Below, piece by piece: positions 1-42,364 of a stretch of DNA of 42,364 nucleotides. The notes beneath the pieces are model-generated. The model did no database searches. It was not told where the DNA came from and saw only the letters and a program-made list of their open reading frames with translations. The DNA is from Legionella sp. (GTDB lineage: Bacteria; Pseudomonadota; Gammaproteobacteria; Legionellales; Legionellaceae), in the NCBI GenBank assembly GCA_030158115.1, contig JAOATK010000015.1, forward strand, positions 20,764 to 63,127. The letters are read 5' to 3'. The translations under genes were made by a program, and so were the position numbers. Position 1 is the stretch's first letter. Every line of letters starts with the position of its first letter.

Positions 1-190
1 ATTTACGTAAACGTTTGCGTTACCGCTTCCGTTACCGGAAATTCACCAAATCACTTAATCCTATATTAAAAACATTAAAAACGGTAACGCAAAAGGGCAC
101 GCAAACGTTCACGTAAATGAGCGCTTACGCGCAGTTTTAGATTAAAAGCACTTTGTTTTGTTTATCTCAATAAACCGCGCGCTAGCGCTC
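1..190. repeat. 190-bp double-hairpin repeat, unit 1
   Basis: First visible unit of a direct-repeat array with a period of 190 bp; the next unit starts at 191 with the same sequence. The unit has two parts. Part A (about 1-124) starts ATTTACGTAAACGTTTGCG and ends CGCAAACGTTCACGTAAAT, so its ends are inverted copies and can fold on each other. Part B (about 119-190) is bounded by GAGCGCTTACGCGC and GCGCGCTAGCGCTC, a second inverted repeat. The array may continue left of the window. Confidence 0.9.
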
Positions 191-778
191 ATTTACGTAA
201 ACGTTTGCGTTACCGCTTCCGTTACCGGAAATTCACCAAATCACTCAATCCTATATTGAAATAACAAAACATCTCCCTATAAAATACTCCCCCAACTTTC
301 GCAAACGGATGAAATGAAAAATGCCTTATTTTGATCATGAAAAATTACATGTGTATCAAGCCGCTATTGAATTTGTTGTCCTTACAGAAAGCATCGTCAT
401 GCAGTTTCCTAAAGGAAGGGGATATCTTGTTGATCAGCTACAACGAGCATGTTCATCAGTAGCCTTGAATATAGCAGAAGGTGCCGGAGAATTTTCTACA
501 AATGAAAAAATTCGATTTTATCGAATGGCAAGACGATCCGCGACAGAATGCGCTAGTATTCTCGACATTTGTACTCATTTGAATTTGATTAATGAAAAAA
601 TGGGCTTGAAATCTCGTGATTTATTATTTCGGATTGTTTCTATGTTGACTAAAATGGTGCGAATAGCTTCAGTAACGCCAGTGGGCTCGTAGATGTTCAC
701 GTAAATGAGCGCTAGCGCGCAGTTTTAGATTAAAAGCACTTTGTCCTGTCCATCTTAATAAACCGCGCGCATGCGCTC
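191..778. repeat. Repeat unit 2, expanded by an embedded four-helix-bundle gene
   Basis: The left 70 bases or so (191-260) and the right 108 bases or so (671-778) match units 1 and 3. The roughly dozen central bases of a short unit are replaced by about 410 bp holding the gene at 321-692. Part B here runs 705-778, with GAGCGCTAGCGCGC and GCGCGCATGCGCTC arms. Either the gene-bearing form is the parent and the short units are internal deletion products, as MITEs are of transposons, or a gene was captured. The sequence alone does not decide. Confidence 0.88.
321..692 (+). CDS. Four-helix-bundle protein, 23S rRNA IVP/S23 (Avd-like) family
   Basis: The protein is 123 residues, the usual size for the four-helix-bundle family first found inside intervening sequences of 23S rRNA and related to the Avd accessory protein of diversity-generating retroelements. 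Visible family signatures are HEKLHVYQAAIEF near the N-terminus, the FPKGRGYLVDQLQRA segment, NIAEGAGEFS at about residues 51-60 and RFYRMARRSATECASIL at about 65-82. No membrane segment or signal peptide is seen. In rRNA intervening sequences the ORF sits between inverted repeats that form a stem; here the same layout exists outside any rRNA gene, and the last codons (from about 672) lie in the right arm of the host repeat. Its biochemical role is unknown; basic four-helix bundles of this family are thought to bind nucleic acid. The frame is intact, which suggests the gene is maintained. Confidence 0.85.
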   Translation: MPYFDHEKLHVYQAAIEFVVLTESIVMQFPKGRGYLVDQLQRACSSVALNIAEGAGEFSTNEKIRFYRMARRSATECASILDICTHLNLINEKMGLKSRDLLFRIVSMLTKMVRIASVTPVGS

Positions 779-968
779 ATTTACGTAAACGTTTGCGTTA
801 CCGCTTCCGTTACCGGAAATTTACCAAATCACACAATCCTATATTAAAAGCATTAAAAACGGTAACGCAAAAGGGCTCGCAAACGTTCACGTAAATGAGC
901 GCTTACGCGCAGTTTTAGATTAAAAGCACTGTGTCCTGTCCATCTTAATAAACCGCGCGCATGCGCTC
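779..968. repeat. 190-bp double-hairpin repeat, unit 3
   Basis: A complete short unit with the same 190-bp length as unit 1 and only scattered substitutions. Part A has arms at about 773-816 and 858-902 and Part B at about 897-968. About 25 of the 26 outer arm bases pair, then an internal mismatch patch, then GTTACCG pairs with CGGTAAC. Confidence 0.9.
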
Positions 969-993
969 ATTTACGGTTACCGAAAACTCACCA
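969..993. repeat. Truncated fourth repeat unit
   Basis: ATTTACG followed directly by GTTACCG(A)AAA.TCACCA: this is the start of a repeat unit with about 23 internal bases deleted. It stops right at the stop codon (994-996) of the minus-strand M20 peptidase gene, so the array directly adjoins that coding sequence. Confidence 0.75.
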
Positions 994-2397
994 CTAACTC
1001 GAACAATAAAGCACATAGGCAACACAAGCAGTTAATTTCTCAACCATATCCAAATGAAGAAACTCATTAGGCCCATGGGCATTAGAATGAGGGCCTAATA
1101 CACCTGTAATCAAAAATTGTGCCTTGGGAAATTGTTCTCCTAACATGCCCATGAAAGGAATAGTTCCCCCCTCTCCCATATAAGCTGCTGATTTTCCGTA
1201 ATAAGTTTGAGAGGCTTGCTCAGCGGCTTTTTCCAACCAAGGGGCCAGTTTAGGAGCGTTCCATCCTTTTGATCCATCGCCAACAGTAAAACTAACTTTT
1301 GCATTATAAGGAGGGTTTTTTGTTAATGTTTCTTGAATGATGTTTGCAGCCTCTTTAGGATTAACTAAAGGGGGCAGGCGCATCGAGAGCTTAAGCTCTG
1401 ATAAAGGACGCATGACATTACCTGCGTTCGCTATAGGAGGAAACCCATCAGCTCCTGTCACCGTCAATGCAGGTCGCCAAGTTCTATTTAAAATTAATTG
1501 TTGTGTATCAGAAGTTAACGGCTGAACCCCTGGATGCCAAGGAAATTCATTATAAACATGTTGGCCCAAGGCCTTAGCACACTCGTAGGCTTGCTGTTCG
1601 CGCTCTTTAGGAATCTCGCAATGTAATTGAGGCAGGAGCACCTCTCCTGTGTTCTCATTTTCGATACGACTGATTAATTGTCTGGCGACTCTAAAGCTAT
1701 CGGCAACGATACCACTAGCATTTCCAGAATGAACGCCTTCGCTAATAAGTTCCACAGATAGCTCGCCCACCACGTTGCCACGCAAAGAGGTCGTCATCCA
1801 TAATTGCTCGTAATTGCCCGCCCCTGAATCCAAACAAATAACTAATTTAGGCTGACCTATTCGGTCTTTCAGCAGCTCAATATAATAAGGTAAATCATAA
1901 CTACCACTTTCTTCACAAGCTTCGATAATCAGCACGCAACGAGGAAAAGATAAGCCTTGTTCTTCAAGTGCCTTGATCGCGGTTAAAGAGGCATAAGCGG
2001 AATAACCATCATCGGCTGCTCCGCGACCATATAAGCGCCCATTCTTTAAAACTGGTTTCCATGGGTGTAGATCTTCATCCCATCCCGACATTTCAGGTTG
2101 CTTATCAAGATGGCCATACATTAAAACGGTTTCATCACCAGTTCCCGAAATTTCCATAAAGATTAAAGGGGTGCGTCCTTCTAATCTTAGAACTTCCAAC
2201 TGCAAGCCTTGAGGAGCATGTGCCCTGCACCAATCTGCAATATGATCCACTGCTTGATCCATTAAACCGTGCTCTTGCCAATTCGCATCAAAGTGAGGAG
2301 ACTTATTTGGAATTTTTACATAATCACATAAGCTTGGAAGAATTTCTTGTTGCCACTGTTGACGGACAAAATCATACAGCGCTTGTGGATTGAACAT
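994..2397 (-). CDS. M20-family metallopeptidase (dipeptidase-like)
   Basis: Cytoplasmic zinc-dependent peptidase or deacylase of the M20 family, about 467 residues, in the size range of PepV/CNDP-type dipeptidases. Zinc-site motifs are visible: GHLDKQPE at about residue 95, GRGAADDGYS at about 125, EACEESGS at about 160, and a C-terminal GPHSNAHGPNE at about 438 that should supply the last ligand. No signal peptide is seen. I use the ATG at 2397, because GAGGAG lies seven bases upstream; the longer frame to 2412 would start with TTG. It overlaps the upstream glycosyltransferase gene by 26 bases and is the last gene of a four-gene operon. The substrate is not predictable; small peptides, possibly cell-wall peptides given the MurG-type neighbour, are an inference only. 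The repeat array abuts its stop codon. Confidence 0.85.
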   Translation of the reverse strand: MFNPQALYDFVRQQWQQEILPSLCDYVKIPNKSPHFDANWQEHGLMDQAVDHIADWCRAHAPQGLQLEVLRLEGRTPLIFMEISGTGDETVLMYGHLDKQPEMSGWDEDLHPWKPVLKNGRLYGRGAADDGYSAYASLTAIKALEEQGLSFPRCVLIIEACEESGSYDLPYYIELLKDRIGQPKLVICLDSGAGNYEQLWMTTSLRGNVVGELSVELISEGVHSGNASGIVADSFRVARQLISRIENENTGEVLLPQLHCEIPKEREQQAYECAKALGQHVYNEFPWHPGVQPLTSDTQQLILNRTWRPALTVTGADGFPPIANAGNVMRPLSELKLSMRLPPLVNPKEAANIIQETLTKNPPYNAKVSFTVGDGSKGWNAPKLAPWLEKAAEQASQTYYGKSAAYMGEGGTIPFMGMLGEQFPKAQFLITGVLGPHSNAHGPNEFLHLDMVEKLTACVAYVLYCSS

Positions 2398-3463
2398 CGA
2401 TTTGCTCCTCAATAATAACCGCGATCTTTTCTGTAGCCGATTTTATTTTTAATGCTTTGATTTTATTTATTATTTCATCTTGATTTTGCTCAAGCTCTTT
2501 AACGGCATGTAATAAAGTCTCCGAAGTAAGCAAATCATCATTAACCACTATACTAATGCCTAATTTTTGAAAATAACGCGCATTTTGAATTTGATCCCCG
2601 CGACTTACTTTGGCTGACAAGGGAATCAAAATATGCGGTTTACCTAAGGCCAATAATTCATATAAAGAATTGGCACCAGCTCGCGAGACCACGATGGATG
2701 TTGCAGCGAATAAATCCGCTAACTCTTCATTGGCGTATTCAAATTGCTTATAGCCTTCTAGGCTATTTTTTGAAGCATCTAATTTTCCCTTACCACAAAG
2801 ATGAATAACTTGATATTTTTTTGTTAACTCAGGCAATGCCTCTCTAATGCTAAGATTAATGGAACCCGCGCCCAAGCTTCCTCCAACGACGAGAAGACAA
2901 GGTTTTTTTGTGGAAAATCCACATAAGGCCAAACCTTTGGCAGGATTGCCAGCAAACAACTCCTCCCGAATAGGCGTTCCAGTTACCTCTATTTTATCCT
3001 GTCGTTTAAAGTATTTTTTACCCTCATCAAAAGTCAGACAAATTTTATTTACAAACGGAAAACATAAACGATTTGCCAAACCAGGGCTCATATCAGATTC
3101 ATGAGCAATAATTGGAATGCGATTGAGCCAAGCCCCTATAACCACAGGAAATGCCACAAACCCGCCCTTGGAAAAAACCACATCAGGCTTTAATTTAAGG
3201 AGTAAAAAAAAGGACTGTACGATCCCCAAAATAATTTTGAAAGGATCTAATAAATTTTTAAAACTTAAGTAACGCCGCAGCTTACCGCTACTTATCCCAT
3301 GGAATGGAATTCCAAGGGGCTGAATCATTGTTTTTTCAATCCCCTCATCAGAGCCCACATAAGCCATACTCCAGCCCTTTTGGCCAAACTCATGAATCAA
3401 AGCCATATTAGGTGCGACATGACCCGCGGTTCCTCCCCCAGTAAAAACAATACTCGGCTTCAT
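2372..3463 (-). CDS. MurG-type UDP-GlcNAc glycosyltransferase
   Basis: A 363-residue GT28 (GT-B fold) glycosyltransferase. The N-terminus has the MurG glycine loop GGGTAGHVAPN at residues 9-19. The nucleotide-sugar half shows VVGGSLGAGSINL at about 193 and SRAGANSLYELLALGKP at about 261-277, followed by DQIQNARYF, all typical of MurG. MurG transfers GlcNAc from UDP-GlcNAc to lipid I at the inner face of the membrane, forming lipid II. The gene is not in a dcw division cluster here, and its GGGTAGHV loop resembles Firmicutes MurG more than the enterobacterial GGGTGGHV. It could be a second, diverged MurG or the only one; the window cannot tell. It starts inside the nadC stop (ATGA overlap) with AGGA seven bases upstream of the ATG. 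Confidence 0.82.
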   Translation of the reverse strand: MKPSIVFTGGGTAGHVAPNMALIHEFGQKGWSMAYVGSDEGIEKTMIQPLGIPFHGISSGKLRRYLSFKNLLDPFKIILGIVQSFFLLLKLKPDVVFSKGGFVAFPVVIGAWLNRIPIIAHESDMSPGLANRLCFPFVNKICLTFDEGKKYFKRQDKIEVTGTPIREELFAGNPAKGLALCGFSTKKPCLLVVGGSLGAGSINLSIREALPELTKKYQVIHLCGKGKLDASKNSLEGYKQFEYANEELADLFAATSIVVSRAGANSLYELLALGKPHILIPLSAKVSRGDQIQNARYFQKLGISIVVNDDLLTSETLLHAVKELEQNQDEIINKIKALKIKSATEKIAVIIEEQIDVQSTSAV

Positions 3464-4302
3464 AAAATGTCCTTAATTAATAAGCTTAAATCAATGGCTT
3501 GAATTGATTTAGTGATTGCTCCCACTGAAATAAAATCGACTCCAGATTGAGCTATTTCCGTAATATTTTCAAGAGAAATTCCGCCTGAGGCTTCTAAAGT
3601 AACGTGTTTGGACTGATTGATCTTGACAGCCTCTCGGAGCATTTCTAGGCTGAAATTATCCAATAAGATTCGGTCTGGTTCCGCAGCTAGTGCCTCATGC
3701 AACTCTTCTAGCGTTTCCACCTCTGTTTCTATTAAAAGATGATTGTGTTGTTTTCTTGCCATAGCAATCGCTTGCCCTATAGAACCACAGGCTTTGATAT
3801 GATTTTCTTTAATTAAAAAAGCATCGTACAGACCGATACGGTGATTTAAACCACCCCCACAAGTCACTGCGTATTTTTGCGCTACTCTTAATCCAGGTAA
3901 GGTTTTACGTGTGTCTAATAAACGAGTTTTCGTGCCTTTAAGACAGCTTACATACTGGTATGTTTGCGTTGCCGTTGCAGATAATGTTTGTAAAAAATTC
4001 AATGCGCTACGCTCAGCAGTTAAAACACTACGAGCTGGCCCTATAATACGGCATAATGTGGACGGCTTATCTAGCCAATCCCCTTCGGCTACCTGCCAAT
4101 TTATTTCATTCTGGATATCGACCTGAAAAAATACTTCGTCAACCCAAGCTTTTCCACAAACTACCATTGGTTCACGAGAAATAATCTCTGCTTCAACCAT
4201 AAGATGCTCTGGTAATAAAGCCGCAGTCACATCTCCAGTTCCTACATCTTCTTGTAGTGCACGAGTCACGTCTGCTTTAACTTGTAATAAAAGGTTATTC
4301 AT
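3460..4302 (-). CDS. nadC: Nicotinate-nucleotide pyrophosphorylase (carboxylating)
   Basis: NadC converts quinolinate and PRPP to nicotinate mononucleotide, CO2 and pyrophosphate, the third step of de novo NAD synthesis. At 280 residues it has the normal size. Family motifs seen: EDVGTGDVTA near residue 19, ERSALNFLQ at about 98, TRKTLPGLRVAQKYAV at about 131, the basic GGGLNHRIGLYDAFLIKENH stretch at about 149, EVETLEEL at about 193, LLDNFS at about 213 and LEASGGI at about 236. The ATG at 4302 has AGGTG six bases upstream. It overlaps the preceding antiporter gene by eight bases and the following murG-like gene by four. Its partners nadB and nadA are at 11484-14489 on the other strand. Confidence 0.96.
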   Translation of the reverse strand: MNNLLLQVKADVTRALQEDVGTGDVTAALLPEHLMVEAEIISREPMVVCGKAWVDEVFFQVDIQNEINWQVAEGDWLDKPSTLCRIIGPARSVLTAERSALNFLQTLSATATQTYQYVSCLKGTKTRLLDTRKTLPGLRVAQKYAVTCGGGLNHRIGLYDAFLIKENHIKACGSIGQAIAMARKQHNHLLIETEVETLEELHEALAAEPDRILLDNFSLEMLREAVKINQSKHVTLEASGGISLENITEIAQSGVDFISVGAITKSIQAIDLSLLIKDIL

Positions 4303-5734
4303 TTAAAGCACCTTTTTCTTGCATTGTATAACGTACTTTTAATAGGGGTGGAGCAATAAATGTGGTAATTAAAACCATTAAGACAATGGCAGAAAATAAA
4401 TCATCTGCAATTACACCCAAAGTTTGCCCAATAGAAGCAAAAACCAAGCCCACCTCTCCCCGTGGCAGCATGCCAATACCAATTAACAAGCGATCATTTT
4501 TAGAGCTAGCACCCCAACCACTAATCAATTTTCCAACCACCGCTGCAAAAATCAAACCAATCGCCAAGGCAATAACATTCCAATGGAAAAAGCTTTCTAA
4601 TTTCACTTGAATCCCAATGAGAATAAAAAACATGGGCGCAAGAATTGACTCTAAAGGGGAGAGCAAATCGTAAATAGTACGTGTCTTTTTAGTTGGCATC
4701 AGCCCATTAAAATATTCATCATGCAAAATCACACCTGCCGTAAAGGCGCCAATAATTGTTGCGAGCTGAATGAACGATGCCATCCATGAAAGAGCCATGA
4801 TAAATAAAAAAGAAACAAATAATTTAGCTTCCCAATGCTCAAGAAAACGGAAAAAATGAATTAATTTTCGTAAAACAACTGGGCCTAAAAGTAAAGAGCC
4901 AATAAAGAACATCAGTGACGCGATAGTAATGCGTACAATGACCATGAGATCTAAATCACCATTAATCACAATGGAACTAACTATTGCTAGTATAATTAAA
5001 CCTAGAACATCATCAAGCATCGCCGCGCCAAGAATAGTCCTTGCTTCACGAGTACGTAATTTATTCATTTCAGTCAATACACGAGCTGTAATACCAATAC
5101 TTGTAGCACTTAAGGTCGCAGCAATGAATAGATCAGCTCCCAAAGAACTCTTTGGCATCAATAAATAAACCATGCCAAAACCTAAAAGCATAGGAGCAAC
5201 AACCCCGATTATTGCGACAAAAAAAGAATCACGACCGGTATGTTTTAATTCTTCTACCGAACTTTCCAAGCCGACCATAAATAAAAGAAAAATAATGCCA
5301 TAGCGTGAAAAAATATCAATCACATACACAATTTTAAGATATTCAGCTCCATTAGGACCACTAAGAGCATGAATGATTTGAGGAGCGTAAATTGCATTAG
5401 GTACTACTGTATTCACCGCTTGAGTTAATGAAGCGCCATGGAGCATTTCTTTAACAATAGCAAACGTCGCAGGCCCCTCGCGAAGTAAGGTCATTAACTG
5501 GAATCCATAGTAGTAACAAAGGTTACCAAGTAAGACTCCCATTAAGAGTTCCCCAAGAACACTAGGCTGGTTTAAGCGTCTAGCAATATAGCGCCCAAGA
5601 ATAGCAAAAAACAAAATGGTGGTGACACCAAGTAATACAAACGTAATGGGATCTTCATGACTTACACCAGGAGATGCAAATGCAAGAACTGGGCTAATAC
5701 CGATGAAAAGTAACCACCATTTTAAATGCCGCAT
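4295..5734 (-). CDS. KefB-like CPA2 cation/proton antiporter
   Basis: Integral inner-membrane protein of 479 residues with an N-terminal signal-like helix and about twelve further hydrophobic segments. It belongs to the monovalent cation:proton antiporter-2 family. Visible motifs are the early GELLMGVLLGN segment, LDDVLGLIILAIV at about 240 with the conserved acidic pair, and LPRGEVGLVFASIG at about 425. It ends soon after the last membrane helix, so it lacks the C-terminal RCK/TrkA-N regulatory domain of KefB and KefC. K+ or Na+ specificity cannot be read from the sequence. It is the first gene of the operon that continues into nadC, overlapping it by eight bases. A GAGG lies about nine bases before the ATG. 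Confidence 0.85.
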   Translation of the reverse strand: MRHLKWWLLFIGISPVLAFASPGVSHEDPITFVLLGVTTILFFAILGRYIARRLNQPSVLGELLMGVLLGNLCYYYGFQLMTLLREGPATFAIVKEMLHGASLTQAVNTVVPNAIYAPQIIHALSGPNGAEYLKIVYVIDIFSRYGIIFLLFMVGLESSVEELKHTGRDSFFVAIIGVVAPMLLGFGMVYLLMPKSSLGADLFIAATLSATSIGITARVLTEMNKLRTREARTILGAAMLDDVLGLIILAIVSSIVINGDLDLMVIVRITIASLMFFIGSLLLGPVVLRKLIHFFRFLEHWEAKLFVSFLFIMALSWMASFIQLATIIGAFTAGVILHDEYFNGLMPTKKTRTIYDLLSPLESILAPMFFILIGIQVKLESFFHWNVIALAIGLIFAAVVGKLISGWGASSKNDRLLIGIGMLPRGEVGLVFASIGQTLGVIADDLFSAIVLMVLITTFIAPPLLKVRYTMQEKGALNE

Positions 5735-5768
5735 TGAGTTGTGCCTCGTATAATATTTATAATAATAA

Positions 5769-5795
5769 CGTAGCTTGGATGCAGCGAAGGCCTAA
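5769..5795. repeat. Half copy of the dispersed TAGCTTGGATG inverted-repeat family
   Basis: The sequence GTAGCTTGGATGCAGCG resembles the left arms found at 8238, 36445 and 38079. No matching right arm is present; instead the copy runs into the stop codon of ppsA (5792-5794). It may be a degraded element. Confidence 0.4.
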
Positions 5796-8170
5796 TGCTT
5801 TGCCAAAAATAAGCACGTTTCTAAAACAGAATCAGGATTCAATGACACACTATCTATCCCCTCTTTCATCAACCATTGAGCAAAATCCTGATGGTCTGAA
5901 GGGCCTTGTCCACAAATCCCGATGTACTTACCTGCTTTTTTACAGGTTGAAATCGCCATATGCAATAAGGCTTTAACCGCCTCATTGCGCTCATCAAATT
6001 GGGCAGCAACCAATCCTGAGTCTCTATCTAAACCTAATGTTAACTGAGTCAGATCGTTAGAGCCAATTGAAAACCCATCAAAATGTTCTAAAAATTCTTT
6101 TGCTAACAAGGCATTAGAAGGTAGTTCGCACATCATAATGACCCGTAAATCATGTACACCACGCTCAAGGCCATGTTGCTTCAAAACATCAATCACTGCT
6201 TTCGCTTCAGAAACGGTTCGCACAAAAGGAATCATCACCTCAACGTTAGTTAATCCCATGTCTTCACGAACCCGTCTTACAGCCTGGCACTCAAGAGCAA
6301 AACAGGCTTCAAATAAAGGAGAAACATAACGAGCGGCTCCCCTAAAGCCCAACATTGGATTTTCTTCATGCGGCTCATACAAAGAACCACCAATAAGGTT
6401 TGCATACTCATTGGATTTAAAATCAGACAAACGAACAATAACTGGTTTAGGATAAAAAGCCGAGGCAATAGTCGCAATACCTTCTTTAAGCCGTTCAACA
6501 TAATACTCTACAGGAGAAGCGTATGCGGCTGTTTTTTCAGCGATTACTTTTTTTAACACTGGATCTTCAAGCTTATCAAAATCCAATAAAGCACGTGGAT
6601 GAATGCCAATCGTATTAGAGATTAAAAACTCCAAACGCGCCAAACCCACGCCTGAATTGGGAATCGATTGAAAAGTAAAAGCACGTTCAGGATTACCTAC
6701 ATTGAGCATCACTTTCATGGGCAACTCAGGCATGCTTTCAACATCAAGACGAACTAATTCAAAAGGTAATATTCCAGAGTAGACAAATCCAGTATCTCCT
6801 TGGGCACAACTAACAGTCACTTCATCACCATCAGCTATGGTTTTTGTTGCATCACCACAACCTACTACTGCAGGAATACCCAACTCACGCGCAATAATTG
6901 CGGCGTGACAAGTTCTACCACCACGATTGGTTACAATCGCTGAGGCGCGTTTCATTACAGGTTCCCAATCAGGATCAGTCATATCAGAAATCAGCACATC
7001 ACCTGGCTTTACCTTATCTATTTCACTGACATCTTTAATAATACGTGCTTTACCCTGACCAATACGCTGACCGATACTACGCCCTTCAGCTAATATTTCG
7101 CCTTGTTTTTGTAAGGTATAACGTTCTAATATCTGCTTATTATCGCGGCTTTTCACTGTTTCTGGACGTGCTTGCAGAATGTAAATCTTACCATCTATAC
7201 CATCTTTTCCCCATTCAATGTCCATGGGTCGCCCATAATGTTTCTCAATAATTAAAGCTTGACGGGCTAAATTTTCTACTTCCTCGGCAGTTAAAGAAAA
7301 CACTCGTTGCTCAGCAGCTTCCACGTCAACAATTTTAACCCGACGATCCTGCTTAGGATCATCACAATAAATCATTTTTAATGCTTTACTGCCAAGGTTT
7401 TTACGAATCACTGCTGGACGGCCCGCTTGCAAACCTGGTTTATGAACATAATATTCATCAGGATTCACCGCACCTTGCACAACCATCTCGCCTAAGCCAT
7501 ACGATGAGGTGATAAACACTACCTGATCAAAACCCGATTCAGTATCCATAGTAAACATCACGCCACTGGCAGCCAAATCACTACGAACCATTTGTTGAAT
7601 ACCGACTGACAAGGCCACATCATGGTGGGCAAATTGGTGATGAGTACGATAAGCAATGGCTCTGTCATTAAACAAAGAGGCAAAAACGTGCTTAATAGAT
7701 GCTAAGACAGCATCAACCCCTTTGATATTTAAGAAGGTTTCTTGCTGTCCTGCAAAGGATGCATCAGGTAAGTCTTCCGCAGTGGCAGAAGAGCGTACTG
7801 CCACACTGAAATTATCATGACCAATTGATTGGGATAACTCTTGATAAGCCACATGCACTGCTTGCTCAAAATCAGCGGTAAATGGCGTATTAACAACCAT
7901 CTCTCGGATTTTCTTGCCGATAATAGCTAATTGATACACATCATCTGTCTCTAGCGTTTCGAGCTTTTCATAGATTTTTTTATCCAGATCATTTTGGGAT
8001 AAAAACTCTCTGAAGGAGTCAGCAGTCGTTGCAAATCCACCAGGGACTGCGACTCCTGCTGAAGATAAATGACTAATCATTTCACCTAAAGAAGAGTTTT
8101 TACCCCCGACTTGCTCCAGATCACCCATCCCAAGGTGTGCTAAATCAATAACATGCGTCTTGACCGACAT
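5792..8170 (-). CDS. ppsA: Phosphoenolpyruvate synthase
   Basis: PpsA makes PEP from pyruvate and ATP (giving AMP and phosphate) and supports gluconeogenesis from amino acids and pyruvate, which suits an amino-acid-using Legionella. At 792 residues it is the same length as the E. coli enzyme. The order is an N-terminal ATP-grasp domain ([14 protein letters not shown] near residue 22, [18 protein letters not shown] at about 125), a swivelling domain with the phospho-histidine site [21 protein letters not shown] at about 418 (His in TCHA), and a C-terminal TIM barrel ([16 protein letters not shown] at about 680, GICGQGPSD near 750). GGGG lies five bases before the ATG. It is upstream of the antiporter operon on the same strand with a 57-base gap. 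Confidence 0.97.
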
Positions 8171-8240
8171 AACTACCCCATATCCATAAAATGATTGTCA
8201 TTCTACTGAAATTGAAGAGGTATTGGAAGGACAAAGTAGC

Positions 8241-8312
8241 CTTGATGCAGCGGCGCGTAATCAAGGAATTCCCAGCGCTAAACATCCCTTAATTACGCGC
8301 CACTGCATCAAA
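8241..8312. repeat. Inverted repeat of the dispersed family, between ppsA and the SulP gene
   Basis: Arms of about 27 bases, CTTGATGCAGCGGCGCGTAA at 8241 onward and its near-perfect inverse ending at 8312, with a short spacer around 8268-8285. The stem has two or three mismatches. It follows the SulP stop codon on the minus strand and could end that transcript, but no T run follows. Confidence 0.8.
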
Positions 8313-8326
8313 GCCACATGCTGTGC

Positions 8327-9967
8327 TTAAGCTTTAGCGCAAGCAGCAAGAGCCTCAGAAAACTCCTTATAAAAATTCCCCTCACCAATCAACGCAACAA
8401 TACCGGCCTTATGCAACTTCCCTTCCACGCGTGGATTTGCGCCGCTTAAAATAACTTGGATATGGCGCTTTTGCAGGTCCTGAATAATTTCTTCTAAGGC
8501 GTGTAACCCAGTAATATCCATGAAAGGAACCCAACGCATACGAATAATTAAAACCTTTGGATCAGTATGGGTTACAGCTAAAGCATGCTGGAAAATCTCA
8601 GCAGCACCAAAGAAAAATGGTCCCTCCACTGCATAAACCAATACGCCCTCTGGCAAAGCAGTAAGATTTTGTTGTGCCAATTCTAAAGAAAGCTGCTTAT
8701 CTGTCATTTGCTGCACTTCAACGCTTGATGCCATACGTTTTATGAAATGCAACACCGCAATAATCACCCCGATGTTAACGGCAACAACCAAATCAACAAA
8801 AACAGTAAGAAAGAACGTCACCAATAAAATAACCACATCGGCAGTGGGTGCACGTTGAGCTAATTTAATAAAATGCTTTGCCTCACTCATATTCCATGCC
8901 ACAACAAACAAGATCGCAGCAAGAGCAGTTAATGGAATGTTAGCTGCTAAAGGAGCTAGGAAAAGAATTATTAAAATCAGCGTTAAGACATGAACAATAC
9001 CGGCTAAAGGACTATTTCCCCCATTACGGATGTTCGTTGCGGTACGAGCGATCGCCCCTGTTGCAGCAAAGCCACCGAACAATGGCGCAAAAATATTAGC
9101 GATACCTTGCCCAACTAGCTCTCTGTTTGAATTATGTTTTGTTCCGGCCATTCCATCAGCTACCACCGCGGATAAAAGAGACTCAATAGCCCCTAACATA
9201 GCAATCGTAAAAGCAGGACCTATCAACTCAATCACGCGATCAACAGTAATGTCTGGTAGGCTAAAATCAGGTAAGCCAATAGGAATCCCACCGAACAAGG
9301 AGCCTATGGTGGCAACCCCTTCAAAATGAAAAATGGACTGTAAGACAGTAATCACGATTAAAGCGACTAAAGGACCTGGTACACGTTTTAACCCTGGGAA
9401 CTTATTAGAAAAAATAACTAACAATAAAGCAAAGACACCTAAAGCGGTAGTCGTAGTATGGAATTGTGGAAATAACTGCACTAAGTGCCATAATTTTTCA
9501 TGAAAATGCCCACTGCCCCCTGAAGGCAAACCAAAAAAATAATGCCACTGCCCTACCCAAATCACCACTGCAATACCAGAGGTAAAGCCTATAATCACGG
9601 GCACGGGAATAAATTTAATAATGCCGCCCATACGTGCAAGGCCAAAAAACAACAACATAAAACCAGCTAGCATAGTAGCAATTTGTAAACCAGAAATTCC
9701 ATATTTTGCGGTAATTCCTGAAAGTACTACAATAAAAGCACCGGTAGGACCTGCAATTTGTAAGCGACTGCCACCCATCACCGAAACAATAAAACCTGCG
9801 ACAATTGCCGTATAAAGTCCTTGTTCAGGATTAGCTCCAGAAGCAATAGCAAAGGCCATCGCCAAAGGCAAAGCGACCACACCAACAATAGCACCGGCTA
9901 TAATATTTTGTAGCCAATATTTCTTTTGAAATAGACCTGCACGATAAGATTCAATAATTGTATTCAT
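8327..9967 (-). CDS. SulP-family anion transporter with STAS domain
   Basis: Inner-membrane transporter of about 546 residues in the SulP (SLC26-like) family, which moves sulfate, bicarbonate or other anions. The N-terminal part has the typical alternating hydrophobic helices with GVVALPLAMAFAIASG at about 29-44 and PEQGLYTA just after. The last 110 residues or so form a cytoplasmic STAS domain (VYAVEGPFFFGAAEIF, DITGLHALEEI). The ATG at 9967 is preferred over the GTG at 9982, because GAGAG lies about eight bases upstream of it. It stands alone between ppsA (same strand) and divergent purB. Which anion it carries is not visible; bicarbonate carriers also belong here. Confidence 0.9.
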   Translation of the reverse strand: MNTIIESYRAGLFQKKYWLQNIIAGAIVGVVALPLAMAFAIASGANPEQGLYTAIVAGFIVSVMGGSRLQIAGPTGAFIVVLSGITAKYGISGLQIATMLAGFMLLFFGLARMGGIIKFIPVPVIIGFTSGIAVVIWVGQWHYFFGLPSGGSGHFHEKLWHLVQLFPQFHTTTTALGVFALLLVIFSNKFPGLKRVPGPLVALIVITVLQSIFHFEGVATIGSLFGGIPIGLPDFSLPDITVDRVIELIGPAFTIAMLGAIESLLSAVVADGMAGTKHNSNRELVGQGIANIFAPLFGGFAATGAIARTATNIRNGGNSPLAGIVHVLTLILIILFLAPLAANIPLTALAAILFVVAWNMSEAKHFIKLAQRAPTADVVILLVTFFLTVFVDLVVAVNIGVIIAVLHFIKRMASSVEVQQMTDKQLSLELAQQNLTALPEGVLVYAVEGPFFFGAAEIFQHALAVTHTDPKVLIIRMRWVPFMDITGLHALEEIIQDLQKRHIQVILSGANPRVEGKLHKAGIVALIGEGNFYKEFSEALAACAKA

Positions 9968-10001
9968 AGAAATGACTCTCACTTAGCTATTCTTTGTTAG
10001 C

Positions 10002-10007
10002 ATTATA
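10002..10007 (-). promoter_or_regulatory. Possible -10 box for the SulP gene
   Basis: On the minus strand TATAAT occurs about 35 bases upstream of the ATG at 9967, preceded by TTGCG. No good -35 box is seen at the expected distance, so this is only a candidate. Confidence 0.35.
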
Positions 10008-10116
10008 CGCAAATAAACTAAAAAAACATCAGCGTTCATATAAAATTCTTCAGTTTAATTCACATCTGCTCTCGCATCTAATATCATATACCCATTCTTA
10101 TTAAGGCAAGCTACTC

Positions 10117-11487
10117 ATGACTCTTACTGCTTTAAATGCTATCTCTCCCATCGATGGCCGTTACATCAATAAAACACGGGCTTTAAGCCCTTATTTTAGT
10201 GAATTCGCCTTAATTTACTATCGCGTGATGGTAGAAGTTCGTTGGTTTGAATCTTTAGCTGCGAATGACAGCATAGCTGAAGTTCCTAAGCTTAACCAAG
10301 AAACCAAAGATTTTTTAAATGAAATTATTGCCAACTTTGATGAAGCAGAAGCTCAAAAAATCAAGGATTTTGAAAAACAAACCAATCATGACGTCAAAGC
10401 GGTTGAATATTATCTCAAAGACAAATTTCAACACCATGCACCTCTAAAAGAGGTAACTCCATTTATTCATTTTGCTTGTACCTCTGAAGACATTAATAAT
10501 TTAGCTTATGCCTTAATGGTAAAACAAGCCATTGCACAAGTTATCCAGCCTAACTTGGCTGAGATTATGGGGGGCATTATGTTACTGGGCAAACAACATG
10601 GTGATGTGCCTATGTTAGCACGGACCCACGGCCAACCCGCTACCCCAACTACAATAGGCAAAGAATTAGTCAATTTTGTGGCACGCCTTAAAAGACCGCA
10701 ACAGCAACTTGCTGAAGTATTGATTCCTGGAAAATTTAATGGTGCTGTTGGTAATTATAATGCACATATCATAGCCTACCCTGAGGTAGACTGGCGCAAG
10801 CATTGCTCTAATTTTGTCACTTCGTTAGGTCTATCTTTCAATGCCTATACGACTCAAATAGAACCCCATGATGGTTTAGCTGAAGTCTCACAAATTATGG
10901 TACGTATCAATAATATTCTACTCGATTACACGCAAGACGTCTGGAGCTATATTTCTTTAGGCTACTTTAAACAAAAAACCGTTGCTGAAGAAGTAGGCTC
11001 GTCTACTATGCCTCATAAAGTCAATCCTATTGATTTTGAAAATGCTGAAGGTAATTTAGGCCTAGCTAGTGCCCTGTTCATTCACTTTGCTAATAAATTA
11101 ACCCAGTCTCGCTTACAACGTGATCTCTCGGATTCTACCGTATTACGTAATATCGGAATGGCTTTTTCATACAGCTTAATTGCTTATCTTTCATTAGCGA
11201 AAGGTAATGAAAAATTGCAAATTAATAAACGGGCTTTGCAAGAAGATTTACAAGCAAACTGGGAAGTCCTGGCAGAAGCTATTCAAACCATGATGCGACG
11301 TTATAATGTTCCTAATGCTTATGAACAGTTAAAAAAACTAACACGTGGGCAAGGAGTTGATGGTGATAGCCTGAAACAATTTATTCAAACCTTGTCGATT
11401 CCTGAGGAAGCAAAAGAACAGCTCGCAAAATTAACCCCAGAAAATTATACGGGTTTAGCGGCTCAATTGGTAAAGGCTTTTTCATGA
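10117..11487 (+). CDS. purB: Adenylosuccinate lyase
   Basis: PurB acts twice in purine synthesis: it splits SAICAR to AICAR plus fumarate, and adenylosuccinate to AMP plus fumarate. It is 456 residues, the usual length of the E. coli-type enzyme. Motifs: ALNAISPIDGRY at residues 4-15, TSEDINNLAYALM at about 122, the catalytic-loop signature GSSTMPHKVNPIDFENAEGN at about 294-313, and ARTHGQPATPTT at about 168. It is the first gene of a purB-nadB-nadA run, and nadB starts in its stop codon (ATGA). The nadB reaction consumes aspartate and yields the iminoaspartate route to NAD, so this operon joins purine and pyridine nucleotide supply. Confidence 0.97.
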   Translation: MTLTALNAISPIDGRYINKTRALSPYFSEFALIYYRVMVEVRWFESLAANDSIAEVPKLNQETKDFLNEIIANFDEAEAQKIKDFEKQTNHDVKAVEYYLKDKFQHHAPLKEVTPFIHFACTSEDINNLAYALMVKQAIAQVIQPNLAEIMGGIMLLGKQHGDVPMLARTHGQPATPTTIGKELVNFVARLKRPQQQLAEVLIPGKFNGAVGNYNAHIIAYPEVDWRKHCSNFVTSLGLSFNAYTTQIEPHDGLAEVSQIMVRINNILLDYTQDVWSYISLGYFKQKTVAEEVGSSTMPHKVNPIDFENAEGNLGLASALFIHFANKLTQSRLQRDLSDSTVLRNIGMAFSYSLIAYLSLAKGNEKLQINKRALQEDLQANWEVLAEAIQTMMRRYNVPNAYEQLKKLTRGQGVDGDSLKQFIQTLSIPEEAKEQLAKLTPENYTGLAAQLVKAFS

Positions 11488-13133
11488 GTAACACTCTATC
11501 GCAACAAGGACAAACCTATGAGTTTGATGTTCTTGTTATCGGTACCGGTTTGGCAGGATTACAATATTGCCTACAATTATTAGAGCTCCAACCTCGCTTA
11601 AAAATTGCACTTATTAGCAAAGCCGAGTCGATTGAATGCAACAGCCGCTATGCCCAAGGAGGCATTGCTGCAGCATTTTTGGCCGAGGATTCATTAGAAT
11701 CCCACGTCTCAGACACCTTGATTGCTGGCGATGGCTTATGCCATGTACCTGCTGTAGAGTTCATTGTCAGGCAAGGCCCTGAAGCCATTAAACAATTAAG
11801 GCAATATTCAGTTCATTTTAAACAAGATAATAAAGGTCAGTTTAGTTTGGCGCAAGAAGGTGGGCATACTCACCGACGTATTTTTAATTGCGGGGATCAA
11901 ACCGGTTTATCGATTACGCAAACGATGAATCTTTTAGCCCGACAACATGAACAAATTCATTTTTTTGAACACCATGTCGCTGTGAATCTAATCACACACT
12001 ATCATCCCCATCGCACAGAGACTCAAGGTGAGGTTTTAGGTGCCTATATTCTAGACTGTCAAAAAAACTTGATTCATACTTTTTTGGCCAATTGCGTAAT
12101 CTTGGCGACTGGTGGTGCAGGAAAAACCTACCGATACACAACAAATCCCATGGTGGCTACAGGGGATGGGGTTGCTATGGCCTACCGAGCTGGCGCACGT
12201 GTAGGTAACATGGAATTCTATCAATTTCACCCTACTCTCTTACATCACCATTCTTTAAATAATTTTCTTATTTCTGAGGCAGTGCGTGGTGAAGGGGCTT
12301 TGCTAAAAAATGCAGAAACAGGGGCTCGGTTTATGAAAAACTATGCGCCTGACCAAATGGAGCTTGCCACACGTGATGTCGTAGCTCGCGCAATTTTCAG
12401 TGAAATTGAACACAGCCAAATGGGTTATGTTCATTTGGATATTACGCATCAATCCAAAAGCTTTCTACAAAAACGCTTCCCGCAAATTTATGCTACCTTG
12501 CTATCCATTGGCATTGATATGAGCCAAGATATGATCCCAGTTGTTCCTGCGGCACATTACCAATGTGGAGGAGTGCTTACAGACATTGATGGACGTACTG
12601 ATTTAAAACGTTTATATGCTATAGGTGAAGTGGCTTTCACAGGATTACACGGTGCCAATCGTCTGGCTAGTAATTCTTTGCTTGAAGCCTTGGTTATGGG
12701 CTCTAATGCGGCCCGCTGCACATTAAAAGATATCTCCTCCCCATGGAAATATACAAAATCTATTCCTAACTGGTGTGCTCCTGGTGAAGTAAATACTAGA
12801 CGTGCTAGCCAAATTAATGCTCAATGGCGTGGCCTTAGAGGAGAAATGACCTCTTATGCAGGAATAGTACGAACTGAGGCGGGACTTGAGGATCTGCTAC
12901 AATTAACAATGAAGAGAAAAAAAATAATAGAAGAATATTATTGGAAACATTCGATTACTCGAGATTTCATTGAACTTAGAAATATTGTTCTCAATGCCGA
13001 GTTAATCGTTCGCGCAGCCTTATCTAGGCGAGAGTCTCGCGGTGGTCATTTCAGGGAAGATTATCCTTATAAAAAAGCTGAGGCCCAAGAAAGTATTGCT
13101 AAATTAGGGTTAATGGATATTTCCCAAGATTAA
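11484..13133 (+). CDS. nadB: L-aspartate oxidase
   Basis: NadB is a cytoplasmic FAD enzyme that oxidises L-aspartate to iminoaspartate, the first step of de novo NAD synthesis. It is 549 residues, close to the 540 of E. coli. It shows the FAD dinucleotide motif VIGTGLAGLQ near residue 19, RYAQGGIAAAF at about 55, HGANRLASNSLLEALVMG at about 391-408 and AAHYQCGGVLTDIDGRT at about 357. The C-terminal succinate dehydrogenase flavoprotein-like helical domain (AALSRRESRGGHFREDYP) is complete. It is coupled to purB by a four-base overlap and is followed by nadA after 12 bases. Confidence 0.97.
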   Translation: MSNTLSQQGQTYEFDVLVIGTGLAGLQYCLQLLELQPRLKIALISKAESIECNSRYAQGGIAAAFLAEDSLESHVSDTLIAGDGLCHVPAVEFIVRQGPEAIKQLRQYSVHFKQDNKGQFSLAQEGGHTHRRIFNCGDQTGLSITQTMNLLARQHEQIHFFEHHVAVNLITHYHPHRTETQGEVLGAYILDCQKNLIHTFLANCVILATGGAGKTYRYTTNPMVATGDGVAMAYRAGARVGNMEFYQFHPTLLHHHSLNNFLISEAVRGEGALLKNAETGARFMKNYAPDQMELATRDVVARAIFSEIEHSQMGYVHLDITHQSKSFLQKRFPQIYATLLSIGIDMSQDMIPVVPAAHYQCGGVLTDIDGRTDLKRLYAIGEVAFTGLHGANRLASNSLLEALVMGSNAARCTLKDISSPWKYTKSIPNWCAPGEVNTRRASQINAQWRGLRGEMTSYAGIVRTEAGLEDLLQLTMKRKKIIEEYYWKHSITRDFIELRNIVLNAELIVRAALSRRESRGGHFREDYPYKKAEAQESIAKLGLMDISQD

Positions 13134-13145
13134 AGAGATTAAATC

Positions 13146-14489
13146 ATGTTTAAAAATTCGACCTTTTATACTCCTGAAACAACTTTAATGCGCATCAGCA
13201 ATGACATGAGTATTTGCCAAAGCGACTACCCTCTAGATTGGTATCAGGAAGAATTTATCCCCTATGCACAAGAATACCAAGCCTTACCAGATCGTAAACT
13301 AACGACGGTATTAGCCTGGATGACTCCCTATTTAAAAAAGGCCCAAGATCATTTTGGAGATAAATTACTGCTACTTGCTCACTACTATATGGGTGGTGAT
13401 ATTGTTCGCCTAGTGGAACAATTTGGTGGCGTAATTGGCGATTCCTATCAATTAGCATTAATGGCCGCAGAACATCCTGAAAAGTCAGTGATCATTGAAT
13501 CAGCCGTACATTTTATGGCGGAATCTATTAGCATTTTAGCGAATAAAGATCAGCAAGTTTACATTACTAATCCTAAGTCTGGTTGTACTATGGAAATGTT
13601 AGCCAAGGACTTTATGGTAGAACCTGCTTTTATGGATTTAAATGAACGTTATGGTGCTGAAAATATTTTACCTGTTTGTTATATGAATACGTCTGGTCGA
13701 GTCAAGGCCATGACTGGTGCACAAGGCGGTGCTGTGTGTACCAGCTCTAATGTTAAAAAAATATTCCAATGGGCCCAAAAACAAAATAAAAAAATCCTAT
13801 TTATTCCTGATCAACACATGGGTGAAAATGTAGCCTATTGGTTAGGCATAAAAAATTTAGCGTATTGGCCTGGGGGTACCGCAGGTGCACAATATTCTCT
13901 CCCAGCCCAAGATCAAAAAACATTGAAAAAATTTGATGACTCAGAATTAATTTTGTTCGCTAGTCAATGTGCTGTACACACCCATTACCAGCCTGAAATG
14001 TGCGAGTATTGGCACAGCAAATCGTACACTACCATTGTTCACCCAGAATGCCGCAATTCAGTAATTCGCGTGGCACAACACGCAGGATCTACCGCCTTTA
14101 TTTGGGATTATGTTGTGAATGACCGAGCTAATACCAAACAGTATGCCATTGGCACTGAAAATCACATGGTAGAAAACCTCAAGCAATATTGTAAGGCATT
14201 AGGTATTACTGTAGTTAATTTAGCTGAAGCACCTAAAACTGGTGATGAAAAAGGGATTGGTTGTGGTTGCGCCACGATGTCGCGCAATGATCCTCCTCAT
14301 TTAGTGGCTCTAGTTGATCTATTAAGACAAGGCAAAACCATGTCTTATAATGAAGTCAAAGCAGGTGACGTTGTGAATGAATTTACGGGGAGTAGAAATA
14401 GGCTTCCTACTAATGATCAGCAATGGGTTATAGATAATGCCAAAAAATCCTTACAAATGATGATTGATATTACCGAAGATAGAATTTAA
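13146..14489 (+). CDS. nadA: Quinolinate synthase, long variant
   Basis: NadA condenses iminoaspartate with dihydroxyacetone phosphate to quinolinate using a [4Fe-4S] cluster. Core motifs are present: LLAHYYMGGDIV at about residue 77, HFMAESISIL at about 121, YMNTSGRVKAM at about 179, and the three likely cluster cysteines at Cys198 (CTSSN), Cys302 (HPEC) and Cys373 or Cys375 (GCGC). At 447 residues it is about 100 longer than the E. coli protein. The N-terminus has about 50 extra residues, and about 33 residues lie between the WPGG motif (Trp241) and CAVH (Cys275), where typical NadA proteins have W-x-G-x-C-x-VH with almost no spacer. The frame is intact, so this is a variant and not a lesion. 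An AAAGAG stretch precedes the ATG. Confidence 0.94.
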   Translation: MFKNSTFYTPETTLMRISNDMSICQSDYPLDWYQEEFIPYAQEYQALPDRKLTTVLAWMTPYLKKAQDHFGDKLLLLAHYYMGGDIVRLVEQFGGVIGDSYQLALMAAEHPEKSVIIESAVHFMAESISILANKDQQVYITNPKSGCTMEMLAKDFMVEPAFMDLNERYGAENILPVCYMNTSGRVKAMTGAQGGAVCTSSNVKKIFQWAQKQNKKILFIPDQHMGENVAYWLGIKNLAYWPGGTAGAQYSLPAQDQKTLKKFDDSELILFASQCAVHTHYQPEMCEYWHSKSYTTIVHPECRNSVIRVAQHAGSTAFIWDYVVNDRANTKQYAIGTENHMVENLKQYCKALGITVVNLAEAPKTGDEKGIGCGCATMSRNDPPHLVALVDLLRQGKTMSYNEVKAGDVVNEFTGSRNRLPTNDQQWVIDNAKKSLQMMIDITEDRI

Positions 14490-14495
14490 ACCCTT

Positions 14496-14525
14496 AGTAG
14501 CGTGGTTGCTTGCAACCACGCTACT
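14496..14525. terminator. Perfect hairpin between nadA and the convergent small gene
   Basis: AGTAGCGTGGTTGC, two T bases, then its exact inverse: a 14-bp stem with a two-base loop (really a four-base loop in practice). It follows nadA by six bases and covers the stop codon (14521-14523) of the convergent 14521-14901 gene. There is no clear T tract. It also resembles the TAGCCTGGTTGC repeat arms at 34450, so it may be a repeat used as a bidirectional terminator. Confidence 0.7.
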
Positions 14526-14901
14526 CGTGAACCGTAAAAAATTGGCATAACTCTAAACCTTCTGTACAGACAAAACCACCCAAAGTATCAATCCAATGAT
14601 AATCACTACGTGACGGTATTTTAGTCAAAACGGGCCACCAAATAGAATACTGGCCTGAAATGTTTATATATGTACACAACACACCCCGCCCTAATCCCGC
14701 AACTAAAATATTGGCTCGTGAAAAGCGGGTGGTATCATCACCCTGAGGCGTATTAGAAGAAAATGGATTAACTACCCACGGGGCAGGAGGCACACCCCAT
14801 TTTAAAGAAGTCGTTTGTGGATCAGGGCAATTAGTAGCCACACCAACAAAACTAGAAATCATAAGAATGAAACCTGCGATAAAAAATTGATATTTATTCA
14901 T
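14521..14901 (-). CDS. Small secreted protein, possibly DUF3757-like
   Basis: A 126-residue protein with an N-terminal hydrophobic signal sequence (about residues 1-22) and a mature part beginning near NCPDPQTTSLKWG. Four cysteines remain in the mature part (Cys25, one in GVLCTYI, two in VCTEGLELCQF), suggesting two periplasmic disulfides. The pattern of Cys-Pro near the start, a Trp-rich PPAPWVVNPF stretch, F-x-x-A-x-I and then CTY-x-I resembles the DUF3757 family of small secreted proteins seen in Legionella and Pseudomonas; I infer this from memory and it needs a profile search. No function is known. It is convergent to nadA and divergent from the tRNA gene. Its stop codon is inside a hairpin. 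Confidence 0.75.
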   Translation of the reverse strand: MNKYQFFIAGFILMISSFVGVATNCPDPQTTSLKWGVPPAPWVVNPFSSNTPQGDDTTRFSRANILVAGLGRGVLCTYINISGQYSIWWPVLTKIPSRSDYHWIDTLGGFVCTEGLELCQFFTVHE

Positions 14902-14951
14902 AGTCCATATCCATTAATGAGCCTTTTTATAGAATTATATAGTAAAACTCA

Positions 14952-14979
14952 TTGTTAGAATCTATTTCTTTGTTATAAT
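14952..14979 (+). promoter_or_regulatory. Promoter of tRNA-Leu
   Basis: TTGTTA at 14952-14957 and TATAAT at 14974-14979 with a 16-base spacer. A GC-rich GACGGCC follows the -10 box, as expected for a stringently controlled stable-RNA promoter. The tRNA begins 13 bases after the -10 box. Confidence 0.75.
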
Positions 14980-14991
14980 GACGGCCTATGT

Positions 14992-15078
14992 GCCTGGGTG
15001 GCGGAATTGGTAGACGCGCCGGATTCAAAATCCGGTGGTGGTGACACCGTGTGGGTTCGACTCCCACCCTAGGTACCA
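14992..15078 (+). tRNA. tRNA-Leu (CAA)
   Basis: An 87-base class II tRNA with CCA encoded at 15076-15078. The acceptor stem GCCTGGG pairs with CCTAGGT (two G-U pairs). The D arm contains GGTAGACGC, the anticodon stem CCGGA/TCCGG holds a TTCAAAA loop with anticodon CAA (reads UUG), a long variable arm (TGGTGGTGACACCGTG) follows, and the T loop is TTCGACT. No duplicated 3' end was seen in the window, so there is no direct sign of integration at this tRNA. Confidence 0.97.
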
Positions 15079-15154
15079 TAATAGATAAAAGGGTCTTTCC
15101 CAATTACGGGGGCACTCACCATTTAACAACAAAGAACCCTAGCACGAGATTCAA

Positions 15155-15907
15155 TTAGAAATAATAATTGAGCCCTCCACGAATGATATAGCCCAAAGTT
15201 TGTCCAGTCCAATCATAACTATTTCCAAGATTTGTAATTCCACTAAAACCTTGGCTATTGAGATTGACATAGAGGCATTCAAGCTTTGCTGACCAACCTT
15301 TGTTAATCAAGTGTTCAACACCACCGCCCGCAGTATATCCCCAAACGAAATCATTTTGTTGAGCATTTACAGTACTTCCGCCGCATGGCGCGATATTGCA
15401 ACTATCAACAACTTGTTTTTTATAATTAACTCCAATGACACCGCCGGTTGCAAATATTAAAGAACGATCAAAAACAGCCCCTAACCGAGCACGAAATGTC
15501 GTATAAAAGTCGCTGCTACTCTTACCGATTGTATCGAGGCCAGGAGAATCGGGTTGAGCACCACTACCCCCCATCCTAAGGTAACCCAATTCTATTTCCG
15601 GTCCGATAACAAGCCGATGCCAAGGATAGCTGTAACCAAGCTCTGCCCCTGCATTAAACCCCGCTTCATTATAATCCCATTTATCATTATCTGCGTTATA
15701 CCCAAAAGCTCCAGTTTTATCGCTGCTGCGACCAAATTGACCACCTAAAGTTAAACCAGTATAAAATCCATCCCAATCATTGGGAACGATTTTCTTAGTC
15801 GAGGTTTGCGATAATTTTCCTTTAAAATGCGATTGCAAAAGAGAGCTTGAAAATGCATTAGGGACATAAAGTACAACATAAAATAATATAAAAAGAGCTG
15901 CTTTCAT
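15155..15907 (-). CDS. Outer-membrane beta-barrel protein (porin/Omp25-like)
   Basis: A 250-residue protein with a signal peptide (about residues 1-20) and an eight-strand-type barrel pattern: WDGFYTGLTLGGQFG near residue 45, FNAGAELGYSYPWHRLVIGPEIELGY at about 79 onward in alternating polar and hydrophobic steps, FYTTFRARLGAVFDRSLIFATGG at about 133, and a terminal LGYIIRGGLNYYF that ends in phenylalanine, the signal for BAM insertion. The family is the OmpA/Omp25-like surface barrels (OMP_b-brl type). Its ATG overlaps the stop of the upstream glycine-rich passenger-like gene (ATGA), with AAGGA ten bases upstream. This tight coupling suggests that the two proteins work together at the surface, possibly barrel plus exported passenger. 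Confidence 0.85.
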   Translation of the reverse strand: MKAALFILFYVVLYVPNAFSSSLLQSHFKGKLSQTSTKKIVPNDWDGFYTGLTLGGQFGRSSDKTGAFGYNADNDKWDYNEAGFNAGAELGYSYPWHRLVIGPEIELGYLRMGGSGAQPDSPGLDTIGKSSSDFYTTFRARLGAVFDRSLIFATGGVIGVNYKKQVVDSCNIAPCGGSTVNAQQNDFVWGYTAGGGVEHLINKGWSAKLECLYVNLNSQGFSGITNLGNSYDWTGQTLGYIIRGGLNYYF

Positions 15908-18093
15908 TGGACAATAATCCTTCCGCTCGTTAAATTGCCGCTGGCAGAATATCTATTACTCATACTAACCGACAACGCTCCAGGGTTACCACCAGTTACC
16001 GTAGCAACAAAGGAGACTGGCTGATTGTGAACTCTCGTTGTTCCCCTCAAGGTTGTACTGTTGCCATTAAAGCTAAGACTTGTAACCACTGGGTTATCAA
16101 AATGCACTCCTGCTCCTGGGTCGTTGTAAAACATATCAGCAACAATCTGGTTCTGTGAGTTATAGGTGGCTCTTACATTGAAAGTAATCGCACCTGAACT
16201 TCCGGCAATCGTCCCGTTACCAGAGGCATTAGTACCATTAAGTTTAATAAGGTTAAATTGCACTTGCGTGGGTTGATAGGAGACTGAATAATTAACCGGC
16301 GTTGTTTCTGTAAAGGTAACAGCATTAAAAGTACCCATAACAGCAGATGAAGTAAGCACTGTATAGTTTTGAAGCTGGGCATTTGAGTTTAAGGCAATTG
16401 CCAGAGTACCTGCTAATGTCGTGGCTCCTGTCACTGCGACTAAAGACGTACCCCCAATGGAATTGATATCGATATGTATCTTCCCCGAGCTATTCAGAGT
16501 ACCTCCTATCGTTGCATTGCCGGAAAGTGTACCTCCTGAACCAACAACGGTATTCCCTATCACGCTCCCATTTAAATTTAAGGTGCCTCCATCAACAGTA
16601 GTTTGCCCAGAATAGGTATTAGCACCGTTAAGGTTTAAAACACCATCGCCAATTTTTTGTAGTCCTCCAGCTGTGTTTGGCCCATTTGTTTGATCGCCCT
16701 CAATAGGGTCGGCTATAGTTAAATTATTACTTAAATTAAAGATAATAGTTCCTTGTTCACGGACAAAAATATTCTGGCCGAGAGCAGATCCATCACCTGC
16801 TGCAATATAACCAGGATCCGTTGCGCCCGTTGAAGAGCCTCCGATTCCCGCAACTGCGCTATTACCGGAAATTTGTTGAGCATCTACGATAGTGAGCGTA
16901 CTGTCACTTTGAATGTAAATAGCACCTCCCAATCCAGAGCCTCCGCCGCCGCCTCCATTACCATTAGGATCCGATCCTCCATTGCCTCCTCCAGCACCGA
17001 AACCACCGCCACCTATACCTCCAGTTGCCGCGCCTCCGCCGCCTGATCCAAATCCGCCTTCTCCTCCGCTATTTGTAAAGCCACCACCACCGCCACCTCC
17101 ACCTAATACTCCTCCAGCTCCTCCTGCGGAAACAGAACTACCGCCACCTCCAGCGGCACCTATACCTGTCCCCCCGGGGGAATTACTCTCTAATGAACAT
17201 CCTCCTCCTGCGCCACCCCCAAATAAAAAATCGGCTCCAATACCGTTACCCCCATTTCCAGGAACTCCAGTCCCTCCAGTCCCCGTTGCTGAAAAACCAT
17301 CCTGACTGTCTCCTGCACCACCTCCGCCATTACCGCCAGATTGAGTGCCTCCAACAAATGCGCCAGTTGGACTCGCACTTCCACCATTGCCGCCAGGTAC
17401 AAATGAGTTATTACCCGCACCAGCACCGCCACCACCAAAATACACTCCATCACTTCCATTTACAGAGGTATTTGATCCACCATTACCTCCATTGCTATGA
17501 CCGCCGCCGCCGCCACCTCCTGTTGAAACAAAGGTTACAGAGCTTCCTCCATTTCCTCCACTAAATCCACCGCCGCCACCGCCACCACTATTTCCATTAT
17601 TATCTGCTGAGCCGCCATCGCCGCCGCGAGCGATATTATTGAGAAGACTAGAGCCTGTCAGGGTTACTGTTGTATTTCCATGAATGTAAAGAGCGCCTCC
17701 ACCTCCAACAGCACCACCACCTCCTGAATATCCGTTACCACCATTCCCTCCTTTGGAAAGAGCCTTTTGGACTTTAATATTATCGATGGCAACGGTTCCT
17801 GAGGCGACTTGAAACGCTTGATAGGTGTTATCGCCGTCTATGATAATTCCTGCTCCCGTAATCGTATAACTTTTAGTAATCGCAGGCAGTGAAGAGGTTA
17901 AAGTAATTGTTTGACCTGTAATAGAAGTACAATCGATTACATCGCCGTCATCCGCATTTAGAAGCCAATAAGGTAAAGTGCCAACAGTGTTAGCGTCATT
18001 TGAAGTACTATTGACGATTCTTGATACAGCTGTAACCTCGCCTGCAGCAGATAAAAACATCAAAACGGCTAATATTTTGAAGATAGATGACAT
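15904..18093 (-). CDS. Glycine-rich autotransporter-like surface protein without barrel
   Basis: A 729-residue exported protein with a signal peptide (residues 1-23, ending about EVTAVS). Residues 25-110 look like the start of a right-handed beta-helix (TITGAGIIIDGDN). Residues 112-395 are a glycine-rich block of GGxGG, GGGGGG and GNGG runs resembling PGRS-type domains. Residues 395-445 return to the helix-like ALYIQ/AIYIQSDSTLTI pattern. Residues 485-530 contain an autotransporter-associated strand repeat (GDGVLNLNGANTYSGQTTVDGG). The last 110 residues form another domain (NGTNASGNGTIAG to SGRIIVQ) and not a barrel. It has no C-terminal aromatic barrel end; the barrel is in the overlapping next gene. 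Surface display or secretion is inferred. GGAAG lies before the ATG. Confidence 0.8.
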   Translation of the reverse strand: MSSIFKILAVLMFLSAAGEVTAVSRIVNSTSNDANTVGTLPYWLLNADDGDVIDCTSITGQTITLTSSLPAITKSYTITGAGIIIDGDNTYQAFQVASGTVAIDNIKVQKALSKGGNGGNGYSGGGGAVGGGGALYIHGNTTVTLTGSSLLNNIARGGDGGSADNNGNSGGGGGGGFSGGNGGSSVTFVSTGGGGGGGHSNGGNGGSNTSVNGSDGVYFGGGGAGAGNNSFVPGGNGGSASPTGAFVGGTQSGGNGGGGAGDSQDGFSATGTGGTGVPGNGGNGIGADFLFGGGAGGGCSLESNSPGGTGIGAAGGGGSSVSAGGAGGVLGGGGGGGGFTNSGGEGGFGSGGGGAATGGIGGGGFGAGGGNGGSDPNGNGGGGGGSGLGGAIYIQSDSTLTIVDAQQISGNSAVAGIGGSSTGATDPGYIAAGDGSALGQNIFVREQGTIIFNLSNNLTIADPIEGDQTNGPNTAGGLQKIGDGVLNLNGANTYSGQTTVDGGTLNLNGSVIGNTVVGSGGTLSGNATIGGTLNSSGKIHIDINSIGGTSLVAVTGATTLAGTLAIALNSNAQLQNYTVLTSSAVMGTFNAVTFTETTPVNYSVSYQPTQVQFNLIKLNGTNASGNGTIAGSSGAITFNVRATYNSQNQIVADMFYNDPGAGVHFDNPVVTSLSFNGNSTTLRGTTRVHNQPVSFVATVTGGNPGALSVSMSNRYSASGNLTSGRIIVQ

Positions 18094-18199
18094 GTAAAAT
18101 CGCTTCCTTTCGAAAATTTAGTATTCATTCTATGAAGTTATGTAATTTAATTCCAGATGTACTTATTGTTTATTGGTGATAAATTTTATCCTAATTTGA

Positions 18200-19480
18200 T
18201 TAAAGTGCCCCCTTAATTGGGGTGGAAGCTGTTTTGTGACGCTTACTTTTCGCAGACTGTTGTGGTTCTTCTATTTGGCCTTTAATCAAAATTAAAAAAG
18301 GAACAAATGCTAAGGCTAATAAAACAGATAGCTGATATAACCCTGTCCAGCCGATAGCTAGTTGAATTGTTGCCGCTATGGGGCCTGAGATAATTCTTGG
18401 AAGACTAGATAAAGCCACTAAAATTGAAAATTGCGTGCCTGTATATTGTTTATTGGCGATACGCATGAATAAAGCAACTAGAGCAGTAGAACCCATTCCT
18501 GCTGCAAAATTATCAAAAAAGACCGCAAGAGATAATAAACTAATATTGATACCTGACATCGCTAAAACAACAAACAATACATTAGTTAGTGCTTGCAATA
18601 AACCAAAAAATAACAAAGAGCGATATAATGAGTATCGCATTAATAAAAATCCAGCAATTAAGCCACCCAACAAAATAGAACCCACACCTAACATTTTGTT
18701 GATGTAACCAATGGTATCTAGTGAAAATCCCAATCCCTGAATTAAAAAAGGCATGACAATACCACTAGTCGTTGTAGTAAAGGCCTCACCTAACTTATAA
18801 CAAAAAATAAATGCTAATAAATAAACCACACCAGGACGAGATAATAACTCTTTAAAAGGCGCTATAACTAATTGCCTACCATTTACTTTTTCTTTCATTT
18901 CAATACTAGGCTCTTGGCTGAAGAAGACAGCAAACATGCCTATAATCATCATAAAGCCCATGAAACGATAGGTAAAAGCCCAGCCAAAATTTTGCGCCAT
19001 GACCAGAGCCAAACCACCGGATAATAATAAGGCCAGCCTGTAACCAAAAACCGCTAAAGAAGCACCTAGTGCATGTTCTTTTGTAGGCAAGTATTCAGCT
19101 CGATGCGCATCAATCGCAACGTCTTGAGTGGCTGAAAAGCAGGCTAAAATTAAAGCCAGAAAAGCCAGAAATCTTGGATATTCTTCAGGAGTAAACCAAG
19201 CCATTACGTTAAAACCCATTAGCAATAACACTTGCATAGCAAGTATCCAGCTTCTTCTTTTGCCTAAATGGCATAAAGAATAACGATCAAGGATGGGCCC
19301 CCAGAACATACGATAAACATAAGGAAAACTAATCAAACTTAAGGTGCCCGTAGCTAAAACAGACATGCCGCTATAGGCATACCACGCTTGCAACGTACTG
19401 CTGATTAATGCCATAGGCAAACCAGAGGAAAAACCTAAAATGAAAACGATAAAAAGACGTTTGTTCACTCTATAGAACAC
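18200..19480 (-). CDS. ampG: AmpG-type muropeptide MFS permease
   Basis: A 426-residue inner-membrane transporter of the major facilitator superfamily with about twelve membrane helices. It resembles AmpG, which imports GlcNAc-anhydro-MurNAc peptides for cell-wall recycling: LGFSSGLPMALISSTLQAW at residues 15-33, YVYRMFWGPILDRY at about 54, GKRRSWILAMQ at about 73, and SATQDVAIDAHRAEYL at about 115-130. The C-terminal tail is basic (SAKSKRHKTAS). No ATG is available near the start: the frame opens right after a stop codon with a GTG at 19480, and a second GTG at 19468 would give the N-terminus MNKRLFIVF, which fits the family equally well. It lies downstream of mip on the same strand, behind a terminator. 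Confidence 0.87.
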   Translation of the reverse strand: MFYRVNKRLFIVFILGFSSGLPMALISSTLQAWYAYSGMSVLATGTLSLISFPYVYRMFWGPILDRYSLCHLGKRRSWILAMQVLLLMGFNVMAWFTPEEYPRFLAFLALILACFSATQDVAIDAHRAEYLPTKEHALGASLAVFGYRLALLLSGGLALVMAQNFGWAFTYRFMGFMMIIGMFAVFFSQEPSIEMKEKVNGRQLVIAPFKELLSRPGVVYLLAFIFCYKLGEAFTTTTSGIVMPFLIQGLGFSLDTIGYINKMLGVGSILLGGLIAGFLLMRYSLYRSLLFFGLLQALTNVLFVVLAMSGINISLLSLAVFFDNFAAGMGSTALVALFMRIANKQYTGTQFSILVALSSLPRIISGPIAATIQLAIGWTGLYQLSVLLALAFVPFLILIKGQIEEPQQSAKSKRHKTASTPIKGAL

Positions 19481-19507
19481 TCAATATCTAAATGGAATAA
19501 AAGGGAG

Positions 19508-19534
19508 TTCGTCCTGGAAAACACCCAGGACGAA
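19508..19534 (-). terminator. Terminator of mip
   Basis: TTCGTCCTGG and CCAGGACGAA form a perfect ten-bp stem with a seven-base loop, ten bases after the mip stop. On the minus strand the stem is followed within five bases by TTTTATTCC, a modest T tract. It separates mip from ampG. Confidence 0.75.
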
Positions 19535-19544
19535 GGAATATATA

Positions 19545-20243
19545 TTATGCGGCAGCTTTTTTCACGGAAAGCAAATGAATTTTGAAAATCAAGGTCTCAT
19601 TAGGACCAATTGGACCACCCACACTACGTGGACCATATGCTAAATCTGAAGGAACATAGATTTCCCAGGTAGATCCAGATGGCATTAATTGTAATGCTTC
19701 AGTCCAACCAGGAATCACTTGTGTTACTTGGAATGTAGCTGGTTTACCAGTTTTTTGAGTGCTATCAAAAACCGTACCGTCGATTAAAGTTCCAGTATAT
19801 TCAACTGTTACTGTATCAGCTTTACCAGGTTTAGCGCCTGTGCCCGCATCAATAATTTTGTACTGCAAACCGCTAGGTAAAACAACAACACCGGCTTTAG
19901 TTTTATTGCTTACTAAAAATGCTTCACCTTTAGCCTTGTTCTCATCCGCTTTTTTATTAAATTCAGCGCTGCGTTTAGCCATTAAATCTTTTTGAAATTT
20001 GCTTAAAACGTCTTTCATTTGTTGTTCGTTTAAAGCCAATGTAGTGCCAGCCATACTGTCTTGCATTCCTTTTGCTAAGGCGTCTGGGCTAATATCAATA
20101 CCTTGAGTTTTGAAGTTTTTTCCTAAATCAACGCCGATACTGTAAGATAATTTATCTTTGTCAGTACTTAAGGCTGTATCAGCAGCTATTGCTGTTGACA
20201 TTGCTAAACCCATAACGGCCGCTGCGACCAATTTCATCTTCAT
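19545..20243 (-). CDS. mip: Macrophage infectivity potentiator, FKBP-type peptidyl-prolyl isomerase
   Basis: Mip is a surface-exposed or secreted homodimeric prolyl isomerase that helps Legionella establish infection of macrophages and amoebae. The protein has 232 residues, against 233 in L. pneumophila as recalled. It shows a signal peptide ([20 protein letters not shown]), an N-terminal dimerisation region with [19 protein letters not shown] at about 32-50, a long connecting helix ([20 protein letters not shown] at about 88-107) and a C-terminal FKBP domain ([18 protein letters not shown] at about 144-161, [20 protein letters not shown] at about 175, [20 protein letters not shown] at about 202). 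AAGGGGA lies before the ATG. It sits alone between ampG and divergent serine deaminase, with about 200 bp upstream for its control region. Confidence 0.98.
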
Positions 20244-20441
20244 AAAGAATCCCCTTTTAGTCTTTGCTTATAATACACAATCTTATCTAATTAATTTAGA
20301 TACAGAACATGGTAAAAATCCCCAATCATTTTGCCTAAGTTCATGTAAAATTACTAGTAATAAGCTATTATTTAATTAAAATAGACAAACAGGTAGATTC
20401 CTTCTACACTTTGCCCTAATTAAAACAAGGGATTTAATGTC

Positions 20442-21818
20442 ATGAATATCAGCGTGTTTGATTTGTTTTCTATAGGAATTGGGCCATCAAGCTCACATAC
20501 TGTAGGTCCTATGCTTGCTGCGAATGCCTTTTTAAATTTACTAACAAAAAAACATCTCATAGATACCACCGAAAGAGTAAAGATTGAACTTTATGGTTCA
20601 CTGGCTTTAACTGGTAAAGGACATGGTACTGATAAAGCAATTTTAAACGGCCTTGAAAATAAATCGCCTGAAAGTGTGCAGCCTGAATCGATGGTTCCAC
20701 GAATGCAAGAAATTCTTAATAGTCATACGCTTCATTTAGCAGGTAAAAAAAATATTGCTTTCCACGAAAAAACTGATTTCTTATTTTTACAAAAAGAACT
20801 CTTACCCAAACATACCAATGGAATGCGTTTTTCGGCTTTTGATGCTAAAAATAATTTATTAATAGAGCAAGTTTACTACTCTGTTGGCGGTGGTTTTATT
20901 ACCACTGAAGAAGAGTTTGACAAATTCACTGAAGACGCTAATCCGCCTCCATTTCCTTTTTCAACAGCCAGTGAGCTATTAAAGCACTGTGAAGAAAATA
21001 AGTTGAGCATTGCACAGCTTATGCTTATCAATGAAAAAACCTGGCATAGCACTGAAGAAATTCATCAAGGAATTTTAGCCATAGCCAAAGTCATGGACGA
21101 ATGCATCGCAAATGGCTGTGCCCATGAAGGAATCTTGCCTGGGGGTTTGAATTTAAAAAGGCGCGCACCGGATTTATATAAAAAATTAGTGGATCAAAAG
21201 GGAATTAAAAGTGTTTTTGAAAACTCAGATATCATGAGTCAATTAAATCTTTATGCCATGGCCGTCAACGAAGAAAATGCAGCCGGTGGTCGTATTGTGA
21301 CAGCACCTACTAATGGCGCTGCGGGTATTATTCCTGCTGTATTAAAGTACTTCCAAAAGGCACATGACAAAACAAGCAATGAAGATATTTACACCTACTT
21401 TCTCACTTCAGCTGCAATAGGAATACTTTATAAAAAAGGAGCCTCTATTTCAGGTGCAGAAGTAGGCTGTCAAGGTGAAGTGGGGGTCGCTTCTTCAATG
21501 GCTGCTGCAGGCCTGACCGCAGTTCTTGGTGGCACAGTAGCTCAGGTTGAAAATGCCGCAGAAATCGCTATGGAGCATCATTTAGGCATGACCTGCGATC
21601 CGGTATTAGGCTTGGTACAAATCCCCTGTATTGAACGCAACGCAATGGGTTCAGTCAAAGCGGTTAATGCTTCCCGTATGGCACTGCTAGGAGATGGGCA
21701 GCATTATATTTCTCTAGATAAAGTCATTAAGACAATGCGACAGACTGGTATGGATATGAAAAGCATCTATAAAGAAACCTCTCTAGGTGGCTTAGCAGTG
21801 AATTTACCAGAGTGTTAA
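20442..21818 (+). CDS. sdaA: L-serine ammonia-lyase (iron-sulfur type)
   Basis: L-serine deaminase converts serine to pyruvate and ammonia with a [4Fe-4S] cluster. It is a single chain of 458 residues, as in E. coli SdaA/SdaB. Seen: [15 protein letters not shown] near residue 11-25, [10 protein letters not shown] at about 66, the C-terminal domain with [19 protein letters not shown] at about 282, [18 protein letters not shown] at about 343, and cysteines in [17 protein letters not shown] at about 384. Serine is a main carbon source for Legionella, and the product feeds pyruvate to ppsA-type gluconeogenesis. It is monocistronic, with AAGGGA upstream of the ATG and a hairpin after it. I cannot separate sdaA from sdaB by sequence alone. 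Confidence 0.95.
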
Positions 21819-21819
21819 A

Positions 21820-21855
21820 GCCCATGTATCTTATGTAGTCCTAAGACACCTGGGC
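21820..21855. terminator. Hairpin between convergent serine deaminase and tilS genes
   Basis: GCCCATGTATCTTA pairs with TAAGACACCTGGGC with two mismatches, placed one base after one stop and one base before the other. No long T run on either side, so bidirectional termination is plausible but not certain. Confidence 0.5.
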
Positions 21856-21856
21856 A

Positions 21857-23155
21857 TTAAACTAACTTAGCTATAATTTGCCATGAACCAGAGCATTGGG
21901 GGTTAAAAAACTGATCACTAATGCTATAACCTACGATAACTGCAAGCACATCATTCACATAAAGTAATGGGATTTCCTCTCTCTTCCAAGGGGGGATATT
22001 CCATTCTTGGAATAATTTTTTCAGCTTTTTGGTTTGCCCATGCAACAAAATAGTCTCCCCTCCTTCTCTAAATCGAATGATTACTTTGGCATTTTGGGGT
22101 AGTATAAAGCCTTCCACAGCTGGATAGGCCTGCAATTTAATCCGAGTTCCTTTGATAATTAATGGCAAAGGAAATTCTGACCACTGCGTTTTGGAAGGTA
22201 CAATAATCTTCTCTTGTTTATCTAAATACAAAGAATACTGAAAACGCCGAATGACCCATTCACCCCACATAATTTCAGGGGTAGCATCAGCACGAGCTAA
22301 AATTACCTCATCAATTAACTGATGAAGAATGACCATAGAAGGCTGTTGCACTTGATTTTTATTCAGCCAAACCCGTAGTACATTCATTAAGCGTTCAAAA
22401 TTCAAAGCCTGAAGCGGTTTAAGATCTAAAAAATCCACAGGTAAAGCTAGTTGTGGGCAATCAATCACCGCCAGATCATCTAAATTATTTTTAGCTTGCT
22501 GGCAATGTGATGCGGTTCGAGCAATCGTATTAACTACACTAGGCCATTTTTCCCTTAATGCTGGGATAATTTGCTGACGTAAATAATTACGGGAGTAGTA
22601 ACTGTCCTGATTACTCTCATCCTCAATCCAAGCTAATTGATGTAAGTTGGCATAATCTTCTAATTGCGTACGTGAATAAGTTAAAAAAGGTCTGGCATAA
22701 GCTCCTAAACCCAAAGCGCCATTTTCCTTCATGGCGGCTAACCCATTTATGCCTGCACCACGAACTAGTTGTAATAGCACGGTTTCAGCCTGATCATCTT
22801 GATGATGCCCTAAAGCCAAACAATCACCGGAAGTTAAAAGTGAGGAAAACACCGCGTAACGCGCATTACGCGCCCCTTCTTCAATATTGGCAGAGCGATC
22901 GAATTCTACCGCCTCAGTAATAAAGTCTATTTCAAACGCATCGCAAAATTTTTTACAATGGATTTGCCAGGAATCTGCATGAACACTTATTCCATGATGA
23001 ATGTGTGCTGCCACTATTCTGCTCTTTAAAGCGGGCTCAGAGGCAAGAGCATGTAGAAGAACTGTAGAGTCTAAACCGCCACTAAACCCTACAATAATTT
23101 TAGTAAATGAATCAAAGTAAGCAAGCCACTCTAAATTCAACAAAGGCTTAATCAC
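21857..23155 (-). CDS. tilS: tRNA(Ile)-lysidine synthetase
   Basis: TilS attaches lysine to C34 of tRNA-Ile(CAU) so that it reads AUA. The 432-residue protein has the PP-loop ATP site [15 protein letters not shown] at about residues 22-36, [23 protein letters not shown] at about 117-139 and [16 protein letters not shown] at about 190-205, which are hallmarks of TilS; a C-terminal tRNA-binding region ([15 protein letters not shown]) ends the protein. It starts with GTG at 23155 inside the accA stop region (eight-base overlap), with GGGGG just upstream. The coupling to accA is common in gammaproteobacteria. Confidence 0.95.
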
Positions 23156-24101
23156 AGGCCCCCATCAACATAAATTTCTGATATCTTTTTTCAATTAGCT
23201 CATCTAAAGACATTTTTTGTAACCCACGTAACTCAGTGACCAATACATCTTTTAATCGTTCAGCCATTTCATCAACATGACGATGAGCACCACCCAAAGG
23301 TTCTGGAATAACCCCATCAACCAGCTTATTGTCATATATTTTATCCGCGGTAATTCCCATAGCCTTCGCAGCATCTTTGGCCTTTGCAGCATCCTTCCAT
23401 AAAATAGAAGCACAACCTTCAGGTGAAATCACTGAATAAACACCAAACTGCAACATAAGGACCCGATCACCCACACCAATTGCTAACGCACCTCCTGAGC
23501 CGGCCTCGCCTGTTACAATACAGATAATAGGCGTTTTAAGACGCGACATTACAAATAAATTACGTGCAATTGCTTCTGATTGATTGCGTTCTTCAGCACC
23601 AATGCCAGGATAAGCTCCTGCAGTATCGATGAAGGTAATAATAGGCAATTTAAATTTTTCAGCCATCTGCATTAAACGCATGGCTTTTCTATACTCTTCT
23701 GGACGTGCCATTCCAAAATTGCGGTACACTTTTTCTTTAGTGCGTTTGCCTTTTTGATGTCCAAGCAACATCACCGGCTCACCATTTAGACGCGCTAACC
23801 CTCCAATAATTGCAGGGGCAGCTGAGTGGCTACGATCACCGTGTAGTTCTTGAAAATCTGTAAATACACGCTCGATGTAATCCATGGTCTGTGGTCTAAG
23901 CGGATGCCTAGCCATTTGGGCAATTTGCCAAGGCTCTAAATTAGAAAAAACCTGCCTCGTTAATTCAGAACATTTAACTTCTAATCGTGCGATTTCTTCA
24001 CTTAAATTCACTTCGTTGTCATTGCCTACCATACGAAGCGCTTCAATTTTCTGATTCAACTCTTCAATAGGTTGTTCAAAATCCAAAAATTGTCGGCTCA
24101 T
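23148..24101 (-). CDS. accA: Acetyl-CoA carboxylase carboxyltransferase subunit alpha
   Basis: AccA, with AccD, moves the carboxyl group from biotin on AccB to acetyl-CoA, giving malonyl-CoA for fatty-acid synthesis. The length (317) matches the E. coli protein (319). Motifs: [16 protein letters not shown] at the start, [20 protein letters not shown] at about 63, [18 protein letters not shown] at about 114, [22 protein letters not shown] at about 153 and [14 protein letters not shown] at about 199. The gene is first in a two-gene run with tilS. It is divergent from the phosphopantetheinyl transferase and birA genes across an 80-base gap that must hold both promoters. Confidence 0.97.
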
Positions 24102-24181
24102 TCAATACTCTTTGGTAAATTAAATTTCATGGTATATGATAACCTATAACCCCTAATTGATGCCAGATTCAAACAACGCAT

Positions 24182-24919
24182 ATGATCATTACAGGATTTA
24201 CAGCACTAAATACAGATAATTGCATCTTAAATGAAGCGCGTATCGATCTATGGCAATTTTCCTTAGTGGATGAATTGCCCAATGCATTGCAATTATTAAA
24301 TACAGAAGAACAAGCACGTGCCTCCCGATTTTATTTTCATCGTCATCAAAGGCGTTTTTCTACAGCACGGGCTGCTCTGAGGATTATTTTAGCACGTTAT
24401 TTAAACACAAGCCCAGAGCGCTTAGAATTCTCTTACAATGCTCACGGAAAACCTGAGGTAATTAATGCCTCTAAGCTACAATTTAATCTCAGCCATAGCG
24501 GTGATTTAGCTTTGCTAGCAGTCGGGAAAGGGTTTCCCATGGGGGTTGATATAGAAAAGTACTCTGCTCGTCCTTATGAGGGGATTGCAAACAATTTGTT
24601 TTCAAAACAGGAAGTTGAAGAATTTATCAAAGTACCTTCCGCCTTAAAACCCGCTGTTTTTTTTCATATTTGGTCACAAAAAGAAGCCTTTATTAAAGCC
24701 TCTGGCTTAGGACTTGCATACCCTACCAAAGAGTTTCATGTCCCTACGTCCATGCCAACCAAACAACTAGTGGATGATCCTTTACATAACATGACCTGGC
24801 AATTACGCACCTTTATGCCGGAAGTGGCTTGTAGTGGTGCCTTATGTCATTATCCTACCGTCAGAGAAATTAGACATGGTTTTATTCAACTGCAACCCAA
24901 TACTACTCTAAGATTTTAA
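24182..24919 (+). CDS. Sfp-type 4'-phosphopantetheinyl transferase
   Basis: Transfers phosphopantetheine from coenzyme A to a serine of a carrier protein. The 245-residue size and two-lobe layout match the Sfp/Gsp family and not the short AcpS trimeric type. Signature residues are RFYFHRHQRRFSTARAALR at about 44-62, GKPEVINASKLQFNLSHSGD at about 89-108, GVDIEKYSARP at about 119 with the magnesium-binding Asp and Glu, and IWSQKEAFIKASGLGL at about 164-179. The target may be fatty-acid ACP or a secondary-metabolite carrier; nothing in the window shows a PKS or NRPS. Its stop codon is immediately followed by the birA ATG. No clear ribosome binding site precedes its own ATG. Confidence 0.9.
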   Translation: MIITGFTALNTDNCILNEARIDLWQFSLVDELPNALQLLNTEEQARASRFYFHRHQRRFSTARAALRIILARYLNTSPERLEFSYNAHGKPEVINASKLQFNLSHSGDLALLAVGKGFPMGVDIEKYSARPYEGIANNLFSKQEVEEFIKVPSALKPAVFFHIWSQKEAFIKASGLGLAYPTKEFHVPTSMPTKQLVDDPLHNMTWQLRTFMPEVACSGALCHYPTVREIRHGFIQLQPNTTLRF

Positions 24920-25906
24920 ATGCGCCAATTTTCTTCAGCACAAATCACTTTATTAAATAAGCTGAGTGATGGTTTATGCCATAGTGGATCGGAGTTAGGT
25001 TCTACTTTGGGAATCACGCGATCAGCCATTTGGAAACAAATAAATCAGCTCATTGATTTCGGTGTTCCCATTAAAAGCTTACCTCAACAAGGATATCAAT
25101 TAGAGAAGCAACTGGTGTTATTAAACGCAGAACAAATTAACCAATGGCTTGAAGTGCCGGGGTGCAGTCTTCATTTGTTTGCCTCTATTGATTCAACTAA
25201 TCGCTTTTTAAAAGATTTGCCTGTCAATAATCAACTGGATATTTGTTGTGCTGAAATGCAAACTCATGGTCGAGGAAGGTTTGGGAGACATTGGCACTCG
25301 CCCTTTGGTGAAAATATTTATTGTTCCAGCCGCTGGAATCTAAACTACGATCTAACTAAGCTTTCCGGGCTCAGTCTTGTAACCAGTCTGGCAATTTTAG
25401 CCGCTTTAAAAGAATTCCAAATCTCGCCAGAAATCCAGATTAAATGGCCTAATGATCTGTATTGGTCTGACAAAAAACTCTGTGGTAGTCTGATTGAAAT
25501 CGTTGCTGAATCAAATGGCAATGCGCAAGTAATTATTGGTATTGGCCTCAACGTCAATACAGATACAGAAAATCACCCTCTTCCAGAAAAGCCTTGGTGT
25601 TCTTTATATGAAATTAACAAACAACCTATTAATCGAAATCATCTTGTAGCGGTCTTAATTAACAAATTAAATCAGTATATTACCCTGTTTATGAATAATG
25701 ACCTTAATTACTTCATGAATGAATGGAATGAGGTGGATTATTTGGCAGGCAAAGTCATTACTGTCACCCAACATTCTGCTACATTAAGTGGGCGTGCGGC
25801 AGGAATCAATTCAATAGGACAGTTAATTTTGATAGATGCATCTGGAAGAGAACATATACTCTCCTCTGGTGATACCTCTTTGCAGACAAATATGGTTTTG
25901 AACTAA
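24920..25906 (+). CDS. birA: Biotin--[acetyl-CoA-carboxylase] ligase and repressor
   Basis: BirA attaches biotin to AccB and, with an N-terminal DNA-binding domain, represses biotin synthesis genes. It is 328 residues (321 in E. coli). Residues 1-65 form a winged helix (GSELGSTLGITRSAIWKQINQL at about 22-43, then LPQQGYQL). The catalytic domain shows STNRFLKDLP near 93, the biotin loop ETQTHGRGRFGRHWHSP-like stretch (AEMQTHGRGRFGR at about 112-124), WPNDLYWSDKKLCG at about 175 and IGIGLNVNT at about 202. The presence of the HTH means this is the bifunctional form. It is joined to the transferase gene with zero spacing and faces convergently the csrA gene. Confidence 0.96.
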   Translation: MRQFSSAQITLLNKLSDGLCHSGSELGSTLGITRSAIWKQINQLIDFGVPIKSLPQQGYQLEKQLVLLNAEQINQWLEVPGCSLHLFASIDSTNRFLKDLPVNNQLDICCAEMQTHGRGRFGRHWHSPFGENIYCSSRWNLNYDLTKLSGLSLVTSLAILAALKEFQISPEIQIKWPNDLYWSDKKLCGSLIEIVAESNGNAQVIIGIGLNVNTDTENHPLPEKPWCSLYEINKQPINRNHLVAVLINKLNQYITLFMNNDLNYFMNEWNEVDYLAGKVITVTQHSATLSGRAAGINSIGQLILIDASGREHILSSGDTSLQTNMVLN

Positions 25907-25908
25907 AG

Positions 25909-25949
25909 GTTCGTCCTGAACATTATTAAGTGCTCAGGACTGGATGAAC
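25909..25949. terminator. Weak hairpin between convergent birA and csrA
   Basis: TCCTGA at 25914-25919 pairs with TCAGGA at 25934-25939, and GTTC at 25909 pairs with GAAC ending 25949, with an unpaired patch. There is no T run. It may end both convergent transcripts. Confidence 0.4.
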
Positions 25950-25964
25950 TGCGAGAAAATTGAT

Positions 25965-26162
25965 TTAAGCTACTGTTTCATCAGAATCATCTGATTCTTT
26001 TTCTTGCTGTATACGTAAATAAATTTCTTCACGGTGTACTGATACATCTTTTGGTGCATTAATGCCTAGACGGACCTGGTTGCCCTTCACGCCTAATACA
26101 GTAATATTAACATCATCACCGATAATTAAAGTTTCGCCTATACGACGAGTTAAAATCAACAT
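25965..26162 (-). CDS. csrA: CsrA-family RNA-binding regulator
   Basis: CsrA is a homodimer that binds GGA motifs near ribosome binding sites and represses or stabilises mRNAs; in Legionella it controls the switch between replication and transmission. The start at 26162 gives 65 residues beginning [17 protein letters not shown], identical in layout to known CsrA proteins (about 61-64). Longer in-frame starts up to 26201 lack support, while GGGAGA lies six bases before this [23 protein letters not shown] and [13 protein letters not shown] follow as in the family. The tail is acidic ([10 protein letters not shown]). Legionella genomes hold several CsrA paralogues, so whether this is the main global one is an inference from its housekeeping context. 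Confidence 0.93.
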
Positions 26163-26361
26163 AATAAATCTCCCTAACAAGCAGTTATCTATTTTCTCCA
26201 TAGAACGCTTCCATGGTGTTCTCGATAACTACATAATGATTAAAAAAAATCAATATCTAATTGCACGAGTGACATTGTACACCTGGATTATTAACAGAGT
26301 ATTAAGAAATAATTAATTTTTTTTAAATCAATAAAGTAAATTTTGAAATACTTCAATAAAT

Positions 26362-27387
26362 TCAAAGAGTAAACTCAGATTGAAACATAGGGAAAATTTT
26401 TTCAATTAAACCATAAATTAGAAAAATAAATCCCATTTGCAACAAAACAAGCAAAATTGAAGGGGCTACTTTCATCTCAAGCAATAATACCAGAATTAAA
26501 AAAGAAGAATTAAGAAACAGTTGCCCTAATAAAATCAATGGCACTGTAAAACCTGATTGTCTTAAGCGCTGATAGGCATGTTTTTTGTGGGGCATAGACC
26601 ATTTTTCTTTTTTAATCACTCGGCGTATTAAAGTAGAAGTCGCATCAAAAAGAAAGAGGCCATTTAACATAAACCAATATAAAATAGGGATATGATATTT
26701 TTGTTGAGCAATTAACGCCACACAAAACGTGATTAACCCCAAAGAGGCACTACCAACATCTCCCATGAATAACCGCGCGGGAGGAAAGTTAAAGAACAAA
26801 AAACCAATCAAGCTAGACATAAGAATCAAACAGAAACTTTGATAAAACGTAGCGCCATAAAGACCAAAAAGGATTGCATAAGACACCATTAAAAAAATGG
26901 CTTGTAGAGCACAAAAACCATCAATGCCATCCATAAAATTAAAGTGATTTATGGCCCAAAGAACAGTAATGAATATAAATGGAATAATTAGTACAGGGTA
27001 ATTAATAGAAAAAAATCCAAAGTCTAATTGACTAGGCTTGAAAAAAAGAACAATCAACAAGGCTGTAATACACTGAATTAAAAAACGTGTCTTAGAAGAC
27101 AAATTAAATAAATCATCTAAAAAGCTAACTGTTGCAATCATCACAATGCAAGATGAAAAAACAAAGGCATTCAAATAACTTGTCTTGGTGATATAGCATA
27201 AAATTGGTATGGACACTAAAGCAAGACTAATAAAAACAAGCCCTCCCCCCCTGATGGTTGGATGAAAATGCATGGACCGTTCATTAGGTTTATCCATAAG
27301 TCGCGTGCCTTGTGCCACGATGCAATAAAGCCTTGTTAAAAGTATCGAGCAAATTAAAAAAACGACACTCAATGTTAAATTGACCAT
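26362..27387 (-). CDS. WecA/MraY-like undecaprenyl-phosphate sugar-1-phosphate transferase
   Basis: An inner-membrane protein of about 341 residues with about ten helices, in the GT4/MraY superfamily that links a sugar phosphate to undecaprenyl phosphate. Motifs: NERSMHFHPTIRGGGLVFI at about 35-53, the DD pair in FLDDLFNL at about 87, NHFNFMDGIDGFCALQ at about 143-158 and FMGDVGSASLG at about 206, with a basic cytoplasmic loop KKEKWSMPHKKHAYQRL at about 262 containing the HHH-like HKKHAYQRL. These fit WbpL/WecA rather than MraY, so a role in starting O-antigen or another glycan is inferred. I use the ATG at 27387 over a GTG at 27396. It stands alone after csrA on the same strand, separated by about 200 bp. 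Confidence 0.88.
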   Translation of the reverse strand: MVNLTLSVVFLICSILLTRLYCIVAQGTRLMDKPNERSMHFHPTIRGGGLVFISLALVSIPILCYITKTSYLNAFVFSSCIVMIATVSFLDDLFNLSSKTRFLIQCITALLIVLFFKPSQLDFGFFSINYPVLIIPFIFITVLWAINHFNFMDGIDGFCALQAIFLMVSYAILFGLYGATFYQSFCLILMSSLIGFLFFNFPPARLFMGDVGSASLGLITFCVALIAQQKYHIPILYWFMLNGLFLFDATSTLIRRVIKKEKWSMPHKKHAYQRLRQSGFTVPLILLGQLFLNSSFLILVLLLEMKVAPSILLVLLQMGFIFLIYGLIEKIFPMFQSEFTL

Positions 27388-27523
27388 ACCATCCACTTTT
27401 CTTTAAATTTGTAAATTATCACAGCAAACCAGAATTACAAGAAAAATTTTCATCAAAGCCAGTCGCTAATATCCCTAATTTAGAGATATACTTAGCATAT
27501 ATGATATCAAATTGGAATTTTGC

Positions 27524-28342
27524 ATGTCCTTGAAGGCCATGTACGATGATTTTGCTGAAAATTATGACACCGCTAATCGCTTTGGTGCCATCAGCCAAAG
27601 TCATGAAATAGCCATTGAACAAATGCAAAAATTTTATTTGGGCATGAAACCCCATTATAAAGTTTTAGATTTAGGCGTTGGCAATGGAGCTTTCCTAAAA
27701 AAATTACAGCCAACAATGCCTTTGGCTGATTTTACTGGGATTGATGTTTCTGCTGAAATGTTAAAGCGAGCTAAAGAAGCCCTGCCTTTAGTCGCTATTG
27801 AATGCAGTGCCGCACAAGCCAGTAAATTCTTACCTCCGCATAGTCAAGACCTAGTTTTAGCGCATTTTATTAATGCCTATATTCCAATAAATGTCCTGTT
27901 TCATGAAGCAAAATCGCTAACTCGTGCTAATGGTCACTTTTCGATGATTACCACTACTTATGACTCCTTTCCTTTGGCACAACGCCTGTTAGCTGAGTTT
28001 ATTGCGCAAGATTCCATCTTAAGCAGCGTGGTGGGGCATTATTATAAATCCATTGTAAAAAACACCACTGTTGCGGCTAATAATGATCAATTAATGCTAG
28101 CATTCAAAGAACATCAATTTGAAGTCATTGATCATCAACGATTAGAAATTCCTATTACGCTGAATAGTATTGATGAATTGGCTGTTTTTGGTATAGAAGG
28201 CACCTGGTTTCTCAATACATTATCCATTCGAATGCTTCCAAAAAGCTTTTTAATTCATCGACTTAAAAGATTATTCAGTAAAATATTCACCTTTCCCTAT
28301 CATGATACCCATATAATTGATGTAGTTCTTGCAAAGAAATGA
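27524..28342 (+). CDS. Class I SAM-dependent methyltransferase
   Basis: A soluble protein of about 272 residues. The Rossmann SAM-binding motif I is VLDLGVGNGAFLKKL at about 46-60, followed by the acidic residue in FTGIDVSAEMLKRAKE at about 71-86 and a motif IV-like LVLAHFINAY at about 108. The N-terminal MYDDFAENYDTANRFG pattern is typical of methyltransferases acting on small molecules or lipids such as UbiE-like enzymes. The substrate cannot be named. I start at the ATG at 27524; the frame could open 12 bases earlier at a TTG. It is divergent from the glycosyltransferase gene and followed 63 bases later by a peptide transporter on the same strand. Confidence 0.85.
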   Translation: MSLKAMYDDFAENYDTANRFGAISQSHEIAIEQMQKFYLGMKPHYKVLDLGVGNGAFLKKLQPTMPLADFTGIDVSAEMLKRAKEALPLVAIECSAAQASKFLPPHSQDLVLAHFINAYIPINVLFHEAKSLTRANGHFSMITTTYDSFPLAQRLLAEFIAQDSILSSVVGHYYKSIVKNTTVAANNDQLMLAFKEHQFEVIDHQRLEIPITLNSIDELAVFGIEGTWFLNTLSIRMLPKSFLIHRLKRLFSKIFTFPYHDTHIIDVVLAKK

Positions 28343-28405
28343 TAATCTGAAAATTAACAAGGACTATTGTAATCTGGTTACAAATACATCAGATGAGGTG
28401 GAGAA

Positions 28406-29908
28406 ATGATTTCTCAAGAAGTTAAGGACTACTTACCTGAATTAAATCGTCGACAAAAACAAACCAATAATATTGTGCTCATTAATTTCTGGAGCCAATT
28501 TTCTGTTTATGCACTAAATACAATCTTAGTTTTATTTTTAACTCGCCCTTTAGTTACTCATGGTCTAGGATACAGTGAGGCAAAGGCTTATGCCTTTATT
28601 GGAGTAGCTCATGCTGCCGGTTATTTAATGCCTATGCTTGGTGGTTATATGGCTGACAACGTCATTGGCATTAGGCGCTCCGTGCTAATCGGTTGCATTA
28701 TGTTGGCTATTGCTTATCTTTTTATCATGCTCAGTGGTTATACTGTTAACACACTAGGGGATCAACTATTTCTTGCAGCTTACGCCTTGGTGCCCGCCAC
28801 CAACTCTTTATTAATGGGCACCACCTCAAGCATGATTTCCCATATCTACTCAGATGATGCCATTAAAGCTAAATCCGCCATGACTTACTATTATATTGCG
28901 ATTAATGTAGGCGCTTTATTAGCTACTTTAGTTGCCCCAGTATTATTAGAAAGCAGTTATGGCCCCCTTTCTATTCTTACCCTGGCTTTTGTCGGTAAAT
29001 CGATTGCCGCTCTCAATTTTGCAAAACGTTATTCTATTTATAACAACGTGATCTGGGGAAAAGATCGATCAAAACTATCCCAAGGCAACTGGCTGTACTT
29101 AATCGCTTATATTAGCGTTATTTACGGATTAACATTGTATGCTTATTTCCATGTGTACATTGCTGGCCCCTTAATTGCGGTAGGTTGTGCCTTAGGTATA
29201 TTATGGTTTTTAAAGAAAACCATGATGCTTTCTGGGTTGGTGCGAGATAAACAACTCATAGCCCTCCTGCTCATTGTCGAAGCAGTGGTTTTTTTTGTCA
29301 TTTACAACCAAATGAACAGTACATTGGTTTTATTTGCGCGAAATAATTCAAATCATAATTTATGGGGCTTAACTATTTCTCCTGCCCAATATCAAATGTT
29401 AAATCCATTATTAATTCTAGCGATTGGCAGCCAGCTTCCTCGTTTTTATAAATGGGTTCCGCACTTTACTATACCCTATCAATTCGCAGCTGGAGTCTTA
29501 CTTTCAGGACTGAGTTTATTAATTCTGGCTTTTGCAGCTTACGTAGCAACTGATGGATTAGTTGAAGGAAATTATATTGGTTTAACCTATATTCTTATCT
29601 CTATTGCCGAGCTATGGGTGAGTGCTATTGGTCTTAGTATGATTGGACTTTATTGTGACCAAAAATCCATTGCATTTGCTATGGGGGTTTGGTATCTCGC
29701 CAGTTCTTTAGCTCATGCCATATCCGGTAGAATTGCCGGTTGGGTTGCTATCCCAGATACCATTCATTCGGCCGTAGATAGCTTGCCCTATTATCAAAGT
29801 TATTATTTAACCTTAGGCCTAAGCGCGATAGTACTCGGTATCCTCATGTATTTTATTGCTCATTTTTTACAAAAAATAATGAAACAACGAGGTATTAATT
29901 TAGTGTAA
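28406..29908 (+). CDS. POT-family proton-dependent oligopeptide transporter
   Basis: A 500-residue inner-membrane transporter of the MFS POT/PTR2 family, importing di- and tripeptides with protons; peptides are a key food for Legionella. The first helix holds NFWSQFSVYALNTILVLFLT at about 27-46, corresponding to the family's ExxERF-like helix 1 region but with SQFSVYA in place of the usual ERFSYYG-type motif. The loop-2 signature GGYMADNVIGIRRSVLIG is at about 78-95, and YYYIAINVGALLATLVAP at about 161 matches the PTR2 FYxxINxG signature. About 14 hydrophobic segments are seen. A GAGG lies upstream of the ATG. The lost Glu pattern in helix 1 could alter proton coupling; this is inference. A dispersed inverted repeat follows directly after the stop. 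Confidence 0.87.
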   Translation: MISQEVKDYLPELNRRQKQTNNIVLINFWSQFSVYALNTILVLFLTRPLVTHGLGYSEAKAYAFIGVAHAAGYLMPMLGGYMADNVIGIRRSVLIGCIMLAIAYLFIMLSGYTVNTLGDQLFLAAYALVPATNSLLMGTTSSMISHIYSDDAIKAKSAMTYYYIAINVGALLATLVAPVLLESSYGPLSILTLAFVGKSIAALNFAKRYSIYNNVIWGKDRSKLSQGNWLYLIAYISVIYGLTLYAYFHVYIAGPLIAVGCALGILWFLKKTMMLSGLVRDKQLIALLLIVEAVVFFVIYNQMNSTLVLFARNNSNHNLWGLTISPAQYQMLNPLLILAIGSQLPRFYKWVPHFTIPYQFAAGVLLSGLSLLILAFAAYVATDGLVEGNYIGLTYILISIAELWVSAIGLSMIGLYCDQKSIAFAMGVWYLASSLAHAISGRIAGWVAIPDTIHSAVDSLPYYQSYYLTLGLSAIVLGILMYFIAHFLQKIMKQRGINLV

Positions 29909-29994
29909 TAGCCTGGATGAGGCATGTCATCTTAAAGATTGAGCCCGCTTCGCGGAAGTTCCTGGATTACGCACTCTGTGCTTCATCCAGGCTA
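29909..29994. repeat. Dispersed inverted repeat after the peptide transporter
   Basis: TAGCCTGGATGAGGCA at 29909-29924 and its near-exact inverse TGCTTCATCCAGGCTA at 29979-29994 enclose a 54-base region that has its own small stem around CCGCTTCGCGG. It is the same family as the element at 38078. It fills the gap to the convergent lipA and may end both transcripts. Confidence 0.8.
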
Positions 29995-30009
29995 CTTTTG
30001 ATAAAATTA

Positions 30010-30999
30010 TTAGGACTCTAACCCTAAATTATCTCTTTTAAACACTCGATCTGCGCGATAACTTGAGCGAACTAAAGGACCAGAAGCGACTTCAAAAAAG
30101 CCTTTTTCTAATCCAATTTGTCTTAGATGAGCAAAGGTTTCTGGAGTAACATATCGCTGGATAGGTAGGTGATTTTTCGTAGGTTGTAAATATTGCCCTA
30201 AAGTTAAAATATCGACATGACGAGCACGTAAATCATCCATTGTTTGAATAATCTCATCATCCGTTTCACCCAAACCTAGCATTAAGCTAGTTTTAGTTAA
30301 TATATCAGGGCGATAGTGCTTGGCAAAAGATAACACATTGAGAGTCTGCAAATAGCCGGCTCTGTTATCACGAACAGGATGTGTTAAGCGCTCTACTGTT
30401 TCAATATTTTGTGCAAATACATGTACACCGCTGTCTAATAGCACCGCAATATCTCGCTCTACCCCTTGAAAATCAGGAGTTAATGCTTCTACTTTAGTTT
30501 TAGGTGATCGCTGTTTAATTGCTCGAATAGTTTGTGCGTAATGGTTAGCCCCACCATCCAATAAATCATCCCGATTAACAGACGTCAAAACAACATAGTC
30601 CAAATTCATCAACGCCACGGTATTGGCTGTATTCTCTGGCTCTTGCGGGTCAAGCCAGCCTTTAGGATTCCCTGTGTCCACTGCGCAAAAACGACAAGCG
30701 CGTGTGCATACGGCTCCCATTAACATGATCGTTGCCGTACCATGTGACCAGCACTCGGAAATATTCGGGCATTTAGCTTCTTCACAAACAGTCGCTAAAC
30801 GATGCTTTTGTACTTGTTCTTTAACCTGGCTATATGCAGGGGTAGTATGGTTAACAACACGTAACCATTTGGGTTTTGGCAAACGCTCATGAGCATGCCC
30901 TGTTGATTTTACGCCATCTTTAATCGCAGTCACACCATGAGATGTTGTGTATTTTTGCCCGCTTTCCACGACTACAGGAATATCAATCAGTTTGCTCAT
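30010..30999 (-). CDS. lipA: Lipoyl synthase
   Basis: LipA is a radical-SAM enzyme that inserts two sulfurs into octanoyl groups on E2 or GcvH proteins. Starting at the ATG 30999 (AGGTGG about five bases upstream) it has 329 residues; earlier in-frame ATGs would add a hydrophobic dozen residues with no ribosome binding site. The auxiliary cluster motif [12 protein letters not shown] is at about 73-84, the radical-SAM motif CTRACRFC at about 99-106, and the C-terminal [11 protein letters not shown] at about 307-317 carries the conserved RSSY. LipB was not seen nearby, so this is a solitary lipA. It precedes no obvious partner on its strand. Confidence 0.97.
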
Positions 31000-31052
31000 C
31001 TTACCACCTGAAAAACAAAGAATAATGATGATCACAAATCATTAACATAAGA

Positions 31053-32213
31053 TCAAGCCCAATTTAAAAAGTAACTACAAACAACTAGGCCTAAAAGTAC
31101 TCCCAACGACAAGCCCAAAGAAGAAAAAACCACAGGATATATAATTAACCCCAAAGAAATCACTAAGATAAATAATAAGCTCATTGTATGCAATCGAGAC
31201 TGCCATGCGCTAACACGCTTTGTCTTTAGTAATATTTGATAGACAATTAACACAAGAATTAAGGGAAATACATAGATACCCTGATAGAGCGCTTGATAAA
31301 AGCCCTTATTAACCCCTGAAATGGGTTGATTATTTAACCATTGCTGAAAAATATACGACCAATTCATATCGCAAGTTTGCTGATAGGTCATTGTCATTAA
31401 TCCTAGTAAAAATGCCGCTAGAAAATAGGCCTTAACCTCAACTTGCTTTTTAACATCTTTTATCACCAAATAAATTCCTAATCCACCCGATAAGGCAGCT
31501 AAAATTCGTAACCAAGCAAGCATCTCATAAAATAAACTAGTATAGACTTGTTGAATATAATGAGTTAACACCACTGCCATTAAAAAAAGTATTCCTGCCA
31601 TTACTCGCTTTTTCGATTCATCACAAACCCAAAGAAATGCCAAAAAACTAAAAAAACAAAAGAAAGCACACGGAGAAATGGCATCCGTTAAAGCCATAAT
31701 AGAAATGTAGTGCAGGCTAGAGGGCTTACCTACCATTCCAGCATCAAATTTATTAGCATTTGCCCAATGTCTCAAGGTCTCAATGGTAGCTGATGTCAAC
31801 TTACCTTTCTTTTCAATTTGTTGTTTACAATAATGAATAGCATGCAATAAATCCTTTCCTGTAGTTTTTTCAGAGGCAAAACCAACCCAGCGGGAGTTGC
31901 AAAAATAAATCGAAGGAACTGCAAAATCATCCGCATTTTCCTCATTTAATCGCCGGTTAAAACGTAACAAGGCTTTTTTATCCTCGTTAATGACATAACG
32001 TTTAATATGAAGATCGGGGGTAGTTGTGCCTATTTTATTAAAAAAGGCTTCTGCTTTATGGCAATGAGGACAGGTTGAGGAAAGGAACAATTCAACATTA
32101 AGCGTGATTTTTTTATTAGTATCAGAGCGATACCAAGGGGATGAAGTACCATCTGCCCATAAAGAAGCACTGATAAAAAAAAAGATACAACAAATTTTAA
32201 ATACTGTTTTCAT
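31053..32213 (-). CDS. Thioredoxin-like domain fused to a CcdA/DsbD-like membrane domain
   Basis: A 386-residue exported and membrane-bound redox protein. After a signal peptide (about 1-20), a periplasmic thioredoxin- or glutaredoxin-like domain holds CPHC (about residues 48-51, in LFLSSTCPHCHKAEAFF) and a conserved cis-Pro-like VPSIYF at about 99. From about 168 there are six or more membrane helices, the first containing TDAISPCAFFCFFSFL (about 177) and a later one TYQQTCDMNW (about 278), positions that match the paired membrane cysteines of the CcdA/DsbD family (related proteins have NPCAF and xxCTG). The layout suggests electrons move across the inner membrane from cytoplasmic thioredoxin to the periplasmic CPHC domain. 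The substrate is unknown. It is 53 bases upstream of lipA on the same strand, so the two may share a transcript. Confidence 0.72.
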   Translation of the reverse strand: MKTVFKICCIFFFISASLWADGTSSPWYRSDTNKKITLNVELFLSSTCPHCHKAEAFFNKIGTTTPDLHIKRYVINEDKKALLRFNRRLNEENADDFAVPSIYFCNSRWVGFASEKTTGKDLLHAIHYCKQQIEKKGKLTSATIETLRHWANANKFDAGMVGKPSSLHYISIMALTDAISPCAFFCFFSFLAFLWVCDESKKRVMAGILFLMAVVLTHYIQQVYTSLFYEMLAWLRILAALSGGLGIYLVIKDVKKQVEVKAYFLAAFLLGLMTMTYQQTCDMNWSYIFQQWLNNQPISGVNKGFYQALYQGIYVFPLILVLIVYQILLKTKRVSAWQSRLHTMSLLFILVISLGLIIYPVVFSSLGLSLGVLLGLVVCSYFLNWA

Positions 32214-32234
32214 AAAGTAAGTATCCGATCAAAA

Positions 32235-32270
32235 CCTACCCTCTCCCCTTTGCGAGAGAGGGTTAGTAGG
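32235..32270. terminator. Hairpin between the BON lipoprotein and the redox fusion gene
   Basis: CCTACCCTCTC at 32235 and GAGAGGGTTAGTAGG ending 32270 form a bulged stem with ACCCTCTC/GAGAGGGT perfectly paired. On the minus strand it lies after the BON gene, 26 bases past its stop. A terminator or repeat; no T run is evident. Confidence 0.5.
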
Positions 32271-32295
32271 GTGTGCCTAATGACTTTAACTATCT

Positions 32296-32640
32296 CTATT
32301 GACGCACAATAAGATTATTTTCCACAGATTCTACTCCGGGTACTTGGCGAGCAATTTGTTCTGCTGTATCACTTTGACGAATTTTTTTCACATACCCAGT
32401 TAAAATAACCACATTTTGGCGCGTTTGGATATGAATAGGAGCAACAGCTAATTGATCATTGCGCATGAATGCTTCTTGAACTGATTGAGCCAAACTCATT
32501 TGAGGGGTAAAACCTGGGTTATTACTATTACCAAAAGGAGAACTAAATAAAGTGGTACCACCACCCATTCGGTTAGATTGACAACCGACCACAAACAATA
32601 ACAAACTTACGATGAATGCATTCAATAAATGCTTTTGCAT
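32296..32640 (-). CDS. BON-domain lipoprotein
   Basis: A 114-residue lipoprotein. The signal sequence MQKHLLNAFIVSLLLFVVGC ends in a lipobox (FVVGC), so it should be lipid-anchored; the residues after Cys20 (Gln-Ser) do not suggest inner-membrane retention. A BON domain covers about residues 48-114: SLAQSVQEAFMRNDQLAVAPIHI, then VVILTGYVKKIRQSDTAEQIARQVPGVESVENNLIV, the classic pattern of OsmY/YraP-like proteins that support the envelope and may bind phospholipid. The start at 32640 is preferred because GGAGAG lies four bases upstream, while an earlier in-frame start gives an extra 12 residues before the lipoprotein signal. It is a single gene divergent from cbpA. Confidence 0.88.
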   Translation of the reverse strand: MQKHLLNAFIVSLLLFVVGCQSNRMGGGTTLFSSPFGNSNNPGFTPQMSLAQSVQEAFMRNDQLAVAPIHIQTRQNVVILTGYVKKIRQSDTAEQIARQVPGVESVENNLIVRQ

Positions 32641-32676
32641 GATCTCTCCAATTAACGATAAAAGAATAGTACTCAA

Positions 32677-32731
32677 CTTTAGCCATTTTTAAAATTTGAC
32701 GTCTTTGCCATTTTTATAAAAATGGCTAAAG
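32677..32731. promoter_or_regulatory. Nested palindromes upstream of cbpA
   Basis: CTTTAGCCATTTTTA at 32677-32691 is perfectly inverted at 32717-32731. Inside it, GCCATTTTTATAAAAATGGC at 32707-32726 is a perfect 20-bp palindrome that shares the right arm. Three copies of GCCATTTTTA-type sequence thus allow two alternative folds. It could be an operator or an attenuator between the divergent BON and cbpA genes. Confidence 0.55.
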
Positions 32732-32784
32732 TCCAGTAGTATGAACTTTAATTTATTAATACACAATTAAATCCCTAAGAGAAG

Positions 32785-32796
32785 CTGCTATACTTA
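32785..32796 (+). promoter_or_regulatory. Probable sigma-S-type promoter of cbpA
   Basis: The sequence GCTATACTTA (-10 TATACT at 32789-32794) closely fits the extended sigma-S -10 consensus, with a C before the TATACT hexamer, and lies about 43 bases before the cbpA ATG. There is no strong -35 box, which is tolerated by sigma-S. In E. coli, cbpA is induced by sigma-S in stationary phase, so the match is functionally sensible; the assignment is inferred. Confidence 0.5.
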
Positions 32797-32837
32797 GCCC
32801 ATAAAGAAAAAATCAGAAATCTATCAAGAGATAAATT

Positions 32838-33728
32838 ATGGATAAAGATTATTACAAAATAATGGGTGTCAGCCCAGATGCTTCAGAAAAAGACATCAAA
32901 TTAGCTTACCGAAAACTTGCAAGAAAGTACCATCCGGATCTCAATAAAGAACCTAAAGCAGAAGAGCATTTTAAAGAGATGGGTGAAGCTTATGAGGTGT
33001 TAAAAGATCCAGCTAAACGTGCGGAATATGATAATTACCTAAAAAATCGCGAATTTAACCAACAACATGCACAACAACAAAGTTCGTGGCATTCAGATCG
33101 TAATGATCCACGCCATCAACAAGGCTCTCAATTTAATGATGATTTTTTTGAGTCCTTATTTGGTCATTCGCGCTATCAACAACGACCTATGGCCGGGCAA
33201 GACTATCAAGGAAGTATTAACGTCAGTCTAGAAGAAGCCTTTCATGGCACTGTAAAAAGTATACAAGTTCCAACTAATGAAGGCTCTAAAACCCTAAAGG
33301 TAAAGATTCCTCAAGGCGTCAAACCCGGTCAACAAATTCGTGTGCCTGGTCAGGGTGCGCAAGGAATGCACGGTGGCCCAAATGGTAATATTTATTTAAC
33401 CATCCAAATCGATAAGCATTCATTTTTTGATCTAATGGATAATGATATTTACATTACTTTACCCGTTACTCCATGGGAGGTAGCCTTAGGTACTACCTTA
33501 ACAGTCCCCACCTTAGCGGGAAAAATTGATTTGAAAATTCCACCCGGATCACAAGGGGGGCAAAAATTAAGACTTAAAAATCGAGGTATGCCAGGAAAAA
33601 ATCCCGGTAGCCAATATGTTCTTCTAAAAATTGTTACCCCTCCAGCAACCACAGAAGCAGCCACTGAGTTGTATCAAAAAATGGCAGAAGCAATGCCTTT
33701 TAATCCACGTGATGCAATGGGAGTGTGA
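32838..33728 (+). CDS. cbpA: Curved-DNA-binding DnaJ-like co-chaperone
   Basis: CbpA is a J-domain co-chaperone of DnaK that also binds curved DNA. It has 296 residues, near the 306 of E. coli CbpA. The J domain covers residues 1-65 ([26 protein letters not shown] motif in [10 protein letters not shown] at about 32-41). A Gln/His-rich linker follows (about 72-110), then two substrate-binding domains with [10 protein letters not shown]-like [15 protein letters not shown] near 128-142 and [20 protein letters not shown] at about 154-173. There is no zinc-finger region, which separates it from DnaJ. The cbpM inhibitor gene overlaps or follows directly. Confidence 0.95.
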
Positions 33729-33730
33729 AC

Positions 33731-34042
33731 ATGAATAACCAGGTCATAGTAGGAGTGCTTATCGAAGAATCAGAGACCATGTCATACTCTGAAGTCTGTC
33801 ACAAATACCATATCCCTAAAGAGTTATTAATAGAAATGATGGAGCATGGACTATTCTCTAATCACTCAACACAAATAGAAAATCTGGCATTAAATGCAAA
33901 AGAACTACACCGAATTGAATCTGCCTTTCGTTTACATCAAGATTTAGGTATTAATCTCGAGGGCGTTGTGCTTGCTATAGAGTTATTAGAAAAAATAGAC
34001 CAACTGGACAATGAGTTACAAATTTTACGCAAACATTTTTAA
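33731..34042 (+). CDS. cbpM: CbpM-type chaperone modulator
   Basis: A 103-residue protein with the MerR-like all-helical pattern of CbpM (YSEVCHKYHIPKELLIEMMEHGLF at about 17-40, then a C-terminal helical region ending ELLEKIDQLDNELQILRKHF). CbpM binds the J domain of CbpA and blocks both its co-chaperone and DNA-binding activities. The ATG at 33731 follows GGGAG by seven bases, so I prefer it over a GTG at 33725 that overlaps the cbpA stop. The cbpA-cbpM pair is a conserved operon. Confidence 0.93.
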   Translation: MNNQVIVGVLIEESETMSYSEVCHKYHIPKELLIEMMEHGLFSNHSTQIENLALNAKELHRIESAFRLHQDLGINLEGVVLAIELLEKIDQLDNELQILRKHF

Positions 34043-34169
34043 TCAAATTACCCCTGTACTTGCGCACAGGGGTTATCCTACACAGTAAAATTACTTAAAA
34101 CAAATATTGCTCCGGATTGTAATAAAGTAATACAATGAATGAAAGAGACACTTATTATTAAGCCTAATT

Positions 34170-34439
34170 ATGCGCCCAATATTTATTATTTTGATCATTA
34201 CATTGGTTGTTTTGCAACATAAGCTCTGGTTGGGCGATGGCAATTTAATTCAATGGGTTGCTTTGGAAAAAAAATTAACTGAGCATGAGCAAGAAAATAA
34301 CAAGCTCGTCCAACGTAATAAAGCCCTAGAAGCGGATATTAGAGAGCTTAAAGGCGGCGATCAGGCTTTGGAAGAACAAGCAAGACACGAGCTAGGTATG
34401 ATCAAGGAAAATGAAGTTTATTATCAGTTTGTAGATTAA
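34170..34439 (+). CDS. ftsB: Cell division protein FtsB
   Basis: An 89-residue bitopic inner-membrane protein with one N-terminal helix (about residues 3-19, IFIILIITLVVLQHKLW) and a periplasmic coiled coil from about 30-65 (LEKKLTEHEQENNKLVQRNKALEADIREL). The pattern of LWxGxxG before the coil and LEEQARHELGMIKENEVYYQ after it fits FtsB, which joins FtsL and FtsQ in the divisome. Neighbours do not include eno or ispD, the usual linkage of ftsB in enterobacteria. The name rests on length and coil pattern, but an FtsL-type mistake is unlikely given the C-terminal motif. Confidence 0.88.
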   Translation: MRPIFIILIITLVVLQHKLWLGDGNLIQWVALEKKLTEHEQENNKLVQRNKALEADIRELKGGDQALEEQARHELGMIKENEVYYQFVD

Positions 34440-34449
34440 AGACCTATTG

Positions 34450-34530
34450 TAGCCTGGTTGCTCGCAACCGGGATAGTTACAGCACACACCCTCATTTCTG
34501 GAAGAAACCCAGTTGCAAGCAATCAGGCTA
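34450..34530. repeat. Dispersed inverted repeat between ftsB and the mevalonate genes
   Basis: TAGCCTGGTTGCTCGCAACC at 34450 onward and its imperfect inverse ending in CAATCAGGCTA at 34530 enclose about 35 bases. Each arm is about 23 bases with about four mismatches. The left arm also has an internal palindrome GTTGCTCGCAAC. It resembles the hairpin at 14496. Confidence 0.75.
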
Positions 34531-34607
34531 CGTTTTGAATAAAATGACCTGAGTACGTGACCTATAACGGCTGTGCTTTATCCTGGCTAAAACTGAAAAT
34601 ACTTAAG

Positions 34608-35489
34608 TCATACTTTTAATAACTCTAAGCTTTCTGGCGGGGGGCTATCCCAAAGACTAACTACAAATCCACCACCGCCAGAACCTGTAGGCTTCACGGC
34701 AACAGCTCCCTCGGCGATTAAGCGGTTCATATGTTGCTGCAAACTCTCGCTCACCAAACCCCATTGCACAAAACAATCTGCGGCTTTATTAATAGCATGA
34801 GCCAAAAAAGACGGCGCATTAGCCCCACCAGCTTCCAAAGCAATTTTGGCCTCTTCCACTGAATCACTCATTTGTTGATCAAGTTGTTGAGCTAACTTTG
34901 GATTTTTATTCCATAAACTTTGTACTTGCTCAATACAATGGGATGTAATTCCCACTTGATTACAAGAGGATAAAAAACACAAAGGCTTCATGGTTGTGTG
35001 CAAAGAAATAGCCTCACCTTCTTTAAAATAAATCCCCTCTTCAGCCGAAACACCCGCAATATCTAACCCGCTACTTTTACCATGGAATAAATGCTCTAAT
35101 TCTTTTGCAAAAATATTACACTGTTCCTGCTCTATCATTTGTTGCTTACAAAACCAACGACTCATAGCCACACAAAGAGCCGCTGAAGCCCCCATGCCTA
35201 CACCTACTGGAATGTTGCAATCCAAGTGAAAATTACCGCCTATTTGATTTAATGAGCGCCCCAATAATTGAAGACCATGCTCTAAGACACTCCAAAATAA
35301 TAACTGAATATCAGCACCACTGCTGCCTGTATAATCTGCGGTTAAGGAGGGTAAAGTGGCTAAATAGGTTAAAGTTAATTTTTTTTCTTTCACAGGAAAA
35401 ACTAAAGCGGCATGCCCTCTTACTACAGCATGTTCACCTGCTAAAATCCATTTACCATAGGTTGTTGTTTCGAAATCACAGAACATCAT
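34608..35489 (-). CDS. mvk: Mevalonate kinase (GHMP family)
   Basis: A 293-residue GHMP kinase that phosphorylates mevalonate, an early step in the mevalonate route to isopentenyl diphosphate. Motif 1 is GKWILAGEHAVVRGHAALVFP at about residue 12, motif 2 PVGVGMGASAALCVAMSR at about 98-115, and motif 3 KPTGSGGGGFVVSL at about 269. The HEEE-like GEHAVV start is the best discriminator for mevalonate kinase as opposed to homoserine kinase. It overlaps the stop of the mvaD gene by 14 bases, so the two are translationally coupled. Other pathway genes (HMG-CoA reductase, phosphomevalonate kinase) are not in the window. Confidence 0.88.
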   Translation of the reverse strand: MMFCDFETTTYGKWILAGEHAVVRGHAALVFPVKEKKLTLTYLATLPSLTADYTGSSGADIQLLFWSVLEHGLQLLGRSLNQIGGNFHLDCNIPVGVGMGASAALCVAMSRWFCKQQMIEQEQCNIFAKELEHLFHGKSSGLDIAGVSAEEGIYFKEGEAISLHTTMKPLCFLSSCNQVGITSHCIEQVQSLWNKNPKLAQQLDQQMSDSVEEAKIALEAGGANAPSFLAHAINKAADCFVQWGLVSESLQQHMNRLIAEGAVAVKPTGSGGGGFVVSLWDSPPPESLELLKV

Positions 35490-36423
35490 AATTACCTAAT
35501 AAATAATCCTGTTTAAATTGACGAGCTATTTCTATTTGATCAGGACGATACAGTAAATGGATATTAGGCCCTGCATCCATGGTTACCAGCGGCCCATCTC
35601 CTTCTCTATCCCACAACTGCTTTAACTGTTCTAACACCACTAAACTATCTTCTGATATATAGGAGAACGGTTGATCACAGGTATGAAACAACTGATGCAT
35701 GTCCTGAAATTCACGCCAACAAATTTGATAGGCATCTGCCCAGTTTTTAAGAGTCAACGCATCTAACAATAATCTTAAATTTTCTTCTGCTCTGTCATTA
35801 CGCGTTAAATATGAAGGGCTTGTTTTAACACGTTGATGAGCCTCACTGGAAGAGACCTCTTTTTTGTCCCTGCTAATAACCACCACTTGATGCAGTATTT
35901 CTTGATAAGACAAATCAATAGGCCTAACTGTATCTTCTTCCCATAAAACCCAAGGAGAATGAAAAGATCGACATGAAGATCCTGATCCCAAGCGACTGAT
36001 TGAGGCTTGATCGTCTACGGAGAGTTCTGGTTTATCCGTTAATGCTGCAAGTGCTTGTGAAGCACATCGAGTCAAGGCAGCAAAACTTGAAGCAGAACTA
36101 GCCATACCGCTACTGTGAGGAAAGTTATTACAAGATTGCACTAAAAAACTACCCTCATAGCCAAACCGAGCTTTGAGACGAGCTAAATGATTAAGAAATT
36201 TTTGCTGTCCTGCAGTAGATAAAACAAATTCTTCTCCTTCAAGATGATCTAAGGCCTCCCAGATATCCTGATTTGAATCAATTGGTTCAAGTCTTACGGT
36301 ACTTAACAAATTATTGAGGGTATATGATAAAGAGGCATTATCAGGATGATTTGAATGACTGTCTTTTTTACCCATGTATTTAATTAAGGCAATATTTGCG
36401 GGGGCTTGAGCAAGCCAATGCAT
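35476..36423 (-). CDS. mvaD: Diphosphomevalonate decarboxylase
   Basis: A 315-residue GHMP enzyme that decarboxylates mevalonate diphosphate to isopentenyl diphosphate. The N-terminal APANIALIKYMGKKD at about residues 7-21 is the MvaD signature (usually KYWGKRD), FPHSSGMASSASSFAALT at about 107-124 is the ATP loop, and the SRLGSGSSCRSFHSPWVLW stretch at about 145-163 is typical of MvaD. TMDAGPNIHLLY at about 278-289 carries the conserved D-A-G-P-N. AGGAGA lies seven bases upstream of the ATG. Mevalonate-pathway genes are unusual in gammaproteobacteria but known for Legionella and Coxiella. Confidence 0.93.
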   Translation of the reverse strand: MHWLAQAPANIALIKYMGKKDSHSNHPDNASLSYTLNNLLSTVRLEPIDSNQDIWEALDHLEGEEFVLSTAGQQKFLNHLARLKARFGYEGSFLVQSCNNFPHSSGMASSASSFAALTRCASQALAALTDKPELSVDDQASISRLGSGSSCRSFHSPWVLWEEDTVRPIDLSYQEILHQVVVISRDKKEVSSSEAHQRVKTSPSYLTRNDRAEENLRLLLDALTLKNWADAYQICWREFQDMHQLFHTCDQPFSYISEDSLVVLEQLKQLWDREGDGPLVTMDAGPNIHLLYRPDQIEIARQFKQDYLLGNYDVL

Positions 36424-36443
36424 AATGTTTCTCCTAGAGCACT

Positions 36444-36480
36444 TTAGCCTTGACGCAGCGCAAGCATAATCAAGGAATTC
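36444..36480. repeat. Partial dispersed repeat upstream of mvaD
   Basis: TTAGCCTTGACGCAGCGCAA followed by GCATAATCAAGGAATTC matches the left arm of the element at 8238 (CTTGATGCAGCG, then TAATCAAGGAATTC) at most positions. Right-arm sequence is missing, so it is a half element sitting between cpoB and mvaD. Confidence 0.55.
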
Positions 36481-36506
36481 AGCTCAACCTGAATGAATAA
36501 CCTGGT

Positions 36507-37442
36507 TTATATAGCTTGTAATTTTGAAGTAGCTAATTGTGCCGTCGGAGTATCAGGATAAGCCCTTACTACCTGCTGCAAAAATTTAGTGGCTTCTTGT
36601 TTATTCCCCATTGCTGCATAAGCGTAACCCACTTTCAGCATGCTGGCAGCAGATTTAGTTGAGGTAGGAAATTGTTGCAATACTGTATCAAAATGTTCTA
36701 TTGCTTTTTCATTATCTTTTTTGGCCAAATACAACTCGCCTAACCAATACTGCGCATTCGCTGTATAACCACCTCTAGGATATTTTTGTACAAAAATAGT
36801 CATCGCATTCAACGCATCATCATAACGTTTATTTTTTACCAGCTCATATGCTGCCAAATAACCAATTTGTTCATCAGCAGGATTAGCTCGAGAGACAGAA
36901 GTCACGGCTGCAGCAGGTGCTGCTTTCGCTGTGCCAGATGTTGTAGATATTTTTGCTTGAGGGGAAAGCTCATGAGAACCCATAGAAAGATCCATTGAAG
37001 GCTTTGTTGAGGGCGCTTTAACTGAAGCGGTGCCACTCAAGCGTCCATCTAAATCTTTATAAAACGCAAGTTGTTGTTGTTGCAAGAGTTTTAAATCATG
37101 TGCTTGCACTTCTAATTGGCCGCGAAGCTCTTGTACTTCTTGTTGTAGGCCCTTAATTTTATCAATTAAATCAGCACTATCATTGACCTGATTATTAGAG
37201 CCACTCACTTGATCATCTTTAGCAAGTGCGGGGCCATCATCTGAATAATAACTATCATTTCGAGCGATATTCACTCGTGAATTATCATATTTTGAACTAG
37301 CAACAGGCGCTTGATGCGCCTGCTGCTCGTTTATAATTGCAAAATTTTCACTCTCATCAACTACAGGCGCCTCTGACCAACCGATCAAAGGAATCATGAG
37401 CATAAAGCCTGCAGCGATAAGGTGTTTTTTGCAATAGATCAT
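36507..37442 (-). CDS. cpoB: Tol-Pal accessory protein CpoB
   Basis: CpoB (YbgF) is a periplasmic protein that links Tol-Pal energy to peptidoglycan synthesis by PBP1B. The 311-residue chain has a signal peptide (about 1-23), a coiled-coil region (IDKIKGLQQEVQELRGQLEVQAHDL at about 92-116) as the trimerisation stalk, a linker rich in Ala, Ser and Thr, and C-terminal tetratricopeptide repeats (YLAAYELVKNKRYDDALNAM at about 196, then ANAQYWLGELYLAKKDNEKAIEHF at about 229 and a third). The gene overlaps the pal stop by four bases (ATGA). Confidence 0.93.
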   Translation of the reverse strand: MIYCKKHLIAAGFMLMIPLIGWSEAPVVDESENFAIINEQQAHQAPVASSKYDNSRVNIARNDSYYSDDGPALAKDDQVSGSNNQVNDSADLIDKIKGLQQEVQELRGQLEVQAHDLKLLQQQQLAFYKDLDGRLSGTASVKAPSTKPSMDLSMGSHELSPQAKISTTSGTAKAAPAAAVTSVSRANPADEQIGYLAAYELVKNKRYDDALNAMTIFVQKYPRGGYTANAQYWLGELYLAKKDNEKAIEHFDTVLQQFPTSTKSAASMLKVGYAYAAMGNKQEATKFLQQVVRAYPDTPTAQLATSKLQAI

Positions 37443-37960
37443 CTTGTTGCCTCATAAGTAAATTCTACACGTCGATTTTGTGCATGCGACGCATCATCAT
37501 GTCCTAAATTAATCGGACGTTCTTTACCGTAACTCACTACACGAACTTGGTGTCTGCTTACACCAGCCATACGTAAAATATCAGCTACTGTATTAGCACG
37601 ATGCTCACCAAGAGCTACGTTATATTCACGACTTCCACGTTCGTCTGTATGTCCAGCCACTAAAACACGAGCACCAGAATGTGACTTCAGGTATTCAGCT
37701 TGTGCATTAACAGATGGCAAGTATTTTGGATTTAAATTACTGTCATCATAGGAGAATAAATACAATTGGTTATGAGGTGCCTGAGTTGTGTAAGACTCAC
37801 CCGCTTCTTGACCAGCAAAATGCGTGAATTGTCCCAAACCTTGAGCAGACATACCATTCATACCTGATCCATCAGCACTACCTGGCGCCTTAGAACAAGC
37901 TGCAACAAATAAAACGCTCGCTGCAAGTAGCCCTAATTTACACAATGATCCAACTTTCAT
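37439..37960 (-). CDS. pal: Peptidoglycan-associated lipoprotein Pal
   Basis: Pal is an outer-membrane lipoprotein that holds peptidoglycan through an OmpA-like domain. About 173 residues starting at 37960, where AGGAG lies seven bases upstream (the frame has a further ATG at 37963 and a TTG at 37966). The lipobox is LFVAAC near residue 22. The OmpA domain shows LYLFSYDDSNL at about 68, VAGHTDERGSREYNVALGEHRA at about 102-123 and VVSYGKERPI at about 142, with the peptidoglycan-binding Asp and Arg of TDERGSREYN. It is followed by cpoB but not preceded by tolB, as it is in most gammaproteobacteria. Confidence 0.95.
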   Translation of the reverse strand: MKVGSLCKLGLLAASVLFVAACSKAPGSADGSGMNGMSAQGLGQFTHFAGQEAGESYTTQAPHNQLYLFSYDDSNLNPKYLPSVNAQAEYLKSHSGARVLVAGHTDERGSREYNVALGEHRANTVADILRMAGVSRHQVRVVSYGKERPINLGHDDASHAQNRRVEFTYEATR

Positions 37961-38077
37961 CATCAATCTCCTTTGTTCTTTTTATTATTAACGAAATCCC
38001 AAAACTGGGCTCATAGTAGCATATTGTACAATTCTTTTTATTTTTTGGCTACTAATCGAAGAATTCTAAATTTAGTT

Positions 38078-38160
38078 CGTAGCCTGGATGGAGCACAGCG
38101 TAATCAGGGGATTTTGTGCCACGAAATCCCCTGATTACGCTGTGCTCCATCTAGGCTACG
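38078..38160. repeat. Long, almost perfect inverted repeat between the MCE operon and pal
   Basis: CGTAGCCTGGATGGAGCACA at 38078 begins a 37-base arm (38078-38114) whose inverse runs 38124-38160, with one mismatch and a nine-base loop. The right arm abuts the stop of the auxiliary lipoprotein gene at 38162. The same element family as 8241, 29909 and 36444. It can fold into an exceptionally stable stem and may terminate the minus-strand MCE operon. Confidence 0.9.
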
Positions 38161-38161
38161 G

Positions 38162-38758
38162 TCATTTTATATGCGATATAACAAAATCAGACAAAATAGC
38201 AGTAAATTGACGTGTTGCTATATTCGCTGCAATAACGCCCCCATAAGGCGTATCCATAGAGCATGGAATTTGTTGCGCGATGATTCGTGACGCCAATACT
38301 TTATTATCTTTTACACGAGTGAGCACAACTTTTGCTGAAAACTCAAGAAAACTAGGTTTTCTGAGAAAATTTTGCTGTAATGACAGCACTTGAGTATCCA
38401 ATCGATAATCAGAGCCTAAACTGTAAGTACTTGAGATTACCGCATGGAAAAATCCGGTTCTTTGCAAACTTTGTATCATCAACGGATAAAGCATTTCACC
38501 TGGCGTATTTGTCCAAGAATTTTTTACAAAAGCTTCTAATTCATACGGTTTTTTTACGTAGACCATTTGCTCTGTCTGATAGCCAGCAGCTGCCTCAGGA
38601 GGGGTAACCCAGATTGAAATATTTCTGGCATGCGAAGTGGTTTGTTTTGCACTGTAGGCCGTTAATTGATATTGGTTTGTTACTGGAATTTTAACTGGAG
38701 AACAGGCCACCAGACATAAAAGGCTGATGCTTGTTCCAAAAATAATTAGTCTTTTCAT
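38162..38758 (-). CDS. ABC-type transport auxiliary lipoprotein
   Basis: A 198-residue lipoprotein with a signal sequence ending LLCLVACS (lipobox, Cys about 19). The body matches the ABC_trans_aux pattern of PqiC-like proteins: [29 protein letters not shown] at about 49-77, [27 protein letters not shown] at about 81-107 and a [15 protein letters not shown] strand near 117-131. These proteins are partners of MCE transport systems and sit in the outer membrane. It is the last gene of the four-gene MCE operon, three bases after the mlaD-like gene. Confidence 0.85.
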
Positions 38759-38761
38759 AGT

Positions 38762-39685
38762 TTATTCCCCTGGCCCAGGTTTGGGCGCTGTACTTCCGCG
38801 AATGACCACTGAAGGATTTTGACGCATGTCACTACTTACTTTTTCAAGATTTGCTGCAATCACACTTAATCTACGCAATAAAATAGCTGCCGGGGCGAGC
38901 GTTTCTTGCGACAGTTTATCAAGTGTCGTTCTGCCTGCATCCATAGTTGAAGTTACGCTAGTTCCTGCATGACTCAAATTATTAGCCATGTCTTTAAATT
39001 TAGAGATACCTGTTTCAAACTCACGAAATACCTTGGGAAAGTCATGACTTATTTGGGCAAGATTTTCAAGAAATACATCTGCATTTTTTAAGCTGTTATC
39101 CAGATGGCTACTGTTTTTTGCAACCACGGTAGTCAGTTTGTCTGTATTGGCAAGAATATGCCTTATATAGGTTGCATTTTTTTCGTTAAAAATATGTTGG
39201 GCCTGCACACTAATGTGATTTACATTAACAGATACTTCTTTTAAAAGATGATCTAATTGATTAAGTAAGGACGGACGGGCAGGAATAACGGGGTAAGGTT
39301 CTCCAGGCATTTTTTTTAAAGGTGTTAAATCAGAAGAGCCTGCAGACAAACCAATATAAGTGATACCGGTGATCCCTTGAGAAATTAATGTCGCAGAAGT
39401 ACTCGTAGTGATTGGTACTTCAGATTCAATATTTAAGAGAATCTCAACTTGTCTTGGATCCCCTTTATTTAAACTGATTTTTTTCACATAACCTACTTGA
39501 ACACCGTTGTATTTTACAGGGGCATCTTGAGCAAGCCCTGAAGCAGATTCATGTAAATATACTGTGTATAATGAATAGCTTTTTTGGTTAAAACCAACCG
39601 ATAACCATAACATGGTTGATAAAAGACCTATCGCTAATATAAGGACGACTATACCCACAATGGTATAGTTTGTTTTTTCTTCCAA
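38762..39685 (-). CDS. MCE-domain (MlaD-like) lipid-transport protein
   Basis: A 307-residue inner-membrane-anchored protein with one N-terminal helix (about residues 8-30), an MCE domain (APVKYNGVQVGYVKKISLNKGDPRQVEI at about 55-82, then TSATLISQGITGITYIGL at about 98-115), and a long helical C-terminal tail (about 150-290). MCE proteins form hexamers that shuttle lipids between the membranes. The start codon appears to be TTG at 39685: AGGAG lies nine bases upstream and no ATG is available before residue 25. It is 29 bases after the ATPase gene and three before the lipoprotein gene. Confidence 0.9.
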   Translation of the reverse strand: MEEKTNYTIVGIVVLILAIGLLSTMLWLSVGFNQKSYSLYTVYLHESASGLAQDAPVKYNGVQVGYVKKISLNKGDPRQVEILLNIESEVPITTSTSATLISQGITGITYIGLSAGSSDLTPLKKMPGEPYPVIPARPSLLNQLDHLLKEVSVNVNHISVQAQHIFNEKNATYIRHILANTDKLTTVVAKNSSHLDNSLKNADVFLENLAQISHDFPKVFREFETGISKFKDMANNLSHAGTSVTSTMDAGRTTLDKLSQETLAPAAILLRRLSVIAANLEKVSSDMRQNPSVVIRGSTAPKPGPGE

Positions 39686-39714
39686 GGAACTTATCTCCTA
39701 TGGTTTAAAATCAA

Positions 39715-40452
39715 TTAAACCTTGCTAAAATAATCGACAATCATTTTATTTTTATTTTTCATCAAGTCATTGATGGGCTCAACACTTAAAATTTTTCCAT
39801 CACCAATATAGGCTACTCTGTCTGTGGTGCGTTTCAAAGATTCAATGTCATGACTGACCATCACAATAGTCAGATTCAATGAGTTTCTTAAAAAAACAAC
39901 TAAATCATCAAAAAGTCGTGCACTGCGTGGATCTAATCCTGTCGTTGGCTCATCAAGAAATAATAACTCAGGATCCATAGCAATTGCACGCGCGGCAGCC
40001 GCACGGCGCTGCATGCCACCACTTAACTCAGAAGGCAATTTACCAGCAGCTTCTTTAGGTAATCCTACCAAAGCGAGTTTTAATAAAGCTAGTTCTCTCA
40101 TAAAATCAGGGCTTAAATTCGTAAACTCACGCATAGGAAACATAATATTTTCTAATACATTCATCGACGAAAATAAAGCGCTGTGCTGAAACAGCATGCC
40201 CCAACGACGTCTTAATAAAAAGGATTGATGCGCATCAAGCTGACTAATATCCTGGCCAAATATTTTAATAAGGCCCGCAGTCGGCTTTAATAACATTAAT
40301 AAACTACGCAATATTGTGGTCTTTCCACTTCCAGATCCGCCAATAATTGCTAAGATCTCACCTTTCTCTACCGTCAAATTGACATCGGAATGCACCCATT
40401 GACCACCAAGGAGGTTCTTCATGCCTTTAATTTCAATAACTGGTTGGTTCAT
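39715..40452 (-). CDS. ABC transporter ATP-binding protein (MlaF-like)
   Basis: A 245-residue ABC ATPase that drives MCE-type lipid transport. Walker A is GGSGSGKTTILRS at about residues 38-50, the Q-loop LFQHSALFSS at about 87, the signature LSGGMQRRAAAARAIAM at about 143, Walker B ELLFLDEP at about 161 and the H-loop VSHD at about 199. The RRAAAARA signature is typical of MlaF/Mkl/Ttg2A proteins. Its start codon overlaps the stop of the permease gene by one base (TAATG), which couples the two. Confidence 0.94.
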   Translation of the reverse strand: MNQPVIEIKGMKNLLGGQWVHSDVNLTVEKGEILAIIGGSGSGKTTILRSLLMLLKPTAGLIKIFGQDISQLDAHQSFLLRRRWGMLFQHSALFSSMNVLENIMFPMREFTNLSPDFMRELALLKLALVGLPKEAAGKLPSELSGGMQRRAAAARAIAMDPELLFLDEPTTGLDPRSARLFDDLVVFLRNSLNLTIVMVSHDIESLKRTTDRVAYIGDGKILSVEPINDLMKNKNKMIVDYFSKV

Positions 40453-41576
40453 TATAAACGCATCCAGCTGTAAATAATGGAATAAATTGCATCGGCAATA
40501 ATAATTAAAAATAAAGACTGGACCACACTTTTAGTCGTCTGGCTACCGATATTATTCTCAGTTCCTGCTTCAACTCTAAAACCCTGGAAGCACCCCACCA
40601 AAGCAATCAATAAAGCAAAAGCAGGCGCTTTATACAAGCCTAACATTAATTGGGATAATCCTACAGAATCTCTCAATCGCTGTAAAAAATCAAGATAACC
40701 AATGCCTAAGTTATTATTAGACATCATCATGGCACCTAAAACACCAAAAATATCAGCCCAAAAAATCAATAAAGGAAAAACCAGCAATAAACCTAGAACT
40801 TTAGGAATTACTAATAATTCAGTAGGAGACAGTCCCATAGTTAACAAAGCATCAACCTCTTCGTTAATCTTCATACTACCTAATTGGGCTGTAAAAGCAG
40901 AACTGGTGCGCCCAGCTACGATAATAGCGGTAATTAAAGGCGCAAATTCCCGGAAAATCGCCATACCCGAAAGATAGGAAATAAAACTATTAGCTCCGTA
41001 AGTAGTTAACTGCAAGCCCATTTGATAGGCCAAAACAACACCTATTAAAAAAGAAAGCAGCGCAAGAATAGGAAGGGCTTTGATTCCCGTAGAATGAATG
41101 TTAGCAATAATGCTGGGTAACTGAAATCGGCGCCAATCGCCAAAAGATTCGAAAATTTTAGTCGTGATATCACCGATTAAAATAACCAAGCCATCAATCT
41201 GCATTAATTTATTTTCAGACTCTTTGCCAATTTTATAAAGAATATTTTCTTTGGATGAGCGAGGAATATGGTAATTTATCACGTCTTCTTTTGTTTTAAT
41301 CAAGTCTAAAAGCTGTTGCTGATTTTCAGAAAAACCCACTAATTCAACTTGATTTTTTCTTTGTTTGAGTAAATTCAAGCAATGGATTAAAACTAAAGCT
41401 CCTGCAGTATCAAATTGAGTGATATTTTCGCCGCTTATTTTGATTTTTTCTGCCTGAGGTAAGGTCGCTGCAGCAAACTGTTTTAATAACCCGTCAATAC
41501 CGATAACAGACCAAGCCCCAGTACAATTAAACCCGGCAACTTCTTCATTAAATAGGATTTGGGCGTTTGGAACCAT
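40452..41576 (-). CDS. MlaE-type permease with N-terminal STAS domain
   Basis: A 374-residue inner-membrane permease of the MCE transport family. Residues 1-105 form a STAS-like domain (DTAGALVLIHCLNLLKQR at about 56-73), and residues 150-370 are the MlaE domain with about five helices (GVVLAYQMGLQL at about 188, EFAPLITAIIVAGRTSSAFTA at about 211, INEEVDALLTMGLSPTELLVIPKVLGL at about 237). E. coli keeps the STAS partner (MlaB) as a separate protein; here it is fused to the permease, as in several Mla-like and TGD-like systems. It is the first gene of the MCE operon. No good ribosome binding site is seen before the ATG at 41576. Confidence 0.9.
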   Translation of the reverse strand: MVPNAQILFNEEVAGFNCTGAWSVIGIDGLLKQFAAATLPQAEKIKISGENITQFDTAGALVLIHCLNLLKQRKNQVELVGFSENQQQLLDLIKTKEDVINYHIPRSSKENILYKIGKESENKLMQIDGLVILIGDITTKIFESFGDWRRFQLPSIIANIHSTGIKALPILALLSFLIGVVLAYQMGLQLTTYGANSFISYLSGMAIFREFAPLITAIIVAGRTSSAFTAQLGSMKINEEVDALLTMGLSPTELLVIPKVLGLLLVFPLLIFWADIFGVLGAMMMSNNNLGIGYLDFLQRLRDSVGLSQLMLGLYKAPAFALLIALVGCFQGFRVEAGTENNIGSQTTKSVVQSLFLIIIADAIYSIIYSWMRL

Positions 41577-41678
41577 AGTTTTTTATTTTTTAAATAAGTT
41601 CAAGAATAAAATAAAAATTCCTGAAGAAAAAAGAGAATAATTAATGGTAACACAATAAGTTAACTTTGAAACTAAGAA

Positions 41679-41745
41679 GGTTGGGGCACGACCCAACAAC
41701 ACCATTATGTCAAGCCTAGACTCAATGTTGGGTCACGACCCAACC
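41679..41745. repeat. Double-palindrome inverted repeat
   Basis: GGTTGGGGCACGACCCAAC at 41679 onward and GTTGGGTCACGACCCAACC ending 41745 are inverted with respect to each other, and each is itself palindromic around GTTGGG/CCCAAC. So the DNA can form one long cruciform or two short stems. It lies in the 230-bp gap between the MCE operon and the partial gene at the right edge; nothing else is recognised there. A second repeat family, unlike the TAGCC one. Confidence 0.7.
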
Positions 41746-41806
41746 TACTTTTTAAGTGGTATTTCCTTCACTTAATGGCAGTGCGACTGCGCGCTAGTCT
41801 ATTTAA

Positions 41807-42364
41807 TTAAATAGACTGAGAAGGAGGTGCTTCATTCGGTTCTTTTGTATCCTCTAGATCTTTTGGATCTGTTGGATCTTTCAACTTCATAATATCCTGA
41901 CCTAGCTTTTTCACATCACCAGCAGCAGCAGGAGCATCAAAAAATGTAAGATGGCCTTTATACATTGAATACACTGTATGAGCCATGCCTAAAGTCAAAA
42001 TAAATGCCATTAAATTCAATAATACTCGTTTAATATCAACATGATTATTTAGATTTTCTACGAAACCCTCTTTGTTTGAAAGTAGATTTTGACATTTTTC
42101 TTTAAAATCAGCTAAGTTGCCATTTTCTATATAATCCAGCCTGAAACCCTCTATTCTCGCTCGAATTATTATAGCCGCCTTTCTAGCAGAAGAACCTTCT
42201 CTTAACATGCGTGTATGTTCCTCTAACACGCTTAATTGACTAGCTATAGGATCTACTTCACGCGTCCTCTTCGCTGCTGCTTTAGCTTCTGCTGCCGCTT
42301 TGGCTTCCTCTGCCGCTTTGGCTTCCTCTGCCGCTTTGGCTTCCTCTGCCGCTTTGGCTTCCTC
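41807..42364 (-). CDS. Partial coiled-coil protein with membrane segment, cut by the window edge
   Basis: The reading frame stays open to the edge of the window, so its start is outside. The visible 186 residues or so begin with four copies of EEAKAA, followed by AEAKAAAKRTREVDPIASQ, then a helical LEEHTRMLREGSSARKAAI. A hydrophobic segment (LNLMAFILTLGMAHTVYSM) about 75 residues from the end is a likely membrane helix, followed by an acidic, Pro-rich tail (DPTDPKDLEDTKEPNEAPPS). Alpha-helical coils with membrane segments and acidic tails are common in Legionella Dot/Icm effectors, but there is no firm evidence here and I do not assign a function. Downstream lies the double palindrome at 41679. 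Confidence 0.7.
   Translation of the reverse strand, partial: EEAKAAEEAKAAEEAKAAEEAKAAAEAKAAAKRTREVDPIASQLSVLEEHTRMLREGSSARKAAIIIRARIEGFRLDYIENGNLADFKEKCQNLLSNKEGFVENLNNHVDIKRVLLNLMAFILTLGMAHTVYSMYKGHLTFFDAPAAAGDVKKLGQDIMKLKDPTDPKDLEDTKEPNEAPPSQSI
42293..42364. repeat. 18-bp tandem repeat coding for EEAKAA
   Basis: TGCCGCTTTGGCTTCCTC is repeated four times without any visible mismatch up to the window edge. It codes on the minus strand for EEAKAA repeats of the partial gene. Exact identity points to recent expansion or contraction, and the full copy number lies outside the window. Confidence 0.92.

What the first reader, a model, noticed from the sequence alone, without database searches (positions are those of the whole stretch)
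1..993. IVS-like element: a four-helix-bundle gene inside a repeated double-hairpin unit, with no rRNA nearby
The sequence shows a 190-bp direct repeat, each unit with two inverted repeats, and one copy expanded by about 400 bp carrying an intact IVP/S23-family gene. In the known case (intervening sequences of bacterial 23S rRNA) an IVP gene is flanked by an inverted repeat that forms a stem in the rRNA. Here the same arrangement occurs as a tandem intergenic array. That suggests a mobile or amplifying element whose transcript folds, with the protein perhaps binding its own hairpin, and short units as its deletion derivatives. I do not know of a described example; this is an inference.
Basis: partly seen in the sequence, partly recalled or inferred. 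Interest (0 to 1): 0.75.

Follow-up and report, generated by a model that had tools for sequence, protein, structure and literature searches.

The report
Mobile hairpin carrying a four-helix-bundle gene
This stretch is a small hairpin-forming, apparently mobile element with a helix-bundle protein gene in its loop, and related elements in many bacteria have stems built from short tandem units whose length tends to go with the type of protein they carry.

Summary
Window 1-975 is part of a tandem array of palindromes; one inter-palindrome loop carries an intact IVP/S23 gene (321-692, PF05635 E 1.9e-23). No rRNA was found. Gene-less copies lie on three other contigs of the genome. In 21 of 23 same-genus relatives the site keeps its upstream neighbour and lacks the array. 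The nearest relative gene found sits between 43-nt arms that are 100% complementary.

Beyond the finding: of 224 usable family genes, 133 lie between inverted arms, against 22 of 1785 mismatched pairs. Many arms are tandem units of 6, 7 or 8 nt; unit sequence varies but length clusters by protein clade (16 changes against 54.5 shuffled). The window protein lies in the 6-nt clade; its own arms are degenerate hexamers that only an average over nine arms shows.

Movement is indicated by nine near-identical copies in Rhodopirellula, no two sharing both flanks, and by occupied versus empty sites in three plasmid families. How it moves is not shown; I guess an RNA hairpin bound by the protein and copied in trans.

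The parts
1..37 (.). Arm (CGTTACCG end towards the right) of a palindrome that begins left of the window
   Evidence: (I7), for the upstream part
38..81 (.). 44-nt gene-less spacer/loop; its first 34 nt match the leader of the gene-bearing interval (32 of 34)
82..137 (.). Left arm of gene-less palindrome, readable as degenerate hexamers (CGGTAA CGCAAA AGGGCA CGCAAA CGTTCA CGTAAA TGAGCG...)
   Evidence: I1; period only as an average over nine arms; not called by the automatic rule
138..171 (.). 34-nt central loop of that palindrome
172..227 (.). Right arm of that palindrome; also the left arm of the gene-bearing hairpin
   Evidence: I1, I5
228..320 (+). Leader between arm and gene
321..692 (+). 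IVP/S23-family four-helix-bundle protein, 123 aa; last codons lie inside the right arm
   Evidence: dN 0.139 / dS 0.812 against L058
672..725 (.). Right arm of the gene-bearing hairpin (diverged where it codes), left arm of the next palindrome
   Evidence: (I5, I6)
726..759 (.). 34-nt central loop
760..815 (.). Arm
   Evidence: I2, I4
816..859 (.). 44-nt gene-less spacer (31 of 34 to the gene leader)
860..915 (.). Arm
   Evidence: I4
916..949 (.). 34-nt central loop
950..975 (.). Last, truncated arm; right end of the array before the stop codon of the M20-type peptidase gene (994-2412, minus strand)

Best explanation
It is a small mobile element of a widespread class: a gene for an IVP-type four-helix-bundle protein in the loop of a long hairpin whose arms are, in most cases where a period can be called, inverted arrays of a short tandem unit. 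Unit length (6, 7 or 8 nt) clusters by protein clade; the window's clade uses 6. Shown: anatomy, clustering of unit length, purifying selection on the protein, dispersed gene-less copies, occupied and empty sites, amplification in one genome. Inferred: the arms fold in RNA (perhaps ssDNA), the protein, probably a pentamer like XCC0516, binds the stem in the unit's register, and the hairpin is copied and reinserted by an enzyme supplied in trans, the two arms being kept complementary by fold-back copying. Gene-less palindromes are non-autonomous derivatives. The IVSs of 23S rRNA would be those members that landed in rRNA, where RNase III makes them harmless.
For: Inverted arms: 133 of 224 IVP genes at score >=30 against 22 of 1785 mismatched pairs; in the first set 53 of 83 against 1 of 147 neighbouring ORFs and 43 of 986 mismatched pairs. 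Period: Gammaproteobacteria set 37 of 60 flanks periodic, all 37 at 7 nt; close-relative set 48 of 106, of which 39 at 6, 6 at 12, 3 other; neighbours 5 of 248. Tree: the period label needs 16 changes, shuffled mean 54.5, 0 of 200 as low; the window falls in a starred 42-row set with 40 at 6 nt; also 16 changes without the window's hand-given label. In one genome (G406, five of its eight matches fetched) unit length goes with the protein: L081 6 nt, L221/L234/L246 7 nt, L264 8 nt. In four dispersed gene-less copies the arms pair 51/51, 52/53, 53/54, 39/40, while their left arms match each other only 38-44 of 49-51, the two C3 copies apart (49/50). Mobility: nine 605-613 bp copies in Rhodopirellula solitaria, 97.3-99.8% identical to one of them, differing by whole 6-nt units, no pair sharing both flanks; three plasmid families with and without the element; the empty sites. 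Fold: 2gsc and 2rld. Coxiella's 23S IVS has tandem heptamers of variable number before its S23p gene (PMC4990558, passages).
Against: No binding, transcription or movement was measured. 91 of 224 IVP genes have IR score below 30 and 72 of 224 have no period call. The automatic rule gives no period for the window itself, nor for L058, L059, L061 and L069; the window's '6' on the tree was given by hand, and the nine arms were picked by me. Bacteroidota are weak: IR >=30 in 14 of 30, period in 12 of 30. Neighbouring ORFs are called periodic in 23 of 220 under the looser rule. The 8-nt label is poorly clustered (12 changes for 18 rows, shuffled 17.2). In the window's own array arms pair less well (47/56, 41/54, 23/26), and the C8 left arm matches two array left arms at 48/51 and 47/51, so concerted arms hold for the dispersed copies only. 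Some Rhodopirellula copies share one flank (L249-L251; L248-L250-L252; L253-L254b). Avd matches are above E 0.001 and rank behind a designed helix bundle. A crude motif scan of 221 loci, which reach only a few kb, gave 5 hits, none a convincing reverse transcriptase; the trans enzyme is a guess. No clear target-site duplication in the plasmid cases. The gene-deleted copy in L257 has an N at its junction.
Confidence: 0.6

Rival explanations
1. DNA-level hairpin transposition in trans: the arms are ends recognised by a Y1/REP-type transposase encoded elsewhere, and IVP is an accessory or cargo, as REPIN elements depend on RAYT.
For: Gene-less palindromes dispersed in one genome; pairs of arms; in the Aulosira plasmid the insertion lies in the 3' part of a coding region without clear target duplication; Rhodopirellula copies share GTT at both ends.
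Against: REP ends have a fixed sequence (recalled), whereas here unit sequence is free and length clusters by protein. No such transposase was looked for in the host genomes, so this rival is not excluded.
Confidence: 0.25
2. Passive spread: tandem-unit palindromes expand by slippage and recombine with one another; the IVP gene was caught between them and hitch-hikes by homologous recombination between arms or palindromes.
For: Copies differ by whole 6-nt units in either arm; L064 has near-identical hairpins on both sides of the gene; the window array is itself a tandem duplication; some Rhodopirellula copies share a flank.
Against: Does not explain why one gene family is found between such arms in several phyla, nor why unit length clusters by protein clade.
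Confidence: 0.15
3. Not mobile: the arms are an autoregulatory RNA structure or terminator of a chromosomal IVP gene, with the protein binding its own mRNA.
For: Arms hug the ORF (medians 39 nt before the start, 9 nt after the stop; overlap with the 3' end in 34 of 108); purifying selection.
Against: Dispersed gene-less copies, empty sites and near-identical copies at different places.
Confidence: 0.1

Closest known systems
23S rRNA intervening sequences (IVS) with the S23p/IVP gene, e.g. Coxiella burnetii
   Same: Same protein family in the loop of a long inverted repeat; Coxiella has tandem heptamers before the gene, variable between strains (PMC4990558, passages seen).
   Different: Not in rRNA: Rfam finds no LSU rRNA in the window or in the 60 related loci examined. 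Arms here are hexamer-like and gene-less copies are dispersed.
Avd of diversity-generating retroelements
   Same: Similar fold (4dwl: TM 0.76/0.87, E 0.03; 8ub7, the DGR ribonucleoprotein, E 0.04).
   Different: 6-7% identity; a designed helix bundle ranks ahead of Avd, so fold likeness alone is weak. No reverse transcriptase or template repeat seen beside the gene. The 10 Avd-like rows in my set have no inverted arms (0 of 10 at score 30).
Heptameric G-rich repeats of Xanthomonas and Nostoc (PMC4692102)
   Same: Tandem heptamers; 70 and 75 convergent pairs in two Xanthomonas genomes, able to form hairpins (passages seen).
   Different: The paper's main text holds no mention of S23, four helix or intervening. 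Whether any of these arrays surrounds an IVP gene was not tested.
REPIN/RAYT (PMC3116915) and MITEs, including Coxiella MITEs (PMC5896051); both seen only in search listings
   Same: Short dispersed palindromes without their own enzyme.
   Different: Tandem-unit arms whose unit length goes with a non-enzymatic protein; no transposase known here.

Membership tests
23S rRNA IVS | IVP/S23 protein gene | tested here: met
   PF05635 E 1.9e-23 over cut-off; fold match to 2gsc
23S rRNA IVS | Gene bracketed by inverted arms that can form a stem | tested here: met
   43-nt perfect arms in L058
23S rRNA IVS | Located inside a 23S rRNA gene | tested here: not met
   No LSU rRNA in window
23S rRNA IVS | Excised by RNase III | not testable with these tools
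   Long stems are predicted; cleavage not measured
DGR (Avd) | Reverse transcriptase and template/variable repeats next to the gene | tested here: not met
   Nearest ORFs in the window are M20-peptidase-like, MurG-like and NadC-like (names by recall from sequence); a crude motif scan of 221 loci found no convincing RT
DGR (Avd) | Avd-type four-helix bundle | tested here: inconclusive
   TM 0.76/0.87 to 4dwl but E 0.03, behind a designed bundle
MITE / REPIN-like dispersed palindrome | Several copies at different places of one genome, with empty sites in relatives | tested here: met
MITE / REPIN-like dispersed palindrome | Partner transposase in the genome | not tested
Tandem-unit-armed IVP element (class proposed here) | Arms with the unit length of the protein's clade (6 nt) | tested here: inconclusive
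   Nine chosen arms (six of this genome, L058, L059, G020): identity 0.43 at lag 6 and 0.53 at lag 12, shuffled lag-6 mean 0.25, maximum of 500 shuffles 0.34; but the automatic rule gives no period for the window

The most novel reading that the evidence does not exclude
IVP proteins are rulers: a pentameric helix-bundle protein binds and helps copy a hairpin whose tandem unit it dictates in length but not in sequence, so each protein clade writes or maintains arms of 6, 7 or 8 nt. These would be non-autonomous retro-hairpins that borrow a reverse transcriptase, as Avd serves the DGR enzyme. They would also be the source of the unexplained heptamer repeats scattered through bacterial genomes, and the parent class of rRNA intervening sequences. 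The window's arm order (gene loop at one end of the stem, small loop at the other, units in tandem) also fits multimers of a circular dumbbell intermediate.
Probability: 0.3. Interest if true: 0.95.

Novelty: new variant of a known kind. Interest (0 to 1): 0.85.

Why it matters
IVP/S23 'four helix bundle proteins' are common (PF05635 over the Pfam cut-off in 71 of 369 Gammaproteobacteria, 55 of 119 Planctomycetota and 113 of 148 genomes of the phylum of a Bacteroidetes MAG; a few of these are Avd-like) and their function is unknown (stated for S23p in PMC4990558, passages). If unit length really follows protein clade while unit sequence does not, the family gains a candidate substrate and its biochemistry becomes directly testable. 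rRNA intervening sequences and the unexplained heptamer repeats of bacteria might then be one class of mobile hairpin.

Tried and rejected
Same-genus PF05635 matches (G015, G019, G022, G031) were below the Pfam cut-off and look like DGR Avd proteins by their start sequence (recalled motif); near-identical copies in G359 likewise. I did not use them as evidence, but 10 such rows stayed in the 224 (without them 133 of 214 have IR >=30) and one, L018, in the tree. L013 and L014 were first read in the wrong orientation and redone. I considered integron cassettes for the clustered Rhodopirellula copies because ends share GTT; the bases after GTT do not fit the attC core (recalled), so I left this. 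The gene-deleted copy in L257 has an N at its junction and is not counted. The genus-wide arm pattern stands out over its backwards control in G000 (15 v 0), G020 (9 v 0) and G032 (6 v 0) of 45 genomes; the other 42 have 0 to 2 matches, so the arms are sporadic in the genus. L054 (Gemmatirosa) showed no inverted repeat in the first look (start codon guessed) but is called 8-nt with IR 61. The plasmid protein search gave 8 records and the phage search none.

Rows dropped or chosen before counts: one search used 83 of 111 loci (truncated genes or short flanks left out); one search used 224 of 268 IVP genes (truncated, under 85 aa, flanks under 150 nt, low HMM score, or many N). Loci were mostly the best-scoring matches of each search, not a random draw, and set B was chosen by likeness to the window protein. 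The tree used 143 periodic, non-near-identical rows plus the window with a hand-given label; it is a quick tree without mixture model, for which treekit advises less trust in starred branches. Rfam was run on 60 of the IVP loci.

Full report
What is in the window. The left end of the window is part of a tandem array of palindromes between a ComEA-like gene (upstream in the same contig; name by recall from the sequence) and an M20-type peptidase gene (994-2412, minus strand; name by recall). The repeat unit is 190 bp; 1-197 and 779-975 are 93% identical, and one interval is 398 bp longer. Palindrome 82-137/172-227 encloses a 34-nt loop; neighbouring palindromes are separated by 44-nt spacers, so the same arms also pair across the spacers. 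The long interval holds ORF 321-692, 123 aa, PF05635 at E 1.9e-23 and TIGR02436 at 5.5e-22. Its last codons lie in the right arm. The array starts about 410 bp left of the window and has 100 N inside it. Hairpins fold far better than shuffled sequence. Rfam finds no rRNA in the window.

Copies elsewhere in the same genome. The 2.03-Mb genome (unnamed by the tools; its IVP protein is 76% identical to that of a Legionellaceae MAG, so Legionella or close kin is an inference) has gene-less copies on contigs C3 (two), C8 and C25. In these four the two arms pair 51 of 51, 52 of 53, 53 of 54 and 39 of 40, while their left arms match one another at only 38 to 44 of 49 to 51 (the two C3 copies: 49 of 50). 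Inside the window's array the arms pair less well (47 of 56, 41 of 54, 23 of 26), and the C8 left arm matches two array left arms at 48 and 47 of 51. So arms of dispersed copies change together; those of the array have drifted. The C8 copy folds into one long stem at z -18. The arms can be read as degenerate hexamers CGNNNA: over nine arms that I picked (six of this genome, L058, L059, G020), identity is 0.43 at lag 6 and 0.53 at lag 12, against a shuffled lag-6 mean of 0.25 and a maximum of 0.34 in 500 shuffles. The automatic period rule, made for exact repeats, gives the window no period. Only one PF05635 gene is in the genome.

Empty sites in the genus. Of 23 same-genus M20-peptidase loci, 21 keep a ComEA-like gene next door, and none of the 23 holds any of eight 9-11-nt words of the arms in between (12 were read by eye). 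The arm pattern stands out over the backwards control in three of 45 genomes of the genus.

The gene and hairpin together elsewhere. The nearest relative found (L058, a Legionellaceae MAG) has its IVP gene between 43-nt arms that are 100% complementary and of the same kind, downstream of a group II intron match. L064 has near-identical hairpins on both sides of its gene. I then collected IVP loci from the genome collection (80 closest relatives of the window protein), from searches of 369 Gammaproteobacteria, 119 Planctomycetota, 148 genomes of a Bacteroidetes MAG's phylum, and plasmids. In a first set, 53 of 83 genes had an upstream-downstream inverted-repeat score of 30 or more, against 1 of 147 neighbouring ORFs and 43 of 986 mismatched pairs. 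In the enlarged set it was 133 of 224 against 22 of 1785 mismatched pairs; ten of the 224 are Avd-like and none of these ten reaches 30. Arms lie close: among 108 strong cases the medians are 39 nt before the start codon and 9 nt after the stop, and in 34 the arm overlaps the end of the gene. None of the 60 loci given to Rfam has LSU rRNA within the stretch held.

Unit length. In the first Gammaproteobacteria set 37 of 60 flanks were periodic and all 37 had period 7. In the close-relative set, from Legionellales, Chlamydiae, Planctomycetes, Myxococcota and other MAGs, 48 of 106 were periodic: 39 at 6, 6 at 12, 3 other. Neighbours: 5 of 248. With a looser rule 152 of 224 genes were labelled (86 at 7, 45 at 6, 18 at 8, 2 at 9, 1 at 10) against 23 of 220 neighbours. 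On a tree of 144 proteins the label needs 16 changes, against a shuffled mean of 54.5 with none of 200 as low; the 6-nt group of 41 rows (one of them the window, labelled by hand) needs 4 changes against 36.1; without the window's label the count is still 16. The 8-nt group is weak (12 changes for 18 rows against 17.2). The tree has few columns, many open forks and one Avd-like long branch, so only the clustering is claimed. Unit sequence differs freely (for example CGTGCC, TTCCCG, AAGGGC at 6; GAGTAGG-like, CAGTGTT-like, GTCAGGA-like at 7). In one Gemmataceae MAG, G406, five of eight PF05635 matches were fetched and have units of 6, 7, 7, 7 and 8 nt, going with subfamily; a protein like the 8-nt one in another genome (G411, L236) has an 8-nt unit of different sequence. 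Bacteroidota loci are weak: IR >=30 in 14 of 30, period in 12 of 30.

Movement. Rhodopirellula solitaria has 17 PF05635 matches. Nine copies of a 605-613 bp element, 97.3-99.8% identical to one of them, share their ends and differ by whole 6-nt units in either arm. Some share one flank (L249-L251 left; L248-L250-L252 left; L253-L254b right), but no pair shares both. On plasmids, an IVP element with 7-nt arms is present in Nostoc sp. C052 and N. edaphicum between two genes; two Nostoc sp. C057 plasmids lack it, and Nostoc sp. ATCC 53789 has a gene-less hairpin there with lag-7 score 16.5 (other lags from 4 to 11 at most 7.5). Picosynechococcus PCC 7003 has an IVP gene between cas10 and cmr3 where PCC 7002 has none. 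Aulosira laxa plasmid 2 has one where three related plasmids have none; in two of these (L409, L410) an annotated gene runs through the point, in the third (L412) the annotation differs. I see no clear target-site duplication.

The protein. AlphaFold2 gives a confident helix bundle (pLDDT 95.8). The only solved matches at E 0.001 or below are XCC0516 (2gsc) and BT_0352 (2rld), both of this family; Avd (4dwl, E 0.03, TM 0.76/0.87) and Avd in the DGR ribonucleoprotein (8ub7, E 0.04) follow, just behind a designed bundle (E 0.02). XCC0516 is described as a homopentamer in a passage of PMC4990558. dN 0.139 and dS 0.812 against L058 indicate purifying selection.

Reading. The window holds a member of a wide class of small mobile hairpins with an IVP gene in the loop, in an array with its gene-less derivatives. 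The link to rRNA intervening sequences is direct: Coxiella's IVS has tandem heptamers of variable number before its S23p gene (PMC4990558, passages), which fits the 7-nt majority. The heptamer arrays of Xanthomonas and Nostoc (PMC4692102, passages) are candidates for gene-less members; this was not tested. That the protein binds the stem, and that copying goes through RNA with a borrowed reverse transcriptase, are inferences from the fold, the unit-length clustering and the concerted arms.

Print status. Ten searches of open-access full text listed no paper whose title or abstract start joins IVP/S23 genes outside rRNA with tandem-unit inverted arms. I read passages of three papers (PMC4679880, PMC4990558, PMC4692102) and none whole. 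Subscription papers are mostly missing and no preprints are held, so this is not proof of novelty.

Noticed in passing
L207-L216 (genome G359, C1): A 1.5-Mb Gammaproteobacteria genome with ten near-identical Avd-type genes at different places, which looks like a strongly amplified diversity-generating retroelement part.
   Followed up: partly
L056 1483-1839: IVP element between cas10 and cmr3 of a type III-B CRISPR operon on a Picosynechococcus PCC 7003 plasmid; absent in PCC 7002.
   Followed up: yes
L109 2995-5169; G504:C1:3442300-3442614: IVP matches inside long open frames (725 codons in L109; open frame of 760 aa in G504), possible fusions.
   Followed up: no
L298, last 150 nt of the stretch shown: At the same intergenic place another relative carries a different palindromic repeat (CGTCATTGCGAGAAGC type), so the spot may be a general landing place.
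   Followed up: no
L257 1089-1399: Apparent gene-deleted Rhodopirellula element with an N at the junction; may be an assembly join.
   Followed up: partly
L037 (G020:C27:39986-43019), middle: Genome G020 of the same genus has a long palindrome of the same hexamer type (CGGACA CGCTCA CGGGCA CGCATA CGTTCA CGTAAA); one search found no PF05635 match in that genome.
   Followed up: partly
14992-15078: tRNA-Leu (caa), the only RNA gene found in the window.
   Followed up: no
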